Shown: in pieces, positions 1 to 64,000 of the stretch
How the letters are laid out: each line of letters opens with the position of its first letter
Numbering within the stretch: the stretch's first letter is position 1
Source of the DNA: Pseudodesulfovibrio tunisiensis
GTDB taxonomy: Bacteria > Desulfobacterota > Desulfovibrionia > Desulfovibrionales > Desulfovibrionaceae
Assembly (NCBI RefSeq): GCF_022809775.1
Contig: NZ_CP094380.1
Span: forward strand, 1,723,001 to 1,787,000
DNA: 64,000 nucleotides
Direction of reading: 5' to 3'
Notes under the pieces: model-generated
What the model was told of the DNA's origin: nothing
Seen by the model: only the letters and a program-made list of their open reading frames with translations
The model's database searches: none
Position numbers and translations under genes: made by a program

Positions 1-1887
1 TGCACCAATCCCCTGTCCGAACTGGAGGTGCATGCCCCGGACCGCGACGCCCTGCTCGCGTTTTTCGAGGAATACGAACTGCGCTCCCTGTCCCGGGCCA
101 TTCCCAAGACTCGAGCTGCGGTCAGAATGCCTGTGAGCACGCCTGCGGCCAAACCCTCGGCTCCCGGAACCGCGACTCAGGGGCTACTGTTCGACATGGG
201 GGAAACCAGGCCCAAGGCCGATCCCATCCGGCTGACCGAAATCACAACGGCCTCGGCCCTGCCCGACATGACGGGCAAGGACGTGGGCCTGTGCGCCGAA
301 GACACGAAATTCCGGCTCGGCGTGGAGGACAGGGAATATCTCTATACCGGTGATACCGCGGACCTCGCCAAATCCCTGAGCAAGACGGCACGCATCGCCA
401 CGCCCAGCGTGCAGGACCTGCTGCGCGCGGACACGGCATGGGAAGCCCTGCGCCCGGATCAGTGGTTCGACCTGTCGCTGGCCGCCTACCTTCTGGACCC
501 GGAAGCCCGCAACTACGCATGGGACCGCTTGCGTCAATCCCTGTACCAGAACCCCGGCCCCGGATTTGCCGAGGTTGCGCAGGGATTGCACCCCGAGGCT
601 CAGGGCCTTGCCGCGCTGGCCTACATGCGCGGCGTGATCCACAGCGTGGAAAACGCCAATCTCCTCCCTCTGATGCGCGATCTGGAGCAACCCCTGATCC
701 CGGTGCTGGTGGGCATGGAACGGCAGGGCATCGGCGTGGATGCCAACGCCTTCCGCCAATTTCTGGAGGAAGTGAGCCATGAGCTGGAATCCCTGACCCG
801 CAAGATCATCGACCAGTCCGGAGGCGAACCTTTCAATATCCGATCCAGCCAGCAGCTCGCCACCGTGCTGTTCGACAGACTGGAGCTCAAGCCCTCGGGC
901 AAGACCCCGGGCGGCCAGCTTTCCACGGCCAATCAGGTTCTGGAGAAGCTCCGCTCCCAGCATCCGATCATCGAGGACATCCTCGAATACCGGATGCTGG
1001 AAAAACTCCGCTCCACCTATCTGGAGCCGCTGCCCAAGCTCATGGACAAGTCCGGGCGCATCCATACGCATTTCAACCAGCTCGCCACGGCAACGGGCAG
1101 GCTGTCCAGTTCCGGACCGAATCTCCAGAACATCCCGATCCGGGGCAAGCACGGCCCGCGCATGCGCGCCTGTTTCACGGCCGGGCCGGGCAATCTGATT
1201 GCCGCGGCCGATTATTCGCAGGTGGAACTCCGCGTACTGGCCCACTTCTCCAGGGACCCGAATCTGCTGGACGCGTTCCGCAACGATCAGGACATTCATG
1301 CGCGCACTGCCGCGCTCCTGCACGACAAGGACGCGCCCGAGGCAGTCACCCCGGATGAACGCCGCAGCGCCAAGACCATCAATTTCGGTCTGATCTACGG
1401 CATGGGGCCGCAGAAACTTGCCCGCGAGCTCAAGATCACGGTGAATCAGGCCAAGGAATTCATTGCCCGGTACTTCGAGAAGCTCGACACCCTGAAGAAG
1501 TTCTACGACTCCGTGGTGGAGGAAGCCCAGCACAACGGGTTCGTCACCACGCTGGCCGGACGCCGCCGCCTGCTGCCCGAACTGCATTCGCGCAACAGCC
1601 AGGTCGTGTCGCAGGCCCGACGGCAGGCCATCAACACGGTCATTCAGGGGTCGGCCGCGGACATCATCAAGATGGCCATGCTCAAGGCCCACAACGACAA
1701 CCAGCTCGCCGAACTGGACGCACGCCTCATCCTTCAGGTGCATGACGAACTGCTCATCGAAGCGCCGAAGGACACCATCGAGGCGGCAGGAAAGCGGCTC
1801 ATGGAGGTCATGCAGACCACGGCCGAACTGGACGTGCCCCTGAAGGTGGACATGGGCATCGGCTTTACATGGGCCGAGGCGCATTAG
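1..1887 (+). CDS. polA: DNA polymerase I, 3' part (5' end outside window)
   Basis: The reading frame is open from the first base, so the gene starts outside the window; 628 codons are visible. Family A polymerase motifs are present: motif A (AADYSQVELRVLAHFS), motif B (RRSAKTINFGLIYGMG) and motif C (QVHDELLIE). The visible N-terminal part corresponds to the 3'-5' exonuclease-like domain, which looks divergent; the 5' nuclease domain would lie upstream. The enzyme fills gaps during repair and Okazaki-fragment maturation in the cytoplasm. A rho-independent terminator follows at 2013-2048. Confidence 0.97.
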   Translation, partial: CTNPLSELEVHAPDRDALLAFFEEYELRSLSRAIPKTRAAVRMPVSTPAAKPSAPGTATQGLLFDMGETRPKADPIRLTEITTASALPDMTGKDVGLCAEDTKFRLGVEDREYLYTGDTADLAKSLSKTARIATPSVQDLLRADTAWEALRPDQWFDLSLAAYLLDPEARNYAWDRLRQSLYQNPGPGFAEVAQGLHPEAQGLAALAYMRGVIHSVENANLLPLMRDLEQPLIPVLVGMERQGIGVDANAFRQFLEEVSHELESLTRKIIDQSGGEPFNIRSSQQLATVLFDRLELKPSGKTPGGQLSTANQVLEKLRSQHPIIEDILEYRMLEKLRSTYLEPLPKLMDKSGRIHTHFNQLATATGRLSSSGPNLQNIPIRGKHGPRMRACFTAGPGNLIAAADYSQVELRVLAHFSRDPNLLDAFRNDQDIHARTAALLHDKDAPEAVTPDERRSAKTINFGLIYGMGPQKLARELKITVNQAKEFIARYFEKLDTLKKFYDSVVEEAQHNGFVTTLAGRRRLLPELHSRNSQVVSQARRQAINTVIQGSAADIIKMAMLKAHNDNQLAELDARLILQVHDELLIEAPKDTIEAAGKRLMEVMQTTAELDVPLKVDMGIGFTWAEAH

Positions 1888-2012
1888 CAGGAAGAGGCCT
1901 CCGGCAGCCTGAACCTTTGCAGAAGGTTCAGGACTCCAAGACTTCCCGGTTGCAAAACCTGAAGGAATCCAGCAGATGCAAGGCCGTGCTGGCGGCGCAA
2001 AGACAAAAGCAA

Positions 2013-2048
2013 GTCCCGGGAGCCTGACGGCTTCCGGGATTTTTTTTG
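2013..2048 (+). terminator. Rho-independent terminator after polA
   Basis: An 11-bp stem (TCCCGGGAGCC / GGCTTCCGGGA) with a TGAC loop is followed by a run of seven to eight T. The arms recur exactly in the hairpin at 8610-8645, at the other end of the six-gene cluster. Confidence 0.9.
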
Positions 2049-2110
2049 CGAACCACCCTTCGGAGCAGCCCATGCCCCTGCCCCGACACTCGGGAATGGC
2101 ACCCTCTTTC

Positions 2111-2137
2111 GTATTACTATTTTTAAAATGGTAATAA
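2111..2137. promoter_or_regulatory. AT-rich palindrome, candidate NikR-type operator
   Basis: The sequence has the form GTATTAC-N13-GTAATAA. Arms of 12 bp around a single central T pair with one mismatch. It lies 18 bp upstream of the -35 element. From memory, the NikR signal predicted for Desulfovibrio is about GTGTTAC-N13/14-GTAACAC, which this resembles in half-site and spacing. The assignment is inference. Confidence 0.5.
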
Positions 2138-2154
2138 TTTTTTGTTACGCATTC

Positions 2155-2183
2155 TTGACACGTGCTACTGTCAAATATATCGT
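2155..2183 (+). promoter_or_regulatory. Sigma-70-like promoter of the nitrogenase-like cluster
   Basis: A perfect -35 TTGACA (2155-2160) is followed after 17 bp by TATCGT; TATATC at 2176-2181 is an alternative -10 with 15-bp spacing. Transcription would start near 2188 and leave a leader of about 140 nt before the first gene. Confidence 0.6.
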
Positions 2184-2303
2184 GCCCTCGCACAACCTGA
2201 TGTTGTGAACGCATCCTGCAGGAAGGGTTTTCTGACCTTAGGGCGAGCGTGCCCTGACGCGTCGCTTTCCCGCATGTGCGTCAGGTCTTTCGCTCCCCTT
2301 CCC

Positions 2304-2324
2304 TTCCTCGGAATACCGAGGAGG
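2304..2324 (+). promoter_or_regulatory. Hairpin that contains the Shine-Dalgarno sequence
   Basis: CCTCGG (2306-2311) pairs with CCGAGG (2316-2321) across a 4-nt AATA loop. Two further flanking positions can pair. The AGGAGG ribosome-binding site (2319-2324) sits in the 3' arm, 4 nt before the ATG at 2329, so folding would hide it. This is suggestive of translational control but not proof. Confidence 0.45.
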
Positions 2325-2328
2325 TACG

Positions 2329-3960
2329 ATGACAAATTCCATGGCCGTTCGAATGGCCGAACCGACCGTCAGGACGGACTGGAGCGGACCAGTGGTTCCC
2401 TGTCCCGGCAATGCGTTCGTCGTGCGCGTCCGACTTGTGGACGGACGGGTCGACGAAGCATGGAGCACGGGCCGCATGGTGCGGAACATGAACGTTCTGC
2501 TGCGCGGGGAACTGGATGATCGGGGTCGCCCGAAATTCGTCAGTCAGCCGCACTGTCTCTGCAATGACGGCCATGCTCTGGCCGCGATCCGCGCCGTGGA
2601 GGACCTTGCGGACGTGGTTCTGCCGCGTAGCGCGATTCTGGTACGCAAACTGGTCCAGTCCCTGCGATGCATGCAGGAGCATCTGCTCCATTTCTATCAA
2701 TTTCATCTCTCCGACTGGGTGAACCGGGAAGCCGCACTGCGGGCCGATCCGGTCAAGGCAACGCGCCTGTCCTCCCTGCCCGGAGCCGATGCCGACCTTT
2801 TCCGAACAGCCCGGGACTGGCTGCACTCCATGGCCACCACGGCCTCGGACGCAAGCCCGGGACATGTTGCACAAGCCCCCCATGCCGGCCCGGACGAACT
2901 GCACCTCATGCTTCAAGGCCACGCCCTGCAGGCCGTTCGGGTCGGCTCTTCACTGCAGACGGCTCTGGAATTGCTCGGCTGCAACTCCAAGGGCTTTCAG
3001 GCCTATCGGCCGGGCGGACTCCCCGACGACATGGACCTGAGTCCGGCACTGCTGACAGCCCTGCACGCCGAACTCGAAAACTGCCGGGAATTCGTCGAAA
3101 CAGTATTTCCCTCGGATCTGGTCCGGCTTGCCAAGGTGCATGCGCCGTGCACCGAACAGGGCCGGAGCAGAGCTCTTCTGACCTGGGACGACGCAAATCA
3201 TGGCAGCCTTCTTCTTCCGGACGCGAACGCAACGGCATGGCACCGTTCCACGCCGGTACCGGAAGCCGTGACCGAGGAGGCGGAACCGAACTGGAATGAT
3301 CGGGACCGTCATTGCTACCGACTTCTCCGACGTCGGGCAGAACCTTCGTTTCATTGGAGTCAGGCACGATATTTCTGGCTGACCGCGCCCAGACACGGAA
3401 AAACAGCCTGCGAGGTTGGCCCGCTGGCCAGAGTCATGAGCAGCTTTGCCGAAGCCGATCCGACCATGGGACAATTCCTGAAACGGATGCTCGACGATTG
3501 CGGACTGTCCCTGTCCGCCATGAATTCCACCATGGGACGGGTTCTGTCGCGGGGCATCGAGTCCTCCTGCCTGATGCGCTCCATTCAGGGCCTGCTGGAC
3601 GAACTGGAACCGGTGCTGGCAAGCGGGCAAGGTCGAAGCACGAAATTCACCCTGCCGAAATCCGGCATCGGTACAGGCCGGGTGGAAGTGCCACGCGGCA
3701 CGCTGGCCCACAGGATTCGCTGGGCCGATGGCAGAATCGTCAGCCACGAATACCTCATTCCGTCCCTGTGGAACTTTTCCCCGCGCGATTCCGCCGGAGA
3801 ACGCGGCCCGCTGGAGCACGCCCTGCTCGGCTGTGCCGTGGCGAATCCCAACCATCCGCTGGAAATCCTGCGCACCCTGCACCAACTGGACCCGTGCAAC
3901 GCCTGTCACGTGGTGATCGAGGACCGGGACACCGGCCGGACCACCCTGACCACGGCCTGA
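2329..3960 (+). CDS. [NiFe]-hydrogenase large-subunit-like protein, atypical metal-site residues
   Basis: This 543-residue protein aligns along its length with [NiFe] hydrogenase large subunits: HALAAIRAVEDL, HLLHFYQFHLSDW, VPRGTLAHR, PSLWNFSPR and LEILRTLHQLDPCNAC all have counterparts in the true subunit at 44457-46175. Differences sit at the active site. The proximal CxxC is one residue shorter (C76-L-C78). The RIEGH glutamate region reads VPCPGNA. The distal motif DPCxxCxxH is DPCNACHVV (C523, C526, H527). A 14-residue tail (IEDRDTGRTTLTTA) matches the length of the peptide normally removed by the maturation protease, but the His at the cleavage point is Val. No small subunit lies nearby. 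It is the first gene of a six-gene cluster. A catalytic subunit with a modified (Ni)Fe centre or a cofactor scaffold are both possible. Confidence 0.85.
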   Translation: MTNSMAVRMAEPTVRTDWSGPVVPCPGNAFVVRVRLVDGRVDEAWSTGRMVRNMNVLLRGELDDRGRPKFVSQPHCLCNDGHALAAIRAVEDLADVVLPRSAILVRKLVQSLRCMQEHLLHFYQFHLSDWVNREAALRADPVKATRLSSLPGADADLFRTARDWLHSMATTASDASPGHVAQAPHAGPDELHLMLQGHALQAVRVGSSLQTALELLGCNSKGFQAYRPGGLPDDMDLSPALLTALHAELENCREFVETVFPSDLVRLAKVHAPCTEQGRSRALLTWDDANHGSLLLPDANATAWHRSTPVPEAVTEEAEPNWNDRDRHCYRLLRRRAEPSFHWSQARYFWLTAPRHGKTACEVGPLARVMSSFAEADPTMGQFLKRMLDDCGLSLSAMNSTMGRVLSRGIESSCLMRSIQGLLDELEPVLASGQGRSTKFTLPKSGIGTGRVEVPRGTLAHRIRWADGRIVSHEYLIPSLWNFSPRDSAGERGPLEHALLGCAVANPNHPLEILRTLHQLDPCNACHVVIEDRDTGRTTLTTA

Positions 3961-3988
3961 TCTTCCCCCTGAACCAAGGACTCAGACC

Positions 3989-4999
3989 ATGAATCGGAAA
4001 AGCATACTTGAGGCTCTTCGGGACGAGGCCCACCAGACGGCTCTGTTCGAACAGGCCGATCAGGTGCGCCGCGATCAGGTGGGCGATGCCGTGCAATTGC
4101 GCGGCGTGGTCCATTTCTCCAACCACTGCCGGTGCAACGACCTGTACTGTGGTCTGCTGAAGGACAACGCCCAGTGCAAACGGTTCCGCATGACAGAGGA
4201 TCAGATCGTGAACACGGCTCTGGCCATTGCGAATGCCGGCCTCAGGACCGTGGTGCTGCAATCCGGCGAGGACCCCCATTTCACCGGAAGCATGCTCTGT
4301 TCCATCATCGAGCGCATTCTGGACAAGGCGGACGTGGCCATCACCCTGAGTCTCGGCAAGCGCTCCCGCAAGGACCTGAAGTCCTTCAGGGACGCCGGGG
4401 CCGAGCGCTATCTCATGAAGCACGAGACCATGAATCCGGAACTCTATTCACGGATGCGTTCCGGCATGCAACTCGATGACCGGCTACGGCTCATCGACAT
4501 GCTGCGCGAACTGGAATTTCAGGTGGGCGTGGGCAACATCGTGGGACTGCCGGGCCAGACTCCGGAGGATATCTGTGAAGACATTCTCTTCTTTCAGGAT
4601 TTCCAGCCGGACATGATCAACATCGGCCCCTTCATTCCCCATGCCCAGACTCCGTTCAGGGACGATCCGGCGGGCGACATGGACCTGCTGCTCCGCGTCT
4701 TTGCCCTGACACGAATCGTCACCGGCAACACGCACATGGCCGCAGCCAACACCGTGGCCACTCTGGACCCGGACAACGGCCAGTACCGGGCACTCGCTCT
4801 GGGCGGAGCCAACGTCATCATGCCCAACTGCAATCCGTTCCTGAAAAGCAGAACGGACAAGATCGAATACGAATTCCAGATCACCACCCGCAAGCGCTAT
4901 GTCTCGGTGGACGAAGCCAGAAGCGTGGTGGATCGGGCCGGACGAACCATAGGCGAGGGCAAGGGACATTCTCTCAAACAGCAAGGAGCACTGCTTTGA
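3989..4999 (+). CDS. HydE-like radical SAM protein with a rearranged cysteine motif
   Basis: This 336-residue protein follows HydE, the [FeFe]-hydrogenase H-cluster maturase: LQSGEDPHFT, RYLMKHETMNPELY, GLPGQTPED, INIGPFIPHAQTPF, TLDPDNGQYRALALGGANVIMPN. The cluster-binding motif, CxxxCxxC in radical SAM enzymes, reads C47-R-C49-N-D51-L-Y-C54, so the middle cysteine has moved and D51 takes its place. No HydF or HydG is in the window. Start: ATG after AAGGA; the stop overlaps the next gene's TTG start by 4 nt. I infer a role in making an organometallic cofactor for the neighbouring proteins. Whether it still binds SAM through a 4Fe-4S cluster is uncertain. Confidence 0.85.
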   Translation: MNRKSILEALRDEAHQTALFEQADQVRRDQVGDAVQLRGVVHFSNHCRCNDLYCGLLKDNAQCKRFRMTEDQIVNTALAIANAGLRTVVLQSGEDPHFTGSMLCSIIERILDKADVAITLSLGKRSRKDLKSFRDAGAERYLMKHETMNPELYSRMRSGMQLDDRLRLIDMLRELEFQVGVGNIVGLPGQTPEDICEDILFFQDFQPDMINIGPFIPHAQTPFRDDPAGDMDLLLRVFALTRIVTGNTHMAAANTVATLDPDNGQYRALALGGANVIMPNCNPFLKSRTDKIEYEFQITTRKRYVSVDEARSVVDRAGRTIGEGKGHSLKQQGALL

Positions 5000-5763
5000 T
5001 AAAGGTAGCGATTTACGGAAAGGGCGGCATCGGCAAATCCACGGTAACCTCCGGAATTTCCGCAGCGCTGGGACTGGGCGGCCACAATGTCATGCAGATC
5101 GGCTGCGACCCCAAGACCGACTCGACCATCAACCTGCTCGGCGGCTTTGCCCCGACTCCCATTCTGCAATACCTGCAGGAAAAGGGACAGCCCGACACGC
5201 TCGACGCCATAGTCAGGAAAGGGTTCGGCAACGTCACCTGCATGGAAGTGGGCGGTCCCACCCCGGGCGTGGGCTGCTTTGGACGAGGCATGCTCACGGC
5301 CTTCGAACTGCTCGACGAAATGGGCGCCTACGACATCTACAAGCCGGACGTGGTGCTCTACGACATCATGGCCGACATTGTCTGCGGCGGCATTGCCGTG
5401 CCCATGCGGGAAGGGTTTGCGGACAAGGTCTGCATCGTGACTTCCGGTGAAAAGATGGCCCTGCTGGCTGCCCGGAACATCATCCTCGCCCTGCGCAATT
5501 TCGCGGATCGAAACTATGCGGAACTGGGAGGCCTGATCCTCAACTGCCGGGACATGGACAACGAGGTGGAGCGCGTGGAAGCGTTTGCCCGCGAGATGGA
5601 CACCTCGATCATCGGCGTGATCCCCCGCGACACGGCCATCCACCGTTTCGAGGAGGACGGCAGGACCATTGTCGAGGGCGACAGAACCCTGCCCACGTCG
5701 CAGCGCTTCCTCGATCTGGCCGCAACCATCGTCAATTTCGCCGAAGAACGGAACGCAGCCTGA
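4996..5763 (+). CDS. NifH-like nitrogenase-superfamily reductase (Fe protein)
   Basis: This 255-residue protein keeps the Fe-protein features: P-loop GKGGIGKST (8-16), the bridging 4Fe-4S cysteines C94 (GVGCFGRG) and C130 (DIMADIVCGG), and switch II around D123. It is shorter than NifH (about 290), lacking part of the C-terminus, as in other NifH-like reductases. It should dimerise, hydrolyse ATP and pass electrons to the NifDK-like complex downstream. It starts with TTG (AAGGAG 7 nt upstream) overlapping the stop of the radical SAM gene, so the two are translationally coupled. The window gives no reason to call it a nitrogen-fixation protein. Confidence 0.93.
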   Translation: MIKVAIYGKGGIGKSTVTSGISAALGLGGHNVMQIGCDPKTDSTINLLGGFAPTPILQYLQEKGQPDTLDAIVRKGFGNVTCMEVGGPTPGVGCFGRGMLTAFELLDEMGAYDIYKPDVVLYDIMADIVCGGIAVPMREGFADKVCIVTSGEKMALLAARNIILALRNFADRNYAELGGLILNCRDMDNEVERVEAFAREMDTSIIGVIPRDTAIHRFEEDGRTIVEGDRTLPTSQRFLDLAATIVNFAEERNAA

Positions 5764-5789
5764 TGCCAGCCAGGAAAGGAGATATGGAC

Positions 5790-7088
5790 ATGAATCCGGA
5801 TCACGCCCGAATCAGGGTGGAACATCTTCGGGAAAAATCCGATTTTCCCTTTGCCCCGCTGGAAGGCGTCGGCCCCAATCTGGCGGGATGGGGCGTCATC
5901 GAAACCAGCCTGCTGCTGCCCGAGTCCGTGGCCATCATGGTCGGCCCATCGGCCTGCCTGCGCCATTCGGCCTTCATGGCCCATGCGCGGGGATTCACCG
6001 AGCGCTTCCATATGCTGTGCGTGTCCGAACTGGACATGACCATGGGCAACCACCTGTCCAAGGTGGAACGGGGCATCGCGGACATTCTTGCCCGGCGGGA
6101 CGAAAAGGTCGCCTTTCTCATCGTGGGATGCCCGGACTACATTCTGGGCACGGATTTCACCGGAGTCATCAACAGGCTGGAAGCCTCCACAGGCAAACGG
6201 ATCATCCTCGGCGCCATGGCTCCCATCACCATCGGGCTCAAGGAATCCCCGTTCACCTCGGCCTACACTTCCTTTTACGAATTCCTCAAGCACGAGCATC
6301 GTCAACTGAACGAAAACCGGCTCAACCTGCTCGGCACGTTCATGCCCCTGTCCGAATCCGGCGAATTCTACCGAATACTGGCCAATGCCGGGCTGGACGA
6401 CGTTGTGCAGATACCGCTGTGCCCGGATCTCGACACCTTTGCCCGCATGGCCCATGGCCGGGCCTCGGTGGTGCTCCACCCGCTGGCCAACGGGCTGAGT
6501 GGCAAGCTGGAGCGAGAAATGGGCATTCCGACCTGTTTTGCACCGACAGCCTACGGGTTTTCCTCCATCAGGGAGCAGTACGAACGAATCGGTCAGGCAG
6601 CGGGCAGAACGCTGGACGTGGCAGTCGTGGAGCAGGAAGCGCGAAAAGCCGCGGCTCCGCTGCTGGCTTCCCTGCGCGGCAGGTCCACGGCAGTCGGATG
6701 CAGCATCAACGGCAGTCCCTTCGAACTGGCGCTGTTCCTCGTGGAAAACGGCGTGAACGTGGACGCCCTGTTCGCTCGCGGCACCATCAAGCCCTACGAA
6801 TGGGACCTGATCGCAAAACTGGGTGCCGCCAAGCCGGACATTCAGGTCTACAACGCATCGCATCCCGCCCTGTGCGGACAGACCGCTCCCTTCGATCATG
6901 TCGAAATCGCCTACGGAGTGGACGCGGGCATGTTCTGCGCCAATGCGGCGAATGTTCCCCTGTCTCGCTATCAGGAACAGAAATACGGCTACGAGGCCAC
7001 CATCTGGATGCTGGAACAGACCCGCGACGCCATGGCACATCCGGTCAGCAACTACGACTGGATCTATGCCCACGACTTTCTCATCTAA
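5790..7088 (+). CDS. NifD-like nitrogenase-superfamily component 1 subunit
   Basis: From the ATG at 5790 (AGGAG 8 nt upstream) it is 432 residues; ATGs at 5763 and 5784 are also in frame but badly spaced from the ribosome-binding site. Three cysteines match the P-cluster ligands of NifD: C56 (VGPSACLRHS), C77 (HMLCVSELD) and C114 (IVGCPDYILGTDF). The FeMo-co ligands are missing: near GIPTC there is no equivalent of the NifD Cys275, and the His442 region reads KYGYEATIW. This matches cofactor-independent relatives such as BchN and CfbD. It probably forms a heterodimer or heterotetramer with the next gene product. The substrate is unknown. Confidence 0.88.
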   Translation: MNPDHARIRVEHLREKSDFPFAPLEGVGPNLAGWGVIETSLLLPESVAIMVGPSACLRHSAFMAHARGFTERFHMLCVSELDMTMGNHLSKVERGIADILARRDEKVAFLIVGCPDYILGTDFTGVINRLEASTGKRIILGAMAPITIGLKESPFTSAYTSFYEFLKHEHRQLNENRLNLLGTFMPLSESGEFYRILANAGLDDVVQIPLCPDLDTFARMAHGRASVVLHPLANGLSGKLEREMGIPTCFAPTAYGFSSIREQYERIGQAAGRTLDVAVVEQEARKAAAPLLASLRGRSTAVGCSINGSPFELALFLVENGVNVDALFARGTIKPYEWDLIAKLGAAKPDIQVYNASHPALCGQTAPFDHVEIAYGVDAGMFCANAANVPLSRYQEQKYGYEATIWMLEQTRDAMAHPVSNYDWIYAHDFLI

Positions 7089-7097
7089 GGATTTTCC

Positions 7098-8300
7098 ATG
7101 AAAGAATACCATCACCTTCTTCCCCTGGCCACGGGCTACTTCGGCGTCAGTTCCGCATTGTACGATTTCGACGGGCTTGTCGTTGTCTACGGCCCGGCTG
7201 GCGGCGCATGGCACATCAACATCGAGGACGAACCGCGCTGGTATCGCGGCCCGGCCACGGTGGTCGGCGCCGGGCTGCTGGAAATGGACGTCATTCTGGG
7301 CAACGACGACAAGTTCATCGACAATATCGTCAGGACGGCCAAGGGACTGGGGCGCAGTTTCGTGGCCCTGTCCGGCACCCCGATTTCCGAGATCATCGGC
7401 ACGGACCTGAAGGGATTCGCCCGGACCATCGAAGCCCGCACCGACATGCCGGTGTTCATGGTGCCCACAGCCGGGTCCGAGCCCTATCCCGAAGGCGCTT
7501 CCAAGGCGTTCCTCGCGCTCGCCGACAAGTTCATGGACCCGAATGCGCCCAAGGTCTCCGGCGGCATCAACGTACTCGGAGCCATTCACCTCACCATGGG
7601 AAAAGGCACCCGATTTGCGCCTCTGCTCGACGTGCTCCGGGAGGACAGGTTCAGGATCGTGGGCATGTTTTCAGCCCCTCTGCCTGATCAGACCGATCCC
7701 CTTGAGGGAGTTCGCAAGGCCCCGGGCGCGGAAATCAATGCCGTGGTCTCCACCAGCGGTCTGGCTCTGGCCGAACACATGCATGCGGATTACGGCATCC
7801 CGTTCGTGGTGGGCATGCCTGTCGGTCTGGCCGGTTGCAACGCCTTTCTGGACATGCTCGACGGCTCGACACCCTCTGTCCACGATGACTGCGAACCAGT
7901 TCCGTACAGACACGCTCTGGTCATTGGCGAACCAGTGTTGAGCCATGGCCTGAAATACTGTCTGAGCCACGATTTCGGCGTGGGCAGGGTGGATGTGATC
8001 TCGGTCACGCCCTCGGAACAGATGTTCAGCCAAAGCCCGGGATGCATCGGCGTACTGGCGGAACGCGGCCATTTCGATCGCGATACCGACGATGAAAAAC
8101 AGATCGGGGAACTGATGAACGATCCGAGCGTCGACCTGATCGTGGCCGATCCCTGCTACCGTCCCCTGCTGAAGGGAGAAAGAAAATTCGTCCCCCTGCC
8201 GCACACGGCCATGAGCGCACGAATTCACTGGGACATGGAATACGAATACGCTGTGGACAAGGGATACGAATATCTGGCCTCGCAACTGTTGGGCGACTAA
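7098..8300 (+). CDS. NifK-like nitrogenase-superfamily component 1 subunit without N-terminal cluster cysteines
   Basis: This 400-residue protein belongs to the oxidoreductase component 1 fold (VYGPAGGAWH, LSGTPISEIIGTDLKGF, DYGIPFVVGMPVG). The positions that carry P-cluster cysteines in NifK are Gly or Thr here (GPAGG, GTP), and the first Cys falls only around residue 249. Any intersubunit cluster would use three Cys from the NifD-like partner and perhaps a non-Cys ligand from this chain, as in DPOR where BchB gives an Asp. The start follows AAGG 9 nt after the previous stop. It lies between the NifD-like gene and hypC. Confidence 0.85.
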   Translation: MKEYHHLLPLATGYFGVSSALYDFDGLVVVYGPAGGAWHINIEDEPRWYRGPATVVGAGLLEMDVILGNDDKFIDNIVRTAKGLGRSFVALSGTPISEIIGTDLKGFARTIEARTDMPVFMVPTAGSEPYPEGASKAFLALADKFMDPNAPKVSGGINVLGAIHLTMGKGTRFAPLLDVLREDRFRIVGMFSAPLPDQTDPLEGVRKAPGAEINAVVSTSGLALAEHMHADYGIPFVVGMPVGLAGCNAFLDMLDGSTPSVHDDCEPVPYRHALVIGEPVLSHGLKYCLSHDFGVGRVDVISVTPSEQMFSQSPGCIGVLAERGHFDRDTDDEKQIGELMNDPSVDLIVADPCYRPLLKGERKFVPLPHTAMSARIHWDMEYEYAVDKGYEYLASQLLGD

Positions 8301-8321
8301 CGCGGAACCAAGGAGAAAACC

Positions 8322-8570
8322 ATGTGTCTTGCCGTTCCCGCCGAAGTGCTTTCCATTGATGGGGACATCGCCGTGTGTCGCGTGGCTCAGGGCCGGACCA
8401 CGGTCAAGGCGTCCCTGATGCTGCTGCCCCGAATGCCGGTCCCGGGCGAATTCGTCATCATCCATGCCGGGTTCGCCCTGCGCGTGGTGGACCGGAAAGC
8501 GGCGGAGGAAACCCTGCGCGTACTTTCCGAGTCCGTGGAATCACCTCAGGGGGCGAGTGCAGAGGGATAA
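8322..8570 (+). CDS. hypC: HypC/HupF-family hydrogenase maturation chaperone, cluster-dedicated copy
   Basis: This 82-residue protein opens with the HypC signature MCLAVPAEV, whose N-terminal Cys is the functional residue, and has the family's FVIIHAGFAL. HypC carries the Fe(CN)2CO unit from HypD to the apo large subunit of [NiFe] hydrogenases. A second paralogue (43605-43862) serves the normal hydrogenase in this window. A separate copy as the last gene of this cluster suggests that the hydrogenase-like protein at 2329 receives such an iron unit. RBS AAGGAG. A terminator follows. Confidence 0.93.
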   Translation: MCLAVPAEVLSIDGDIAVCRVAQGRTTVKASLMLLPRMPVPGEFVIIHAGFALRVVDRKAAEETLRVLSESVESPQGASAEG

Positions 8571-8609
8571 CCATCCGAAAACGGAACCGCCCTGAAACGT
8601 GCCCAAAAG

Positions 8610-8645
8610 AAATCCCGGGAGCCAAACGGCTTCCGGGATTTTCCG
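8610..8645. terminator. Bidirectional terminator after the cluster
   Basis: The stem ATCCCGGGAGCC / GGCTTCCGGGAT with an AAAC loop has TTTT downstream on the plus strand and T-rich sequence on the minus strand. It serves hypC and the convergent gene that ends at 8648. The arms equal those of the terminator at 2013-2048. Confidence 0.8.
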
Positions 8646-8647
8646 AT

Positions 8648-9085
8648 CTACTTCTTCCCGGGCTTGCCCTTTCCCTTGGACTTGCCGGTCTTTCGGGCGT
8701 CCTTTTCCGCCTGCTTCCGCGCCTTGCGTTCCTCCTTTTCCACTTCGCGCTGATCCTTGTCGCGTTCGCGCTCCAGTTCACGCTGTCCCTTGGCACGCTC
8801 GCGTTCCTGCTCGGCAGCCGACTTGCGGTCCGCCTTTTCCTTCTTTGTGCGGGTCTTGCGGTCTTCCCGCTCCTGATCACGCAGCTTCCTGGCCTGGTCG
8901 CGCTCTTCGGACGCAGCCTGCTTCCGGGCCGCCTTTCGTTCCTTGCTCAAGCCGGGCATGTCCTCGTCGGCATCCGCCACCAGCATCGATCCGCCGAAGA
9001 AATCATGCGAACCGGCCCAGACCGGGGCAATGGTGAAGACCAGAGGCAGACAGACCAGAATCCCCAGAACAATGATTCGTTTCAT
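8648..9085 (-). CDS. Exported, highly charged alpha-helical protein of unknown function
   Basis: This 145-residue protein begins with a clear signal peptide (MKRIIVLGILVCLPLVFTIAPVWA). From about residue 45 it is almost wholly Lys, Arg, Glu, Asp and Ala, with repeated ERDK/ERKA-type stretches that should form a long single helix or coiled coil; the end is Lys/Gly-rich. The start follows GGGAGC. Codon use in such low-complexity sequence can mislead, but the signal peptide and ribosome-binding site support a real gene. No function can be assigned. Confidence 0.65.
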   Translation of the reverse strand: MKRIIVLGILVCLPLVFTIAPVWAGSHDFFGGSMLVADADEDMPGLSKERKAARKQAASEERDQARKLRDQEREDRKTRTKKEKADRKSAAEQERERAKGQRELERERDKDQREVEKEERKARKQAEKDARKTGKSKGKGKPGKK

Positions 9086-9275
9086 GGTTTGCTCCCTTGT
9101 GTTTCAGAAAAATGGGGTCTTCTGAAACATACGCCACACACCACGAAAAGGGCACTTATTATTCTTCGTGGTCCGAGCAGGACAGGGCCGGGATGCGGCT
9201 CTGGCATTGACGTTCTTTCCGTCTGCCCGTAACAACTGGGGAGCGCTGAGTTTTCATGAAAAGGAGAAGGCAAGG

Positions 9276-9563
9276 ATGAGCGAAAACAAATGCAATGAAA
9301 ACCCCATGAAAGGGATGCCTCTGGACATCAATTTCACCACCTTCATCTATTCCCTGAGTTCTTCGGTGATGGTGGCTCTCGGCGAAGTGCCGGACCCGAC
9401 CACGGGCAAGACCGAATTCCAGCCCGGCGTGGCCAAGCATACCATCGACGTGCTGGCCATGTTGCAGGACAAGTTCGAAAACGGCCTTGCGGACGATGAA
9501 AAGAAACTCATGTGCGACATTCTGTACAATCTGCGGATGTCGTACGTGAAAAAGACAAGCTAG
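9276..9563 (+). CDS. DUF1844 family protein
   Basis: This 95-residue protein fits the small DUF1844 family: DINFTTFIYSLSSSVMVALGEVPDP, then a helix-rich end (HTIDVLAMLQDKFENGLADDEKKLMCDILYNLRMSYV). The start chosen is the ATG at 9276 with AAGGAG 9 nt upstream; the frame is open further back but without support. It lies 14 bp ahead of argC and is probably cotranscribed. The function of the family is not established. Confidence 0.85.
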   Translation: MSENKCNENPMKGMPLDINFTTFIYSLSSSVMVALGEVPDPTTGKTEFQPGVAKHTIDVLAMLQDKFENGLADDEKKLMCDILYNLRMSYVKKTS

Positions 9564-9577
9564 ACGGAGATTTCCCG

Positions 9578-10633
9578 ATGCCCGAATTCATCAGGGCCGG
9601 TCTCGTGGGCGTGACCGGCTATACAGGAATGGAACTGGCCCGGCTCATGCCCGGGCACCCGAGCATGAAACTGGTCCGCGCCACCTCTCGCTCCGAAGCG
9701 GGCCGAACTCTGGCCGAACTCTACCCGTTCCTGCACCGAATGGAATTGGGCGAACTCGTCATCACCCAGCCTGACCCGGCCGATCTGGCCGCCTCCTGCG
9801 ACGTGGTGTTTCTGGCCGTGCCCCACAAGACCGCCATGGAAATCGCGGCCGAGCTGCTGGAACACGGGGTCAAGGTCGTGGACCTGTCCGCGGACTTCCG
9901 CATCCGGGACAAGGCCACCTACGAGGCATGGTACAAGGTGGAACACACCCGCCCCGCCCTGCTGGCCGAGGCCGTATACGGCCTGATCGAGCTGTACGAG
10001 GACGACATCCGGGGCGCGCGCCTCATCGCCAACCCGGGCTGCTACCCCACATCCTGCATTCTGGGACTGGCACCGGCCATGAAGAACGGTCTGGCCGACC
10101 CCGCAGGCATCGTGATCGATTCCAAGTCCGGCACCACGGGCTCGGGACGCGGCGCCAAGATTTCCTCCCTGTTCTGCGAGGTGCACGATTCGTTCAAGGC
10201 CTATGGCCTGCCCACGCATCGCCACACCCCCGAGATCGAACAGGAAGTGTCCTGTCTGGCGGGAACGGACGTGACCCTGTCCTTCAACACCCATCTTCTG
10301 CCCATTGATCGGGGCATCCTGTCCACCATCTACACCACGTTGAAAGGCGACCGTTCGCTGAACGAGGTGCATGCGATCTACTCGGATTTCTACGCGGACA
10401 AGCCGTGGGTGCGCGTCCTGCCCAAGGGCCAGCTCCCGGAAACCCGGTTCGTGCGCGGCACCATGTTCTGCGACATCGGTCTTGTGGTGGACCCGCGCAC
10501 CGGACGACTCATCATCCTGTCCGCCATCGACAACCTGTGCCGGGGCGCCTCCGGACAGGCCATGGCCAATGCCAACCTGATCTGCGGCCTGCCCGTGGAT
10601 ACGGGCCTTGGCCTGGCCCCGGTCATGCCCTGA
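9578..10633 (+). CDS. argC: N-acetyl-gamma-glutamyl-phosphate reductase
   Basis: The 351-residue enzyme reduces N-acetylglutamyl-5-phosphate to the semialdehyde in arginine biosynthesis (NADPH-dependent, cytoplasmic). It has the N-terminal nucleotide fold (GLVGVTGYTGMELARL) and the catalytic Cys in NPGCYPTS; KSGTTGSGRGAK and GLPTHRHTPEIEQ are family landmarks. The ATG at 9578 has GGAG 8 nt upstream. No other arg gene lies next to it. Confidence 0.96.
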   Translation: MPEFIRAGLVGVTGYTGMELARLMPGHPSMKLVRATSRSEAGRTLAELYPFLHRMELGELVITQPDPADLAASCDVVFLAVPHKTAMEIAAELLEHGVKVVDLSADFRIRDKATYEAWYKVEHTRPALLAEAVYGLIELYEDDIRGARLIANPGCYPTSCILGLAPAMKNGLADPAGIVIDSKSGTTGSGRGAKISSLFCEVHDSFKAYGLPTHRHTPEIEQEVSCLAGTDVTLSFNTHLLPIDRGILSTIYTTLKGDRSLNEVHAIYSDFYADKPWVRVLPKGQLPETRFVRGTMFCDIGLVVDPRTGRLIILSAIDNLCRGASGQAMANANLICGLPVDTGLGLAPVMP

Positions 10634-10652
10634 CCCTTCCTTGGCAATGAAA

Positions 10653-10690
10653 CGAAAAACGCCGTTCCACCACTGTGGGACGGCGTTTTC
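10653..10690. terminator. Bidirectional terminator between argC and the cardiolipin synthase gene
   Basis: AAAACGCCGT and ACGGCGTTTT form the stem, flanked by A and T runs so that it works on both strands. It separates two converging genes. Confidence 0.88.
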
Positions 10691-10716
10691 CTGTTTCGAA
10701 CAAAGGGAAAATCGGA

Positions 10717-12155
10717 TCACAGGACCGGAGCAAGCAGCCGGGCGCAACGGACCAGCATCTTGTAGGCCGCATTCTTGTCATCGAACTCGCTTGGGCCGAC
10801 CTCGATGCACCTATTGAAATCAGCCTTCATCATCTGCTCGATTTCATTGCAGAATGATTCATTTTCAACCAGCAGGGTTATCTCGAAATTCAGGCGAAAC
10901 GAGCGGTTGTCCAGATTGGCCGTGCCCACCCCGGCAAGGCAGTTGTCCACGAGAAACACCTTCTGATGCAGAAATCCGTCCGCATAGCGGAATACGCGCA
11001 CGCCCGGCAGGTCCAATTCCTTGAGGCTGGAAAACCCGGCCCAGTACACGATCTTGTGGTCCGGCTTTTCCGGTATCATGATGCGCACGTCCACCCCGCG
11101 CAGGGCGGCGAGCTGAAGCGCCTTGAGCACCGGGGAATCCGGCACGAAATAGGGACTGGCAATCCAGATGCGGTCCCGGGATGCGTTGATGGCGCGGACA
11201 TACATGAGGGAGCAGGACTCCAGCTTGTCCCCGGGCCCGGTGCCCAGAGCCAGCACGTCGGCCCCACCCGGTCTGGGCTCATGGGACCAGTTCAGACGCA
11301 GCAGTTCATGCGCGGCCCAGTACCAATCCTTGGCATAGCTGACCTGCACCCCGAGCACGGCCGGACCGGAGCAGCGGACATGCGTATCCCGCCAATGCCC
11401 GAACCGCTCGTCCAGACCGAGATATTCGTCACCCACGTTGTGCCCGCCCACAAAGGCGGTATGGCCGTCCACTACCACGATCTTGCGATGATTGCGAAAA
11501 TTGAGCTGAAACCGATTGCCCCGTCCCTTGCGGGTATGAAAGGGGCGGACGTCCACTCCGGCGGCCCGCAATTCCTCCCAGTACGCCGCAGGCGTGGAGT
11601 GGCAGCCGATCTCGTCATACAGGAAATGCACGCGCACGCCCTGGGAGGCCTTGGCCATGAGCAATGTCTTGAAACGCCGCCCGATCTCGTCGTCATGCAC
11701 AATGAAGAACTGGACCAGAACATACTTTTCGGCCTTGCGAACAGCCCGGAAAATGGCCTGAAACGTGGCCTTGCCATCAACCAGCAGTTCCAGATCATTG
11801 CCACCGATGAACGGAAGCCCTGCCAGGGATTCGAACACGCAGCGCGGAGCATGGGGATTCCGCCGTTCCGAGGGCTTGAGCGGTGCGGGAATGTTGTGCA
11901 CCCCGCCGACCATGCGCAGATATTCCCTGCGCCCGGCGCGCGCATGGCCTCCACATAGCCGTGGAACTTGCTGCGCCCGAAAATCCAGTACAGGGGCAGC
12001 GCCACCACGGGCATGCCCACCAGAGTCACGGCCCAGGCAATGGCCCCCTGCGCGGTCCGGGTATCGCGCACGGCCATGATTGCCGTGGCAATGCCCGCCA
12101 CCTCGACCAGAGTCCAGAAAAGGCTGATCAGCCAGAGAAGCATCTGTGTTTCCAT
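10717..12155 (-). pseudogene. cls: Cardiolipin synthase (phospholipase D family), apparent frameshift
   Basis: Two frames together make one typical bacterial cardiolipin synthase. The start (12155 downward) encodes two membrane segments and the FGRSKFHGYVEAMRA linker. From about 11940 the homology continues in another frame (RREYLRMVGGVHN...). The catalytic half has both HKD motifs: HRKIVVVDG with GGHNVGDEYLG, and HQKVFLVD with GTANLDNRSF. The break is in an alternating GC tract at 11935-11944 and needs a net 1-nt loss or 2-nt gain. Either the gene is inactive or the base calls are wrong. The enzyme would make cardiolipin in the inner membrane. Confidence 0.85.
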
Positions 12156-12358
12156 AGGACATATCCGCGAGCATTCCCCGGGCCCGCTTCAAAAGTCGCG
12201 AAAACGGGCAGCCGGGCAATTGGTTCCGGTGTCATGAGAATACCAGATTCATGAGGCAATGAAAACGTTGCCTCGCCATATCTTCCTGAAAAACATGCGA
12301 GAAAGGATTTCCATGCCGAAACGGCACGGGAAGAAGGGGAACGATCCGGTTCCGGTCG

Positions 12359-13387
12359 CTATTCGGACAGGGAAAGCAGCTTCAATGCGTCAGGCAGGAC
12401 TTCTTCGGGAAGCAGCGAAACCAGACACTCGCGGGTAGCGCATTCGTTCCTGTTGCAGAACTGGCACTCAAGCCCCTTGTACGCGCTGATATGCTTTTCC
12501 GAGGGGAATCGCCATGCGGTTCCCGTGGCGCCCTGAATGGTCAGGGACGGCGTATCCACTGCCACGGCAAAATGTCGCGGAGACGAACAGTTGCCCAGTT
12601 GCATGGCCGCCTTTTCCTGAACCGCGGCCATTTCCCGCAGGGAGAGCATGCGTTCCGGCGCAACCGCGCCTTTTCCGACACGGGAAGCCACCTGCTCTGC
12701 CAGCTCCCGCTCGCCCGGGCCATACATGATGATGAAGGAGACGTCGGGCTTTTCTTCCCGAATCAATTGCATCAGACGGGCATAATGCTCGATCGGCCAA
12801 CGGCGCGTTTCCCGGCGATGACTCGGGTCGACCGTGACATAGCGTTTGCCGTCCAGATGCAGCCCGGCGACAAACGACTCGGCCCATTCCCGTTCCTGTT
12901 CGGTAAGAAACAGTTCCGGCCGCTCCCCGTCCCACTGGATGCCCAGCGGCTTCAATACACTGGTTTTGCATTTCGCAGCGTAGCCATCATCCGGAACGCT
13001 CCAGTGCGTATAGAGATACCGATTGTACCACGGAGGCGCGAAACTCAGCTTCACCGGGGCCGAAGAGAACCGGACCACCCACTTGCACCGGGGAAGCTGC
13101 TGGAAATCCACAACAAGATCATAGTTGGCGCGGCCGACACGAGCATAGTAGAAAAGCGCCCTGATCGGATTGCCCAAAATATTCTTGTCGATCGGCCACA
13201 CGTGGTCCACGTTCGGATTGTTCTCCAGAACAGGCAGGCACTTCTTCTCGGTCACGACATCGATTGCCGCATCCGGATAGCGGCGCTTGAGCAACGCAAG
13301 AGCCGGAGTGGACAGCAGCACGTCGCCGATCTGCCGGAGCTGGCAGACCAGTATGCGCCTTGGCACGAACGTCTTGAGATCAATCAT
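12359..13387 (-). CDS. Glycosyltransferase family 9 (heptosyltransferase-like)
   Basis: This 342-residue protein has the GT9 pattern: ILVCQLRQIGDVLLSTPALALLKRRYPDAAIDVVTE at the start, a donor-binding half with VTVDPSHRRETRRWP and FAVAVDTPSLTIQGATGTAWRFP, and a Cys-rich tail (CQFCNRNECATRECL). The family transfers heptose or similar sugars to lipopolysaccharide core at the cytoplasmic face. Acceptor and donor cannot be read from the sequence. It stands alone between the cardiolipin synthase gene and the ORP-type operon. Confidence 0.88.
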   Translation of the reverse strand: MIDLKTFVPRRILVCQLRQIGDVLLSTPALALLKRRYPDAAIDVVTEKKCLPVLENNPNVDHVWPIDKNILGNPIRALFYYARVGRANYDLVVDFQQLPRCKWVVRFSSAPVKLSFAPPWYNRYLYTHWSVPDDGYAAKCKTSVLKPLGIQWDGERPELFLTEQEREWAESFVAGLHLDGKRYVTVDPSHRRETRRWPIEHYARLMQLIREEKPDVSFIIMYGPGERELAEQVASRVGKGAVAPERMLSLREMAAVQEKAAMQLGNCSSPRHFAVAVDTPSLTIQGATGTAWRFPSEKHISAYKGLECQFCNRNECATRECLVSLLPEEVLPDALKLLSLSE

Positions 13388-13581
13388 GAACCAGTCACCA
13401 CGTCATGGGTAGGGGAAACGGTCCGCACAATGCCGAACCATCGGACACGCCGCCGACATCGGGACGGATGCCCGTTTTCCCGGAAAAAGCAGGTCGATCA
13501 TCGACCCGAGCAGCCAACGCCGGGGTCATACGTCAGAACCCGACAAACGGCAAGCCGCGCCCATGGGCCCATGTCGCATCG

Positions 13582-13614
13582 AAAAAAGGCCGGACACAGT
13601 GTCCGGCCCTTATT
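13582..13614 (-). terminator. Terminator of the ORP-type operon
   Basis: GGCCGGACAC / GTGTCCGGCC forms a compact hairpin, and on the minus strand it is followed by six T. The preceding stretch 13388-13581 (about 190 bp) holds no feature I can identify. Confidence 0.85.
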
Positions 13615-13638
13615 CCGAATCCATCGAAAAGGGAACGC

Positions 13639-14004
13639 CTAAAAGGTCACCCCTTCGAGAATTTCCGCGAGTTTTTCGCCGTCGGCGGCTCCGGGATTCA
13701 CCGGAACCGGGGCGAGAATGCCCAGCCCTTCGCTGGCTTCATGGAAGTCGGCGTCGCTCAGGGAGCTGACAGTCGCGGTGTTGATCATGGCGTTGACCAT
13801 GAGCAGCTCCGAGACCAGGGCGAACGGCTTGAAGTCGGGCAGATTTTCGTCCACGACAACCAGTGCCGGAGCGGCTTCCCGCACCTTTTCCAGCGTCTCC
13901 GCGCCCGAACCGGTCCGGACGAGGTCCGCTCCGGCCTTGGCGCACAGAGCCTCGGCAAACGTTTTCAACGCATCCATGCGAGTGGTGGCTATCACGATCT
14001 GCAT
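13639..14004 (-). CDS. Receiver-like protein, last gene of the ORP-type operon
   Basis: This 121-residue protein resembles a response-regulator receiver domain (MQIVIATTRMDALKTFAEAL..., VVVDENLPDFKPF with the likely acceptor Asp). The conserved Lys near the C-terminal end is not evident (ILAPVPVNPG), so it may be a pseudo-receiver. The start at 14004 follows GGAGG. It has no output domain. It lies downstream of zinc-ribbon, NifU-like and NifX-like genes and probably acts with them. Confidence 0.7.
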   Translation of the reverse strand: MQIVIATTRMDALKTFAEALCAKAGADLVRTGSGAETLEKVREAAPALVVVDENLPDFKPFALVSELLMVNAMINTATVSSLSDADFHEASEGLGILAPVPVNPGAADGEKLAEILEGVTF

Positions 14005-14021
14005 GGTTTCCTCCTTGTGGA

Positions 14022-14276
14022 TCAATCGAACTTCCTGCCGCAGCAGGAACCCGGACCGGCGCAGCCGGCATGCCCCGGAGTGGAGCCGCAACAGCCCGTA
14101 TCGCCGGGGCCGGGCATGGACTGTCCGGCCCTGCCGGTCAGCGAACTCGTGGCGGACATGAGCTTTTCCGTGTTCGTGCCGCCGCACTCAGGGCACTCCG
14201 GCGCATCTGCCGCGCCAAGCTGGAGCGTTTCTCCCTGAAATCCGCAATCCTTGCAGTGAATCTCGTAGATGGGCAT
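14022..14276 (-). CDS. FmdB-type zinc-ribbon protein
   Basis: This 84-residue protein starts MPIYEIHCKDCGFQGE and has CPECGG, the two CxxC pairs of FmdB-family zinc ribbons. A Gly/Cys-rich tail follows (CCGSTPGHAGCAGPGSCCG) that could bind metal. It abuts the NifU-like gene directly. Some family members are linked with formamidase or iron-sulfur loci, but the function here is unknown. Confidence 0.88.
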   Translation of the reverse strand: MPIYEIHCKDCGFQGETLQLGAADAPECPECGGTNTEKLMSATSSLTGRAGQSMPGPGDTGCCGSTPGHAGCAGPGSCCGRKFD

Positions 14277-14690
14277 CTACTTCTCCTGAAGGGATTTCCC
14301 CTGCCGGGCATAATAGTCGATGATGGCCTCGCCGAGCGTATTCAGGGCCAGACGCGCGCAGTGGAGATGATCCTCGGGCAGGCCGCCCAGTTCCTCCACC
14401 ACGTCCTGCGGTTCCAGACCGACTGCCTGATCAAGGGTCAACCCCCTGGCCAGAACGCTCACGGCTCCGGCGCAGACCGTGGTATAGACGCATCCCTGCG
14501 GCTGCACCATGACCTTGTCCAGCACATTGTCGCGAATCGCGACGTGCACGCCGATGGTGTCGCCGCACTGTCCGGTCAGGACAGCCCTGCCGTCGGGCGC
14601 GGCCATCTCGCCCACGTTTCGGGGATTGTGCATGTAGCTGAGAAAGCGATCCCCGACGCATTCCAGCTTATGGGACTCATCAACCGACAT
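14277..14690 (-). CDS. NifU/IscU-type iron-sulfur cluster scaffold
   Basis: This 137-residue protein follows the NifU N-terminal/IscU domain: FLSYMHNPRNVGEM, GQCGDTIGVHVAI (first Cys), QGCVYTTVCAGAVSVLARG (second), and HCARLALNTLGEAI (third). Such proteins hold a transient Fe-S cluster for delivery to apo-proteins. No cysteine desulfurase gene is adjacent. In this operon it probably serves the ferredoxin-fused ATPases or the NifX-like proteins. Confidence 0.9.
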   Translation of the reverse strand: MSVDESHKLECVGDRFLSYMHNPRNVGEMAAPDGRAVLTGQCGDTIGVHVAIRDNVLDKVMVQPQGCVYTTVCAGAVSVLARGLTLDQAVGLEPQDVVEELGGLPEDHLHCARLALNTLGEAIIDYYARQGKSLQEK

Positions 14691-14711
14691 GGCCGGGCCT
14701 CCCCAGGACGA

Positions 14712-15089
14712 CTAGTTTCCGCCGCCGCAGGTGAACTCGGCAGTGAACGGCTGAAGCTTGCCCTCGAGGAAAGCCTGCACCGCAGCACCGACAGTGGGAG
14801 CATCGGCGCCGTAGTAGACCTGCACGCCGACCTGATTGAAACCCATGAGCGGGCGCATGCCCATGCCACCGGCGATGAGCACGTTCACGCCATTGGAAGC
14901 GAGGTGGTTCACCGGGGCCATGCAACCGCCCTGCTGATGCGGAACATTGGGCAGGGTACCCACCTTCCTGATCTCGCCGTTCTCGGCTTCGATCACGGTG
15001 TACATGTCGCAATGGCCGAAATGGGCGCCCACCTGGGCATCAAGTCCGCCGGGGGCTCCGGACGGCACGGCAATAAGCACTTTTTCCAT
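14712..15089 (-). CDS. NifX/NafY-type metal-cluster-binding protein (ORP family)
   Basis: This 125-residue protein has the dinitrogenase iron-molybdenum cofactor fold: VGAHFGHCDMYTVIEAENGEIRKV, VNHLASNGVNVLIAGGMGMRPLMGFNQVGVQVYYG. The end is CGGGN. In Desulfovibrio the related orange protein (ORP) carries a Mo-Cu-S cluster. It has a sister domain at 16871-17224 in the same operon, and either could be the ORP equivalent. RBS AAGGAG. Confidence 0.87.
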   Translation of the reverse strand: MEKVLIAVPSGAPGGLDAQVGAHFGHCDMYTVIEAENGEIRKVGTLPNVPHQQGGCMAPVNHLASNGVNVLIAGGMGMRPLMGFNQVGVQVYYGADAPTVGAAVQAFLEGKLQPFTAEFTCGGGN

Positions 15090-15116
15090 GAGAATCTCCT
15101 TGGGTGTTGATATTCG

Positions 15117-16010
15117 TTACTTGGATGCGGATGCACACTGCTCGGACAGTTCCTCGATCCTGGCCCATGCCGAACGCAGGGTGTCGGTGAACGGGGAATC
15201 CGGCATTTCGGTCACGACCTTGCGTTCGACCATGGCCTCCACCACGATGGAGTCATGGGGCAGCTTGGCCACGACCTCGTAATTCCGCTCCGAACAGTAC
15301 GCCTCGATGCGCTCGGTCTGTTCGGGGTTCAGGTCGAACTTGTTGACCAGAACCGTGGGCCTGATGCGGAAGTGCTCGCACAGGTCGGCCACACGCTCCA
15401 GATCATGCTGGCCGGACAGGGTCGGTTCCGTGACGATCACGGCCAGATCCGTGCCGGACAGGGAACTGATCACCGGGCAGCCGATGCCGGGCGCGCCGTC
15501 GCAGAGCACGGTGCCCAGGCCCTTTTCCTTGGCCACTTCGCGCGCATGCTGCTTGAGCAGCGATACGAGGCGGCCGGAATTCTCCTCGCCCGGAAAAAGC
15601 CGGGCATGCACCATGGGGCCGAACCGGGTTTCCCCGATTCCCCAGGTACCGCAATGCTTTGCCGGGAACTTCACTGCCTGTGCCGGGCAGAACGTGACGC
15701 ACACGTTGCACCCTTCGCAGCGCAGGGGGTCGACCTCGTACAGGCCGTCCCCGGTTTCCCGGACCGCGTCGAACCGGCACATCTCGGCACACGTGCCGCA
15801 CCCGGTGCATAGGTCCGGGTCGATCACTGCCTCGTTGCCGGACACGAAGTCCTCTTTCTTATGGTCTTCGGGCGAAAGCAGGATATGCAGGTCCGGTGCA
15901 TCCACGTCCAGGTCGCACAGTACCTTGTCCGTGGCCAGATGCGCGAACGCGCCGGTCAACGAAGTCTTTCCCGTTCCGCCCTTGCCGCTGATTACAAGAA
16001 TCTCACGCAT
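15117..16010 (-). CDS. ParA/MinD-type ATPase with inserted 2x[4Fe-4S] ferredoxin domain
   Basis: This 297-residue protein has the deviant Walker A GKGGTGKT at the N-terminus and DLDVDAPDLH. A ferredoxin insertion carries CTGCGTCAEMC and CEGCNVCVTFC (residues about 68-110). LCDGAPGIGCPV and TEPTLSGQHDLERV follow. It is one of a pair of such ATPases found in Desulfovibrio ORP operons. It overlaps its partner gene by 8 nt, so a heterodimer is likely. The role is inferred to be ATP-driven handling of metal clusters or positioning of the ORP complex. Confidence 0.92.
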   Translation of the reverse strand: MREILVISGKGGTGKTSLTGAFAHLATDKVLCDLDVDAPDLHILLSPEDHKKEDFVSGNEAVIDPDLCTGCGTCAEMCRFDAVRETGDGLYEVDPLRCEGCNVCVTFCPAQAVKFPAKHCGTWGIGETRFGPMVHARLFPGEENSGRLVSLLKQHAREVAKEKGLGTVLCDGAPGIGCPVISSLSGTDLAVIVTEPTLSGQHDLERVADLCEHFRIRPTVLVNKFDLNPEQTERIEAYCSERNYEVVAKLPHDSIVVEAMVERKVVTEMPDSPFTDTLRSAWARIEELSEQCASASK

Positions 16011-16860
16011 GGGCAGCCTCCCTCCGAATGGCGTCCCGCAAGGACTCGAATACGCGTTTCAGGTCGTCGCTCACCTCTGCGACAACCTGTCCCTTGGAAT
16101 ACCCTTCGGCCACAGCGCGATCAAAGGGGATTTCCGCAAGGATGGGCAGGCCCTTCTCCGCACAGAAGTCCTGTACGCTCCGGTCGCCGATTCCGGCCCG
16201 GTTCACCACCACGCCCATGGGCTTGCCAAGAGGCGTGAACGCTTCCCAGGCCAGCTTGAAGTCGTGGAAGCCGAACGGAGTGGGTTCGGTGACCAACACT
16301 ATGAAATCACTGTCGATGACCGATGCGACGGCAGGACAGCTCACCCCCGGGGGCGAATCGATGATCGCGTCGCGCCCGGTTTCCCCGATCACCTGATCGA
16401 GGCGTTTCTTGACATGGCGCATGAGCGGCGGACTCATGGCCTCGCCGATGCGGAGTCGCCCCATGAGATAGGGTTTGTCTCCGGACTTCCCCTCTTCAAG
16501 GGTGCCCAGAGGCCGTGCGCCCGGGGTCAGTGCATCCTCCGGACAGATGGCCAGACAGCCGCCACACCCGTGACACATCTCCTCGAACACGAGCAGGGTC
16601 TCGGCCATCACGGTGATGGCCTTGAAGCTGCACAGGTCCGCGCATTTGCGGCAATGAGTGCATTTGGCATCGTCGGCCTTGGGAATCTCCATGTCCACAG
16701 TGGACACCTTGTCGATTTCCGGGCGCAGGAAAAGATGCAGATTCGGTTCTTCCACATCGAGATCCACGGCAGCCACGGGCTTGTCCCAGACAGAGACGAG
16801 CGAAGAGGTTACCGTGGTCTTGCCGGTGCCGCCTTTTCCGCTGGCAACGGAAATGATCAT
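16003..16860 (-). CDS. ParA/MinD-type ATPase with inserted ferredoxin domain (second copy)
   Basis: This 285-residue protein parallels the previous gene: GKGGTGKTT, DLDVEEPNLHLF, two 4Fe-4S motifs (CTHCRKCADLC and CHGCGGCLAIC), DSPPGVSCPAVASV and TEPTPFGFHDFKLA. The start is the ATG at 16860, which gives MIISVASGKGG. Sequence divergence between the pair suggests distinct partners in one complex. Confidence 0.92.
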   Translation of the reverse strand: MIISVASGKGGTGKTTVTSSLVSVWDKPVAAVDLDVEEPNLHLFLRPEIDKVSTVDMEIPKADDAKCTHCRKCADLCSFKAITVMAETLLVFEEMCHGCGGCLAICPEDALTPGARPLGTLEEGKSGDKPYLMGRLRIGEAMSPPLMRHVKKRLDQVIGETGRDAIIDSPPGVSCPAVASVIDSDFIVLVTEPTPFGFHDFKLAWEAFTPLGKPMGVVVNRAGIGDRSVQDFCAEKGLPILAEIPFDRAVAEGYSKGQVVAEVSDDLKRVFESLRDAIRREAAHA

Positions 16861-16870
16861 GATCCGCCCT

Positions 16871-17584
16871 CTACTTGTTGGGAGCGTCGGCGACCGTGAC
16901 TTCGCCGGCCTTGAACTTTTCGACAGCCTCGGCAACAGTCATGCCATCGAGGTCCTGCCCCACCTTGATGCCCACGGCCTTGAGCGCATCGAACGCCTTG
17001 GGGCCGACGTAGCCGGTCAGCACGATCTGCGCACCGGACTGGGCCACGCGCTCGGCAGCCTGAATCCCGGCGCCCTGAGCCATGGTCTGGGACGCGCCGT
17101 TGTCCACGTATTCGAATTCCATGGTGTCCACGTCCACCACGACGAATCCCCCGGCGCGTCCGAAACGGGGATCGATCATGTCCTGCAGAGTGGGTCCTTC
17201 ACTGGTCACGGCGACTTTGGTCATTGAAGACTCCTTTATTGGTCCGCGCGCTGGGCGCGGTTCTTCTGATTCGGATTCGGCCGACGACCGGCCTTCGATC
17301 TCATAGTTCCCGCCCTCGATGCGCAACGCCTGCCCCTTGACCAGGGCCTCGGCGGTTACCCGTCTGGCCTCGGCCAGAATCCGGCCGAAAGTATGACGGG
17401 ACACGTTCATGCGCTCCGCGCCCTCTTCCATGGTCAGACCTTCGAAATCCGCCAACCGCAGGGCTTCCAGCCCCTCCACGGCAAGATAGATGTCGGTCAG
17501 ATCCATGAGGGGAATCCCTCTGGGCTTGAAGTAGGTTGCCTTGGGTGCTTCCTCCACCCGGCGGCACTTGCGCGGTCTGGGCAT
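16871..17584 (-). CDS. DUF134 DNA-binding domain fused in frame to a NifX-type domain, with internal start
   Basis: The 237-residue frame begins with a DUF134 regulator (MPRPRKCRRVEEAPKATYFKPRG, helix-turn-helix EEGAERMNVSRHTFGRILAEAR) and ends with a 117-residue NifX/ORP-type domain (DPRFGRAGGFVVVDVDTMEFEYV). At the joint is a strong AAGGAG 7 nt before an in-frame ATG at 17224 (MTKVAVTSEG). The locus may therefore make both the fusion and the free NifX domain, or the frame may simply lack a stop between two ancestral genes. A palindrome overlapping the promoter suggests autoregulation. Confidence 0.88.
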   Translation of the reverse strand: MPRPRKCRRVEEAPKATYFKPRGIPLMDLTDIYLAVEGLEALRLADFEGLTMEEGAERMNVSRHTFGRILAEARRVTAEALVKGQALRIEGGNYEIEGRSSAESESEEPRPARGPIKESSMTKVAVTSEGPTLQDMIDPRFGRAGGFVVVDVDTMEFEYVDNGASQTMAQGAGIQAAERVAQSGAQIVLTGYVGPKAFDALKAVGIKVGQDLDGMTVAEAVEKFKAGEVTVADAPNK

Positions 17585-17603
17585 TCAGAACTCCGTTGAC
17601 GTT

Positions 17604-17619
17604 TTGCTCAAATGAGCAA
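17604..17619. promoter_or_regulatory. Palindromic operator overlapping the promoter of the DUF134-NifX gene
   Basis: TTGCTCA-AA-TGAGCAA is a perfect inverted repeat. It overlaps the -10 and start region of the promoter just upstream of the gene at 17584. DUF134 proteins carry a helix-turn-helix, so a site for either DUF134 protein here is the simplest guess. Confidence 0.5.
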
Positions 17620-17645
17620 TTACGCCCGGGCACCCCGGCTGTCAA
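17617..17645 (-). promoter_or_regulatory. Promoter of the DUF134-NifX / ORP-type operon
   Basis: On the minus strand a perfect TTGACA (17640-17645) stands 17 bp from TAATTG (17617-17622). A further palindrome, GTTTTCA-ACA-TGAAAAC at 17673-17689, lies upstream. An inverted pair CCGGGCACCCC / GGGGTGCCCGG flanks this segment (about 17627-17637 and 17691-17702). Confidence 0.5.
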
Positions 17646-17713
17646 CGGGTTTCACCTATGAAAATGCAACTCGTTTTCAACATGAAAACAGGGGTGCCCG
17701 GATGCTATCCCGA

Positions 17714-18142
17714 CTACCTGTCAAAGCGGCAGGAACCATCACGGCGACGGCGCTGGATTCCGCCTCCGCCCTGCCCCATGCCACGGCCGGAACCCTGTCC
17801 CATGCCCTGATTGTCGACAGGAGCGACGTCAATGGCCGGAGCCTGACTTCCATAGCCGTATCCGGCCTGCATGGCCCGGCCACGGCCCATGCCCTGACCA
17901 TTGCCCATTCCGGCTCCCATGCCACGGCCCATGCCCTGACCATTGCCCATTCCGGCTCCCATGCCACGGCCCATGCCGTTTCCACCGCGCCCACGGCATC
18001 CCATGCCGCGTCCGCGTCCCTGACCATTGCCCATGCCCTGGCCATTGCCCATGCCCTGACCATTGCCGCGACCCTGGCCGCGTCCACGCCCCTGTCCGGA
18101 GCCGGAACCAAAACCGAACCAGTTTCCAAAACGATTAGGCAT
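17714..18142 (-). CDS. Gly/Met/Gln/Asn/Arg-rich low-complexity repeat protein
   Basis: This 142-residue protein is built of GMGNGQGMGRG-type repeats after a short start (MPNRFGNWFGFGSGSG), with one Cys and a basic end. It resembles the low-complexity proteins often found beside NifX/ORP genes (DUF5320-like). The start has GGAGG 6 nt upstream, and ATGCCTAA overlaps the stop of the DUF134 gene, so translation is coupled. A structural or metal-binding role is only a guess. Confidence 0.6.
   Translation of the reverse strand: MPNRFGNWFGFGSGSGQGRGRGQGRGNGQGMGNGQGMGNGQGRGRGMGCRGRGGNGMGRGMGAGMGNGQGMGRGMGAGMGNGQGMGRGRAMQAGYGYGSQAPAIDVAPVDNQGMGQGSGRGMGQGGGGIQRRRRDGSCRFDR
17876..17978. repeat. Tandem DNA repeat inside the Gly-rich gene
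   Basis: A unit of about 48 bp (beginning GCCACGGCCCATGCCCTGAC) occurs twice in near-identical form, with shorter degenerate units on either side to about 18070. It encodes the repeated GMGRGMGAGMGNGQ segment and could change copy number by slippage. Confidence 0.65.
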
Positions 18143-18545
18143 TGTTGCCTCCCTTGTTGCGATTACCGCCACCCCGTCCCATGCCCCGGCCACACGGACC
18201 GCGACCATGCCGACGGCAGGCGAGCGTTTCCATTTCCGGGTCATCCCCGGGCCGGTGAACCACATGGTCCCCGGTCTCGATGCGAATGGCCCACCCTTCA
18301 CTCAGGGCCTTTGCCACGGTGCGCCGGGCATCCGCCAGAATCCGGCACAATGTCGGCCGAGACACGTCCATGCGTTCCGCAGCCTCTTCCTGACTCAGCC
18401 CTTCCCCGTCCACCAGCCGAAACGCCTCCAGCCCGTCCACGGGCAGGACAACGCCGCGCAGTCCGGCAGCGGGTATTCCATGGGGCTTGAACAAATCCGC
18501 CCCGGGCATCCGCCCTATGATCCGACATTTCTTGCGTCGACCCAT
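18135..18545 (-). CDS. DUF134 family DNA-binding protein
   Basis: This 136-residue protein opens MGRRKKCRIIGRMPGADLFKPHGIP and has the helix-turn-helix SQEEAAERMDVSRPTLCRILADARR typical of DUF134. The C-terminal tail is Gly/Arg-rich (GRGPCGRGMGRGGGNRN). It is a paralogue of the DUF134 half of the gene at 16871-17584. A palindrome overlaps its own promoter, which suggests autoregulation. Confidence 0.88.
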   Translation of the reverse strand: MGRRKKCRIIGRMPGADLFKPHGIPAAGLRGVVLPVDGLEAFRLVDGEGLSQEEAAERMDVSRPTLCRILADARRTVAKALSEGWAIRIETGDHVVHRPGDDPEMETLACRRHGRGPCGRGMGRGGGNRNKGGNNA

Positions 18546-18557
18546 CCTTCACCTCTG

Positions 18558-18577
18558 TTTTGAAATTATGTTCAAAA
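18558..18577. promoter_or_regulatory. Palindromic operator upstream of the DUF134 gene
   Basis: TTTTGAA-N6-TTCAAAA is a perfect inverted repeat overlapping the -10. A second version, in opposite orientation and matching at 17 of 20 positions, lies at 18618-18637. The two copies suggest cooperative binding. Confidence 0.5.
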
Positions 18578-18602
18578 TAATCCCGTCATGCCGCACTGTC
18601 AA
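18574..18602 (-). promoter_or_regulatory. Promoter of the DUF134 / Gly-rich gene pair
   Basis: On the minus strand TTGACA (18597-18602) is followed after 17 bp by TATTTT (18574-18579). The palindrome at 18558-18577 covers the -10, as expected of a repressor site. Confidence 0.6.
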
Positions 18603-18687
18603 CAGCTCCAGCGTTTTTTTTGAGCATAATTTCATAATATTTTCATTAAACTGTTTTAATCCGGCATGTTGAGTTGTCCACAAAATA

Positions 18688-18716
18688 CAGCCGGGCAACC
18701 ATGGGCTGCCCGGCTG
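18688..18716 (-). terminator. Terminator of the glycosyltransferase gene
   Basis: AGCCGGGCA / TGCCCGGCT forms a 9-bp stem with a 9-nt loop. On the minus strand it is followed by the modest T-rich GTATTTTG. Confidence 0.65.
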
Positions 18717-18744
18717 TCACAAACGTCAATTCCAAGAAAAACAA

Positions 18745-19887
18745 CTAGATCGGCATATCGAACGATGCTGTCGCATACGAGGAAAAATCGTATTCCGTTT
18801 CCCTGTCCTCCTGCACAAGCAGGCCCAGACCGTCGCTGTCGAGCCATTCCATGAGGCCACCGTCCCGCAGCATGGGGGCGAACAGAAAGAAATCCTCCCA
18901 TGGCCCGAGCGGTCCGGCAGGTTCCAGCGGCACGGCATGCCCGAGTTCGGCCAGATCATCCCGGAATCTTGCGCCAATGGCGGGAAAGCCCCGGAACAGC
19001 TCGGCCAGCCCGGCCTTGAAGCCCTGCTCCGATGTCCGAGGCATGAGGCCGCGCCCTTCCGCATATCCGATCAGGTCCAGCACGGTATGGGCCAGATAGA
19101 GCAACTCCAGATACAGGAACAGGGGTTCCCGTGCCGTGATGGCATCCTCGAACCGATCCAGCATGGGCTTGGCCGTGGCTTCGAACAGATAGGGAATCGC
19201 CCGATCCCCGGGAAGCATCTGTTCCTTGACCGTGCGATGACACCACTTCCAGACCCGCTTGCACATGGTGGTGCGGGAAATGCGGCGAAGCTGCCATGCC
19301 CGGGCGCGGGCATCGGAGAACAGGGTCAGCCCGGCATCCGCAATGCGATTGCTCAGCACGTGATCCTGACAATTGGTTTCCAGATACTCGCCGAATCCGC
19401 CCACATTGATCCATGTTTCGCGCCGGAGCAGAAATGCGTTGCCCGGGATGAAATCCACGGGACCCACCTCATGCAGGTTGTGATTGTCCCCGAACTTCGC
19501 CAGATACCGGGACACGAGATCGTCGCCGGAACGGTATTCCAGCGCTCCGCCCACCAATCCGATTTCCGGATCGCCCAGATACTTGAGATTCAGCTCCAGC
19601 CAATCCGGCGCAACGCGGGTGTCGCAGTCCATGGAAAAAATCACGTCCCCGGACGCGGCGCTCAGGCCCGTACGCTTGGCAAAGGTGATGCCCCGGTTCG
19701 GCGAGATGCGGATCACGGTCAGATTGTCCGGGGCATCCTCCATGAAAAATGCCTGCCCGGAGCCGTCGTCCACCACCACGTACTCATCGGGTCGAACCGT
19801 CCACTCCCGGGTTCGGCGCAACAGATCCGCAGCATACTGCGCATCATTGCAAGTGTAGGTGCAAAAGGAAATCTTCGGTTTCTTCAT
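18745..19887 (-). CDS. Glycosyltransferase family 2
   Basis: This 380-residue protein has the GT-A fold signature: ISFCTYTCNDAQYAADLLRRTREW, EYVVVDDGSG, PNRGITFAKRTGLSAASGDVIFSMDCDTRVAPDW (DxD region), then FIPGNAFLLRRETWINVGGFGE. The C-terminal 150 residues are helical and of unknown role. The start at 19887 has only a weak ribosome-binding site. It is divergent from another glycosyltransferase gene, so both may act on the same surface glycan. Confidence 0.88.
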   Translation of the reverse strand: MKKPKISFCTYTCNDAQYAADLLRRTREWTVRPDEYVVVDDGSGQAFFMEDAPDNLTVIRISPNRGITFAKRTGLSAASGDVIFSMDCDTRVAPDWLELNLKYLGDPEIGLVGGALEYRSGDDLVSRYLAKFGDNHNLHEVGPVDFIPGNAFLLRRETWINVGGFGEYLETNCQDHVLSNRIADAGLTLFSDARARAWQLRRISRTTMCKRVWKWCHRTVKEQMLPGDRAIPYLFEATAKPMLDRFEDAITAREPLFLYLELLYLAHTVLDLIGYAEGRGLMPRTSEQGFKAGLAELFRGFPAIGARFRDDLAELGHAVPLEPAGPLGPWEDFFLFAPMLRDGGLMEWLDSDGLGLLVQEDRETEYDFSSYATASFDMPI

Positions 19888-19955
19888 GATGAACGCCCCA
19901 TGTTTTCGCGCCGATCCCCTTTGACTGGCGCGGACAATGACTATATGCAAAATCC

Positions 19956-20903
19956 ATGTCCAAAAAGATAGCCCTGCTCGTTCAGGGAGGAAACGGCAAA
20001 TTTCTGTCCCCGGTGCGCGACTGGTTTTCCCGCGATTGCGAGGTGCGCGAATTCGCCTCCCCGGACACCGAGACCCTGCGGGAGGCCCTGGCCTGGGCCG
20101 ACCTGACGTGGATCGAATGGGTGCAGGACCTCGCAGCCGAAGCCAGCCGCATGAAACGGCGCGGAAAGCTCGTGGCAAGGCTGCACAGCTTCGAGGCGTA
20201 CACGCCCGGTCCGACCCGTGTGCTGTGGCAAAACGTTGACGCATTGTGCGTGGTGGCCCCGCATGTCACGGAAATTCTCAAGATTCGGATGCCGGACCTT
20301 GAATCCCGCACTCGCGTGGTCGTGCTGCCCAACGGGGTGGACATGAAACGCTTCACCCTGAAAAGGGATTTCGCGCGCACCGGGAAAATCGCATTCGCGG
20401 GCCAGCTTCGCCACACCAAGAACCTGCCCCTTGTGCTGCAATGCTTTGCCTCGGCAGCCGACTCCACCCCGGACCTGACCCTGCACATTGCCGGGGAATA
20501 CGCGGGCGAACCACTGGAACGCATGGAGCTGGCCGTGTATCTGAATCACATGATTCATGTGCTGGGGTTGAACGACCGGGTCCATTTCCACGGACAGGTC
20601 GCGGACATGAACGCATGGCTGGAAGACAAGGACGCCCTGATCTCGTGCAGCATGCGCGAAAGTTTCGGGTACAACATCGCCGAGGCCATGGCCAAGGGCA
20701 TCTTCCCGGCCATTCACCACTTTCCGGGCGCAGGCGGGATATTTCCCGCGGAATGCATCTTCAACACGGTACGGGAATGCCGGAGCCTGCTTCTGGGCGA
20801 CCGCCCGATCCCGCGCAGCCTGCGCGCCTATGCCCTGTCCCGTTTCCCGCTGGAACGCCAGCAGCAGGCGCTGGCCGAGCTCGTCCACGACCTGATCGGC
20901 TGA
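19956..20903 (+). CDS. Glycosyltransferase family 4-like
   Basis: This 315-residue protein shows the GT-B pattern in its C-terminal half: VVVLPNGVDMKRF, GKIAFAGQLRHTKNLPLVLQ, RVHFHGQVADMNAWL and SMRESFGYNIAEAMAKG (the donor-binding E-x7-E). The N-terminal half is short. The upstream 68 bp hold a possible promoter (TTGACT near 19920 and TATATG near 19941). Substrates are unknown. Confidence 0.85.
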   Translation: MSKKIALLVQGGNGKFLSPVRDWFSRDCEVREFASPDTETLREALAWADLTWIEWVQDLAAEASRMKRRGKLVARLHSFEAYTPGPTRVLWQNVDALCVVAPHVTEILKIRMPDLESRTRVVVLPNGVDMKRFTLKRDFARTGKIAFAGQLRHTKNLPLVLQCFASAADSTPDLTLHIAGEYAGEPLERMELAVYLNHMIHVLGLNDRVHFHGQVADMNAWLEDKDALISCSMRESFGYNIAEAMAKGIFPAIHHFPGAGGIFPAECIFNTVRECRSLLLGDRPIPRSLRAYALSRFPLERQQQALAELVHDLIG

Positions 20904-20905
20904 CC

Positions 20906-21715
20906 CTATTCCTCGTCCGGGTCCGGAGCATCGGAATGCCGCTTGCCGCAATGGGGACAGATCAGGTCCCGCAAACGCGAAGTCTGGCCGTATTCCACGA
21001 ATCCCGCGCTGAGGATGCCTGCGGGGATGGCGAACATGCCGATGCCGAGCATGGCGATGACAGCAGCCAGCAGCCGCCCCATCAGGGTCAGGGGATAGGC
21101 ATCCCCGTATCCCACGGTGGTCAGGGTGATCACGGCCCACCACATGGCGTGGGGAATGCTCGCAAACGCGGCGGGCTGCACCGTGTGCTCGCAATAATAC
21201 ATGAGGCTGGACGCGATCACGAGCAGAATGGCGAGCATGAACCAGGCCACGGCAAGCTGTTCCTTTTTCATGCGTACCACCTGAAAGAATATACGGATGG
21301 CATCGGAATACCGCCCCAGCTTGAGCACCCGGGCCAGACGCATGAGCCGAAGCGCACGCAGGAATATCAGGTCCGCAGGCAGGAGCAGGGGCAGATAGAA
21401 CGGCAGAATGGCCAGAAGGTCCACAAGCATCAGCGGAGACAGCATGTGCCGAAGCCGCCCCTTCAGGCCGCAGTCCGAACAGACCCAGACCCGGGCCGCG
21501 TATTCCAGGGTGAATGTCATCACGCAAAACAGTTCGAACATCCGGAACCAGTGGCGACGGGAAGCCGAAATGTCCTCCACGGTTTCCAGAATCACCGCGC
21601 CCACGCTGGCCAGGATCAGGCAGATCAGGAAAAGCCGGACACGCCGGGCAGCAGGAGCACGCCCCTCCGGGTCCTCCAGAAGCAGATATACCTTGTGCTT
21701 GATCGACGAAAGCAT
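20906..21715 (-). CDS. Voltage-gated-type potassium channel with C-terminal zinc ribbon
   Basis: This 269-residue membrane protein has six hydrophobic segments, an S4-like basic helix (RALRLMRLARVLKLGR) and the pore signature TLTTVGYGD of K+-selective channels. The cytoplasmic tail ends with LICPHCGKRH, half of a metal-binding ribbon. The ATG at 21715 has GGAAGAG 6 nt upstream; longer in-frame starts at 21739 and 21772 are less supported. It converges with the glycosyltransferase gene, with only 2 bp between the stops. Confidence 0.88.
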   Translation of the reverse strand: MLSSIKHKVYLLLEDPEGRAPAARRVRLFLICLILASVGAVILETVEDISASRRHWFRMFELFCVMTFTLEYAARVWVCSDCGLKGRLRHMLSPLMLVDLLAILPFYLPLLLPADLIFLRALRLMRLARVLKLGRYSDAIRIFFQVVRMKKEQLAVAWFMLAILLVIASSLMYYCEHTVQPAAFASIPHAMWWAVITLTTVGYGDAYPLTLMGRLLAAVIAMLGIGMFAIPAGILSAGFVEYGQTSRLRDLICPHCGKRHSDAPDPDEE

Positions 21716-21828
21716 ACGCTCTTCCTTTTTTTCACGCATACCATATAATGAAGAAAAGGGCCCGGGTGTCAAACACGGTTTTCCCTTGCCAAAGCCCCAC
21801 CCTTTTGCAAAAACGCGCGGGCCGGTGT

Positions 21829-22107
21829 ATGAAAATTCCGCTGACCGGCCTCAACTTATCCGGAAAACTGCCGATGAAATTCATGGACTACATACGGAAG
21901 GAAGGGTACCGCCGCTTTCACGGAGCGGTGGATGCCTCGGTGTACGAATACTTTCAATGCAAGGACTCCACCAAGGCCGTCTGGTACTACAAGAAAGGCA
22001 GCTACCAGTGCTGCGGCTGCAGGGAGCAATGCGAAACCGACAGCCAGGAAGGGTTCCAGCTCTTCCTCGGCATGGACCTGCCATGCGACACGTCACACGA
22101 TTCCTGA
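21829..22107 (+). CDS. Small Cys-containing protein of unknown function
   Basis: From the ATG at 21829 it is 92 residues; 21874 (MKFMDYIRKEGY) is an alternative start. A central YQCCGCREQC cluster could bind a metal. The end overlaps the next gene by 25 nt in another frame. I do not recognise the family. The Cys cluster and the coupling to the exported protein downstream argue that it is real. Confidence 0.55.
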   Translation: MKIPLTGLNLSGKLPMKFMDYIRKEGYRRFHGAVDASVYEYFQCKDSTKAVWYYKKGSYQCCGCREQCETDSQEGFQLFLGMDLPCDTSHDS

Positions 22108-22649
22108 TCGCCCTGCTTCTCGCCCTGGTCATTCCGGCCGGAGCTTCTGCCACGGATTTCGAGGACATGGACATCTGTCTGGGCAGGCAGCTTCTGGCGC
22201 GCATGCTCTGCAAGGACCCCATCGAAGTCAGCTACGTGGCCCAGATTCGTCAGGACCTCTACCTGTTCAGCGTGTTCTATGCCAACCGCGAGGCGCGATT
22301 CTTCGTGGGCGTGGGCGGCAAGTACATCCGCGTGCAGGGCAAGGAATTTCAGAAGATGACCCGCACCATCCCCTACCATTTCGACGCCACGGCCAAATGC
22401 GCGGTGGTGGACTATTCCTCGCCGGACTGTCCCACGAACGAACGCATCGTGTGCTGTTCGCAGAAGACCGTGGAGGAGCAGCTCGACGACAAGTTCTGGA
22501 ACCGGCCCATACCGGAACTGCTTGAAGAGGATTTGCGCCGCGCCCTCCAGGACACGGACACCACGAAGCAGGAAGACAAGGAAAAGGCCAACCAGCAGCG
22601 GCCGCCGAGTCAGAACCCGGAACAGACGCCGGACCAGCAGGCCCAATAA
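22083..22649 (+). CDS. Exported protein of unknown function
   Basis: The 188-residue product has a signal peptide (MRHVTRFLIALLLALVIPAGASA) and a mature part with seven cysteines, including CCSQKTVEEQL, that may form disulfides. A Gln/Pro/Asp-rich disordered tail (TKQEDKEKANQQRPPSQNPE) ends it. The start overlaps the preceding gene. Its stop abuts the stop of the convergent gene at 22650. No family recognised. Confidence 0.65.
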   Translation: MRHVTRFLIALLLALVIPAGASATDFEDMDICLGRQLLARMLCKDPIEVSYVAQIRQDLYLFSVFYANREARFFVGVGGKYIRVQGKEFQKMTRTIPYHFDATAKCAVVDYSSPDCPTNERIVCCSQKTVEEQLDDKFWNRPIPELLEEDLRRALQDTDTTKQEDKEKANQQRPPSQNPEQTPDQQAQ

Positions 22650-22961
22650 TCAGATTTTCCTGAGCCAAAGCAGCAGGGCCACCACGGCCACGGCCGGATA
22701 CAGCGGCCACAGTCTGCCCGTGTACAGACAGGCCCCGAGCGCGGCCAGCACCACGGCCACATAGCCCCAGGCCTCGACCATGCGCCACAGTTCGCTGCGC
22801 GCGGCGTCGGACATGGAGCCTGACGAGAACCGTTCCAAAGGACGCGTCCCGCCGGATTCCTGCGGCGCTCCGAAGCGCCCGGACTGCAATTTGCGGCCGC
22901 ACCCCTCGCAACATCTGGCGTCATCGGGATTCTTCCTGCCGCATCCGGTACATGTGATCAT
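22650..22961 (-). CDS. Zinc-ribbon membrane protein
   Basis: This 103-residue protein begins with a double-CxxC ribbon (MITCTGCGRKNPDDARCCEGCGRKL), has a linker, and ends with two hydrophobic segments (YVAVVLAALGACLYTG, PLYPAVAVVALLLWL) and a short basic end. Proteins of this shape are common and of unknown function. The ATG at 22961 puts the ribbon at the very N-terminus. Confidence 0.7.
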   Translation of the reverse strand: MITCTGCGRKNPDDARCCEGCGRKLQSGRFGAPQESGGTRPLERFSSGSMSDAARSELWRMVEAWGYVAVVLAALGACLYTGRLWPLYPAVAVVALLLWLRKI

Positions 22962-23152
22962 GCCGGATGTATTGCCCGTGGAACTGCCCCGGGTCAAGCG
23001 CAAGCCCCTTTAGAAAGCCCCCCCGCCGCGTCGCCCCGGCGCCCGGCCACTCCAATAAACGCGGATGAGAATTATTTTGCAAAAAAGCCGGAGTTGGCTT
23101 AGTTTTTTCACGTTCACATACTGATGCACACAGACTTGAAACACCCGAAACA

Positions 23153-24694
23153 ATGAATCAGATCGCACCCAAAAAACTCGGCAGAGACGAGCGTCTCGAC
23201 GCCTACCAGAAAAAACTTCGCACACTCAAGGACCGCTCTGCGCTCCGCGAGGTCGTGGAACGCGAACTGCTGCTCGAGTTCATCAACATCAATCACGGCA
23301 ACATCAGCGAATATCCGATGCTCGAAGCCCAGCAGAAAACAGTGGTCGAACTGCTGTGCGGCCGGGCCGGGCATGCCGGGTACGAATACATCCACAAGCA
23401 TGTCGGCAGATTCATCGTCCTGCTTGCCCATTACGAAAAAGCGGTCAAGACCGGGGACGAGGCCGCCACGGCCGACCACCAGGCCAACCTGCTCAATACC
23501 GAAGGCCTGCTCATCAAGTGCGTTCAGGGCATTGTCTATGCCATGGCCCTGATCACGGACAATTTCGAGGAAATGGTACTCCGCCATTTCGGACAGGGGG
23601 CGCTCAAGGAATATAGCGCCCTGATCGAAAAGCACGAACTGGACCACCGCTTCTGGACCGGACTTGTGGAACAGTTCATTGCCAAACGCGTGGACGAAGC
23701 CCATGCCGAAATTCTGGCCAACGCCAAGTTCGACATTTCCAAGGAAAAGAATTTCCTGGTCATCCGTTTCCTGTTCGACGACATTCTGGCCAAGCTCAAC
23801 CCCACCAGCCAGAAGATCGACAAGACCCGCATCCAGAAGGGCTACGTGCACAGCCGCACCGATGAACAGGGCAAGGCCATGGCCAAGCTGACGCACGGAC
23901 TGCTCGCAAAGAACTTTTCCAGCCTTGGCGAAACCGGCGAAGTCTCGAACAAGGAAATTCTTCAGGCCAGCCGCATTGCCTGCATCGACACCGCCACGCA
24001 GGAATTCTTCACCCGCTATCAGGAAAAGGTCGCTCTGGCCAAGACACCGGACACGGACAAACGCGACACGGAACAGAAGAAGCAGGATCAGATGCAGTTC
24101 AAGTTCCTGCTGGATCAGGTCGTGGCCACCGGAACCGGCGCATCCATTGCCATCGGCATGACCAGTGACCACTTCTTCCGCGCGCTCGGCGATTTCGTGC
24201 CCGATCAGATCGAGGCCATGCGTGCCCTTGCCAAGGATTTCAGCATCCCGACACTGGAAAAAATCCTCTTCTTCCTGCTTGAGAACCACTACATGCACAT
24301 GCTTCGGGAAATCGGCCGCGACGAAGGCGGAAAGGTGCAGGTGCGCAGCGGACGGGCGCGACGCGTGCCCGAAGCGGCTGTGGACGAGCTGCCGCACATG
24401 AGCAAGATTCGCAAGAAACAGCTCTGGGCCAAGGACCCCACCCGGGAAGGCATGCTGCTCTTCAAGCCCAAGACCGCCAAGCAGCTCGCGTCCAGCATGG
24501 ACATGCTCAGTCTGGAACCGGAACTTGTGGAAAGAATCCGCTCCTTCTGGACCAAATGCCTGTACCGCGTGGACATCATGGTGCTCGTCAACCTCGAACT
24601 CGTGGCGCGAACCTCAACCAATCTCAAGAACAGGCTCGCCGAAATCCTGCGGAAATACGGCGTGGCACCCGCCGCGTCCGAAGAGGAAATCTAG
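23153..24694 (+). CDS. Large helical cytoplasmic protein, unrecognised family
   Basis: This 513-residue protein is alpha-helix-rich and soluble, without signal peptide or obvious membrane segments. Landmarks are RDERLDAYQKKLRTLKDRSALREVVERELL near the start, a Lys/Glu/Gln-rich middle (DKRDTEQKKQDQMQFKFLLDQ) and a basic FWTKCLYRVDIMVLVNLELVARTSTNLKNRLAEIL end. I know no domain in it. Upstream is an AT-rich stretch with a small AAGCC/GGCTT hairpin and six T at about 23090-23112. A convergent repeat element follows the stop. Confidence 0.75.
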   Translation: MNQIAPKKLGRDERLDAYQKKLRTLKDRSALREVVERELLLEFININHGNISEYPMLEAQQKTVVELLCGRAGHAGYEYIHKHVGRFIVLLAHYEKAVKTGDEAATADHQANLLNTEGLLIKCVQGIVYAMALITDNFEEMVLRHFGQGALKEYSALIEKHELDHRFWTGLVEQFIAKRVDEAHAEILANAKFDISKEKNFLVIRFLFDDILAKLNPTSQKIDKTRIQKGYVHSRTDEQGKAMAKLTHGLLAKNFSSLGETGEVSNKEILQASRIACIDTATQEFFTRYQEKVALAKTPDTDKRDTEQKKQDQMQFKFLLDQVVATGTGASIAIGMTSDHFFRALGDFVPDQIEAMRALAKDFSIPTLEKILFFLLENHYMHMLREIGRDEGGKVQVRSGRARRVPEAAVDELPHMSKIRKKQLWAKDPTREGMLLFKPKTAKQLASSMDMLSLEPELVERIRSFWTKCLYRVDIMVLVNLELVARTSTNLKNRLAEILRKYGVAPAASEEEI

Positions 24695-25004
24695 CGGCCT
24701 TCGGCGACCCTCCCCGGGGGCCGGGCGCTGCCCGGACCCGCCAAGGAGCAAGGCCCCTTGGATCCCCATCTGTTTCCGAAACAGGAAGAGGCCGGCTGCA
24801 AGCCCTGACGGGACAAGCAGCAGGCCTCTTCCTGTTCCGGAAACGGGCAGTCTCAAGAAAACACTTCCATCCTTTGCCAGTTCCCCCTGAATTCCGTTTT
24901 TTTTCGCAGGGAAATCCTCGCTCTTCAGCGACCAGCTACGCCGTCAGACAGCCTTTCGGGCAGAACGGGCCGAATCGAAGTTTCCCTGGTCGCCAAAGGC
25001 ATTC
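24695..25004. repeat. Convergent-gene repeat element, copy 1, with long hairpin
   Basis: The element fills the whole gap between two converging genes. A 41-bp block at 24735-24775 is identical to 50622-50662. It is followed by a 28-bp hairpin (24772-24844; two mismatches; apical CCCTGACGGGA). A right end (from about 24960, GGGCCGAATC...CTGGTCGCC) is shared with copy 2 and reaches the stop codon of purU. Stem sequences differ between copies, yet each pairs with itself. Confidence 0.75.
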
Positions 25005-25886
25005 CTACCGACGAAAAACAATGGTCTTGTTGCCGTCCACGATGACGCGATCCTGAACGTGCCACTGCACGGCGCGAGCAAGGACATGGCGTTCGATGTC
25101 CGCGCCGAGGCGTTTGAGGTCCTCGACCGTATGGCTGTGGGTGACACGGTTCACGTCCTGTTCGATGATCGGTCCCTGATCAAGGTCCTCGGTCACGTAA
25201 TGGGCAGTCGCACCGATGAGCTTCACGCCGCGCTCATGGGCACGGCGATAGGGATCGGCCCCGATGAACGCGGGCAGAAAGGAGTGGTGGATGTTGATGA
25301 TCCGATTGGGATAGCGGGTCACGAAATCCCCGGTCAGGATTTGCATGTACCGGGCGAGCACCACCACATCGGCCTGTCCGTCGAGGTGGGCGAGGATGGC
25401 GTCCTCGGCAGCGACCTTTTCGCGCAGGGAACGTCCCACCGGGACATGGTGAAACGGCACGCCGAAGAATTCCACGGACTTGCGCAGATCCGGGTGGTTG
25501 CTGATGACCATGGTGATGTCGGCTTCAAGGGAACCGGTGCGCCAGCGCCAGAGGAGTTCCATGAGCGCGTGGTCCACCTTGGAGACCAGAATGGCGACCT
25601 TCTTCTTGCGCCAGACCGGATTCATGGTCCAGTCCATGTCAAAATTCCCGGCCACATCGGCCTGAAACTGTTCGCGCAGGTCCTCCAGCCCGTCCATGTC
25701 CATGCCCGGGAGGTAGAATTCGTTGCGCATGAAGAAATGTCCGCCCTCGGGGTCGGTGGAGTGCTGGTCCGAGTGAATGATGTTCACCCCGTGGGAATGC
25801 AGAAAACCGCTGACAGCGGCAACAATGCCGGGCCGATCCGGGCAGGTGATGAGCAGCCTGACCGTACTTTTCGTGGAATCGCTCAT
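25005..25886 (-). CDS. purU: Formyltetrahydrofolate deformylase
   Basis: The 293-residue enzyme hydrolyses 10-formyl-THF to formate and THF. An N-terminal ACT domain (VRLLITCPDRPGIVAAVSGFLHSHGVNI) precedes the formyltransferase-type domain with INIHHSFLPAFIGADPYRRAHERGVKLIGATAHYVTEDLDQGPII. The start at 25886 has AGGAAAG upstream. It is divergent from gmhA, with about 190 bp between them that contain plausible promoters. Confidence 0.95.
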   Translation of the reverse strand: MSDSTKSTVRLLITCPDRPGIVAAVSGFLHSHGVNIIHSDQHSTDPEGGHFFMRNEFYLPGMDMDGLEDLREQFQADVAGNFDMDWTMNPVWRKKKVAILVSKVDHALMELLWRWRTGSLEADITMVISNHPDLRKSVEFFGVPFHHVPVGRSLREKVAAEDAILAHLDGQADVVVLARYMQILTGDFVTRYPNRIINIHHSFLPAFIGADPYRRAHERGVKLIGATAHYVTEDLDQGPIIEQDVNRVTHSHTVEDLKRLGADIERHVLARAVQWHVQDRVIVDGNKTIVFRR

Positions 25887-26075
25887 ATGTCTTTCCTGAA
25901 TGTTGTCCGTAAAATGTGCGCGCAACGCGATGCGCAGCCATTGGCAGTAGCGCAATTCGCCACGAAACTGAAGAGAAGAATTCGTCCTGCCGCTGTCTGG
26001 ACAATTGCAGGGGCCGGGGATTTGCTGTAATGTCCGGCACTGCGCAAAGCGCAATACTTCAAAGGAATGCTCTAC

Positions 26076-26696
26076 ATGTCTGAATCCGCCCTGAAAAAAG
26101 TCCTGGACCATGCGGAAAGCGGCCTTGTCGCCCGCAAGGAATTCTTTGATACGAAATCCGAACAGATCGTGGACATTGCCCGCACCATGGCCGTGTGCCT
26201 GGCCGAGGGCGGCAAGGTCATGTTCTGCGGCAATGGTGGCAGCGCAGCGGACAGCCAGCATCTGGCCGCGGAATTCGTGAACCGCTTCAAGATGGAACGC
26301 CCGGCCCTTCCCGGCCTGGCCCTGACCACGGATTCCTCCATTCTCACGGCCATAGGCAACGACTATTCCTTTGACGAAGTGTTCGAAAAGCAGGTCATGG
26401 GGCTGGGCCGCCCCGGGGACATTCTGGTCGGCCTGTCCACGTCCGGTACCAGCGTGAACGTGATCCGCGCCATGCGCGAGGCAAGGCGCAAGGGCATCAT
26501 CACCGTGGGCCTGAGCGGTCGCAACGCCGGGGAAATGGGCCCCGTGGCCGACCATGTGCTCACCGTGCCATCCGGGGATACCCCGATCATTCAGGAAGTC
26601 CATATCGCGGCCGGACACATGCTCTGCCATCTTGTGGACCACTTCCTGTTCGAAGCCGTGGCCGAGCTCACCCCCTATCTGTCCCAGGGCGACTGA
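26076..26696 (+). CDS. gmhA: Phosphoheptose isomerase
   Basis: The 206-residue SIS-domain protein converts sedoheptulose 7-phosphate to D-glycero-D-manno-heptose 7-phosphate for lipopolysaccharide. Landmarks: FCGNGGSAADSQHLAAEFVNRF, DILVGLSTSGTSVNVIRAM, and the metal/active-site HIAAGHMLCHLVDHFL. The ATG at 26076 has AAAGGA 9 nt upstream; the ATG at 26067 is too close to it. A receiver gene follows after 14 bp. Confidence 0.95.
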   Translation: MSESALKKVLDHAESGLVARKEFFDTKSEQIVDIARTMAVCLAEGGKVMFCGNGGSAADSQHLAAEFVNRFKMERPALPGLALTTDSSILTAIGNDYSFDEVFEKQVMGLGRPGDILVGLSTSGTSVNVIRAMREARRKGIITVGLSGRNAGEMGPVADHVLTVPSGDTPIIQEVHIAAGHMLCHLVDHFLFEAVAELTPYLSQGD

Positions 26697-26710
26697 TCCG
26701 AGGAAACTCC

Positions 26711-27124
26711 ATGCGCACCCTCATCGTCGAAGACACGCTCATCAATCAGGAATTCCTCAGGATGATCATGGAGCCGTGGGGAACGTGCGTGGTGTCCGAA
26801 ACCGGAGAGGATGCGCTCCGACAGGTACGCGCGGCTCTGGAGGCGCATTCGCCCTTCAAGCTGATCTTCATGGACATCATGCTGCCGGGCATGGACGGAC
26901 TTCAGACACTGGAATCCATCCGCGCCCTGGAACGCGAAACCGGCGTATCTCAGGAAGACGAAGCCCGGGTCATCGTGACCACGGCTCTGGACGATGACAT
27001 GGCCGCGACCCGTGCCTATTTTCAGGGACAGGCCGTGTCCTACATCACCAAACCCATCCGTCAGGAAAAGATCGAAGAGGAACTCCGGCGGCTGGCGCTC
27101 ATCCACCCCGCGGAAACAGCGTAG
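26711..27124 (+). CDS. Single-domain response regulator (CheY-like)
   Basis: This 137-residue receiver domain has the acidic pocket (VEDT), the acceptor Asp in FMDIMLPGMDG, the Thr in VTTALDD and the Lys in YITKP. It lacks an output domain, so it works by protein contact or phosphotransfer. No kinase is adjacent. It is probably cotranscribed with gmhA. Confidence 0.9.
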   Translation: MRTLIVEDTLINQEFLRMIMEPWGTCVVSETGEDALRQVRAALEAHSPFKLIFMDIMLPGMDGLQTLESIRALERETGVSQEDEARVIVTTALDDDMAATRAYFQGQAVSYITKPIRQEKIEEELRRLALIHPAETA

Positions 27125-27130
27125 CCCCCG

Positions 27131-28237
27131 TCAGGGTCGATCGAGACGCGCCTTGAGACACAGGATGCGCATGCAGGATTCGGCCAGCCGCTTTCGCGTC
27201 AGTTCCCCGGCCTCCACAGCCCTGACCAGCGCCCCGTGCACCCGGGCCGCCACATCCGGATCGTAGCGCAGATTGTTTCCCAGAAGCAGCATGTCCGCCC
27301 CGGCCTGCACGGCCATGACTGCGGCCCGTTCCAGTCCGTAGCGATCGGCCACGGCCCGCATGTCCAGATCATCCGTGATCACCACCCCGGAAAATCCCAG
27401 TTCCTTTCGCAGCAGTCCGCCGAGGACATCCGGAGACAGGGTTGCTGGACGCTCCGGGTCGAGATTCGCATTGAACACATGCGCGGTCATGACCGCATCG
27501 GCCAAACCGGCTTCGACAGCCTGACGAAAGGGAACGAGTTCGGAACGCGTCCATGTGTGGGTCACATCCACCACGCCGAGATGCGTATCCCCGACCGCAC
27601 TGCCGTGCCCGGGAAAATGCTTGACGCAAGCCAGCACCCCGGCGGAATGCAGCCCTTCGATGAATGCCATTCCGTGGGCTGCCACGATTTCCGGCTCCGA
27701 GGAAAAGCTGCGGTCCAACGCCCCGATGGCAGCTCCGTCCGGGGCCACGGCCACGTCCAGACACGGTGCGAAATCCATGTTGAATCCGCAGTTTCGTAGC
27801 TGCTGTCCGGCCTTGGCCCCGGCAAGCATGGTCACGGCCAACGTCCCGGCCCCCAACGATCTTGCCGACGGAGTTTCCGCGAACCCGTTTTCCGCCTTGA
27901 GCCGCTGCACCCTGCCGCCTTCCTGATCCACGCCCACGAGCAGCGGCGTTCTTGCATATCCCTGAAGTCGGGCAATGAGCCGCCGAACCTGATCCGGGCT
28001 CTGAATGTTCCGCACCGGGCTTTTCAGGGCCACATCGCGATCGAACAGGATCACCCCGCCAAGATGCCGCTCCCGGATGTCCCGGACAACAGGCGACGTC
28101 TCATCCACGTCCAGCCCGCGGAATCCGGCCATGATCATCTGCCCGGCCATGTACTCCACGGAAAGGTTTTCCGCACAGGCCGAACCGGGCGCAAGCAGCA
28201 CGAGACAGAACAGGACGACGAACAGCAATCGGGACAT
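27131..28237 (-). CDS. nagZ: Exported glycoside hydrolase family 3 beta-N-acetylhexosaminidase
   Basis: The 368-residue protein has a signal peptide (MSRLLFVVLFCLVLLAPGSACA) followed by a GH3 catalytic domain: VGVDQEGGRVQRL, KHFPGHGSAVGDTHLG (catalytic His/Asp loop of NagZ) and VVITDDLDM (nucleophile Asp). NagZ removes N-acetylglucosamine from muropeptides. The classic enzyme is cytoplasmic, so an exported form here is notable. The start has AAAAGGAG. Confidence 0.9.
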   Translation of the reverse strand: MSRLLFVVLFCLVLLAPGSACAENLSVEYMAGQMIMAGFRGLDVDETSPVVRDIRERHLGGVILFDRDVALKSPVRNIQSPDQVRRLIARLQGYARTPLLVGVDQEGGRVQRLKAENGFAETPSARSLGAGTLAVTMLAGAKAGQQLRNCGFNMDFAPCLDVAVAPDGAAIGALDRSFSSEPEIVAAHGMAFIEGLHSAGVLACVKHFPGHGSAVGDTHLGVVDVTHTWTRSELVPFRQAVEAGLADAVMTAHVFNANLDPERPATLSPDVLGGLLRKELGFSGVVITDDLDMRAVADRYGLERAAVMAVQAGADMLLLGNNLRYDPDVAARVHGALVRAVEAGELTRKRLAESCMRILCLKARLDRP

Positions 28238-28318
28238 GGGCACTCCTTTTTGGGACAGCTTCTGAATAGATGGTCGCGCCCCGGGACGCAACCCCACCGC
28301 TTCCCTCTAGGCGGAATC

Positions 28319-29320
28319 ATGTTTTTCTCATACAATCGAATGATGCGCAGGGTATTTCTCACTCCACGCCTTCGAACCAGACACATCCATGCATGGGAGA
28401 ATCTGGCCGGACATATTCCGGGCCATGAAGATGCACCTCTGGATCGAAAGACCGCCCGACTATGGGAACTGGTGCTCTCGGCCCGGCGCGTGCCGCATCG
28501 GGTCCGGCGCATCCCCGGGGGATGGGAAGTGGGAGTCCGCCCCTTTGCTCTGGACAGAGCAGTTTCCGAACTTACCTTGTTCCTTGCGGAAAACAGGGAA
28601 ACCATTCCCGGTTTCCCGCCCGTGTCCGGCAAGACCGCTCCGGCAGGCCCCTCGATCTGGGCCATCTTTCTGCTCGTAGCCTTTTACGCGGCCTGCAATC
28701 GCGTGTATCCTGGCATGAGCGCGCTCCCGGTCCATTGGCTGGAGCTGGGCAGCGCCAACGCAGCGGCCGTACTGGACGGCGAATGGTGGCGGCTGGCAAC
28801 CGGCCTGACCCTGCATGGGGATGCAGCCCACATCATGGGCAACGCGGTCATCGGCGGGGTGTTCGCCTGGCTGGCATGCGCCCGGCTCGGCTCCGGTCTG
28901 GCATGGCTGCTGATCATGGTCTGCGGCATTGCCGGGAACCTGCTCAATGCTCTGGCGCTCGGCCCGCCCCATGATTCCATCGGATTTTCCACGGCCGTGT
29001 TCGGCGCAGCCGGACTGCTGGGCGGGACCATGCCGTTCGCAGCGAACCACCCCGAACGCATGAGCCTGCAAAAGACGATCAGGTCCGCGTTCGTGCCCGT
29101 GGCTGCGTCCCTCGGCCTGCTTGCCCTGCTCGGGGCGGGCGAGGATACGGACCTCGGCGCCCATTTCTTCGGATTCGGTGCCGGACTGTTTCTGGGGCTG
29201 GCCGCCGGAGCTGCCACGGCCCGATTCGGCCGACCGGGGCAGCGTGCGGACCGCATCCTGTATGCGCTGGCCCTGTTCCTGCCCATTGCGGCATGGAGCG
29301 CGGCATGGCTCGCTGCATGA
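28319..29320 (+). CDS. Rhomboid-family intramembrane serine protease
   Basis: The 333-residue protein has a soluble N-terminal part of about 115 residues and then at least six membrane segments. The catalytic pair is visible: GFSTAVFGAAG (GxSxxxxG, Ser) and DLGAHFFGFGAG (His). It also has the HGDAAHIMGNAVIGG segment, which corresponds to the family's HxxxxHxxxN. It cleaves membrane proteins within the bilayer; substrates are unknown. The start at 28319 has a weak ribosome-binding site. Confidence 0.88.
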   Translation: MFFSYNRMMRRVFLTPRLRTRHIHAWENLAGHIPGHEDAPLDRKTARLWELVLSARRVPHRVRRIPGGWEVGVRPFALDRAVSELTLFLAENRETIPGFPPVSGKTAPAGPSIWAIFLLVAFYAACNRVYPGMSALPVHWLELGSANAAAVLDGEWWRLATGLTLHGDAAHIMGNAVIGGVFAWLACARLGSGLAWLLIMVCGIAGNLLNALALGPPHDSIGFSTAVFGAAGLLGGTMPFAANHPERMSLQKTIRSAFVPVAASLGLLALLGAGEDTDLGAHFFGFGAGLFLGLAAGAATARFGRPGQRADRILYALALFLPIAAWSAAWLAA

Positions 29321-29410
29321 GCCACTGCATCCGCAACGAGGCGATTGACATGCACCGGGGTTTCTGTTTGTTTCCTCGCCGTTGCAACAACAGGGAAGAA
29401 TGGTGACACC

Positions 29411-30211
29411 ATGTCCGATACAATCATAGCAATGCGGGATGTATGCTTTGCGTACAACGGTCCCCGCGTTCTGGACAACGTGACCCTCACCGTGAGGCGG
29501 GGCGATTTCATGGCCATGCTCGGCCCGAACGGGGGCGGCAAGTCCACGCTTCTGAAACTCATGCTCGGCCTGATCCGCCCGGATTCCGGTTCGGTGCGCA
29601 TCCTTGACCGTGCTCCGGGAGACGCAGGCGGCAGCATCGGCTACCTGCCCCAGCACACGCATGTTTCCAAGGCATTCCCCATTTCCGTGATGGACGCGGT
29701 CCGGCTGGGCATGATCCGGCCCGGACTGGGCGGCATCATGGGATTGGGCAGTCCGAAGCGGGATTCGGGCAAGGCACGGGAAGCCCTGGAACGCGTGGGA
29801 CTGGCCGGATTTGAAACACGGCGTCTGGCCGACCTGTCCGGTGGCCAGCAGCAGCGCGTGTTCATTGCCCGGGCTCTGGTTTCCCGCCCCGAGCTGCTCC
29901 TGCTGGACGAACCCACGGCCAGCGTGGACCCGGCCAGCCGCAACGAATTGTTCACCCTGCTCGGAGAGCTCAACAACGACATGACCATCGTCATGGTCAG
30001 TCACGACATTTCCGCGCTTGCCACCTGCGTCAAATCCGTGGCCTGCGTGAATCGCAGCGTGCATTTCCACGAACGGCCGGAAATAACCGGAGACATGTTC
30101 CGCATGGCCTACGGCGCACGGGACGGCCTGAGCTGCCCCGTGGAACTCATCGCCCACGGCACGGTGCCCCACCGGGTATTGGAAGAACACGATCGGGAAG
30201 AGGCGGAATAA
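29411..30211 (+). CDS. znuC: Zinc/manganese-type ABC transporter ATP-binding protein
   Basis: This 266-residue ABC ATPase has Walker A GPNGGGKST, signature LSGGQQQRV, Walker B LLLDEPT and the switch His (MVSHD). It precedes and abuts a ZnuB-type permease gene, which fixes the family; zinc against manganese cannot be decided. No substrate-binding protein gene is adjacent. A GTTGCAAC palindrome lies just upstream (about 29381-29388). Confidence 0.9.
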   Translation: MSDTIIAMRDVCFAYNGPRVLDNVTLTVRRGDFMAMLGPNGGGKSTLLKLMLGLIRPDSGSVRILDRAPGDAGGSIGYLPQHTHVSKAFPISVMDAVRLGMIRPGLGGIMGLGSPKRDSGKAREALERVGLAGFETRRLADLSGGQQQRVFIARALVSRPELLLLDEPTASVDPASRNELFTLLGELNNDMTIVMVSHDISALATCVKSVACVNRSVHFHERPEITGDMFRMAYGARDGLSCPVELIAHGTVPHRVLEEHDREEAE

Positions 30212-31021
30212 ATGGATATCCTTCAACACGGCTTCATGCAGAACGCCCTGATCGCCGGTCTTCTCGCCAGCGTGATCTGCGGGGTGATCGGTTCACTGGT
30301 GGTGGTCAACCGCATATCCTTCATTTCGGGCGGCATTGCGCACGCCTCGTACGGCGGAGTCGGATTGGCCTTTTTTCTGGGGCTGCCCGTACTGCCCGTC
30401 ACCGAGGCGTTCACCGTGGGCGCGGCCCTGATCATGGCGCTCGTCACCCTGCACGCCCGGGAACGATCCGACACCGTGATCGGCGTGCTCTGGGCCGCAG
30501 GCATGGCGCTGGGCATCATTCTTCTGGATTTCACCCCGGGCTACAACGTGGACCTGATGAGCTACCTGTTCGGCAGCATACTCGCCGTGCCGCACGAGGA
30601 CCTGTGGCACATGGCCGCGCTATCCGTGTCCGTGCTCGCCGTGGTGGCCGTGTTCTATCGGGGATTCCTGATCATGAGCTTCGACGAGGAATTCGCACGC
30701 GCCCGTGGCGTGCCCGTGGACTTCCTGTACGTGGCGCTCATCGTGATGATCGCCCTGTCCGTGGTCATGGTCATTCAGGTGGTGGGCCTGATACTGGTCA
30801 TCGCCCTGCTCACGATTCCGCCGTTCATTGCGGAGCGCCGCACCGGAACGCTGGGAGTCATGATGGCGGTTTCCTGCGTGTTGAACGCGCTCTTCACCGT
30901 GACCGGGCTTTGGCTCTCGTTCCAACTGGACATCACATCCGGCGCGGCCATCATTGCCGTGGCCTCGGTCGGCTTCTTCCTTTCCCTGCTCCTGCCCGGA
31001 AAGCAGCGCGCCGCAGCCTGA
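30212..31021 (+). CDS. znuB: Zinc/manganese-type ABC transporter permease
   Basis: This 269-residue protein has about eight membrane segments and ABC-3 family landmarks: RISFISGGIAHASYGGVGLAFFLG, FGSILAVPHEDLW, FDEEFARARGVPVDFLY and LTIPPFIAERR. It starts immediately after the stop of znuC and forms the channel of the transporter. The DNA after its stop belongs to a convergent gene. Confidence 0.92.
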   Translation: MDILQHGFMQNALIAGLLASVICGVIGSLVVVNRISFISGGIAHASYGGVGLAFFLGLPVLPVTEAFTVGAALIMALVTLHARERSDTVIGVLWAAGMALGIILLDFTPGYNVDLMSYLFGSILAVPHEDLWHMAALSVSVLAVVAVFYRGFLIMSFDEEFARARGVPVDFLYVALIVMIALSVVMVIQVVGLILVIALLTIPPFIAERRTGTLGVMMAVSCVLNALFTVTGLWLSFQLDITSGAAIIAVASVGFFLSLLLPGKQRAAA

Positions 31022-31025
31022 CGAA

Positions 31026-31451
31026 TCAGTCCAGCATGTCCCGCAGCCAGACCTGAAACACGGGTTCGACCTGCCCCCGGATGCGGGACAATCCCGGCTG
31101 GGATTTGGCAAAGTAGACCACAACACGCGATCCGGGCCGAAGATCGGCCCAGCGTTCCCGGGGCATGGGGGCAACAGCACGCCGCGCAAACCCGTCCCGG
31201 TCCACATAGGCATATTCCACGCCATAGCGGGACAGGGAATCCTCGCCCGCTCCCAGCGTACGCACGGCAGTGACCAACCCCACGGTTTTCACCTCGCCAT
31301 ACAGCCGAAACCGCTCCTCGCGAAAAATGTCGTAGGGAATCAGGGCCAGTCCCCAGAGAAACGCGGCAATGAACAGGACGCCGAAGGTCCGGCGAACCGC
31401 GTTGTGCATGGGAGAGCGTTTTTTTCGCGCGTGCAGCAGAGGTCTGACCAT
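31026..31451 (-). CDS. DUF3592-like membrane protein
   Basis: The 141-residue protein has one hydrophobic segment (VLFIAAFLWGLALIPYDIF) and a beta-rich extracytoplasmic part (EVKTVGLVTAVRT..., YGVEYAYVDRDG, PGSRVVVYF) typical of DUF3592-like proteins. The start at 31451 has AAGGAGC 5 nt upstream. It converges with znuB. Function unknown. Confidence 0.7.
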   Translation of the reverse strand: MVRPLLHARKKRSPMHNAVRRTFGVLFIAAFLWGLALIPYDIFREERFRLYGEVKTVGLVTAVRTLGAGEDSLSRYGVEYAYVDRDGFARRAVAPMPRERWADLRPGSRVVVYFAKSQPGLSRIRGQVEPVFQVWLRDMLD

Positions 31452-31594
31452 ACCCGCTCCTTACACGCAAGCTCGCATTTATGCAACACACCGGAAATGC
31501 GGACGAATATGATTTTTCCGCTCTTTCTTGCTTTCAGGGGGCGACAGCGTACAATGCCTTCCCGTCAAAAAGGAGTCTTTGTCAGGTGAGAACC

Positions 31595-31975
31595 ATGTCC
31601 GGCAACGTCAGCGATCTGGAACAATGCATACGCCGCATGGCCGCACGCGTGCGGCAGGTGGATGCAGGAAAAACCGCCATGAGCTTCGGCGAGAATCCCT
31701 CCCCGGAAGTCCGGCCTCAGGGCTGGTGGGTGGTGGCGATTGGCGCGGAGCTGGACGCGAACTCCTTCGAGCAGCGCGAACAGGCCCGCGAGTCCCTGCG
31801 CACTCGCGTGGAGGCCGCAGGCGTGATGATTTCCGAATACGTCTGGGTCTGGGACGAATACGGTCAGGCCCAGCTCGTGATCAGCACCCTGCCCACCCGG
31901 GAGCGTGCCGAACGCCTTGCCGCGCGCCTGCGCACCAAGGGGCTGGACGTCCGCGTGCTGCGCGAACGGTTCTGA
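31595..31975 (+). CDS. Small protein of unknown function, SPOR-like features
   Basis: This 126-residue soluble protein has a WWVVAIGAELD strand near residue 45 and an end (ERAERLAARLRTKGLDVRVLRERF) whose pattern recalls SPOR domains, without a convincing match. The ATG at 31595 has AGGTGAG upstream; a GTG at 31586 is an alternative start. A terminator follows directly. Confidence 0.65.
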   Translation: MSGNVSDLEQCIRRMAARVRQVDAGKTAMSFGENPSPEVRPQGWWVVAIGAELDANSFEQREQARESLRTRVEAAGVMISEYVWVWDEYGQAQLVISTLPTRERAERLAARLRTKGLDVRVLRERF

Positions 31976-31995
31976 TCCCCGCTGCCATGAAAACC

Positions 31996-32033
31996 GAAAG
32001 CCCCCGCTCCTTTCCGGAACAGGGGCTTTTTCA
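31996..32033. terminator. Bidirectional terminator
   Basis: AAAGCCCCCG...CAGGGGCTTTTT with an inner GCTCC/GGAAC pairing forms the stem between the gene ending at 31975 and the convergent lipoprotein gene. Confidence 0.82.
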
Positions 32034-32050
32034 TTTCATCAACACCGATT

Positions 32051-32482
32051 CTACTCGGATACATACAGTCCTGTGGCCGAGGCTTCCCGCCTTCCGGTCG
32101 CCTCGTCCATCAGCATCATGTCGAACCCGCCGAACGGAACGGGATCGGCCTTGATGTAATAGCTCTTCCCGGCCTTCAGATCCCTGACCGTGATGCTGCC
32201 GTATTCATTGAAGGGAATGACGTTCTTCCTGAGGATCACGGTCGCATCCCCGGGGTCGACCAGCGCGTACCGATACCCGCCTCTGGTCAGGTAGCCGATG
32301 TCCGCGCCATTCAGGTCCACGTCCATGGTTTCCGCGCTGTTCACGAAACTGTCCGGCCGATACACGTACACAACGGCCTTGTCCTGCTGTTCCTCGATGT
32401 CCTGAAACGCCATCCGTTTGTCCACGCATCCCATCAGCAGCATCAGAATGCAGACCGCAGCCAATACGATCCCTTTCTTCAT
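32051..32482 (-). CDS. DUF2846-like lipoprotein
   Basis: The 143-residue precursor has a lipoprotein signal with lipobox LLMGC. The mature part AVVYVYRPDSFVNSAETMDVDLNG...GYRYALVDPGDATVILRKN resembles DUF2846 proteins. The start at 32482 has AAGGAGG. It should be anchored in the cell envelope; function unknown. Confidence 0.8.
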   Translation of the reverse strand: MKKGIVLAAVCILMLLMGCVDKRMAFQDIEEQQDKAVVYVYRPDSFVNSAETMDVDLNGADIGYLTRGGYRYALVDPGDATVILRKNVIPFNEYGSITVRDLKAGKSYYIKADPVPFGGFDMMLMDEATGRREASATGLYVSE

Positions 32483-32617
32483 ACAACCCTCCTTGATCTC
32501 GCACCATAGGAGGGCGGTCTGCCTTGAGCAATTATTTGCTGAAAGGGACATGACGGAAAAAGTCCGCCGCATTGACTGCGACGGACCGGAATTGCTCTGC
32601 GAAACGGGGAAACGCGG

Positions 32618-33073
32618 CTACCAGAGCCAGGACGAATTCTCGCCCTCCACGGCAAACCGCATGGGCTCATGATGATCATCGGAAATCAGTTGCAACTCGC
32701 CTTCCTCGACATGAATCCTGTCGGCCTGCGACAGGGCGTTCAGAAAAAAATACTCCTGCTCGTCCAGGGACGGGCCGCAGGACTTCTTGGTGGACATGAG
32801 CGGACCAAAGACGAGAGCTTCGCCGTCAATGGAATACGTGCCGCCGAAATTGTTGCAGCCGGCACTGCCCGAGACCTTGCCGTCCTCGTCGAACAGGATG
32901 AAGATTCCGGTGTCTTCCAGCGGCTCGCGGCCATAGGCATCCACGAGCATCCACTTCTTTCCGGTAACGAGCTTGAGCAGGGTGTCCTGATCCATGGGCG
33001 CGGGCTCGTGCGAGGCGCACCCGGCCAGAACCAGCAACAGGGCACACAGGGAATATGCGGCAAAACGCTTCAT
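32618..33073 (-). CDS. META-domain (HslJ-like) lipoprotein
   Basis: The 151-residue precursor has a lipobox (VLAGC). A META domain follows: KKWMLVDAYGREPL, IFILFDEDGKVSGSAGCNNFGGTYSIDGEALVFGPLMSTKKSC, and a closing EEGELQLISDD. Such proteins in other bacteria are linked with heat or drug stress and their role is not well defined. RBS AAGGAG. Confidence 0.85.
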   Translation of the reverse strand: MKRFAAYSLCALLLVLAGCASHEPAPMDQDTLLKLVTGKKWMLVDAYGREPLEDTGIFILFDEDGKVSGSAGCNNFGGTYSIDGEALVFGPLMSTKKSCGPSLDEQEYFFLNALSQADRIHVEEGELQLISDDHHEPMRFAVEGENSSWLW

Positions 33074-33211
33074 GACGATGTCTCCTTGCTGAGATTGGTT
33101 GAACGGATTCAAACAGCCGAATCCGTGTAGCAGGTCGTGAAAGTTGTTGGCAAGGCGGCAGGAACCGCACTTCGGACAACAACGCTTCCTTTTTTTGTCA
33201 AAAGAAACGGA

Positions 33212-33943
33212 TCAGGCGCACAGGGCGCCGGTCAACCGGGGCAGAATGGTCCCGGCCTTGCCGTGCAGGGCAAAATCCACCAACCCGGAATTGGGCGTTG
33301 GTTCCAGATTGATCTCCACGGTCACGGCCCCCTGCTCCCGGGCGAGCTGGGCAAACGAGGCCGCAGGCTGGACCATGGCCGAAGTGCCCACGCTCAGAAA
33401 CACGTCGGCCTCGGCAATGGCGCGAATGGCCTGATTGAGCACGCCCGGCGGCAATGCCTCTCCGAACCAGACCACTCCGGGCCGGAGCAGGGCCCCGCAG
33501 GCCGGACAGGTCGGCACCCCGGACAGCATGGTCCTGTCCTCGTTTCGCCAGGAACACATCGTGCACTGCAATTCCCACAGGGAACCGTGCATCTCCAGCA
33601 GATTGCGCGATCCGGCCAGGGAATGCAGGCCGTCCACGTTCTGGGTGATGAGCAGAAACTCGGGCACCACGCACTCCAGATCGGCCAATGCCAGATGCGC
33701 GTCATTGGGTTCACTGTTCGCCACCAGTTCCCGCCGCCAGTTGTAGAATTCCCACACCAGCTCCGGGTCCTCGGCAAACGCATCGGGCCGGGCAAGCTCC
33801 TCGGCCCGGAACTGCCGCCACAAACCGTCCGCCTCCCGAAAGGTGGGAATGCCGCTCTCGGCGGACACGCCCGATCCTGTCAGCACCACGACGCGCTCGG
33901 CGCCATCCAGCAGAGCCTTGACCATTTCCAAATTTGCCAACAT
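33212..33943 (-). CDS. cobB: Sir2-family NAD-dependent protein deacylase
   Basis: This 243-residue sirtuin has TGSGVSAESGIPTFR, TQNVDGLHSLAG, the catalytic HGS, a zinc knuckle (CTMC...CPAC), VVWFGEALP, SVGTSAMVQPAAS and EINLEP. It removes acyl groups from lysines using NAD+. It is divergent from icd, an enzyme known to be acetylated in other bacteria, though any link here is only positional. Confidence 0.94.
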   Translation of the reverse strand: MLANLEMVKALLDGAERVVVLTGSGVSAESGIPTFREADGLWRQFRAEELARPDAFAEDPELVWEFYNWRRELVANSEPNDAHLALADLECVVPEFLLITQNVDGLHSLAGSRNLLEMHGSLWELQCTMCSWRNEDRTMLSGVPTCPACGALLRPGVVWFGEALPPGVLNQAIRAIAEADVFLSVGTSAMVQPAASFAQLAREQGAVTVEINLEPTPNSGLVDFALHGKAGTILPRLTGALCA

Positions 33944-34093
33944 TTTTTATTCCGTCATCAAAACAGGTTACAGAGCTCTATAGGACTTCGCACACCGAAA
34001 ACTTGCAAGCCGATGCATTCAGGGATAGTATGCACTTCCGTTTTTGTAAAAAAATGTGCACCACGTCATCCGCCACCGGCAAGGAGGTCTCCA

Positions 34094-35233
34094 TTGGCTG
34101 AAAAAACGATATTCTTCATCGAAGGCGACGGCATCGGCCCCGAGGTATGGAAAGCGGCCCGGCCCGTTCTGAACGCGGCCGTGGAAAAGGCCTACAAGGG
34201 CGAACACAGACTCGTCTGGAACGAGCTGCTCGCCGGAGAAAGGGCGTTCCGCGAAACCGGAAAACATCTGCCCGACGAAACCATGGACGCGCTGGCCAAG
34301 GCCGAACTCGCCATGAAGGGCCCGCTCCAGACCCCGGTGGGCAAGGGCTTTCGCAGCCTGAACGTCACCATGCGTCAAGTATTCGATTTATACGCATGCA
34401 TCCGCCCCATCAAGTATTTTCAGGGAATCGAATCTCCGGTCAAGCGGCCCGATCTGGTGGACATGACCGTATTCCGGGAGAATACCGAGGACGTGTACGC
34501 GGGCATCGAATTCCAGTCCGGCACGCCCGAGGCCGCCAGACTCATCGAATTTCTGGCCGACGAACTGGGCGCGAACGTGGATGCGAGCGCAGGCGTGGGC
34601 ATCAAGCCCATCACCCCTGCCGGGTCGAAGCGGCTGGTGCGCAGGGCGCTGGATTTCGCCATCGAACAGGGCAAGCCCTCGGTGACGCTGGTGCACAAGG
34701 GCAACATCATGAAATACACCGAAGGCGGCTTCCGGGCCTGGGGCTATGAACTGGCCGAACAGGAATACGCCGGAAAGGTGGTACGCGAGGGCGAGGAAGG
34801 TCCTGTCGTGCTCAAGGACCGCATTGCGGACGCCATGTTTCAGGAAGCCCTGATCCGGCCGGAACAGTATTCCGTGCTCGCCACCACCAACCTGAACGGC
34901 GACTACATCTCCGACGCACTGGCCGCGCAGGTCGGTGGTCTGGGGCTGGCCCCGGGCGTGAACATGGGCGACAGGCTCGCGTTCTTCGAGGCCACCCACG
35001 GCACCGCGCCCACCATTGCGGGCAAGGATCTGGCCAACCCCGGTTCCCTGCTCCTGTCCGGCGCCATGATGCTGGAACACATCGGCTGGAACGAGGCTGC
35101 CAGCCTGATCCACGCCGCCGTGGAAAAGGCCATCTCCGGCAAGAAGGTCACCGTGGACCTCGCCTGCCAGATTCAGGGCGCGACTCAGGTGGGCTGCGCC
35201 GAATTCGGCGACATCCTGCTGGCCAACCTGTAG
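34094..35233 (+). CDS. icd: Isocitrate dehydrogenase (NADP-type)
   Basis: The 379-residue enzyme decarboxylates isocitrate to 2-oxoglutarate. Landmarks: EGDGIGPEVW, SLNVTMRQVFDLYACIRP, DMTVFRENTEDVYAGIEF, LVHKGNIMKYTEGGFRAWGYE, TTNLNGDYISDALAAQVGGLG and FEATHGTAPTIAGKDLANP. It starts with TTG at 34094, 6 nt after a strong AAGGAGG; there is no ATG nearby. At 379 residues it is shorter than the E. coli enzyme (416). The terminator at 35259 makes it monocistronic. Confidence 0.93.
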   Translation: MAEKTIFFIEGDGIGPEVWKAARPVLNAAVEKAYKGEHRLVWNELLAGERAFRETGKHLPDETMDALAKAELAMKGPLQTPVGKGFRSLNVTMRQVFDLYACIRPIKYFQGIESPVKRPDLVDMTVFRENTEDVYAGIEFQSGTPEAARLIEFLADELGANVDASAGVGIKPITPAGSKRLVRRALDFAIEQGKPSVTLVHKGNIMKYTEGGFRAWGYELAEQEYAGKVVREGEEGPVVLKDRIADAMFQEALIRPEQYSVLATTNLNGDYISDALAAQVGGLGLAPGVNMGDRLAFFEATHGTAPTIAGKDLANPGSLLLSGAMMLEHIGWNEAASLIHAAVEKAISGKKVTVDLACQIQGATQVGCAEFGDILLANL

Positions 35234-35258
35234 CCGCACGTCCAACAATGAAAACGGA

Positions 35259-35290
35259 AGGCCGCCTGTTCAACGGGCGGCCTTTTTTGC
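35259..35290 (+). terminator. Terminator of icd
   Basis: AAGGCCGCC / GGCGGCC with a 9-nt loop is followed by six T. A second hairpin (GGCTGGGG-AACG-CCCCAGCC, 35297-35316) lies just beyond. Confidence 0.9.
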
Positions 35291-35418
35291 ATTCCGGCTG
35301 GGGAACGCCCCAGCCGCGCCGCCAAGGAAGAATGGGATCGACGCGCAGGCACACTGCGCGAGAGTCTGTCCATCCTGCAGCAACGCCGCAATCGGCCCTT
35401 TATCCCCAACCGCAGGAT

Positions 35419-36812
<1,394 letters not shown>

Positions 36813-36816
<4 letters not shown>

Positions 36817-39221
36817 GAATGCCTCTGTTCCTGCGAGGGAAGATGAATGGTGAACACGGCTCCGTCCTCGTAGCCGATCTCGATGCGGCCGCCCTGATCC
36901 TTGATCAGGCCATAGACCACGGCCAGTCCCAGCCCGGTGCCCTTGCCCACTTCCTTTGTGGTGAAAAACGGATCAAACACCGCGTCCATCAGGTCTTCGG
37001 GCACGCCCGGACCGTTGTCCGCCACGGAGACCGCCACTCCTCCCTCGCGGTCCGGGACTGCGGCAATGCGAATGCTCCCGGTTTCCGGCTCCACCGCGTC
37101 CATGGCATTGTTGAAGAGGTTGGCCATGACCTGCTCGAACTTCTGGCTGTTCACCTGAAACGGCTCCAGCTCCGGGGCCACGTCCACGCTCACGGACACG
37201 CCCTTTTTCGCCGCCTGCACGCTGAACACACGCTCGGATGCGGCAAGGGCCTGACGCAGATCGCAGGTCTCGTCGCTCACGCGCTCGGGTCGGGCAAAGG
37301 TCAGCAGGTCCTGAAGCACGTTCTGGGCCTGCGTGGCATGACGCAGAATCACCATCACGTCCTCTCTGCCCTGTTCCTCGGACAGGGTATTCCTGAGCAA
37401 CTCGCCGTAACACTTGATCACGCCCAGCGGGTTGTTCATCTCATGGGCCAGCCCGGCCGCGAACTGCCCCACCGTGGCCAGCTTCTCGCTCTGGCGTACC
37501 CGGGCCATCATGCGTTTCTGCTGGGTGATTTCATGGATGTACACGACCATGCGCCCGGCCTCGGCAAGCGGGTACATGCTGACCATGAAGAACCGGGACT
37601 CGGCCTGAATTTCCTCGGAATGAGGCACGCCACGCCCCATGGCCGACTTGAGCGGGCAGTCCGGCATTTCCTGATCCCCGCCAAAGAGCACGGGCAGCAG
37701 GCTGCCTGCATCCCCGGACTCCCGTCCGGTCAGATCGCCGGTCAGGTTACGCGCCGCCTGATTGGCCAGAATGACCTTGCAGGAGCCGTCCAGCAGCAGA
37801 AGCGGATCGCTGATGCCCTCGACAATGGATTGCAGCATGTCCTTCTGACGAAGCAGATTGTCCAGAATCGTCAGATTTTCCATGGCAATGCCGAGCTGCT
37901 GTCCCAGAGCGCGCAGGACCTCCTGATCCTGAAGCCGGATCGTGCGGCCGTCCTCCCATTCCATGACCAGAAGCCCGTCGGACACGGCCTCTGTCGCGCC
38001 CACCGGGATGTAGGCCCGGCCCGGAACGAACCGGGGCATGGCCGACACCAGAATTTCCTTCCAGTCATCGGGCAGCACGGGCTTGTGTTCCCTGTCCGGC
38101 CAGGAATGAAAGCGGGTCGAGGTCAGCATGCATTGAAATCCCACGCGGTCCGCACCGAAACGACGCCCGACAAGGGGCAGGCTGCGTTCCCAGAGAACCC
38201 GCCGGGACTGACTGGTGTTCAGCCGCCCCAGAAGCCGCACGAACAGCCGCACGTCGGCCTGACGCTCGGCCACCTCCTTGGACAGTTCCCGGGTACGCAA
38301 ATCCACGGTCCGCTCCAGATTCGCGGCATTGTCCTTGAGCTGCCGCTGCGCATCCAGCAGCCTGTCGCCCAGTTCCTCCATGCCGCGCACCATGCCTTCG
38401 ATCTCGTCCCCGTGTTCCAGAGACCGGGGCATGACCACATCGCCCTGCTCCCTGAACCGACCGCGAAACACCGCGGTCAACCGCCGCAGATTGTGCGTGA
38501 CCAGTCTGTTGAAAAAGACCTGAATCAGGGCGAAGAAGATCAGCATTCCCGAGGCGTACACCCCGAGATAGCCAACCGTGGCGTCCCGAATCTGCATGAC
38601 TGCGTCCTCCACGGGCACGCCCACCATGTCCAGCCCGTCCAATCCGTCCAGCGTATGGCCGAAACCGCGCTCCGAACCGTACCGCGACAGCAGCTCCCGG
38701 GGCGCTTCCCCGGGCTCGCCGTGGCAATGCATGCACTTGGCATGGAACCGCACGGGCCGGGCCGAAAGAAAGTATTCGTTGCCGTCCACCTTGCGATACC
38801 CCGCCCACATGTCCATTGCGGGATTCGCCCGGAAAAGGTCCAGAATCCCCTTTTCCATGGCATTCACTTCATAATCCGGATTCCGGGAATTCACGGCCAC
38901 GCGACGATACAGGTAGTCGGCCTCGGTCATCTTGAGCCGATCCATGACCTGCCGGGAAATGAACGAGGAACTCATGGCCTCGATGATGAATTCGTCGTCC
39001 GGGATGGTCTCGAACATCTTGGGCCGCAGGGTTTCCCGCACGTACCGCTGCACCGCGTCCACCTGTCCCAGCACAAGATGCGCCTTGTCCTGCACCTGGG
39101 AGCGGAGCAGCGAATTGAGATGAAAGGACATGCCAGCGGCAAAGAATATGCCGAGGGTCAGGACAATGGCTCCGAGCCCGAGCAGAAACTTGGTCTGAAG
39201 GCTGAGCGGTGGAAACTTCAT
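36813..39221 (-). CDS. Membrane sensor histidine kinase with a c-type-heme sensing domain
   Basis: The 802-residue kinase has a first membrane helix (FLLGLGAIVLTLGIFFAAG), then a periplasmic DUF3365-type domain with a c-heme motif C163-M-H-C166-H167, a second membrane helix near 220-240, a HAMP-like linker, a GAF-like and a PAS domain, HisKA (GLAHEMNNPLGVIKCYGEL) and HATPase (NLFNNAMDA, DNGPGVPEDLMD, GTGLGLAVVYGL). It should sense a redox state or a heme ligand and phosphorylate the overlapping sigma-54 regulator. The signal is unknown. Confidence 0.92.
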
Positions 39222-39334
39222 AGACTGGAAACTCCCGATTCACGATGTACGGCCCGTCCATTGTATGCTCATGCCGCGTTTCAGGGCAAGCCGGACAGCA
39301 CAATCGGGAAAAGCGCAAACCCGACTATTCAACC

Positions 39335-39352
39335 TGCAAACCGCGGTTTGCA
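39335..39352. promoter_or_regulatory. Palindromic enhancer-type site upstream of the sigma-54 promoter
   Basis: TGCAAACCGCGGTTTGCA is a perfect 18-bp palindrome about 64 bp upstream of the -24 element. A half-site (GCAAACC) lies nearby at about 39315-39321. The position and form fit a site for the NtrC-family regulator encoded next door. Confidence 0.65.
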
Positions 39353-39415
39353 CCAAACCAGAAGACATGAAAATCAAATCCAATGAATTCATATGAATAC
39401 ATGTTTGTGATTTTT

Positions 39416-39430
39416 GGCACGCGCCTTGCC
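39416..39430 (+). promoter_or_regulatory. Sigma-54 (-24/-12) promoter
   Basis: TGGCAC-N5-TTGC matches the sigma-54 consensus exactly, 38 bp before the ATG of the transporter gene. A cognate two-component system lies immediately on the other side. Confidence 0.85.
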
Positions 39431-39468
39431 TAGGGAAAAGGCAAAACCAACCCCAAAGGAGAGGTGAT

Positions 39469-41109
39469 ATGGCAAATTCCGATGTCGGACGTCCGAGCAA
39501 CGTCCCCCTCTGGATTCTGAGCGGACTCCTGCTGCTCTACGGAATCCTCGTCTATTCCGGCATGTTCGAACAGCTTTTCAAGACCCTGCATGTCCACAAG
39601 CAGGTCGACCTCATGGAGGCCATGAGTTTCATTCTGGGCGGCGTGGGTGTCGTGACGGCCCTGATGCGCGGCGGACGCATGAACAAACCCCAGACCAAAC
39701 TGGACATCTTTGTTCTGGAAACCATTCCCGGCATCCTGTTCATCATCGTGCTGGCCATGGGCATCCGCTGGTTTGCCGAGCCTCTGGTCACCATCATGTC
39801 GGACAGCCTGGTGCCGGTGCTCGGGTTCAAGATTCACAAGGTCCTGAACCTCAACTACGTGGTGCTCGGCATCATCGTGGGCATCGTGATCACCAACAGC
39901 TGGGGCATCCCGGCCTTTGCCGCCTCGGGTGTCAAGACCGCCCGATTCGTGCTGAAGATGGGCGTCATCCTGCTCGGCGCGCGCTACTCCTTTGCGGAGC
40001 TGGCCAAGCTGGGCATGGTTTCCGTCTGGATGATCGGCTTCTTCGTGCTGGGCACCGTGTTCTTCGTGCTCTTTCTGGGCAAGATGTTCCGGCAGCCCAA
40101 GTCCATGACCGGCGTGCTTTCCGCAGGCATGGGCGTGTGCGGCGTGTCCGCCACCGTGGCCTGCGCCCCGGTCGTGCGCGCTCGCTGCTCCGAGATGGCC
40201 TATACCATCGGCACCATCCTCGGCTTCGGCATCCTGTGCATGTTCGCCTTCCCCACCATCGGCAAGATCGTGGGCATGAACCCGACCCAGTTCGGCGCGT
40301 GGGCCGGTACAGGCATCCTGAACTCCGCACAGGTCGCGGCTGCGTGCCTCGCCTTCAACTCCGTGGACATCAAGACCCTGAAGGTCGGCGAAATCTTCAA
40401 CATCACCCGCGTCCTGTTCCTGCCCGTGATCGTGCTGGTTCTGGCCTCCTGGTACGGCAAGCAGTCCGGGCAGAAACTGTCCTTCAAGGAAGTGGTGATC
40501 GACAAGTTTCCCCTGTTCATCATCGGCTTCCTGATCCTGTTCTTCATGTCCTCCATGGGCGTGTTCTCACCGCCCAGCCATTACAAGGGCAAGTATCTCG
40601 ACTTCAGCTACAACCAGCGCACCGAAGTCACTCCCGAGGAACTCGTGGTGCTGGGCTCTGCTCAGGCTGCGGGCATTCCCGGCCTGAAAGCCGAGGAACA
40701 GGCCGCATTCAACGATCTCGTGCACCAGCGCCAGATCGCGGGCAACTATGACGAACGCGACAACAAGTCCGTTTTCGATGCCACGGCCCGCAAGCGCATG
40801 GCGGCTCTGGAATCCATCATCGCCCGCGACAAGGGCGGCGAAATCACCATAGCCAAGGATGTGAAGTCCGCAATCAAGCACGCGGTCAAGCAGGTACACA
40901 AGAAGTCCAAGACCATCGTGACCCTGACCGACGCCATGATCTGGTTCTTTGCCTACGGCCTCATCGGCCTCGGCATGCAGATCACGCGCAAGTCCCTGGC
41001 TCAGGCCGGCGGCTGGCCTCTGGTCATGGGCGCCATCTCCGGCGTGACCAAGGCCACCCTGTCCTTCATCGTCGTCATGTACTTCGTCAAGGACGTCGTG
41101 CTCAAGTAA
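39469..41109 (+). CDS. YeiH/UPF0324-family putative anion (sulfate) exporter
   Basis: This 546-residue protein has about eleven membrane segments and the family core: LNLNYVVLGIIVGIVITNSWGIP, KMGVILLGARYSFAEL, SAGMGVCGVSATVACAPVVRA, GTGILNSAQVAAACLAF and YGLIGLGMQITRKSL. It is longer than YeiH (about 350) because of an extra soluble segment (about 365-475) between the later helices. RBS AGGAG. Sulfate export is a family annotation, not proven. It is the first gene of a sigma-54-driven operon of five genes. Confidence 0.85.
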   Translation: MANSDVGRPSNVPLWILSGLLLLYGILVYSGMFEQLFKTLHVHKQVDLMEAMSFILGGVGVVTALMRGGRMNKPQTKLDIFVLETIPGILFIIVLAMGIRWFAEPLVTIMSDSLVPVLGFKIHKVLNLNYVVLGIIVGIVITNSWGIPAFAASGVKTARFVLKMGVILLGARYSFAELAKLGMVSVWMIGFFVLGTVFFVLFLGKMFRQPKSMTGVLSAGMGVCGVSATVACAPVVRARCSEMAYTIGTILGFGILCMFAFPTIGKIVGMNPTQFGAWAGTGILNSAQVAAACLAFNSVDIKTLKVGEIFNITRVLFLPVIVLVLASWYGKQSGQKLSFKEVVIDKFPLFIIGFLILFFMSSMGVFSPPSHYKGKYLDFSYNQRTEVTPEELVVLGSAQAAGIPGLKAEEQAAFNDLVHQRQIAGNYDERDNKSVFDATARKRMAALESIIARDKGGEITIAKDVKSAIKHAVKQVHKKSKTIVTLTDAMIWFFAYGLIGLGMQITRKSLAQAGGWPLVMGAISGVTKATLSFIVVMYFVKDVVLK

Positions 41110-41119
41110 GGAGACCATC

Positions 41120-41299
41120 ATGGAAAAGAACGTGAAAGCGGAAAATTGCACCGTGAACAACGGCCAGCAGGATCAGCAGGACAACGAGGAGCGCGCCCTG
41201 TCCGTGTTCGCCTCGGAACGGAATGAGGACCTCACCGCACTCAGCCTCGTGCTGGTGGTGACCTTCTTCGTGCTCCTGTTCACCAAGTGGCTCGCCTAG
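41120..41299 (+). CDS. 59-residue single-pass membrane protein
   Basis: The start has AAGGAG 5-6 nt upstream, 10 bp after the transporter's stop. It has a polar, Gln/Asp/Glu-rich N-terminal half and one hydrophobic segment (LTALSLVLVVTFFVLLFTKWLA) to the end. It may be an accessory subunit of the transporter. No family recognised. Confidence 0.72.
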   Translation: MEKNVKAENCTVNNGQQDQQDNEERALSVFASERNEDLTALSLVLVVTFFVLLFTKWLA

Positions 41300-41364
41300 C
41301 AGCCAGACAACAACCGACCCGGAGGGGAGTATCCGCTCCCCTCCGGCATTCCAGCAGGATAGCC

Positions 41365-41811
41365 ATGTTCAGACACATTCTCCTCGCCACCCACGGAACC
41401 CCGGGCGCGCAAAAGGCCGAGACCCTCGCACTGGACTGGGCCAGACAATCCGGCGCAAGACTCACCGTGCTGTCCATTGTCAACGAGGACTGGAGCTTCA
41501 TGACCGGGGATGACTGGCTCAATACCTCCACCACCCGCAACAAGTTCGCCAAGTACGTGGAAGACCAGATTTCCGGGGAAATAGGCCGCCTCTGGGAGCG
41601 CATCCGTCAGGATTTCGCCCCCCTGGAACCGGAATTTCTCCGCAAGGTGGGCAAACCCGAAACCGTGCTGGCCGAAACAGCTCGGGAACTCGGCACGGAC
41701 GTGCTCGTCGTGGGTGCAAACCAGAAGAAGCAGGCCCCGGGATTCAAGGCGCGGCTCAAGAACAAGGAACTGCATCCCCTGCTGCCCTGCCCCCTTGTCG
41801 TGGCGCCGTAG
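41365..41811 (+). CDS. Universal stress protein (UspA family)
   Basis: This 148-residue protein has the UspA fold: MFRHILLATHGTPGAQKAETLALDWA, TELGTDVLVVGANQ-type motif (RELGTDVLVVGANQKK) and LPCPLVVAP at the end. The ATP-binding G-x2-G-x9-GS pattern is not clear (NQKKQAPGFKARLKN), so nucleotide binding is doubtful. It is the third gene of the sigma-54 operon. Confidence 0.85.
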   Translation: MFRHILLATHGTPGAQKAETLALDWARQSGARLTVLSIVNEDWSFMTGDDWLNTSTTRNKFAKYVEDQISGEIGRLWERIRQDFAPLEPEFLRKVGKPETVLAETARELGTDVLVVGANQKKQAPGFKARLKNKELHPLLPCPLVVAP

Positions 41812-41820
41812 TTCGTTGCC

Positions 41821-42417
41821 ATGACACGAAAAACAGGCCAACATACGACCATGAACCGAAAAGCCGAACGCATGGAATCCACATGGATGGAACTGAACCT
41901 GCCCTGGACCGCCGAGTTCTGGAGCTCGCTCACCCCGGACAGGTTGCTGGCCCTGAATCCGCACTGGCACATCACGCCGATGCCCGACGGAGGTTTCGAG
42001 GTCGAGGACATCCTGCTGCGCACCCGCTTCACGCTCCGGACGGAATGCGTTGCAAGCGACTCAGGCTGGACCATGCACGCTCCGGACATGGGATTGACCC
42101 TGCGGGCCAAGCCCATGAATCAGGGCGACAACACGGCGCTGGCCTATGTCTGCGAGCCCGCAGGAAACGGGGTCACCATCGGACAGATGGAGGAAAATCT
42201 CCGCTACTGGCTCGCCAGCCTCCGGGAATACTACCGGCTCTATGCCGAGGACACTTTCAAGACCCGGTTCTGGCGCTTTTTCATGAACCGGATCATGCTC
42301 AGGATGAATCCGACCCAGCGCAGGATATGTGCCTTCATCATGAAGGTCACGCTTCTGGAGATCATCCTCATCCTCGTGCTGATCATCGGATTCTGGTTCT
42401 ACAACAGGATGGGTTGA
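41821..42417 (+). CDS. Tail-anchored membrane protein of unknown function
   Basis: The 198-residue protein has a soluble N-terminal region rich in Trp and Thr and one C-terminal membrane helix (VTLLEIILILVLIIGFWFY). In-frame ATGs at 41851 and 41872 are alternative starts. It follows uspA by 9 nt and precedes another small membrane protein by 1 nt. No family recognised. The operon suggests a part in the same stress or transport response. Confidence 0.7.
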   Translation: MTRKTGQHTTMNRKAERMESTWMELNLPWTAEFWSSLTPDRLLALNPHWHITPMPDGGFEVEDILLRTRFTLRTECVASDSGWTMHAPDMGLTLRAKPMNQGDNTALAYVCEPAGNGVTIGQMEENLRYWLASLREYYRLYAEDTFKTRFWRFFMNRIMLRMNPTQRRICAFIMKVTLLEIILILVLIIGFWFYNRMG

Positions 42418-42418
42418 C

Positions 42419-42733
42419 ATGAACGCACATCGCTCCATTGCAGGAAACTGGTTCCGCCACTTTTTCGTCGGCCTCTACGCCATGACGTATCTGTCATTCG
42501 GGTTCATGCTCGTGTACCAGTACATCGGCATGAAGTTCGACTGGCCCGGCGTCTTCCTCACCATGATCCACGACGCCGCAGGCAATCCCTGGCTGGACGT
42601 GAACTGGTCTCATCCCGTGGTTCTTGGCTGGGCCACTCTGGTGCTCTGCGCCGCCACGGTCTGGGGACTCTTCAAGCGTCACGATTTCATGGAATATCGC
42701 GAAGCCGCGACCGAAAGCCAGCCCGGTTTCTAA
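42419..42733 (+). CDS. Small two-helix membrane protein
   Basis: This 104-residue protein has two hydrophobic segments (FFVGLYAMTYLSFGFMLVYQY and HPVVLGWATLVLCAATVWGLF) joined by a polar loop (MIHDAAGNPWLDVNW). Its ATG is 1 nt after the preceding stop. It is the last gene before the operon terminator. Function unknown. Confidence 0.7.
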   Translation: MNAHRSIAGNWFRHFFVGLYAMTYLSFGFMLVYQYIGMKFDWPGVFLTMIHDAAGNPWLDVNWSHPVVLGWATLVLCAATVWGLFKRHDFMEYREAATESQPGF

Positions 42734-42763
42734 AGCCGAGGCACATGTTTCGGGAATGGCCCG

Positions 42764-42812
42764 GCCCGCAAGGACGGCATCCGTGCCCCAGCCGTCCCTG
42801 CGGGCTTTTTTT
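42764..42812 (+). terminator. Terminator of the sigma-54 operon
   Basis: A 15-bp stem (GCCCGCAAGGACGGC / GCCGTCCCTGCGGGC, one mismatch) is followed by seven T. The next 200 bp contain a run of nine G at 42890-42898 and no gene I can support. Confidence 0.9.
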
Positions 42813-43021
42813 CGCGTGCCAGTTCGTTGACCGGTACGTGACCGTAGGCTAGGAGGGAAAAACAGGCACTCGGCGGCTCCCCTCTATGCGGGGGGGGGAA
42901 ATCCCGAACATCAGGATGCTACGCCGTCCAAAGGGAGCTTGCGCGACCTGCATGGCAGCGCAGTGAATTGCGGGGCAGCTCGGTTTGTCCTGTCGAAAAG
43001 AGGCCCCGGGGAGGAAAAGGA

Positions 43022-43510
43022 ATGAAGGAATGGAAGACGGGGTGGATGCGGAGGATCAAGGCAGCGCCCTGGCCGCATGGCACGGCTTTGTGTTCCCTGC
43101 TTGTGGCTCTCGGGCTGGGGGTGAACGCCAGTTCCTCGCTGGCCGAAGGATTGCGTCTTGAAGCCGCAATGGTCGCCTGCTGGGCCTTTGGCTGGCTCGT
43201 GGTCGCTCTGATCGCCGGAGCGGACGGAATCTCCCGGCACAGGGAATACCGCCGTATCAAGGCCATGTTCGCCCGATACGGATTCAACCGGCGCATCCTC
43301 GCCCCGGTATCCGCATCCCGCTGCCAGCGCGACGCCGCCCTGCTGGCGGCAGCCGAAACCGGGCACCTCGCCCATGCCCGGGACTATTTCCGGTCCCGAG
43401 GCTATCGCTGGTATCACATCCTGCCCGACTCGGTATGCCGCAATCCGCTGGTCTTTCTCTCCCCGAGCTTCATCCGCTCCGCGTTTCTGCCGGGCAAGAG
43501 GAGAGCATAG
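43022..43510 (+). CDS. Membrane protein of unknown function
   Basis: This 162-residue protein has two hydrophobic segments (GTALCSLLVALGLGVNASSSLAEG and MVACWAFGWLVVALIAGADG) and a basic cytoplasmic C-terminal half (YRWYHILPDSVCRNPLVFL). RBS AGGAAAAGGA. It stands alone between two terminators. No family recognised. Confidence 0.65.
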   Translation: MKEWKTGWMRRIKAAPWPHGTALCSLLVALGLGVNASSSLAEGLRLEAAMVACWAFGWLVVALIAGADGISRHREYRRIKAMFARYGFNRRILAPVSASRCQRDAALLAAAETGHLAHARDYFRSRGYRWYHILPDSVCRNPLVFLSPSFIRSAFLPGKRRA

Positions 43511-43537
43511 CTTCCCCAAAAGCATCAGTCGGCAAAG

Positions 43538-43594
43538 CCCGCAAGACGCAAAAGGCCCGGACCTTGAAGGTCCGGGCCTTTTGCGTCTTGCGGG
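43538..43594. terminator. Very long perfect inverted repeat, bidirectional terminator
   Basis: Arms of 26 bp pair without mismatch around a TTGAA loop, with GCAAAAGGCC inside the left arm and its complement in the right. It lies between the membrane-protein gene and the convergent hydrogenase operon. The A and T runs lie within the stem rather than after it, so it may act as a terminator or a blocking RNA hairpin. Confidence 0.7.
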
Positions 43595-43604
43595 GAACGG
43601 CAAA

Positions 43605-43862
43605 TTACAGCATGTCGTGCTGATAATTCGCGCCGCCCATCACCTCCACCATGTCGCGGAGGATTTTGAGGGTTTCCTTTGCCTCGGCAGGGTCCATCTT
43701 CTGGATGGCGAATCCCGCGTGAATGATCACGTAGTCGCCAATGACCGCCTCTTCGGGCAGCAGCATGATGGAACACTGGACAGTGGTATTGCCCTCACCC
43801 ACCTTGCAGGTGGCAACGCCGTCCTCAATTTCGAGAATCTCAGCAGGTATCGCGAGGCACAT
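43605..43862 (-). CDS. hypC: HypC/HupF-family hydrogenase maturation chaperone
   Basis: This 85-residue protein starts MCLAIPAEILEIEDG with the functional N-terminal Cys and has DYVIIHAGFAI. It is the last gene of the hydrogenase operon and overlaps the protease gene by 23 nt. It delivers the Fe(CN)2CO unit to the large subunit. It is a clear paralogue of the HypC at 8322-8570. Confidence 0.94.
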   Translation of the reverse strand: MCLAIPAEILEIEDGVATCKVGEGNTTVQCSIMLLPEEAVIGDYVIIHAGFAIQKMDPAEAKETLKILRDMVEVMGGANYQHDML

Positions 43863-44385
43863 AGACTTTCTCCGTGGAAGGGTTGTTGCTTGTCCGGGGC
43901 GCGAATTCGCCACCCGCGGACCTGATTTCCTCAAGCACCGTTTCCTTGACCTTGCCGAGCACGGCTTCCAGCTCGGGAGACAGGGCCGTGGACATGGTGG
44001 TGAAATCCTTGGGTTCCACGCCGTAAAGAATCACGTCCTCGGGAACGGTCCCCACCAGATTACACTGGGCAAGCGTATCGAGCAAGTCGGTCTGATGCAT
44101 GGAATTCTGGAACGAACAGGCCTTTTCGAGGTCCTGTCCCAGCAGCCGGAACACTTCACCCGGGCTGCCGTCGTTCATGACGATATCCACGAGAATCAGG
44201 TAGTCGGATTCCATGATCGGCCCCATGAGCCGAAGCCCCAGAGTGCCTCCATCCATGACCTCCACATTGGAGGAAAATACATAGTCCCTGTCCAGTTCCT
44301 CGGCCACTCGAACGCCGAAGCCTTCGTCGGAAAACAGGACATTGCCCACGCCGAGTACGAGAATGCGCTTTTCTGTGTCTGCCAT
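43840..44385 (-). CDS. hynC: [NiFe] hydrogenase maturation protease
   Basis: This 181-residue HyaD/HybD-type endopeptidase has LGVGNVLFSDEGFGVRVAEEL (nickel-sensing Glu), VMDGGTLGLRLMGPIMESDYLILVDI (conserved Asp) and the later His region. It removes the C-terminal peptide after DPCIACGVH once nickel is in place. It follows the large-subunit gene after a strong intercistronic hairpin. Confidence 0.92.
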   Translation of the reverse strand: MADTEKRILVLGVGNVLFSDEGFGVRVAEELDRDYVFSSNVEVMDGGTLGLRLMGPIMESDYLILVDIVMNDGSPGEVFRLLGQDLEKACSFQNSMHQTDLLDTLAQCNLVGTVPEDVILYGVEPKDFTTMSTALSPELEAVLGKVKETVLEEIRSAGGEFAPRTSNNPSTEKVYVPRDTC

Positions 44386-44398
44386 AGGTCCTGCATAA

Positions 44399-44437
44399 AA
44401 GGCGGGAACCCGGAGGTCAACTCCGGATTCCCGCCGG
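44399..44437 (-). terminator. Intercistronic hairpin between large subunit and protease genes
   Basis: On the minus strand GGCGGGAATCCGGAG pairs with CTCCGGGTTCCCGCC, followed by TTTTAT. It could act as a partial terminator or protect the 3' end of the structural-gene message, so that hynBA is made in excess over hynC-hypC. Confidence 0.65.
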
Positions 44438-44456
44438 TTGGTCGGTTTATCGGGAA

Positions 44457-46175
44457 CTACAGAACCCGGAATTTGGCCACATTGCCGGTCTTGTTGTCGA
44501 TGACGTGCACGCCGCAGGCGATGCAGGGGTCATACGAGTGGACCGTGCGCAGGATTTCCACCGGGCGCTCGGGATCGGCAATCGGGGTGTTGTCCATGAG
44601 GGCCTCTTCCACGGGGCTGGGCAGGTCCTTGTCGCAGCGAGGGCCAAGGTTCCACGTGGTGGGCACCACGAGCTGGAAGTTGTCGATCTTCCCGCCCTTG
44701 ATGTTGATCCAGTGGCTCAGGGCACCGCGAGGAGCGTTGACGTAACCAACGCCCTGCGCCTCGGAAGGCATGTCCCAATCCTTGCAGATGTCCAGATCGC
44801 CCTTGGCGATGTTTTCCTTGAGATCGTTGACCCAGTCAGCGGTCTTCAAGGCAGTGACCAGACATTCGATGCCGCGGCCGGCAGTACGGCCGAGGGTGGA
44901 GAACAGGGCCTCAGGGCCCACGTCCAGCTGGGCAAGGACAAAGTCCACGTACTTCTTGAACTCGGGATGACCCAGACCATAGTTCACCAGGCAGGTGGCC
45001 AGCGGGCCGACCTCGGTGGAACGGCCGTCGTAGCGCGGGGCCTTCATCCAGGAGTAGCGTTCCTTGTCGTCGAGGCTGGTGTATTCCGGCTCGGTAACGC
45101 CCTCGTAGGGGTGTTTCGGCTCGCCGGGCTTGTACCAGGAGTGCTTGACGTGTTCGTCGATCTTCGCGGGATCGAGATCCATGACGTTGCCGAGGTCGCG
45201 ATCAAAGATCACGCCGGGCTTGACGTACCGGGATTTCAGGTCGGCTTCGCCGCCCTGCGCCGGGTATTCGCCGAAGGTCATGAAGTTCGTGGTGCCGCCG
45301 ATGGAGGCCCAGTTCTTGTAGCCCTTGGCAACCGCGATCAGATCCGGGATGTAGCAATCCAGGATGAAGTCGAGGATGTCGTCGTACAGGCCGACGAAGT
45401 CGTTGATGTATTTGTCGGTGAGGCCTTCGTAGCACGTCACGCCGCCCATCACGGTGAACTGGGTGTGCGGGTTCTTTGCGCCGAAAATGGCCATGGCGCG
45501 GGCGGCCTTGACCTGAAGATGCAGGGCATTCAGGTAGTGGTTGGTCGCCAGCAGGTTGACCTCGGGCGGCAGCACGTAGGACGGATGACCGCCGAGGAAG
45601 TAGGCGTTGGTGAAGATGCCCAGACGGCCGGACTTCACGATGCCGATGACGGTGTCCTTGGTCTTCTGAAGGTCGGCCTTGGAGGACACGATCTTCGGAT
45701 TGGGGCGCACGGTTCTGGCAACGGCCTGAGCGATTTCCGCGGTCTTGTCGACGTCGGCCTCGGCACAGGCGGCAACATCCACGAAATCCAGAGCGTGCAG
45801 CTGATAGAAGTGCACGATGTGGTCGTGCATGAACTGCGCGGCCATGACCAGATTGCGGATGATGGTGGCATTATGGGGCAGCACCTTGTCAACGCCCACG
45901 GCGTTGTCCACGCAGCGAACCGAAGCCAGAGCATGCACGTAGGTGCACACGCCGCAGGAACGCTGGGTGAAGTGCTGGGCATCACGGGGATCGCGGCCCT
46001 TCAGGATGATTTCCAGGCCACGGAACAGCTGAGCGCTGCTGCGAACGTCGACGATCTTGCCGTCTTCGACAACGGCCTCGATGCGAAGGTGACCCTCGAT
46101 GCGGGTAACCGGATCGACGATGACTTCATGTTTGCCCTTGGCCATGGGGGCGGCTTTCGGGGAGCAACCGGACAT
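44457..46175 (-). CDS. hynA: Periplasmic [NiFe] hydrogenase large subunit
   Basis: The 572-residue subunit binds the Ni-Fe site through RSCGVC and DPCIACGVH. It also has the RIEGH glutamate, the PRGALSHW arginine and PTTWNLGPR. The C-terminal peptide VIDNKTGNVAKFRVL is removed in maturation. It carries no signal peptide and travels with the Tat-exported small subunit. RBS AAGGAGG. It is a useful internal reference for the aberrant homologue at 2329-3960. Confidence 0.97.
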   Translation of the reverse strand: MSGCSPKAAPMAKGKHEVIVDPVTRIEGHLRIEAVVEDGKIVDVRSSAQLFRGLEIILKGRDPRDAQHFTQRSCGVCTYVHALASVRCVDNAVGVDKVLPHNATIIRNLVMAAQFMHDHIVHFYQLHALDFVDVAACAEADVDKTAEIAQAVARTVRPNPKIVSSKADLQKTKDTVIGIVKSGRLGIFTNAYFLGGHPSYVLPPEVNLLATNHYLNALHLQVKAARAMAIFGAKNPHTQFTVMGGVTCYEGLTDKYINDFVGLYDDILDFILDCYIPDLIAVAKGYKNWASIGGTTNFMTFGEYPAQGGEADLKSRYVKPGVIFDRDLGNVMDLDPAKIDEHVKHSWYKPGEPKHPYEGVTEPEYTSLDDKERYSWMKAPRYDGRSTEVGPLATCLVNYGLGHPEFKKYVDFVLAQLDVGPEALFSTLGRTAGRGIECLVTALKTADWVNDLKENIAKGDLDICKDWDMPSEAQGVGYVNAPRGALSHWINIKGGKIDNFQLVVPTTWNLGPRCDKDLPSPVEEALMDNTPIADPERPVEILRTVHSYDPCIACGVHVIDNKTGNVAKFRVL

Positions 46176-46243
46176 ATTCTATCCTCCTTGGAATTCTGAC
46201 ACAGTCTGCGGGTTAGAACAACGAAACCTGTACGGGGGCCACA

Positions 46244-47224
46244 CTAGGTGAGGTCGGCGTAGATGTAGGTCTCGCCGTCCCAGTCCTCGCCGTCCCAGAA
46301 GTTGGGCTGGGAGCAGCCGATGCAGGGATGGCCAGCCTGAACGGGCCAGTTGTACTGGTTGAACTTCACGGTCGGACAGTTGTTGTATGTCTCGGGACCG
46401 CGGCAACCCAGCTTCCGCAGACACCAGCCCTTGCGAGCCTCTTCGGAACCGAAGGAAGGCGCGAACTGGTCGTTGTCGAAGAATTCCTGGCGCGGGCAGT
46501 TGTCGTGCACGGATTCGCCGAAGAACACCATGGGACGACCGACTTCGTCGAGCTCGGGGATGCCCTTGGTCAGGAAGTGCACGATGGAGCCAACCAGGTT
46601 GTACGGGTTCGGCGGGCAGCCGGGTACATTGATGATGGCCTTGTCCGGGAACAGCTCGTCCAGCCCCTTGGCGCCGGTCGGGTTCGGGGCGGCCTTCTGC
46701 ACGCCGCCGTAAGCGGCGCAGGTGCCGTACGTGATGGTGGCGGCAGCCCTGTTCACCACCTCGGTGGTGGTGTGCAGCATGGTGTGGCCGGAGACCTTGC
46801 CGTACGCGCCGGGCTCGTTTTCGATGCCGGCGGCGGCAGTGGGAACGCCGCCTTCGACAACGGCCACGAAGTTGCCCTTGTTCACGGTATCCCACAGGGC
46901 CTTTTCAGCGGCTTCGCCAGCTGCGGCCATGATGGTCTCGTGATAGTTCAGGGAAATGACGTCAAGAATCAGCGCGTCGATGTACGGCTCGACAGTACGC
47001 AGAATGGACTCGGAACAGCCGGTGCATTCGGCGTTGTGCAGCCAAATGACATCGGGGCGATTGTCATTGGTCAGGGCTTCGGCAACTTTCGGAGCAAAAG
47101 CCGGACCCATGCCCATCACAGCAGCCACGGTACCACAGAACTTCATGAAATCACGACGGGAAACGCCGCGTTTTTCCAGCCGTTCCACGGCTCCGTCCCT
47201 ACCATGACCTACGGAAAATTTCAT
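46244..47224 (-). CDS. hynB: Periplasmic [NiFe] hydrogenase small subunit
   Basis: The 326-residue precursor has a Tat signal ([19 protein letters not shown]) and the iron-sulfur ligand motifs: [23 protein letters not shown], then a distal set ending [13 protein letters not shown]. It carries three clusters that wire the Ni-Fe site to periplasmic cytochromes c. The start has GGAGG. It is the first gene of the operon. Confidence 0.97.
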
Positions 47225-47600
47225 AGAACACCTCCGTAATAGGGTAAGTCTGTCATGATGCGGAACGAAGTGGCCCCGCTCACGACTCCGGGCAGGATTA
47301 CCCGGGAAAAAACCCATCCGTTTTCTTCAATGACACGAAATACGGCTTCGTGACATTATACACACATTTTTCCCGAGTTCGTGCCATAACCACCCGGAAA
47401 AACTAATTAATCGGGTAGTAGCCTGCTTTACAAACAAAATCAATAGGGAATTTGAAAATTTTCCAGCGCTATCGGTGCGCTACACGCATGGTTGCTTGCA
47501 TAACGCACGATTAGAGCCTATGCTATGTCATCTGTGGAATATTTTGCAAAAACGTATTCAGGGCAAACACTTAATCCCAAAAAAGGGAAATCGTCCACAC
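47225..47600. other. 376-bp divergent promoter region between hynB and the YkgJ-type gene
   Basis: The hynB side holds a perfect minus-strand -10 (TATAAT, 47355-47360) and an inverted repeat at 47331-47355. The other half, 47390-47600, is AT-rich with several possible -10-like sequences for the plus-strand gene and a weak GTGCG/CGCAC hairpin near 47474-47505. I see no further gene. Confidence 0.6.
47331..47355. promoter_or_regulatory. Inverted repeat overlapping the start region of the hydrogenase promoter
   Basis: TGACACGAA-N7-TTCGTGACA has 9-bp arms with one mismatch. It adjoins a minus-strand TATAAT at 47355-47360 and so would cover the transcription start of hynB. A Crp/Fnr-like or other dimeric regulator is possible; none is identified. 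Confidence 0.5.
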
Positions 47601-48365
47601 ATGAAAAAATGGCATTTTGTGCTTGAATTCACGAAGGGTTCTCCACTTCCCGTGAAGCTCGACCTTCCGCAAAAAAATGTCACGGTCATGGAACTGCTTC
47701 CTGCGATTTTCACCATGGCTGATACCATTTTTGTCCGGTCGAATCAGGATTTGGAAAACATGGGCCAACGCATCTCCTGCGGTCCGAATTGCGGCGTATG
47801 CTGCCACCAGATGGTTCCGATCAGCGAATACGAGGCCGTGCATCTGGCCCGCGTGGTCCGCTCCCTGCCGGAAGAACAACGCGATCGTGTTACCACGAGA
47901 TTTCACGATGCCGTAGCCAAACTGGAAGGAAACGGCCTGCTCTCCCGGCTGCTGGACGTGTTCAACAACCATGCTCACGACTGGCGCAAGGTGCGCGAGC
48001 TGCAAAAGCTCTACTGGGACCAGCGCCTGCTCTGCCCGTTCGTGGAGGACGGTTCCTGTTCGATCCACCCCATGCGCCCCGTGACCTGCCGTCAGTATTC
48101 CGTAACCTCGCCCCCGGAACTCTGCGCCCACATATACGAGGACGGCACTCCTCTTCGCGTGGTCAGGCACCCGATGGACGTGGGCGGCGCACTCGCCTCG
48201 TTCACGGGCACGGGCGGACAGCGCTCCAGAGTGATTCCGCACATCCTCAGCCTGCACATGGAAGGCGCGTTCACGGACCGTCCGCTGCCCGAACTCCCTG
48301 CCAAGGACATGGCCGCCCGTTTTCTGGAGTTTCTGGCCCGCGCCTTTGTGAGCCGTCCGGAATAG
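47601..48365 (+). CDS. YkgJ-family Cys-cluster (zinc/iron-chelating) protein
   Basis: This 254-residue protein has the CxxxCxxCC-type cluster CGPNCGVCCHQM and the later CPFVEDGSCSIHPMRPVTCRQY that define the YkgJ family of putative metal-binding proteins. The start at 47601 is chosen because MKKWHFVLEF begins a plausible N-terminus; the ribosome-binding site is weak and the frame is open upstream to 47475. It is divergent from the hydrogenase operon. Confidence 0.85.
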   Translation: MKKWHFVLEFTKGSPLPVKLDLPQKNVTVMELLPAIFTMADTIFVRSNQDLENMGQRISCGPNCGVCCHQMVPISEYEAVHLARVVRSLPEEQRDRVTTRFHDAVAKLEGNGLLSRLLDVFNNHAHDWRKVRELQKLYWDQRLLCPFVEDGSCSIHPMRPVTCRQYSVTSPPELCAHIYEDGTPLRVVRHPMDVGGALASFTGTGGQRSRVIPHILSLHMEGAFTDRPLPELPAKDMAARFLEFLARAFVSRPE

Positions 48366-48400
48366 GCAACAGTCGTTCCGCATGACACATTCCGAAAGAC

Positions 48401-48439
48401 AGGGAGCCCGCCGGACAGCATGTGTCCGACGGGCTCCCG
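48401..48439. terminator. Bidirectional terminator between converging genes
   Basis: GGGAGCCCGCCGGACA and TGTCCGACGGGCTCCC form a 16-bp stem with one mismatch and a 5-nt loop, between the YkgJ-type and radical SAM genes. T runs are weak on both sides. Confidence 0.7.
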
Positions 48440-48472
48440 TCTTACGAAACCGGAGTTTCCGAAAATTCCGAT

Positions 48473-49399
48473 CTAGCCGGTGCAGGTCCGACAGATCTCG
48501 CAGTTGGTATAGTCACCGGCTTCGTACTCGCGAATCACTTGCAGGAACCGGGGAGAATTCCAGACTTCCTCGATGGAATGCTCGCGCACGTTGCCGAGCA
48601 CCACGGTCCGCTTCCAGTCGTGGCAGCAGAGGATCATGTCTCCATTATAAAGGATGTACGCCTGCTTCAGGAACAGATCGCAATTGCGGCGCAACTTGGG
48701 CTTGCTCACCGCGATTTCCTTGATCTCGTCCTTGCCAGAACGGTTGTCCATGGTGTGAATCTTGAACCGCACGTTGCGGTCGGCCCAATATTTTGCGGCG
48801 TATTCCAGCTCGTCCTCCACCAGCTTGGTGCGCAGAGTGGTTACGGTCAGCTTGGGAAATTTCGCGCCCTTCCTGTCCCGAATGTCCAGAAACGCGTCGA
48901 TATTGTCCAGCACGCGAGTCAGGGACAGGCCCATGCTCTTCTTGTAGCTTTCCTGCGAATATCCCTGCACGCTGACCCAGAGATGGCGCAGCTTGGCATC
49001 GATCAGGCCCTCGCTCACATCCGGGGTGAGCAGGGCGCCGTTGCTGTTGATCTTGGTCTTGGTGAACGGCTTTCTGCGCGCCTCGATGTACGCGATGCGC
49101 TCGGCCTGCTTGGGGTCCACGAGCGGCTCGTTCATCAGATAGGTGGAAATGCGGCCCACGTAATGATTGCAGCATTCGTCCGCGATCTTCCTGAAGAGAT
49201 CGTCGTCCATGTCGCCCATGGGCAGGGTCTTGTGGATGTCCATGTACCCGCAGAACAGGCACCGGGCATTGCAACGGCTCGTGGTCTGGATCTGGATGGC
49301 CCGAGGAAAGGACGGGCGGGGGCGTTCCCTGGTCTTGTACCAGTGGAGCAATTGTTCGACTCGACCGTCGCCCTCGGCAGGCATATAGTAGACACCCAT
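48473..49399 (-). CDS. Radical SAM protein with SPASM-type C-terminal cluster motif
   Basis: The 308-residue protein has the canonical CNARCLFC motif, NEPLVDPKQ, INSNGALLT and a C-terminal Cys set (CDLF...CCHDWKR...CEICRTC) typical of SPASM or twitch domains that bind extra Fe-S clusters. Such enzymes modify peptides or small molecules. No precursor peptide gene is evident nearby, so the substrate is unknown. Confidence 0.88.
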   Translation of the reverse strand: MGVYYMPAEGDGRVEQLLHWYKTRERPRPSFPRAIQIQTTSRCNARCLFCGYMDIHKTLPMGDMDDDLFRKIADECCNHYVGRISTYLMNEPLVDPKQAERIAYIEARRKPFTKTKINSNGALLTPDVSEGLIDAKLRHLWVSVQGYSQESYKKSMGLSLTRVLDNIDAFLDIRDRKGAKFPKLTVTTLRTKLVEDELEYAAKYWADRNVRFKIHTMDNRSGKDEIKEIAVSKPKLRRNCDLFLKQAYILYNGDMILCCHDWKRTVVLGNVREHSIEEVWNSPRFLQVIREYEAGDYTNCEICRTCTG

Positions 49400-49537
49400 G
49401 AATTACCTCATATGTTATCTCGCCCGAAAGGCGGTTTTCAGTTGCGATGACCGGGCCATTTACAGACACATGGGGAATCGTGTCAATGCGTTCGGCCCGA
49501 CAAGATCAATTCCTACTCCAACGCAAGGAGAATCATC

Positions 49538-49846
49538 ATGAGCGTGCTTGCCGCCCTTTCCATCTTTCCAACGAACCAGCCCGGCACCTCTCTCAGCCCG
49601 TATGTAGCTCGTGTTCTGAACGTGATCGCCGCCTCCGGCCTGCCCCACGAACTCGGCCCCATGAGCACCAGCATCGAAGGCGAATGGGACGAGGTCATGC
49701 AGGTCGTCACCGCCTGTTTCCGCGAGCTGGAACCGGACTGCGACCGCGTCTACATGACCATGAGCATCGACTATCGCGCCGACCGCACGGACGGACTGAA
49801 CAGAAAGGTCGCCAGTGTCCGTGCAAAACAGGCGTCCGGGAAATAA
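49538..49846 (+). CDS. MTH1187/YkoF-type thiamine-binding-like protein
   Basis: This 102-residue protein has the small alpha/beta fold of the MTH1187 family: MSVLAALSIFPTNQPGTSLSPYVARVLNVI, SGLPHELGPMSTSIEGEWDEVMQVV. Members are thought to bind thiamine or related ligands. RBS AAGGAG. A Crp-like regulator follows. Confidence 0.88.
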   Translation: MSVLAALSIFPTNQPGTSLSPYVARVLNVIAASGLPHELGPMSTSIEGEWDEVMQVVTACFRELEPDCDRVYMTMSIDYRADRTDGLNRKVASVRAKQASGK

Positions 49847-49925
49847 CCCGGTTGCATTGCACCACGGTTCTGGTATCAAACCGTACATACTCGGCAATCC
49901 CGCCTTCCCCGGACCGGAGAAAAGC

Positions 49926-50579
49926 ATGTCCATCATCCAGCAGCCGTCGCTTCAGATGAAACGCGTTTCCCACGGAAATTTTCTCATGAAGAACGTGCTC
50001 AAGCACAACGTGGTCTTCAACGAGGGAACCAAAGGCGACGCAGCCTACATCCTGACGGATGGCAGGATCGAAATCTCCGGCATCGTGGATGGCAACAAGA
50101 AGGTCTTCGCCATCCTCTCCCCCATCTCCCTTTTCGGAGAAATGGCGCTCTTTCTCGAAGATCAGACCCGCACCGCCACGGCCATTGCTCTGGAGGACTC
50201 CAAGGTCATCGTGGTCACCAAGGACGATCTCGACGAGTCCATGCGCGAAATGCCGCAGGTCATCTCCTCCATTCTCACCGTACTCGTCAGCCGCCTCAAG
50301 ACCACCACGAAGAAGGCCATGCGCGTGCCCAGCATTCCCATGGGCATGGTGCGCATCCTCCAGCTCTTTGCCGTGAACGACACCACCGAGGTGCGCTATG
50401 ACACGGCCGTGCGGCTCATCGCCGAAGCCTTTGTCACCAACCCGGAAACCATCGAACGCTATCTGCACGGGCTGGCACAGCAGAATTTCATCGCCATCGG
50501 CCGCGACGAGCACGACACCCGCATCATCCGCATTCTCGAACGCGATCTGCTCAACGCCGTGCTCAAACAGAAGAAATAG
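49926..50579 (+). CDS. Crp/Fnr-type cyclic-nucleotide-binding-domain protein
   Basis: The 217-residue protein has an N-terminal cNMP-binding beta barrel (VVFNEGTKGDAAYILTDGRIEISG, ILSPISLFGEMALF), a dimer helix (MPQVISSILTVLVSRLKTT) and a C-terminal winged-helix-like part (RLIAEAFVTNPETIERYLHGLAQQNFI). The ligand residues differ from Crp, so the effector is open. The start has GGAG. The stop is followed at once by the repeat element. Confidence 0.88.
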   Translation: MSIIQQPSLQMKRVSHGNFLMKNVLKHNVVFNEGTKGDAAYILTDGRIEISGIVDGNKKVFAILSPISLFGEMALFLEDQTRTATAIALEDSKVIVVTKDDLDESMREMPQVISSILTVLVSRLKTTTKKAMRVPSIPMGMVRILQLFAVNDTTEVRYDTAVRLIAEAFVTNPETIERYLHGLAQQNFIAIGRDEHDTRIIRILERDLLNAVLKQKK

Positions 50580-51018
50580 GCCTCCGGCGGCCCCTTCGGG
50601 GGAGACCAGGGCGCTGCCCTGGACCCGCCAAGGAGCAAGGCCCCTTGGATCCCCATCTGTTTTCGGAATGTGAAGAGCCCGGCTGCCTGCCCTGACGGGA
50701 CAGGCAGCCGGGCTCTTCACATTCCGAAAACGGATACCCAAAAAGAAAACGCTTCTTCTTTGCAATATGTTGTTTCCCCTGAGACTTGTCCTTCGACAAG
50801 GCAAGTCAGGCAGCTCCGCGACCAACTACGCCGCCGAAGCAGCTTTTCACGTTCCCCCGTCTTCACAGGCGGCGTAGAACCAAAAGACTTTGAAGAGTCC
50901 AGAGAAACTTTCACGACAAATCCGCAGGACAGCGGATTTGGACGCTGACTTTGCAGCGCCCGAAGGGTGAGGCCCAGGACGGGCCGAATCAAAGTTTCTC
51001 TGGTCGCCGAAAGCATCC
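50580..51018. repeat. Convergent-gene repeat element, copy 2, with 31-bp perfect hairpin
   Basis: This shares the 41-bp block (50622-50662) and the right end with copy 1 at 24695-25004. It again fills the gap from one stop codon to the other. The hairpin 50659-50731 has 31-bp perfect arms and an apical CCCTGACGGGA identical to copy 1. An extra middle part holds CAAATCCGC/GCGGATTTG (about 50919-50943) and an inverted pair CCAGAGAAACTTT (about 50900) / AAAGTTTCTCTGG (about 50990). Confidence 0.75.
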
Positions 51019-51765
51019 TCACCCCAGCGCGACGAGTTCCAGTTCGCCCCATGCGGCAAGCTTGCCGTTGCACTGGGCGAAGATTCCCTGAAGTCCCTTG
51101 TCGGCAAGTTGCCGGGTGCGTTCGAGGACGGGTCCGAGATCAGCGGCAGAACCAAGCATGTTGCACAGATGAGTGGCAGCAGCATCGGCAAACGCCCCGG
51201 ACCGGGCACGCACAGCCACGAGATCGCCATGTCCGAGACTCAGGGAATGGCCGATCGTGGCGGACGAGGCGCAGATGGAGGCGGGGAAGCCGTCCTTCTC
51301 GATGCGCAGCCCCATCATGGCCCCGGATTCGGGTTCGGGCAGCAGGGCCACCACGCGTTCATGCGTGGAATGCAGATAGGTGTCCCCGCCGTTTTCGATC
51401 AGGATGTTCGGGGATCGGGAAACAAATTCGTCGGCCACGGCCTGCGACACTGCCCCGGCCACTGCGGCCATTGGGCCCACGCCACAGATTTCCGCAGCCC
51501 GGGCCATGCAACGCACGATTTCCGGTGCCGAATCCGGAACCGGAACCGGGACAAGGCTTTCCAGAAATTGGGGATGAAAGAGAATCCAGTTCTTGATGTC
51601 CCCGCGCACGCGGGTGACGAAGGACGAAATTTCCACAGACAGGTCGGTTTCGGCCACCACGAGCAGATCGGTCTGCTCCACGGCGACCTGAAACCGGACC
51701 TCGTCCGTGCCGGGGCGCACCATTTCCCGGTACGTGCGATCCTGTGACAGATGGCGGCGGGTCAT
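51019..51765 (-). CDS. UPF0280 family protein (ApbE-related fold)
   Basis: This 248-residue protein matches UPF0280: TYREMVRPGTDEVRFQVAVEQTDLLV, GPMAAVAGAVSQAVADEF, ILIENGGDTYL, GFPASICASSATIGHSLSLGHGDLVAVRA. The family resembles the flavin transferase ApbE in fold and is common in methanogens and sulfate reducers; its reaction is unknown. It probably forms a unit with the LUD-domain gene upstream. Confidence 0.88.
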   Translation of the reverse strand: MTRRHLSQDRTYREMVRPGTDEVRFQVAVEQTDLLVVAETDLSVEISSFVTRVRGDIKNWILFHPQFLESLVPVPVPDSAPEIVRCMARAAEICGVGPMAAVAGAVSQAVADEFVSRSPNILIENGGDTYLHSTHERVVALLPEPESGAMMGLRIEKDGFPASICASSATIGHSLSLGHGDLVAVRARSGAFADAAATHLCNMLGSAADLGPVLERTRQLADKGLQGIFAQCNGKLAAWGELELVALG

Positions 51766-51824
51766 GATGCGCTCCGGATGTTTTCAGGAAAGGAACATGT
51801 TGCGAACATGCTTTTCCACAGCTT

Positions 51825-52478
51825 CTAGAATCCGAGGTCCTGATTGACCAGAACGATCTTGATGCGTCCCTTGGGGAAACACTTCTCGATGATCGTCCAC
51901 ATGTTGCAGATGCGGTCCGGGCTGTCGCAATCCATGCAGTAGCCGGTCTTGCGGCACGGGGTCTTCATGTCCAGACGCATGGCGTTGACAGGGGCAGCGA
52001 ATTCCTTGATGCGGGCCATGGCGCCTTCCAGATCCGCAACCAGCTTGTTGCGGCCGACAATCAGCACCACGTTCTTCGGGCCATACATCATGGGAGCGAC
52101 ACGGTTGCCGACCATGTCCAAATTAACGAGCTGGCCATCCTCGGTCAGGGCGTTGGTTCCGGCAAAAAAGCAGTCGCACAGCAGGGAGCGATGCCGCAGA
52201 TCGTCTCTTTCCTCTTCGGACAACCCCTTGCCCCAGTGGTCGAGCAATTCGAAATCACTCTCGTCGCGGAAATGATGATACAGACCGGACTTCACGAAGG
52301 AGACCGAACCGCCCCAGGACAGGGTTTTCGGAGCCAGTCCCGGCAGAATGTCTTCGAGAACGATCTTCTTTGCTTCGTCGGTGTCGGTGGCGGAAAAGAC
52401 GTCGAATCCGTTCTTTTCCAGTCGGGCCTTGACCTGATCAAGTCGAACGGACCAATAGTTGTCGATGGGATTTTTCAT
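51825..52478 (-). CDS. LUD-domain (lactate-utilisation-type) protein
   Basis: The 217-residue protein has the LUD/DUF162 fold (ENGFDVFSATDTDEAKKIVLEDILPG, SWGGSVSFVKSGLYHHF, GTNALTEDGQLVNLDMVGNRVAPMMYGPKNVVLIVG). A Cys-rich patch (CRKTGYCMDCDSPDRICN) could bind a metal or cluster. The start has AAGGAG. Relatives include LutC, but this stand-alone type is uncharacterised. Confidence 0.9.
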   Translation of the reverse strand: MKNPIDNYWSVRLDQVKARLEKNGFDVFSATDTDEAKKIVLEDILPGLAPKTLSWGGSVSFVKSGLYHHFRDESDFELLDHWGKGLSEEERDDLRHRSLLCDCFFAGTNALTEDGQLVNLDMVGNRVAPMMYGPKNVVLIVGRNKLVADLEGAMARIKEFAAPVNAMRLDMKTPCRKTGYCMDCDSPDRICNMWTIIEKCFPKGRIKIVLVNQDLGF

Positions 52479-52674
52479 GTACTACTCCTTGGGAAACGTG
52501 TATGAATTCGGCTGGCTCACCCGGATGTGGGGCAGGACCGCGCAAGATCGCGCAAGCCCCGGGGCGGGCAATGATTTTTCTTTTGCCAAAGCCGGGGAAA
52601 ACATGTAGCAGAAATCCCCGCCGCACGGAAGCGGCCCAAGGGGAAGGCTCCGGGGAGCAGTGGCAACTATCTTC

Positions 52675-52703
52675 TTGACGGCAAGTCCATCAAAGGATAT
52701 ATG
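52675..52703 (+). promoter_or_regulatory. Sigma-70-like promoter of the rpmH operon
   Basis: TTGACG (52675-52680), a 17-bp spacer and TATATG (52698-52703) lie about 50 bp before rpmH. The rest of the 52479-52755 gap shows nothing else I can name. Confidence 0.7.
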
Positions 52704-52755
52704 CTTCCGTTCACCGTTTCCGTAAACGAAATTCTACTCTCAGGAGATCATTGAT

Positions 52756-52890
52756 ATGAAAAGAACGTATCAGCCGAGCAAAACCCGCAGAAAGAGAACT
52801 CACGGATTCCTGGTGCGCTCCCGCACCAAAAACGGCCGCGCCGTGCTGCGCCGCCGCCGTGCCAAGGGGCGCAAAAGATTAGCCGTCTAA
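52756..52890 (+). CDS. rpmH: 50S ribosomal protein L34
   Basis: The 44-residue product ([19 protein letters not shown]..., ending [13 protein letters not shown]) is a standard L34, highly basic. RBS CAGGAG 9-10 nt upstream. It heads the conserved rpmH-rnpA-yidD-yidC-jag-mnmE order. The rnpA frame is open across its end. Confidence 0.97.
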
Positions 52891-53258
52891 CTTGGCCGAA
52901 GGAGCGCCGCCTGCGTAAACGCCCCGAGTTCGTGCATTGCTACGAACAAGGGAAAAAGCACCACACCAGGCACTTCATCCTTTTCATATTCCGCAGGGAC
53001 GGCGGGCCCGACGGCTTGCGTCTGGGCCTGACCGTCAGTCGGAAAATGGGGAACGCGGTGGCGCGCAACAGAATCAAGAGAGTGGTCCGCGAGGTCTTCA
53101 GGCTGCACCAACACACATTTGAGTCGCCACTGGACGTTGTCGTCATCCCCAAGCGCAATCTCAAGACCACGCAGCTGAACCTCGCCCTCGCCACGGAAGA
53201 GTTCGTCCCGTTTTTCGAGCGTCGGCTCTTGCGGAACAACTCTGATGAGAGGAAATGA
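52878..53258 (+). CDS. rnpA: Ribonuclease P protein component, start probably ATT
   Basis: The protein subunit of RNase P matures tRNA 5' ends. The family signature is [12 protein letters not shown]. The conserved N-terminal part ([15 protein letters not shown]) lies upstream of the first conventional start (GTG, 52932). The only sensible initiator before it is ATT at 52878, 6 nt after AAGGGGCG and overlapping rpmH by 13 nt, giving 126 residues. With GTG 52932 the protein would be 108 residues and lose conserved residues. Confidence 0.85.
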
Positions 53259-53533
53259 TGCGCAAGGTATGCTTGGCGCTCATTTGGTTTTATCAGAAAC
53301 TCATCTCCCCCCTGCTTCCCCCCAGTTGCCGGTTCGTTCCCTCATGCTCGGAATACGCGAGACAGGCGATCATCCGGCACGGTGCGATCAAGGGTGGTCT
53401 CCTTGCGCTTTGGCGTCTCCTTCGCTGTCAACCTCTCTGCAAAGGCGGCTATGACCCCGTGCCTGAAAAATGGCCCAGCGACAAACCCAAAGCGAGATCA
53501 TTTCCATGGAAAAGCAGGACCAATTCCGCGTAA
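53255..53533 (+). CDS. yidD: Membrane protein insertion efficiency factor
   Basis: The 92-residue protein has the YidD core: [55 protein letters not shown]. It assists YidC/Sec insertion at the inner membrane. It overlaps the stop of rnpA by 4 nt, and its 3' end runs into yidC. Confidence 0.95.
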
Positions 53534-55155
53534 TCATCTTTGTTGTTCTCAGTGCCGTCATCCTTTTCGGGTGGCAGTATTTTTTCAGCCCGTCCCCTCA
53601 GGAACAGGCCCAAATGGCCGAACAGGCTCAGCAGGCTGAACAGAAAGCGGCGGCCCTGACCGAAAAAAGCGCTGAACAGACCGCGCCCGAGGCTGCTGCC
53701 CCGGCCGACGATTTCGTTCCCACCAAGGGCAGGCAGGTCACTGTCACCACCCCGCTCTACACCGCCGTGTTCAACTCCCAGGGTGGCATTCTCGAGAAAT
53801 TCATTCTCACCAATTTCAAGGACAGTCTGGAAGCCGATTCTCCCCATGTCGACCTCGTGGGCGCCAAGGCCGTGGGCAAGGGACCGCTGGGTCTGATCCT
53901 GCGCAAGGGCGGCGACGAGTTCCACACCTGGAAGCGCGGTGAATGGTCCTTCGAAGGCGACGACCTGAATATCGCCCAGGGAACCAACACCCTGAAATTC
54001 GTGGGCCGCTCCGGCAATTTCCGCATCGAGCGCGTACTCACCTTTCACGCGGACACCTACCTGATCGAGGAATCCGCCACCGTGACCAACCTCGGCGGAA
54101 TCGGCGTGGAAGGCTCCCTGTCCTTCACGGGCGCGGCCAAGTCCATGTCCGCCGAAGACGATCGCTACAATCCCACCAAGGTGGCCTACCTGACCGACAA
54201 CGGCCGGGAAGAGGAAGACGACCGCGACGACCTCAAGGAAAAGGGCTTTTCCGCGACCGGTGGCCTCAAGTGGGGCGTGATCGAATCCAACTACTTCATG
54301 TTCGCCATCATGCCCGACAGCAAGGACTCCTCGCTGTACGCCGGGCTTCAGGACAACATCTTCCGCCTCGCCATCGAGGAGAAGGCGACCTTCATGCCCA
54401 ATGTGGCCAAGACCATGAAGGCGTCCTACTTTGTCGGGCCCACGGACAGAAACATGCTGGCCCAGATGCCCAACGACCTGTCCGATGCCATTAATTTCGG
54501 CTGGTTCGACGTACTTGCGAAGCCCCTGCTTCTGATGCTGGACTTCCTGTACCAGTACGTCCACAACTACGGCATTGCCATCATCATCCTGACCATCATC
54601 ATCAAGATGATCTTCTGGCCTCTCTCCCAGAAGAGCTACCAGTCCATGGAGCAGATGAAGAAGCTCCAGCCCATGGTGGCCAAGCTGCGCGAGAAGTATG
54701 GTGACGACAAGCAGCGCCTGAACCAGGAAACCATGGCCCTGTACAAGACGTACAAGGTCAACCCCATGGGCGGATGCCTGCCCATGGTGGTCCAGATTCC
54801 GGTCTTCTTCGGACTGTACAAGGCGCTTCTGGGCGCGGTCGAGCTGCGACACGCACCGTTCATCGCCCACCTGCCCTTCACGGACATCACCTGGCTGGCC
54901 GACCTGTCCGCCAAGGACCCGCTCTACATCACCCCGCTGGTGATGGGCGCGACCATGTTCCTGCAGCAGAAGATGACTCCGTCCGCAGGCGACCCGACTC
55001 AGCGCAAGATCATGCTGATCATGCCCGTGGTCTTCACCTTCCTGTTCCTCCAGTTCCCGTCCGGTCTGGTCGTCTACTGGCTCCTGAACAACGTTCTGTC
55101 CATAGGCCAGCAGCTCATGATCGCCAGGAAGACCAGGAAGAAGGCGAACGCGTAA
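53506..55155 (+). CDS. yidC: Membrane protein insertase
   Basis: The 549-residue insertase has an N-terminal signal-anchor ([21 protein letters not shown]), a Gln/Ala/Glu-rich linker, the large periplasmic beta domain (to about 330), and the conserved core of five helices ([75 protein letters not shown]). The start at 53506 (MEKQDQF) is preferred; an ATG at 53470 is also in frame. Confidence 0.96.
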
Positions 55156-55209
55156 CGATTACCCAACGCCACCGGGGGGCCTGATTCCCCGGCCATGCAA
55201 GGAATTGAA

Positions 55210-56241
55210 ATGACAGACTTCAAAGAATTCCAGGGCAAGAACCTGGATGAAGCCATCGACACCGCCTGCGATTACTTCAATCTCAAGCGCGACCGCCTTG
55301 AGATCGAAATCGTCGGCGGCGGATCGACCGGCATCTTCGGCATCGTCGGGGTGAAAAAGGCCAGAATCAAGGCCCGTCCCCGCGCCCAGATGCGTACGGC
55401 CGATCTGATGAATGGCGATTCCGGCCCGGCGGAAAAGAAACCCCGCCAGGAACGCAAGCCCAGGCAGCCCAAGCCCGAACCGGCAAAGGAAGAAGCCAGG
55501 CCCGAACCTCAGGTCCGGCAGCAGCCGGAACCCGAGGCGCAACCCGAGCCCGAACCGAAACCTGTTGCCGAAGCTCCGGCAGCCGAACCCGAGATCGAGA
55601 CTCCGGAACCCGAAGTCGCCCCGGCTCAGGAGCCTGTGCGCGAGGCTCCTGATGCTATTCAGGCCGAGCCTGCCGAAGAGGAAAAGGCCGGGGAAGCCGA
55701 GGACGAAGTTCAGGCTCCCATGGCCAGTGCTCTGGCCGATCTGGACCGCGACGAGCTTCAGGAAACCGTGCGTGACGTGCTCACCCGCATTCTGGAGCCC
55801 ATTGTCCAGAGCAGGCCCGAACTCGAGGTCACCTTTGACACGGACCGCGTCAAGGTGTTCATCGACGACGAGGAAAACAGCGGCCTGATCATCGGACGCG
55901 AGGGGCAGACCCTGTCCTCGATCCAGTATCTGGTGAACAGACTGGTGGCCCGCCGCATGGGCGCCTCGGTGCGCGTGCAGGTGGATACCGGCGACTACCG
56001 CGAACGTCAGGACGAAAAGCTGCGCCAGCTCGCACAGCATCTGGCGGACAAGGCGCTGAGGATGAGCCGGACCCAGTCCACCAAGCCCCTGAGCTCCTAT
56101 CATCGCCGGATCGTGCACCTTGCGTTGCAGGACCACGAGTCCGTGTTCACGCGCTCCAAGGGAGACGGCCCGCTCAAGCGCGTGCTGATCGTGCCCAAGC
56201 GCAAGAATTACAACAACGGTCGAGGCCAGCAGCGGCACTAG
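55210..56241 (+). CDS. jag: Jag/SpoIIIJ-associated RNA-binding protein (Jag-N, KH, R3H)
   Basis: The 343-residue protein has a Jag-N domain (FQGKNLDEAIDTACDYFNLKRDRLEIEIVGGGSTGIFGIVG), a long Pro/Glu-rich acidic linker of about 130 residues, a KH domain (VKVFIDDEENSGLIIGREGQTLSSIQYLVNRLV) and an R3H domain (MSSYHRR-type, PLSSYHRRIVHLALQDH). It binds RNA and is linked to cell-wall control in other bacteria. The ATG at 55210 has AAGGA 6 nt upstream. Confidence 0.94.
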   Translation: MTDFKEFQGKNLDEAIDTACDYFNLKRDRLEIEIVGGGSTGIFGIVGVKKARIKARPRAQMRTADLMNGDSGPAEKKPRQERKPRQPKPEPAKEEARPEPQVRQQPEPEAQPEPEPKPVAEAPAAEPEIETPEPEVAPAQEPVREAPDAIQAEPAEEEKAGEAEDEVQAPMASALADLDRDELQETVRDVLTRILEPIVQSRPELEVTFDTDRVKVFIDDEENSGLIIGREGQTLSSIQYLVNRLVARRMGASVRVQVDTGDYRERQDEKLRQLAQHLADKALRMSRTQSTKPLSSYHRRIVHLALQDHESVFTRSKGDGPLKRVLIVPKRKNYNNGRGQQRH

Positions 56242-56272
56242 CCGCGTCCCGGCCCGACATACGACATTCCCA

Positions 56273-56312
56273 GCCGGGGAGGAGCCTTTTCTCCTCCCCG
56301 GCAATCCCCTTT
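56273..56312 (+). terminator. Terminator after jag
   Basis: GCCGGGGAGGAG and CTCCTCCCCGGC form a perfect 12-bp stem with a 6-nt loop; a T run follows after a short gap. mnmE starts 18 bp further on, so some read-through is expected. Confidence 0.75.
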
Positions 56313-56329
56313 TTCCACGGAGCGCGGCC

Positions 56330-57721
56330 ATGCCAGACCCGAGGCTAGCCAAGGACACCATCGCGGCCATAGCCACTCCGCCCGGCGAGGGCGGCGTCGG
56401 CATCATCCGCATCAGCGGCCCGGAAGCCAAGGCCATTGCCCGCGCCCTGTTCCGCCCGGCCGCATCCTCCTTCACGGATTTCCGGCCCCATCACCTGCAT
56501 TACGGCACCATTGCCGACGCCCACGGCAACACGCTGGACGACGGCCTTGCCGCGTTCATGCCCGGTCCGCATTCGTACACGGGCGAGGACGTGATCGAGT
56601 TCAACTGCCATGGCGGCCGGGCCGTGCTGCAAGGCGTGCTGGAGGAAATCCTCAGTCGCGGCGCACGCATGGCCGAACGCGGGGAATTCACCTACCGTGC
56701 CTTCATGAACGGCCGCATGGACCTGACGCAGGCCGAGGCCGTGGCCGAAATGATCCACGCCCCGACCCGGGCCGCCATGCACATGGCGCAGGTCAAGCTC
56801 TCCGGTGTGCTCGGACGCACCATTGCCGACCTTCGCGCCCGGCTGGAACAGGTACGCGCCCAGCTCTGCCTTGCCGTGGACTTTCCCGAGGAAGAGATGG
56901 AATGTCTGACCCCGGAAGAGCTCAAGGCTGCCTGCAACGAGGTCATGACCACCATCGCCACGCTGCTTTCGGCCGTGAACCGTGCCCGGGCATGGCGCGA
57001 AGGCGCACTCGTGGTGCTGGCCGGGCGGGTCAACGCAGGCAAGTCCAGCCTGATGAACGCGCTGCTCGGAAAGAACCGGGCCATTGTCACGGACCAGCCC
57101 GGCACCACGCGCGACTATCTCGAAGAATCACTGAATCTGGACGGTCTGACCGTGCGCATCGCGGACACGGCAGGGCTGCGCAGCACGGACGATGCCATCG
57201 AGGCAGCAGGGCTGGAAATGGGACGCGAACTCATGGAACAGGCCGACCTGATCCTGTTCGTGGTGGACAACAGCGCTCCGCTGTCTCCGGAAACCGAAAC
57301 GGCCCTGCACGCCATTTCCCCGGACAAGACCCTGATCGCCCTGAACAAGGTGGACCTTGCCCCGGCCGATCCGGCTCCGGCAGACCTGCTCGCACAGGCA
57401 GGCTTTGAAACCGTACGCATCTCCGCCAGGTTCGGCACGGAACTGGATGCACTCTGTGCCCGCATCCGGGCACGCATTCTGGAAGGGGAAGGCCAGCCCG
57501 ACCCGGACGAAATCGCGCCCAATGCCCGGCAGGCCAGAACACTCAAGGCCGCGCACGACGAACTGGAACTGCTCGTCCTTGACGCGCGGCAGGGCATCCC
57601 CTACGACCTTCTTGGCGTGCGGCTCGAAACCGCGTGCGACCTGCTCTCCTCCATCACCGGGGAGATCGCTTCCGCAGACATTCTCAACGCCATTTTCGAC
57701 ACCTTCTGCATCGGGAAGTAG
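56330..57721 (+). CDS. mnmE: tRNA U34 modification GTPase
   Basis: The 463-residue GTPase works with MnmG to add carboxymethylaminomethyl groups to U34 of certain tRNAs. It has the N-terminal folate-binding domain (DTIAAIATPPGEGGVGIIRISG), the G domain (AGRVNAGKSSLMNALLG, DTAGLR, NKVD) and the C-terminal FCIGK whose Cys is catalytic in related one-carbon chemistry. RBS GGAG. Confidence 0.97.
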   Translation: MPDPRLAKDTIAAIATPPGEGGVGIIRISGPEAKAIARALFRPAASSFTDFRPHHLHYGTIADAHGNTLDDGLAAFMPGPHSYTGEDVIEFNCHGGRAVLQGVLEEILSRGARMAERGEFTYRAFMNGRMDLTQAEAVAEMIHAPTRAAMHMAQVKLSGVLGRTIADLRARLEQVRAQLCLAVDFPEEEMECLTPEELKAACNEVMTTIATLLSAVNRARAWREGALVVLAGRVNAGKSSLMNALLGKNRAIVTDQPGTTRDYLEESLNLDGLTVRIADTAGLRSTDDAIEAAGLEMGRELMEQADLILFVVDNSAPLSPETETALHAISPDKTLIALNKVDLAPADPAPADLLAQAGFETVRISARFGTELDALCARIRARILEGEGQPDPDEIAPNARQARTLKAAHDELELLVLDARQGIPYDLLGVRLETACDLLSSITGEIASADILNAIFDTFCIGK

Positions 57722-57723
57722 CC

Positions 57724-57990
57724 ATGAGTCAGGAAAAAATCGAACGATACGACGTCAAGCACGTGACCTGCGGCCTTGTGCCGCTCATGCAGACCCATCT
57801 GGAAGGAGCGGAGTCCGACATTGTCGAACTGCTGGTCCACAAGGGCATCCACACCGAACTCTGGAATGCGTTCGGCTCGGGCGGCGAGTGGCAGCTCTTC
57901 GCCATCGAGGAAGATCTCTTTTATGACGTGGCCCGGTTCCACCGCGTGGAGCAGGACAAGCTCGATCCCCTCGGCCTGATGGACTTCTGA
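57724..57990 (+). CDS. Small protein of unknown function downstream of mnmE
   Basis: This 88-residue soluble protein (KIERYDVKHVTCGLVPLMQTHLEGAESDIVELLVHKGIHTELWN...) starts 2 nt after the mnmE stop. It is acidic with one Cys. I recognise no family. The spacing argues for cotranscription with mnmE. Confidence 0.7.
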   Translation: MSQEKIERYDVKHVTCGLVPLMQTHLEGAESDIVELLVHKGIHTELWNAFGSGGEWQLFAIEEDLFYDVARFHRVEQDKLDPLGLMDF

Positions 57991-58106
57991 TATTTCGCGC
58001 GGGTGGTACTTTCCGGTTCCCACCACACCTGACGCACTGGTTATCATGGGCCGGACTTGCGGGCCGCCGTATCATGGCGGCCGGAACACAAGCCCAAGGA
58101 GCACCC

Positions 58107-60072
58107 ATGACCCAGGCAACGTCCTTCCGGGGATGGACCGGCCACGTGCTGCGCGTGGACCTGAACACCCGAAGGTCCACCAGTCTTCCCCTTGATCCCG
58201 AACTCGCCCGCGACCTCATCGGCGGGCGCGGTCTCAACTCCCATGTCCTGCTGAACGAAATCCGGCCCGGTACCGATCCTCTCGGCCCGGACAACGTGAT
58301 CTGTTTCGCGCCCGGTCCCCTGTCCGGCACGCCGCTGGGCCTGACCAGCCGCGTGGAAGTCAGCACCCTGTCGCCCTATTCCGGCATCCTCGGCGACGGC
58401 AATGCAGGCGGCGCCTTTGCCTTCATGATGAAGCGCGCGGGCTGGGACCAGTTCATCATCACGGGCCGGGCCGAATCCCCGAAATATCTGCTGGTGGAAA
58501 ACCACACGGTTCAGGTGCTGGACGCATCCGACCTGTGGGGCAGGACCACATGGGAGGCCACGGACATCCTCAAGCAGCGGCACGGCAGGGCATCCAGCGT
58601 GGCCTGCATCGGTCAGGCCGGGGAAAATCTCGTGCGCTTCGCCTCCACCATCGTAGACAAATACGCATCCGCCGCGCGCGGGTCCGGCGCAGTGCTCGGA
58701 GCCAAGAACCTCAAGGCCGTGGTGGTACGCGGCAATCAGCGCGTGCCCCTGGGCCGACGATTCCGCATATCGCGTGCTGGCTGCCGAGGACAGGAAATAT
58801 TTTGCGGAATCCGACCTGCAACGGGACGTGGCCGGCAGGTACGGCACGCACGTGGGCATGGTCATGTGGGAGCCGGGATACCGCAACTACGAAAAATACC
58901 TTTCCGGCGACGAAGTGCCCGAGGCATTGCAGCCCGAGGCATGGCTCCAGTACGAAACCGGACGCTACGGCTGTCACGGCTGCCCGGTCAAATGCAAGGA
59001 CCAGTACCGCATTCCGTCCGGCAGACGCGCCGGGGAAAAGGGTCAGGCCATGGAGTACGAGTGCATCTTCTGCCTCGGCACCAATTGCGGTGTGACCGAT
59101 CCCATTGCCATCATGGAAATGGAAAACCTGTGCGACGCCTACGGCATGGACGTGATCGCGCTCGGCAACACCATTGCCATGGTCAAGGACCTGTACAACC
59201 GGGGCATCATGACCAGCAAGGACACCGACGGTCTTGACCTGAGCTGGGAAGACGCGGATGCACAGGTCGAACTGATCCATTGCACGGCCCTGCGTCAGGG
59301 ATTCGGCAGCATGGTGGCCGAGGGCATGTACACCCTTGCCCGCCGCCTCGGGGACGAGGCCATGGACTACTGCTATCACGTCAAGGGGCTGTCGCGCGGT
59401 CCCTACCCGTCCGGTCTGTTCGCGCTGGCCCATGCCACGTCCACGCGCGGGGCAGACCATCTGCGCGGGCGCTCGTGGGCCTACGGCGAAAACGATCCCG
59501 ACATCTTTCCGAAACTCGGCGAACAGGGATACCTGCCCGGGGACGTGGACACCAATCCCGTGGCCGCCCTGATTCTGGGCGAACGCATGACCACGCTCAC
59601 GGACTGCATCGGCCGATGCAAGGGCGCGGTCAACTCGTGGATATGCGCCATGCCCCTTGTCTGGAAGCATCCCATCTACGACGGGCTGGCCAAACTCCTG
59701 AACACGGCCACGGGCATGGACTACACCGGCGAGGAACTGGCGCGCGTCGCGGACCGCGTCTATGCCATGGAGCACGCCTTCAACATCCGCATGGGTGTGA
59801 CCCGCAAGGACGACCGCATGCCCCAGAAGCCGGAAATCCGGGACACTCCGGAAGGCCGGGAAGACCTGAAACGGCATCATGCCATGGTGGCCCGCTACTA
59901 CGAGGCGCGGGGGTATGATCCCGAGTCCGGCAGGCCCACATCCGAACGGCTTGCCGATCTGAACCTGAAATACGTGGACCGGCTTCTGAACGAATCCGGT
60001 CCTGTTGGCCAATGGGACGGGCCCACGCGTTGGGACATGTCCAAGTATCCTTCCGGCGGAGTCCGCGCATGA
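58107..60072 (+). pseudogene. aor: Aldehyde:ferredoxin oxidoreductase, apparent frameshift
   Basis: Two frames together give about 654 residues of a tungsten-pterin aldehyde oxidoreductase. Frame one runs from MTQATSFRGWTGHVLRVDLNT to VVVRGNQRVPL; the second continues ADDSAYRVLAAEDRKYF. Removing one G from the GGG at 58751-58753 joins them. Motifs: GGRGLNSHVLL, APGPLSGT, GDGNAGGAFAF, and the 4Fe-4S set CHGCPVKC with a later DCIGRCKG. The enzyme oxidises aldehydes to acids with ferredoxin in the cytoplasm. Either a mutation or a base-calling error breaks it. Confidence 0.88.
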
Positions 60073-60112
60073 CAGGCTGTTCCCGAACGGCAATCTGCGG
60101 CGTTGCTTCATG

Positions 60113-60157
60113 AAAAAAAGAACTCCCCCGACCTTGCGGCCGGGGGAGTCCTTTTTC
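60113..60157. terminator. Bidirectional terminator between aor and bioD
   Basis: ACTCCCCCG / CGGGGGAGT forms the stem with A and T runs on both sides, between two converging genes. Confidence 0.88.
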
Positions 60158-60175
60158 ATTCATTCAAAATCCGGA

Positions 60176-60775
60176 TCAGAGGCCGGGCACGGCATCAAAA
60201 GTGCGTACCGACGCTTCCGGAACGAGCCGAATCAGGGAATCCACGTTGCGATCCCGGTTCACGGAATCGGACGCATAGCGATTGTTCACGGCCAGCATGG
60301 CCAGCGGCAATCCCTTTGCTTGCAGAAAGTGCGTGGACAGAAGCGCGTCGCTGATGCAGCCCAGACGATTGGGCACCACAAGACAGGTTTGCAGGTTGCA
60401 CGCTCCGGCGAACTCGTAGACGAAGCGTTCACGGTCCAGCGGCACGAGCAGACCACCCGCGCCTTCCACGATCAGGGCGTCGCAATCCCGGATGGCATTG
60501 ATCGCGTCCACGGCTTCCTCAAACGGGAACTCATCCCACAGAAAGCACGGCGCCACGGGTTCGGTCCCGGTAAAGAGCAGGTGAACCCGGTCCGGTTCCA
60601 GTCCGGAGATGCGCAGTACGGTTTCCGCGTCATTGTCCGGGGGATGCCCGGTCTGCACGGGCTTGACGTAGCGCACGCGCATGCCCTTTTCACGCAGTTC
60701 CCGGGCCAGCAGCCCGGAAAACACGGTCTTGCCCACGTCCGTGTTCGTGCCGGAAACGAAATAGCGCAGCATCAT
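60176..60775 (-). CDS. bioD: Dethiobiotin synthetase
   Basis: The 199-residue enzyme closes the ureido ring of dethiobiotin with ATP and CO2. It has FVSGTNTDVGKTVFSGLLA (P-loop) and KPVQTG, EGAGGLLVPL. The ATG at 60775 overlaps the stop of bioA by 4 nt; a second ATG follows at 60772. Confidence 0.95.
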   Translation of the reverse strand: MMLRYFVSGTNTDVGKTVFSGLLARELREKGMRVRYVKPVQTGHPPDNDAETVLRISGLEPDRVHLLFTGTEPVAPCFLWDEFPFEEAVDAINAIRDCDALIVEGAGGLLVPLDRERFVYEFAGACNLQTCLVVPNRLGCISDALLSTHFLQAKGLPLAMLAVNNRYASDSVNRDRNVDSLIRLVPEASVRTFDAVPGL

Positions 60776-62115
60776 TCCCCCAGAACGTCCGTGACCGAGG
60801 CAATGGCAATGTCCGCCAGTTCGTCGATCTGCTCTTCGGTGATCACGTAGGGCGGCAGAAAATAGACCACGTCGCCCAGATTGCGCAGGAGCGCACCCCG
60901 CTCCACGGCCTTGCGGTAGATCTGGTACCCGGTGCGCGCCTTCCAGTCGAACGGCTCCTTCGTGGCAGGATCACTCACCAGTTCCACGGCGCAGATGAAG
61001 CCCAGCGAACGGATTTCGCCCACATTGGGATGCCCGGCGAACCGCGCTTCCACGGCCTTGCGCAGATGTGCGGCCTTTGCCCGGTTCACGTTGATCACGT
61101 CGTCGTCCCGAAAAATGTTCAGGGTCTCCACGGCCGCAGCACAGGCAAGGGGATTGCCCGTATAGCTGTGGCTGTGCAGGAACGCCTTCATCTCGGTGTA
61201 ATCCGCATAGAACGCGCCGTATATCTCGTCCGTGGTCAGGACAGCGGACAGGGGCAGGGTTCCGGAGGTCACGCCCTTGGACACGCACACCAGATCAGGG
61301 GTGATGCCCGCCTGCTCCATGGCAAACATGGTTCCGGTGCGACCGAAGCCCGTGGCGATCTCGTCCAGAATGAGATGCACGCCATGCCGCGCCGTGCATT
61401 CGCGGAGCTTTTTCAGATACAGGGGCGGATAGAACTTGAATCCCCCGGCAAACTGGGCCAGCGGTTCGACCATGACCGCCGTGATTTCCGATGCCTGTTC
61501 CTCCAGAATCCGCTCCATGTGCTCGAAGCATTCGCACGCGCAATCGTCACGCGTCCTGCCGTAGGGACAGCGAAAACAGTCCGGTCCCTGCGCCCGGATG
61601 TTCCGGGGCATGATCGGACCGTACAACTCGGTGTACAAATCCTCGCCGCACAGGGAGAGCGCGCCCAGGGTTTCGCCGTGGTAGCCGTTCGTCAGATACA
61701 CGAACCGGTTGCGTTCGGCCTGCCCCGTGTTCCTGCGGTAGCCGTAGCTCATCTTCATGGCGCATTCCACGGCAGCGGAACCGTTGTCCGCAAAGAACAC
61801 GCGGGAGATGTCCTCGGGCATGAGGTCCACCAGCCTGTCGGCCAGCCTGCGCGCGGGCTCGTGGGTCACCCCTGCGAAGATCACGTGCTCCAGTTGGCTG
61901 GCCTGCTCGGCAATGGCCCGGGCAATGCGCGGGTTGGCATGGCCGAACAGATTCACCCACCATGAGCTGACCGCGTCGATGTAGGATTTGCCTTGCTCAT
62001 CATAAATGTATATTCCCTTGCCGGAGTGGGCCCGGATCAGTCCGTACTGTTCGAGGTCCTTCATCTGCGTGCAGGGATGCCAAATCGTCTGTCTTTCCAT
62101 GTCAGGAACCGCCAT
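60772..62115 (-). CDS. bioA: Adenosylmethionine-8-amino-7-oxononanoate aminotransferase
   Basis: This class III aminotransferase (up to 447 residues) makes 7,8-diaminopelargonate. It has IWHPCTQMKD, SSWWVNLFGHANPRI, GYHGETLGAL, LDEIATGFGRTG and the PLP lysine in VSKGVTSGTLPL. Starts at 62115 and 62100 (MERQTIWHPCTQ) are both possible; the first shares its bases with the start of bioF on the other strand. Confidence 0.95.
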   Translation of the reverse strand: MAVPDMERQTIWHPCTQMKDLEQYGLIRAHSGKGIYIYDEQGKSYIDAVSSWWVNLFGHANPRIARAIAEQASQLEHVIFAGVTHEPARRLADRLVDLMPEDISRVFFADNGSAAVECAMKMSYGYRRNTGQAERNRFVYLTNGYHGETLGALSLCGEDLYTELYGPIMPRNIRAQGPDCFRCPYGRTRDDCACECFEHMERILEEQASEITAVMVEPLAQFAGGFKFYPPLYLKKLRECTARHGVHLILDEIATGFGRTGTMFAMEQAGITPDLVCVSKGVTSGTLPLSAVLTTDEIYGAFYADYTEMKAFLHSHSYTGNPLACAAAVETLNIFRDDDVINVNRAKAAHLRKAVEARFAGHPNVGEIRSLGFICAVELVSDPATKEPFDWKARTGYQIYRKAVERGALLRNLGDVVYFLPPYVITEEQIDELADIAIASVTDVLGE

Positions 62116-63283
62116 GTCATTTGCTGGTTATGAAAATCATATAGGAAACAGTCTGCGGGAGCTTAGGGAAAGCGGCCTTTTCCGTCAAATTCCGCCCGTG
62201 GACCACGGCGCGGACAAATTTCTGCTCCTTGACGGAAAACCGCTGCTGAACCTTGCCTCCAACAACTATCTCGGCCTTGCCGGACATCCCGCTCTCAAGG
62301 CGGGCGCAGTCTCAGCCGTGGAGAAATACGGCGCATCCAGCGGCGCGTCCAGACTGATTTCCGGGAATTTCGCGCTGGCCGACGAGCTTGAAACCGAAGC
62401 CGCCGCGTTCAAGGACACCGAGGCGGCCCTGTTCTTCGGGGCAGGATTCGCAGCCAATGTCGCGGTGATGTCCGCGCTGGCCGACCGGCAGACCGTGGTG
62501 TTTGCGGACCGGCTCAACCACGCCAGCATCATCGACGGGGTGCGGCTGTCCGGAGCCAGACACGTCCGCTACGCCCACAACGATCTTTCCGCCCTTGCCG
62601 CACTCATGGAAAAACACGCGTCCGCCACGCGCAAGCTGGTGGTGACCGACACCGTGTTCAGCATGGACGGCGATCTGGCCGACCTCCGCGGGCTGGCCGA
62701 CCTGTGCGACAGGCACGACGCCCTGCTCGTGGTTGACGAAGCGCACGCCACCGGCGTCATGGGGCCGGGACTGGCCCATGTGCAAGGCGTTGCCGACCGC
62801 GTGGACGTACACATGTCCACCTTCAGCAAAGGGCTGGGATCGAGCGGCGCATTCGTGGCCGCCAACCGACAGATCATCGATTTTCTGCGCAACCGCGCCC
62901 GCCCGTTCATCTTCTCCACGTTCCCGCCCCCGGCCGTGATCGGCGCGAATCTCGCAGCCCTGCGGCTGGTGCGCGAAACCCCGGACATGGGCAAACGCGT
63001 CCTTGCGCTGGGTGATCAGGCCCGAACCCGATTGCGGAAAATGGGGCTGGACACCGGGGAGTCGGCCACGCCCATCATTCCGGTGATGATCGGCGACAGC
63101 GAACATGCCCTTGCCGCGCGCGACGCACTCATGCGCCAAGGCGTGTACGTGGGCGCAGTGCGTCCGCCAACCGTTCCGCAGGGCACGGCCCGACTGCGCA
63201 TCAGCCTGCGCGCGGACCTGACCGACAATGACATGGAAACCCTGTATGCCGCCCTGACCGGACTGCACGAGGAGGTGTTGTGA
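62114..63283 (+). CDS. bioF: 8-amino-7-oxononanoate synthase
   Basis: The 389-residue PLP enzyme condenses pimeloyl-ACP with alanine. Landmarks: LNLASNNYLGLAGHP, GASSGASRLISGNFALADELE, DTVFSMDGDLADL, VVDEAHATGVMG and STFSKGLGSSGAFVA (PLP Lys). The start has AGGAA 6 nt upstream, inside the 5' end of bioA. The first 45 nt are AT-rich and may hold promoter or operator sequence for either gene. Confidence 0.94.
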   Translation: MSFAGYENHIGNSLRELRESGLFRQIPPVDHGADKFLLLDGKPLLNLASNNYLGLAGHPALKAGAVSAVEKYGASSGASRLISGNFALADELETEAAAFKDTEAALFFGAGFAANVAVMSALADRQTVVFADRLNHASIIDGVRLSGARHVRYAHNDLSALAALMEKHASATRKLVVTDTVFSMDGDLADLRGLADLCDRHDALLVVDEAHATGVMGPGLAHVQGVADRVDVHMSTFSKGLGSSGAFVAANRQIIDFLRNRARPFIFSTFPPPAVIGANLAALRLVRETPDMGKRVLALGDQARTRLRKMGLDTGESATPIIPVMIGDSEHALAARDALMRQGVYVGAVRPPTVPQGTARLRISLRADLTDNDMETLYAALTGLHEEVL

Positions 63284-63879
63284 GCGACACGATATTCGTC
63301 ACGGGCTGGGCCGGATATGCCGACCTGTTCCCGAATCTGGCGGCGCGGTCCGAATTCCTGCTGCCCTTCATCCACCAGACCGAACGCGAGGTCTTCGACA
63401 GGCTGGATTCCACCACGGCCTCGACACTGGTGGCGTGGTCCACGGGCGCGCACATGGTGCTCAAGCGCTGGACGCGTGTGGCCCCGAAGTTCGACCGCAT
63501 CGTGCTCGTGGCCCCGTTTCTCTGCTTCACGGACCATGTGCGGGAAAAACTCGTCCGCCACATGATCCGCGACCTGCGCAGGGACGACGAAGCCGTGGTG
63601 CGTGCCTTTCTCCGGAATTGCGGGTACAACGGGAACTACAGATATGATCGCAGCCATCTGGACGGCCTGTTCACCGGACTGGAATACCTGCGGGCATCCC
63701 GGGCCATGCCCTCCAATCTGCATGCGGAAAAGGTCACCATACTGCACGGCGAACACGACCGGATCGTCCCGCCCGTGGCCAGCGAGGACATCTGGGAAAT
63801 CATGCGCGGTGCCACTTTCGTGGCCCTGCCCCACGGACACTGGATACCCGAGGATGAACTTGAAACCTTTCTTGCCTAA
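63280..63879 (+). CDS. Alpha/beta hydrolase, candidate pimeloyl-ACP methyl ester esterase
   Basis: The 199-residue protein has a serine-hydrolase triad: Ser in LVAWSTGAHMVL, Asp in GEHDRIVP, His in LPHGHWIP. It lies between bioF and bioC, the place where many bacteria have BioH, BioG or similar esterases that demethylate pimeloyl-ACP methyl ester. It starts with GTG overlapping the bioF stop by 4 nt. Sequence is too divergent for me to choose a named family. Confidence 0.82.
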   Translation: MSDTIFVTGWAGYADLFPNLAARSEFLLPFIHQTEREVFDRLDSTTASTLVAWSTGAHMVLKRWTRVAPKFDRIVLVAPFLCFTDHVREKLVRHMIRDLRRDDEAVVRAFLRNCGYNGNYRYDRSHLDGLFTGLEYLRASRAMPSNLHAEKVTILHGEHDRIVPPVASEDIWEIMRGATFVALPHGHWIPEDELETFLA

Positions 63880-64000
63880 GTCCCGCATCCGCCGCGCGTT
63901 CGACCGCGCCGTGGATTCCTATGCCGGAGCCGCCCGGGTACAGGCTGCGGCAGCCAAGGCCTGCGCGGCCATGGTGCCCGAAGGCGACTACCCGGAAATA
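63854..64000 (+). CDS. bioC: Malonyl-ACP O-methyltransferase, 5' part (runs out of window)
   Basis: The 49 visible codons read MNLKPFLPKSRIRRAFDRAV then DSYAGAARVQAAAAKACAAM, the typical BioC start before its SAM-binding domain. It overlaps the esterase gene by 26 nt. BioC begins pimelate synthesis by methylating malonyl-ACP. The gene continues beyond the window. Confidence 0.85.
   Translation, partial: MNLKPFLPKSRIRRAFDRAVDSYAGAARVQAAAAKACAAMVPEGDYPEI

What the first reader, a model, noticed from the sequence alone, without database searches (positions are those of the whole stretch)
2329..8570. Six-gene cluster joining nitrogenase-like, [NiFe]-hydrogenase-like, HydE-like and HypC proteins
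One promoter drives a hydrogenase-large-subunit-like gene (no small subunit), a HydE-like radical SAM gene, NifH-, NifD- and NifK-like genes and a dedicated hypC, with gaps of -4 to 28 nt. Known nitrogenase-like systems (BchLNB, BchXYZ, CfbCD, Mar) do not, as far as I know, include a hydrogenase large subunit, HydE or HypC. Inference: the NifHDK-like reductase acts with, or helps build, a (Ni)Fe(CN)(CO)-type site in the hydrogenase-like protein. A catalytic complex or a cofactor factory are both open.
Basis: partly seen in the sequence, partly recalled or inferred. Interest (0 to 1): 0.95.

Follow-up and report, generated by a model that had tools for sequence, protein, structure and literature searches.

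The report
HydG-free builder of iron-hydrogenase cofactor
Six neighbouring genes in this relative of sulfate-reducing bacteria combine parts of three metal-enzyme toolkits (nitrogenase, nickel-iron hydrogenase and iron-only hydrogenase), and they likely replace HydG, the usual source of carbon monoxide and cyanide, in building the active site of an iron-only hydrogenase, because the complete genome carries genes for that hydrogenase but none that is recognisable as HydG.

Summary
Six ORFs at 2329-8570 encode a [NiFe]-hydrogenase large-subunit-like protein (LSU*), a HydE-like protein (HydE*), NifH/NifD/NifK-like proteins and HypC.

Genome context changes the reading. In related clusters HydE*-NifHDK* lies beside HydF (10 of 23 type-I genomes), often with ammonia-lyase-like, TM1266, Hyp and [FeFe]-hydrogenase genes. 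A second arrangement (10 of 288 family genomes) runs HydE-HydF-NifHDK-NifHDK, flanked by HydAB and HypF/D/E where the stretch reaches. The window's complete genome has HydAB, HydE and HydF; its best HydG hit is ThiH. In a 119-genome sample all 10 type-I genomes have HydF; 7 of 10 lack HydG, against 7 of 44 other HydF+ genomes.

HydE* has Asp for the middle radical-SAM cysteine (79 of 80) and a new cysteine (83 of 83). LSU* mostly lacks one nickel-ligand cysteine (66 of 69) and always the cleavage His. NifDK* lacks most P-cluster cysteines.

Best reading: a HydG-independent [FeFe]-hydrogenase maturation route. Inferred: Hyp-made Fe(CN)2CO is the iron source and NifHDK* the ATP-driven reductant. 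A 2012 paper noted in one sentence NifHEN-like genes near hydrogenase maturation genes in Firmicutes. My searches found no description of HydG replacement. Nothing biochemical was tested.

The parts
2155..2183 (+). sigma-70-like promoter match upstream of the cluster (not proven)
   Evidence: TTGACA-17-TATCGT, 10 of 12; 1 found against 1.6 expected in shuffles
2329..3960 (+). LSU*: [NiFe]-hydrogenase large-subunit-like protein, 543 aa; keeps the second L1 Cys and DPCxxC, has His at the first L1 Cys position and no C-terminal cleavage His
   Evidence: PF00374 6e-82; alignments; AF2 model pLDDT 81 matches [NiFe] large subunits, TM about 0.77
3989..4999 (+). HydE*: HydE-family protein, 336 aa, radical-SAM motif CX3DX2C instead of CX3CX2C, extra Cys in MPNCNPF
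   Evidence: TIGR03956 267.4 bits over cut-off; motif counts
4996..5763 (+). NifH*: nitrogenase-reductase-like ATPase, 255 aa, both [4Fe-4S] cysteines (C94, C130) kept
   Evidence: PF00142 1.7e-77; 10 of 10 aligned type-I sequences keep both Cys
5763..7088 (+). NifD*: nitrogenase component-1-like protein, 441 aa as opened (432 aa in relatives, start near 5790); C65, C123 and C392 conserved
   Evidence: PF00148 1.6e-23; A1; 78 proteins aligned; AF2 model pLDDT 84 matches nitrogenase, Mar, NifEN and DPOR folds
7098..8300 (+). NifK*: nitrogenase component-1-like partner, 400 aa, no invariant Cys; GPAGGAWHINIEDEPRW in the region of the nitrogenase GPxGC motif (equivalence recalled)
   Evidence: PF00148 4.9e-21; 15 type-I sequences aligned
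8322..8570 (+). HypC paralogue, 82 aa, belonging to the cluster
   Evidence: PF01455 2.5e-19, TIGR00074 over cut-off; follows NifK* in 13 of 19 Desulfovibrionaceae clusters

Best explanation
The cluster is likely a HydG-free maturation route for [FeFe]-hydrogenase: Hyp-type proteins would supply an Fe(CN)(CO) unit, and the NifHDK-like complex would reduce it with ATP-driven electrons into the diiron precursor that HydF loads into HydA. Shown: the gene content, its conservation, its linkage in many relatives to HydF and to HydAB and Hyp genes, the absence of HydG over cut-off from this complete genome, and the ligand changes. Inferred, step by step: (1) HypCDEF makes Fe(CN)2CO, as for [NiFe] enzymes; (2) in Desulfovibrionaceae the cluster's own HypC hands it to LSU*, which keeps both bridging Cys but in most members has lost a Ni-ligand Cys, and so acts as a nickel-free holding site; (3) NifH* passes electrons to one [4Fe-4S] cluster in NifD*K*, which lowers the iron to the Fe(I) level and adjusts the CO/CN ligands, work done by HydG and HydE in the known pathway; (4) HydE*, with an altered SAM-cluster motif, pairs two iron units; (5) HydF, with ammonia-lyase-derived nitrogen, finishes the [2Fe] unit and delivers it to HydA. 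Steps 2-4 are the least certain.
For: (a) Linkage, type I: HydE*-NifHDK* lies within the fetched stretch beside HydF in 10 of 23 distinct genomes, often with AspA-like, TM1266, HydB, HydA and HypD/E. (b) Linkage, type II: 10 of 288 family genomes carry two NifD-like genes, and in 10 of 10 the order is HydE-HydF-NifHDK-NifHDK, with HydA-HydB-TM1266 before it and HypF-HypD-HypE after it where the stretch extends; HypC was identified in one. (c) Co-occurrence in 119 genomes: HydF in 10 of 10 NifD*+ against 44 of 109 NifD*- (Fisher p 2e-4); among HydF+ genomes HydG over cut-off is missing in 7 of 10 NifD*+ against 7 of 44 NifD*- (p 0.0015). (d) 0 of 10 genomes reached by the genome scan have HydG over cut-off (three of them are also in the 119); over 17 distinct type-I genomes tested, 14 lack it. 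In this genome the best HydG hit is ThiH, 470.3 bits. (e) Signs of interchange: in G024 the best HydG match is an N-terminal remnant (101.5 bits) in its hyd operon, while its HydE*-NifHDK* frames are open; G088, which has HydG, has a frameshifted NifH*. (f) The seven type-I genomes tested have HydE* as their only HydE over cut-off. (g) HydA keeps the TSCCP, MPCxAKK and CPGGC motifs in the ten type-I genomes aligned, and in G462. Known chemistry: HydG makes the Fe(II)(CN)(CO)2 synthon and HydE is held to reduce it to an Fe(I)Fe(I) dimer (PMC12752695, passages); HypCD passes Fe(CN)2CO to apo-large subunit (PMC11565642, abstract).
Against: Three of 17 tested type-I genomes also have HydG. Seven HydF+ genomes lack both HydG and NifD*, so HydG loss has other causes or was missed in drafts. 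G462 (type II) has a HydG-like hit of 325.6 bits, just over the 312.15 cut-off, on another contig; I read it as a paralogue because similar hits (298, 321 bits) occur in G102 and G087, which lack HydF and HydA; nine of the ten type-II genomes were not searched for HydG. In this genome the cluster is about 1.57 Mb from hydF, and a second HydE with the usual motif lies beside hydF. All 18 genomes searched have some [NiFe]-type large subunit (Ech-like in G462) and HypB, so the Hyp genes need not serve the [FeFe] enzyme alone. Six of 19 Desulfovibrionaceae clusters show no HypC. HypD, HypE and HypF do not match within the window and were not searched for in the rest of this genome. Three of 69 LSU* keep a Cys at the first L1 place. 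Fe(CN)2CO has the wrong CN:CO ratio for the H-cluster, so a ligand change must be assumed. Related genomes are not independent, so the p-values are rough. No expression or biochemistry was tested.
Confidence: 0.72

Rival explanations
1. The cluster makes or is a separate enzyme: LSU* plus NifHDK* form a catalytic complex with its own substrate, and the hyd genes are only neighbours.
For: In this genome the cluster is far from hydF. LSU* keeps the hydrogenase fold and mostly three of four ligand Cys. Three genomes have HydG as well as the cluster.
Against: HydF is present in 10 of 10 NifD*+ genomes of the sample. The two Desulfofervidaceae clusters have no LSU* but do have HydF, HydA and HydB. 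Type II clusters place NifHDK after HydF in 10 of 10. 66 of 69 LSU* lack the first L1 Cys.
Confidence: 0.12
2. A narrower form of the best explanation (most of its odds lie inside the 0.72): NifHDK* only supplies one ligand, for example CO by CO2 reduction, while cyanide and iron come by another route.
For: Nitrogenases and their Fe proteins can reduce CO2 to CO (recalled, no call). HydE plus HydF alone can activate HydA to about 1%, doubled by free CO or CN (PMC9431212, passages).
Against: HypC sits in most clusters, and HypD/E/F flank it in several genomes, which suggests that the iron-cyanide unit is delivered too. It does not explain the altered HydE* motif.
Confidence: 0.2
3. The cluster assists [NiFe]- or Ech-hydrogenase maturation and is linked to hyd genes because all are hydrogenase genes.
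For: All 18 genomes searched have a [NiFe]-type large subunit and HypB; the window itself holds an ordinary [NiFe] large subunit with its own HypC-like ORF at 43.6-46.1 kb.
Against: Only 10 of 119 family genomes have NifD*, all with HydF and HydA. The HydE-family partner has no known role in [NiFe] maturation (established knowledge). HydG is missing more often in these genomes.
Confidence: 0.06

Closest known systems
HydE/HydF/HydG [FeFe]-hydrogenase maturation (PMC12752695, passages)
   Same: HydF, a HydE-family protein, HydAB, TM1266 and, in relatives, ammonia-lyase-like neighbours
   Different: No HydG over cut-off in this genome; NifHDK-like proteins and Hyp proteins linked instead; HydE* motif CX3DX2C
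NifHEN-like genes near hydrogenase maturation genes in Coprococcus catus and other Firmicutes (PMC3464626, passages)
   Same: Nitrogenase-like genes in the neighbourhood of hydrogenase maturation genes; two linked NifHEN copies there, as in type II here; a role in metallocluster assembly suggested in one sentence
   Different: The passages seen mention no HydG loss, HypC, LSU* or HydE* change; not shown to be the same family
[NiFe]-hydrogenase large subunit and HypCD Fe(CN)2CO transfer (PMC11565642, abstract)
   Same: Fold, DPCxxC, HypC partner
   Different: First L1 Cys absent in 66 of 69 and cleavage His absent in 68 of 68; no small subunit among the six ORFs
DPOR (BchLNB), CfbCD and methylthio-alkane reductase
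   Same: NifH-type ATPase plus a component-1-like partner; fold matches to DPOR and Mar
   Different: Passes none of the NCBIfam cut-offs; linked in relatives to hydrogenase maturation genes
NifEN scaffold with NifH
   Same: A component-1-like complex likely used to build a cofactor; fold match
   Different: NifK* has no invariant Cys; no NifB among the six ORFs

Membership tests
HydEFG maturation system | HydG present | tested here: not met
   Own complete genome: best HydG hit 216 bits against cut-off 312.15, and that protein is ThiH, 470.3 bits; 14 of 17 type-I genomes without HydG over cut-off
HydEFG maturation system | HydF present | tested here: met
   Own genome 537.6 bits; 10 of 10 NifD*+ genomes of the sample
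HydEFG maturation system | HydE with CX3CX2C radical-SAM motif | tested here: not met
   For the cluster's HydE*: Asp at the middle position in 79 of 80. A second HydE with CX3CX2C lies beside hydF in this genome
[NiFe]-hydrogenase large subunit | Two CxxC motifs giving four Ni/Fe ligand Cys | tested here: not met
   Window protein has His at the first L1 place; not Cys in 66 of 69 LSU*; second L1 Cys in 69 of 69; both DPCxxC Cys in 66 of 68
[NiFe]-hydrogenase large subunit | C-terminal cleavage site DPCxxCxxH/R | tested here: inconclusive
   No His at that place in 68 of 68 LSU*; Arg in 16 of 68; the peptide after it is kept
[NiFe]-hydrogenase | Small subunit partner | tested here: inconclusive
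   None among the six ORFs; the rest of the genome was not searched
Nitrogenase (Nif/Vnf/Anf) | Six P-cluster Cys | tested here: not met
   NifD* conserves two in the recalled P-cluster places (C65 in 73 of 73, C123 in 75 of 75); NifK* has no invariant Cys in 15
Nitrogenase (Nif/Vnf/Anf) | FeMoco ligands | tested here: inconclusive
   C313 (71 of 78) and C392 (77 of 77) are conserved, but their equivalence to known ligands was not settled
DPOR, CfbCD, Mar | Match to the family model over cut-off | tested here: not met
   BchN 31-34 bits, BchL 175 and CfbC 270, all below cut-off; no Mar model appeared among the listed matches, so Mar was not tested this way
HypC | Family model over cut-off and N-terminal MC | tested here: met
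   TIGR00074 58.1 against 48; starts MCLAVP
HydG-free [FeFe] maturation | Activity of HydAB depends on the cluster | not testable with these tools
   Needs genetics or biochemistry

The most novel reading that the evidence does not exclude
A third biological route to iron-carbonyl-cyanide cofactors: Hyp proteins make Fe(CN)2CO, a nickel-free hydrogenase subunit stores it, a nitrogenase-type ATPase reduces it to Fe(I) in place of radical-SAM chemistry, and HydE*, a radical-SAM fold with an Asp in its cluster motif, couples two units into the [FeFe]-hydrogenase diiron site.
Probability: 0.35. Interest if true: 0.97.

Novelty: categorically new. Interest (0 to 1): 0.9.

Why it matters
HydG is the established source of the CO and CN ligands of [FeFe]-hydrogenases. 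A pathway that does without it would link three great metallocofactor machineries (Nif, Hyp, Hyd), give nitrogenase-like proteins of unknown role a testable function, and offer a route to make [FeFe]-hydrogenase without tyrosine-cleaving radical chemistry. HydE* would test whether a radical-SAM fold can work with an Asp in its cluster motif or has changed its chemistry. It would also explain how HydG-less bacteria can keep an apparently intact [FeFe]-hydrogenase.

Tried and rejected
Rejected: 'LSU* is the catalytic centre', because it is absent from both Desulfofervidaceae clusters. Rejected: 'Hyp genes serve only [FeFe] because there is no [NiFe] enzyme', because all 18 genomes tested have a PF00374 protein, and the G462 one is Ech-like by my reading of its CxxC and DPCxxC motifs. 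Rejected: 'HypB is missing', because it is present in 18 of 18. Rejected: a broken NifH* in G058; the stop is the natural end of the protein. Not separable: whether the seven NifD*- HydF+ genomes without HydG are draft gaps. The 15 HydA+ genomes without HydF showed that HydA alone does not prove a maturation route, so I leaned on HydF. Thermodesulfobium has related NifD* and HydE* proteins and Lebetimonas a NifD*, but no genome handle was available to read their neighbourhood. Literature: ten searches, in an open-licence library only.
Full report
1. What is there. Six ORFs at 2329-8570 (+) encode LSU* (543 aa), HydE* (336), NifH* (255), NifD* (441; 432 in relatives), NifK* (400) and HypC (82). 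The window is bases 1,723,001-1,787,000 of a 3.61-Mb, one-contig genome, G000, given as 100% complete. Close protein relatives are named Pseudodesulfovibrio, Maridesulfovibrio and other Desulfovibrionaceae.

2. Neighbourhood in relatives (type I). A genome scan with NifD* gave ten loci. In Ca. Desulfofervidaceae L007 the order is HydA, HydB, TM1266, HypE, HypC, AspA-like, HydF, HydE*, NifH*, NifD*, NifK*, HypF, HypD. The flanking genes pass NCBIfam cut-offs for FeFe_hydrog_A, TM1266, HypE, HypC, aspartate ammonia-lyase (PRK12273), HydF, HydE, HypF and HypD (HydB there is named from its place and a weak match). Desulfovibrionaceae loci such as L001 (G657), L139 (G638) and L141 (G646) read LSU*-HydE*-NifHDK*-HypC-HypD-HypE, then HydF, AspA, TM1266, HydB, HydA on the other strand; L139 has a second HydE between HydF and AspA. 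Of 23 distinct type-I genomes (G503, G504 and G507 taken as G657, G653 and G602 by identical contigs), HydF lies within the fetched stretch in 10: eight Desulfovibrionaceae and two Desulfofervidaceae. Several of the other stretches stop at contig ends. LSU* is in 19 of 19 Desulfovibrionaceae clusters, in 0 of 2 Desulfofervidaceae, and unknown in two loci that begin at HydE* (L009, L010).

3. A second arrangement (type II). An alignment reaching both forms was searched over the 288 family genomes held: 29 match at E 1e-25, 19 type I and 10 with two NifD-like genes each, all of one genus. In 10 of 10 of the latter the order is HydE-HydF-NifHDK-NifHDK. HydA-HydB-TM1266 precede and HypF-HypD-HypE follow where the stretch extends; HypC was identified in L051 only. 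One NifD of G462 is 25-30% identical to six NifD* proteins, and type-II HydE keeps CX3CX2C in 10 of 10. Two quite different nitrogenase-like sets are thus tied to the same hyd-hyp partners.

4. HydG. In 119 family genomes: NifD* in 10, HydF in 54, HydG over cut-off in 43, FeFe_hydrog_A over cut-off in 66. HydF is in 10 of 10 NifD*+ and 44 of 109 NifD*- genomes; among HydF+ genomes HydG is missing in 7 of 10 and 7 of 44. In this genome the best HydG hit (216 bits) is ThiH (470.3 bits to its own model). Its hyd operon (L035) holds HydA, HydB, TM1266, HydE and HydF, but no HydG. The ten scan genomes have 0 of 10 HydG over cut-off (L003, L004 and L006 are G020, G024 and G061, already in the 119). 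Over 17 distinct genomes, 14 lack HydG; G058, G065 and G088 have it. G024 keeps only model positions 7-138 of HydG between TM1266 and AspA. G088, with HydG, has NifH* split across two frames. Both could be assembly errors, but they fit interchange of the two routes.

5. Ligand changes. HydE*: one search found 4,469 proteins and listed the best 120, which I examined. Of the 83 of HydE* type, 80 cover the motif; 79 have Asp and one Cys at the middle position, and 83 of 83 have Cys in MPNCNPF. Of the other 37, 36 have the middle Cys and one has the new Cys; the one with Asp is a fragment that looks like HydE*. In loci, 16 of 16 HydE* with the region have Asp and 8 of 8 other HydE have Cys. Asp ligation of an [Fe-S] cluster has a precedent in DPOR (stated in PMC3464626). 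LSU*: of 70 listed proteins, 69 cover L1; the first Cys position is His, Ala, Asn, Ser, Gln or Thr in 66 and Cys in 3; the second Cys is kept in 69; both DPCxxC Cys in 66 of 68; no cleavage His in 68 of 68, Arg in 16. By established structures (recalled) the lost Cys is a terminal Ni ligand and the two bridging Cys remain. NifH* keeps both cluster Cys (10 of 10). NifD* conserves C65 and C123, in places that I recall as P-cluster places. NifK* has no invariant Cys in 15. This fits a one-cluster reductase of the DPOR/CfbCD kind (inference).

6. How it most likely works. In the known pathway HydG makes Fe(II)(CN)(CO)2-cysteine from tyrosine, HydE is held to reduce and dimerise it to an Fe(I)Fe(I) unit, and on HydF the bridging amine is built (PMC12752695, passages) with nitrogen that ammonia-lyases can supply (PMC11736057, passages). 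HypCD carries Fe(CN)2CO and hands it to an apo-large subunit (PMC11565642, abstract). Replacing HydG with Hyp proteins gives the iron-cyanide-carbonyl unit, but with one CN too many and too little CO, and not yet reduced. A nitrogenase-type ATPase is the kind of machine that could drive the missing reduction and ligand change. LSU* would be the receiver of the HypC-bound unit in Desulfovibrionaceae. These steps are inferred.

7. Prior knowledge. [quoted passage not shown] catus and Dorea longicatena have two closely linked NifHEN-like copies, which resembles type II. Searches for HydG-independent or HydG-lacking maturation, and for HydF with NifH, found no description of this system (read as listings apart from the passages cited; open-licence library only). 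PMC9431212 (passages) reports about 1% HydA activation by HydE plus HydF alone, which is a baseline to beat.

8. Verdict. A HydG-independent [FeFe]-hydrogenase maturation system is well supported as the setting (0.72). The division of labour among Hyp, LSU*, NifHDK* and HydE* is much less certain.

Noticed in passing
L090-L095, L097-L099 (genomes G002, G045, G013, G054, G044, G060, G090, G098, G027): HydA-HydB-TM1266 with intact H-cluster motifs, no HydE, HydF or HydG match beside it and no HydF in the genome. A conserved ORF next to TM1266 is a TonB-dependent receptor in the two tested by Pfam. In all, 15 of 66 HydA+ genomes of the sample lack HydF. How these mature is unexplained.
   Followed up: partly
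window 43620-46064 (-): An ordinary [NiFe]-hydrogenase large subunit (668.5 bits to PF00374) with a second HypC-like ORF, about 35 kb from the cluster.
   Followed up: partly
G102, G087, G040, G462 (L086-L088 and G462:C69): A HydG-like paralogue (about 298-326 bits) occurs in one genus, also in two genomes without HydF or HydA; function unknown.
   Followed up: partly
P0233: One HydE*-group protein keeps the middle radical-SAM Cys and also has the new MPNC Cys: a possible intermediate.
   Followed up: no
P0014, P0049, P0066: Three LSU* proteins have Cys at the first L1 place (CC[LI]C), beside the usual shifted Cys.
   Followed up: no
L137 4036-7183 and L140 11713-11808: HydF of one type-II genome matches in two pieces about 1.9 kb apart, and HypD of G640 matches over only about 32 residues; both may be interrupted or truncated.
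   Followed up: no
window 2011-2042 and about 8610-8640: Nearly the same hairpin (CCCGGGAGCC..GGCTTCCGGGA) precedes and follows the cluster, as terminator-like stems (the second was seen in the sequence only).
   Followed up: no
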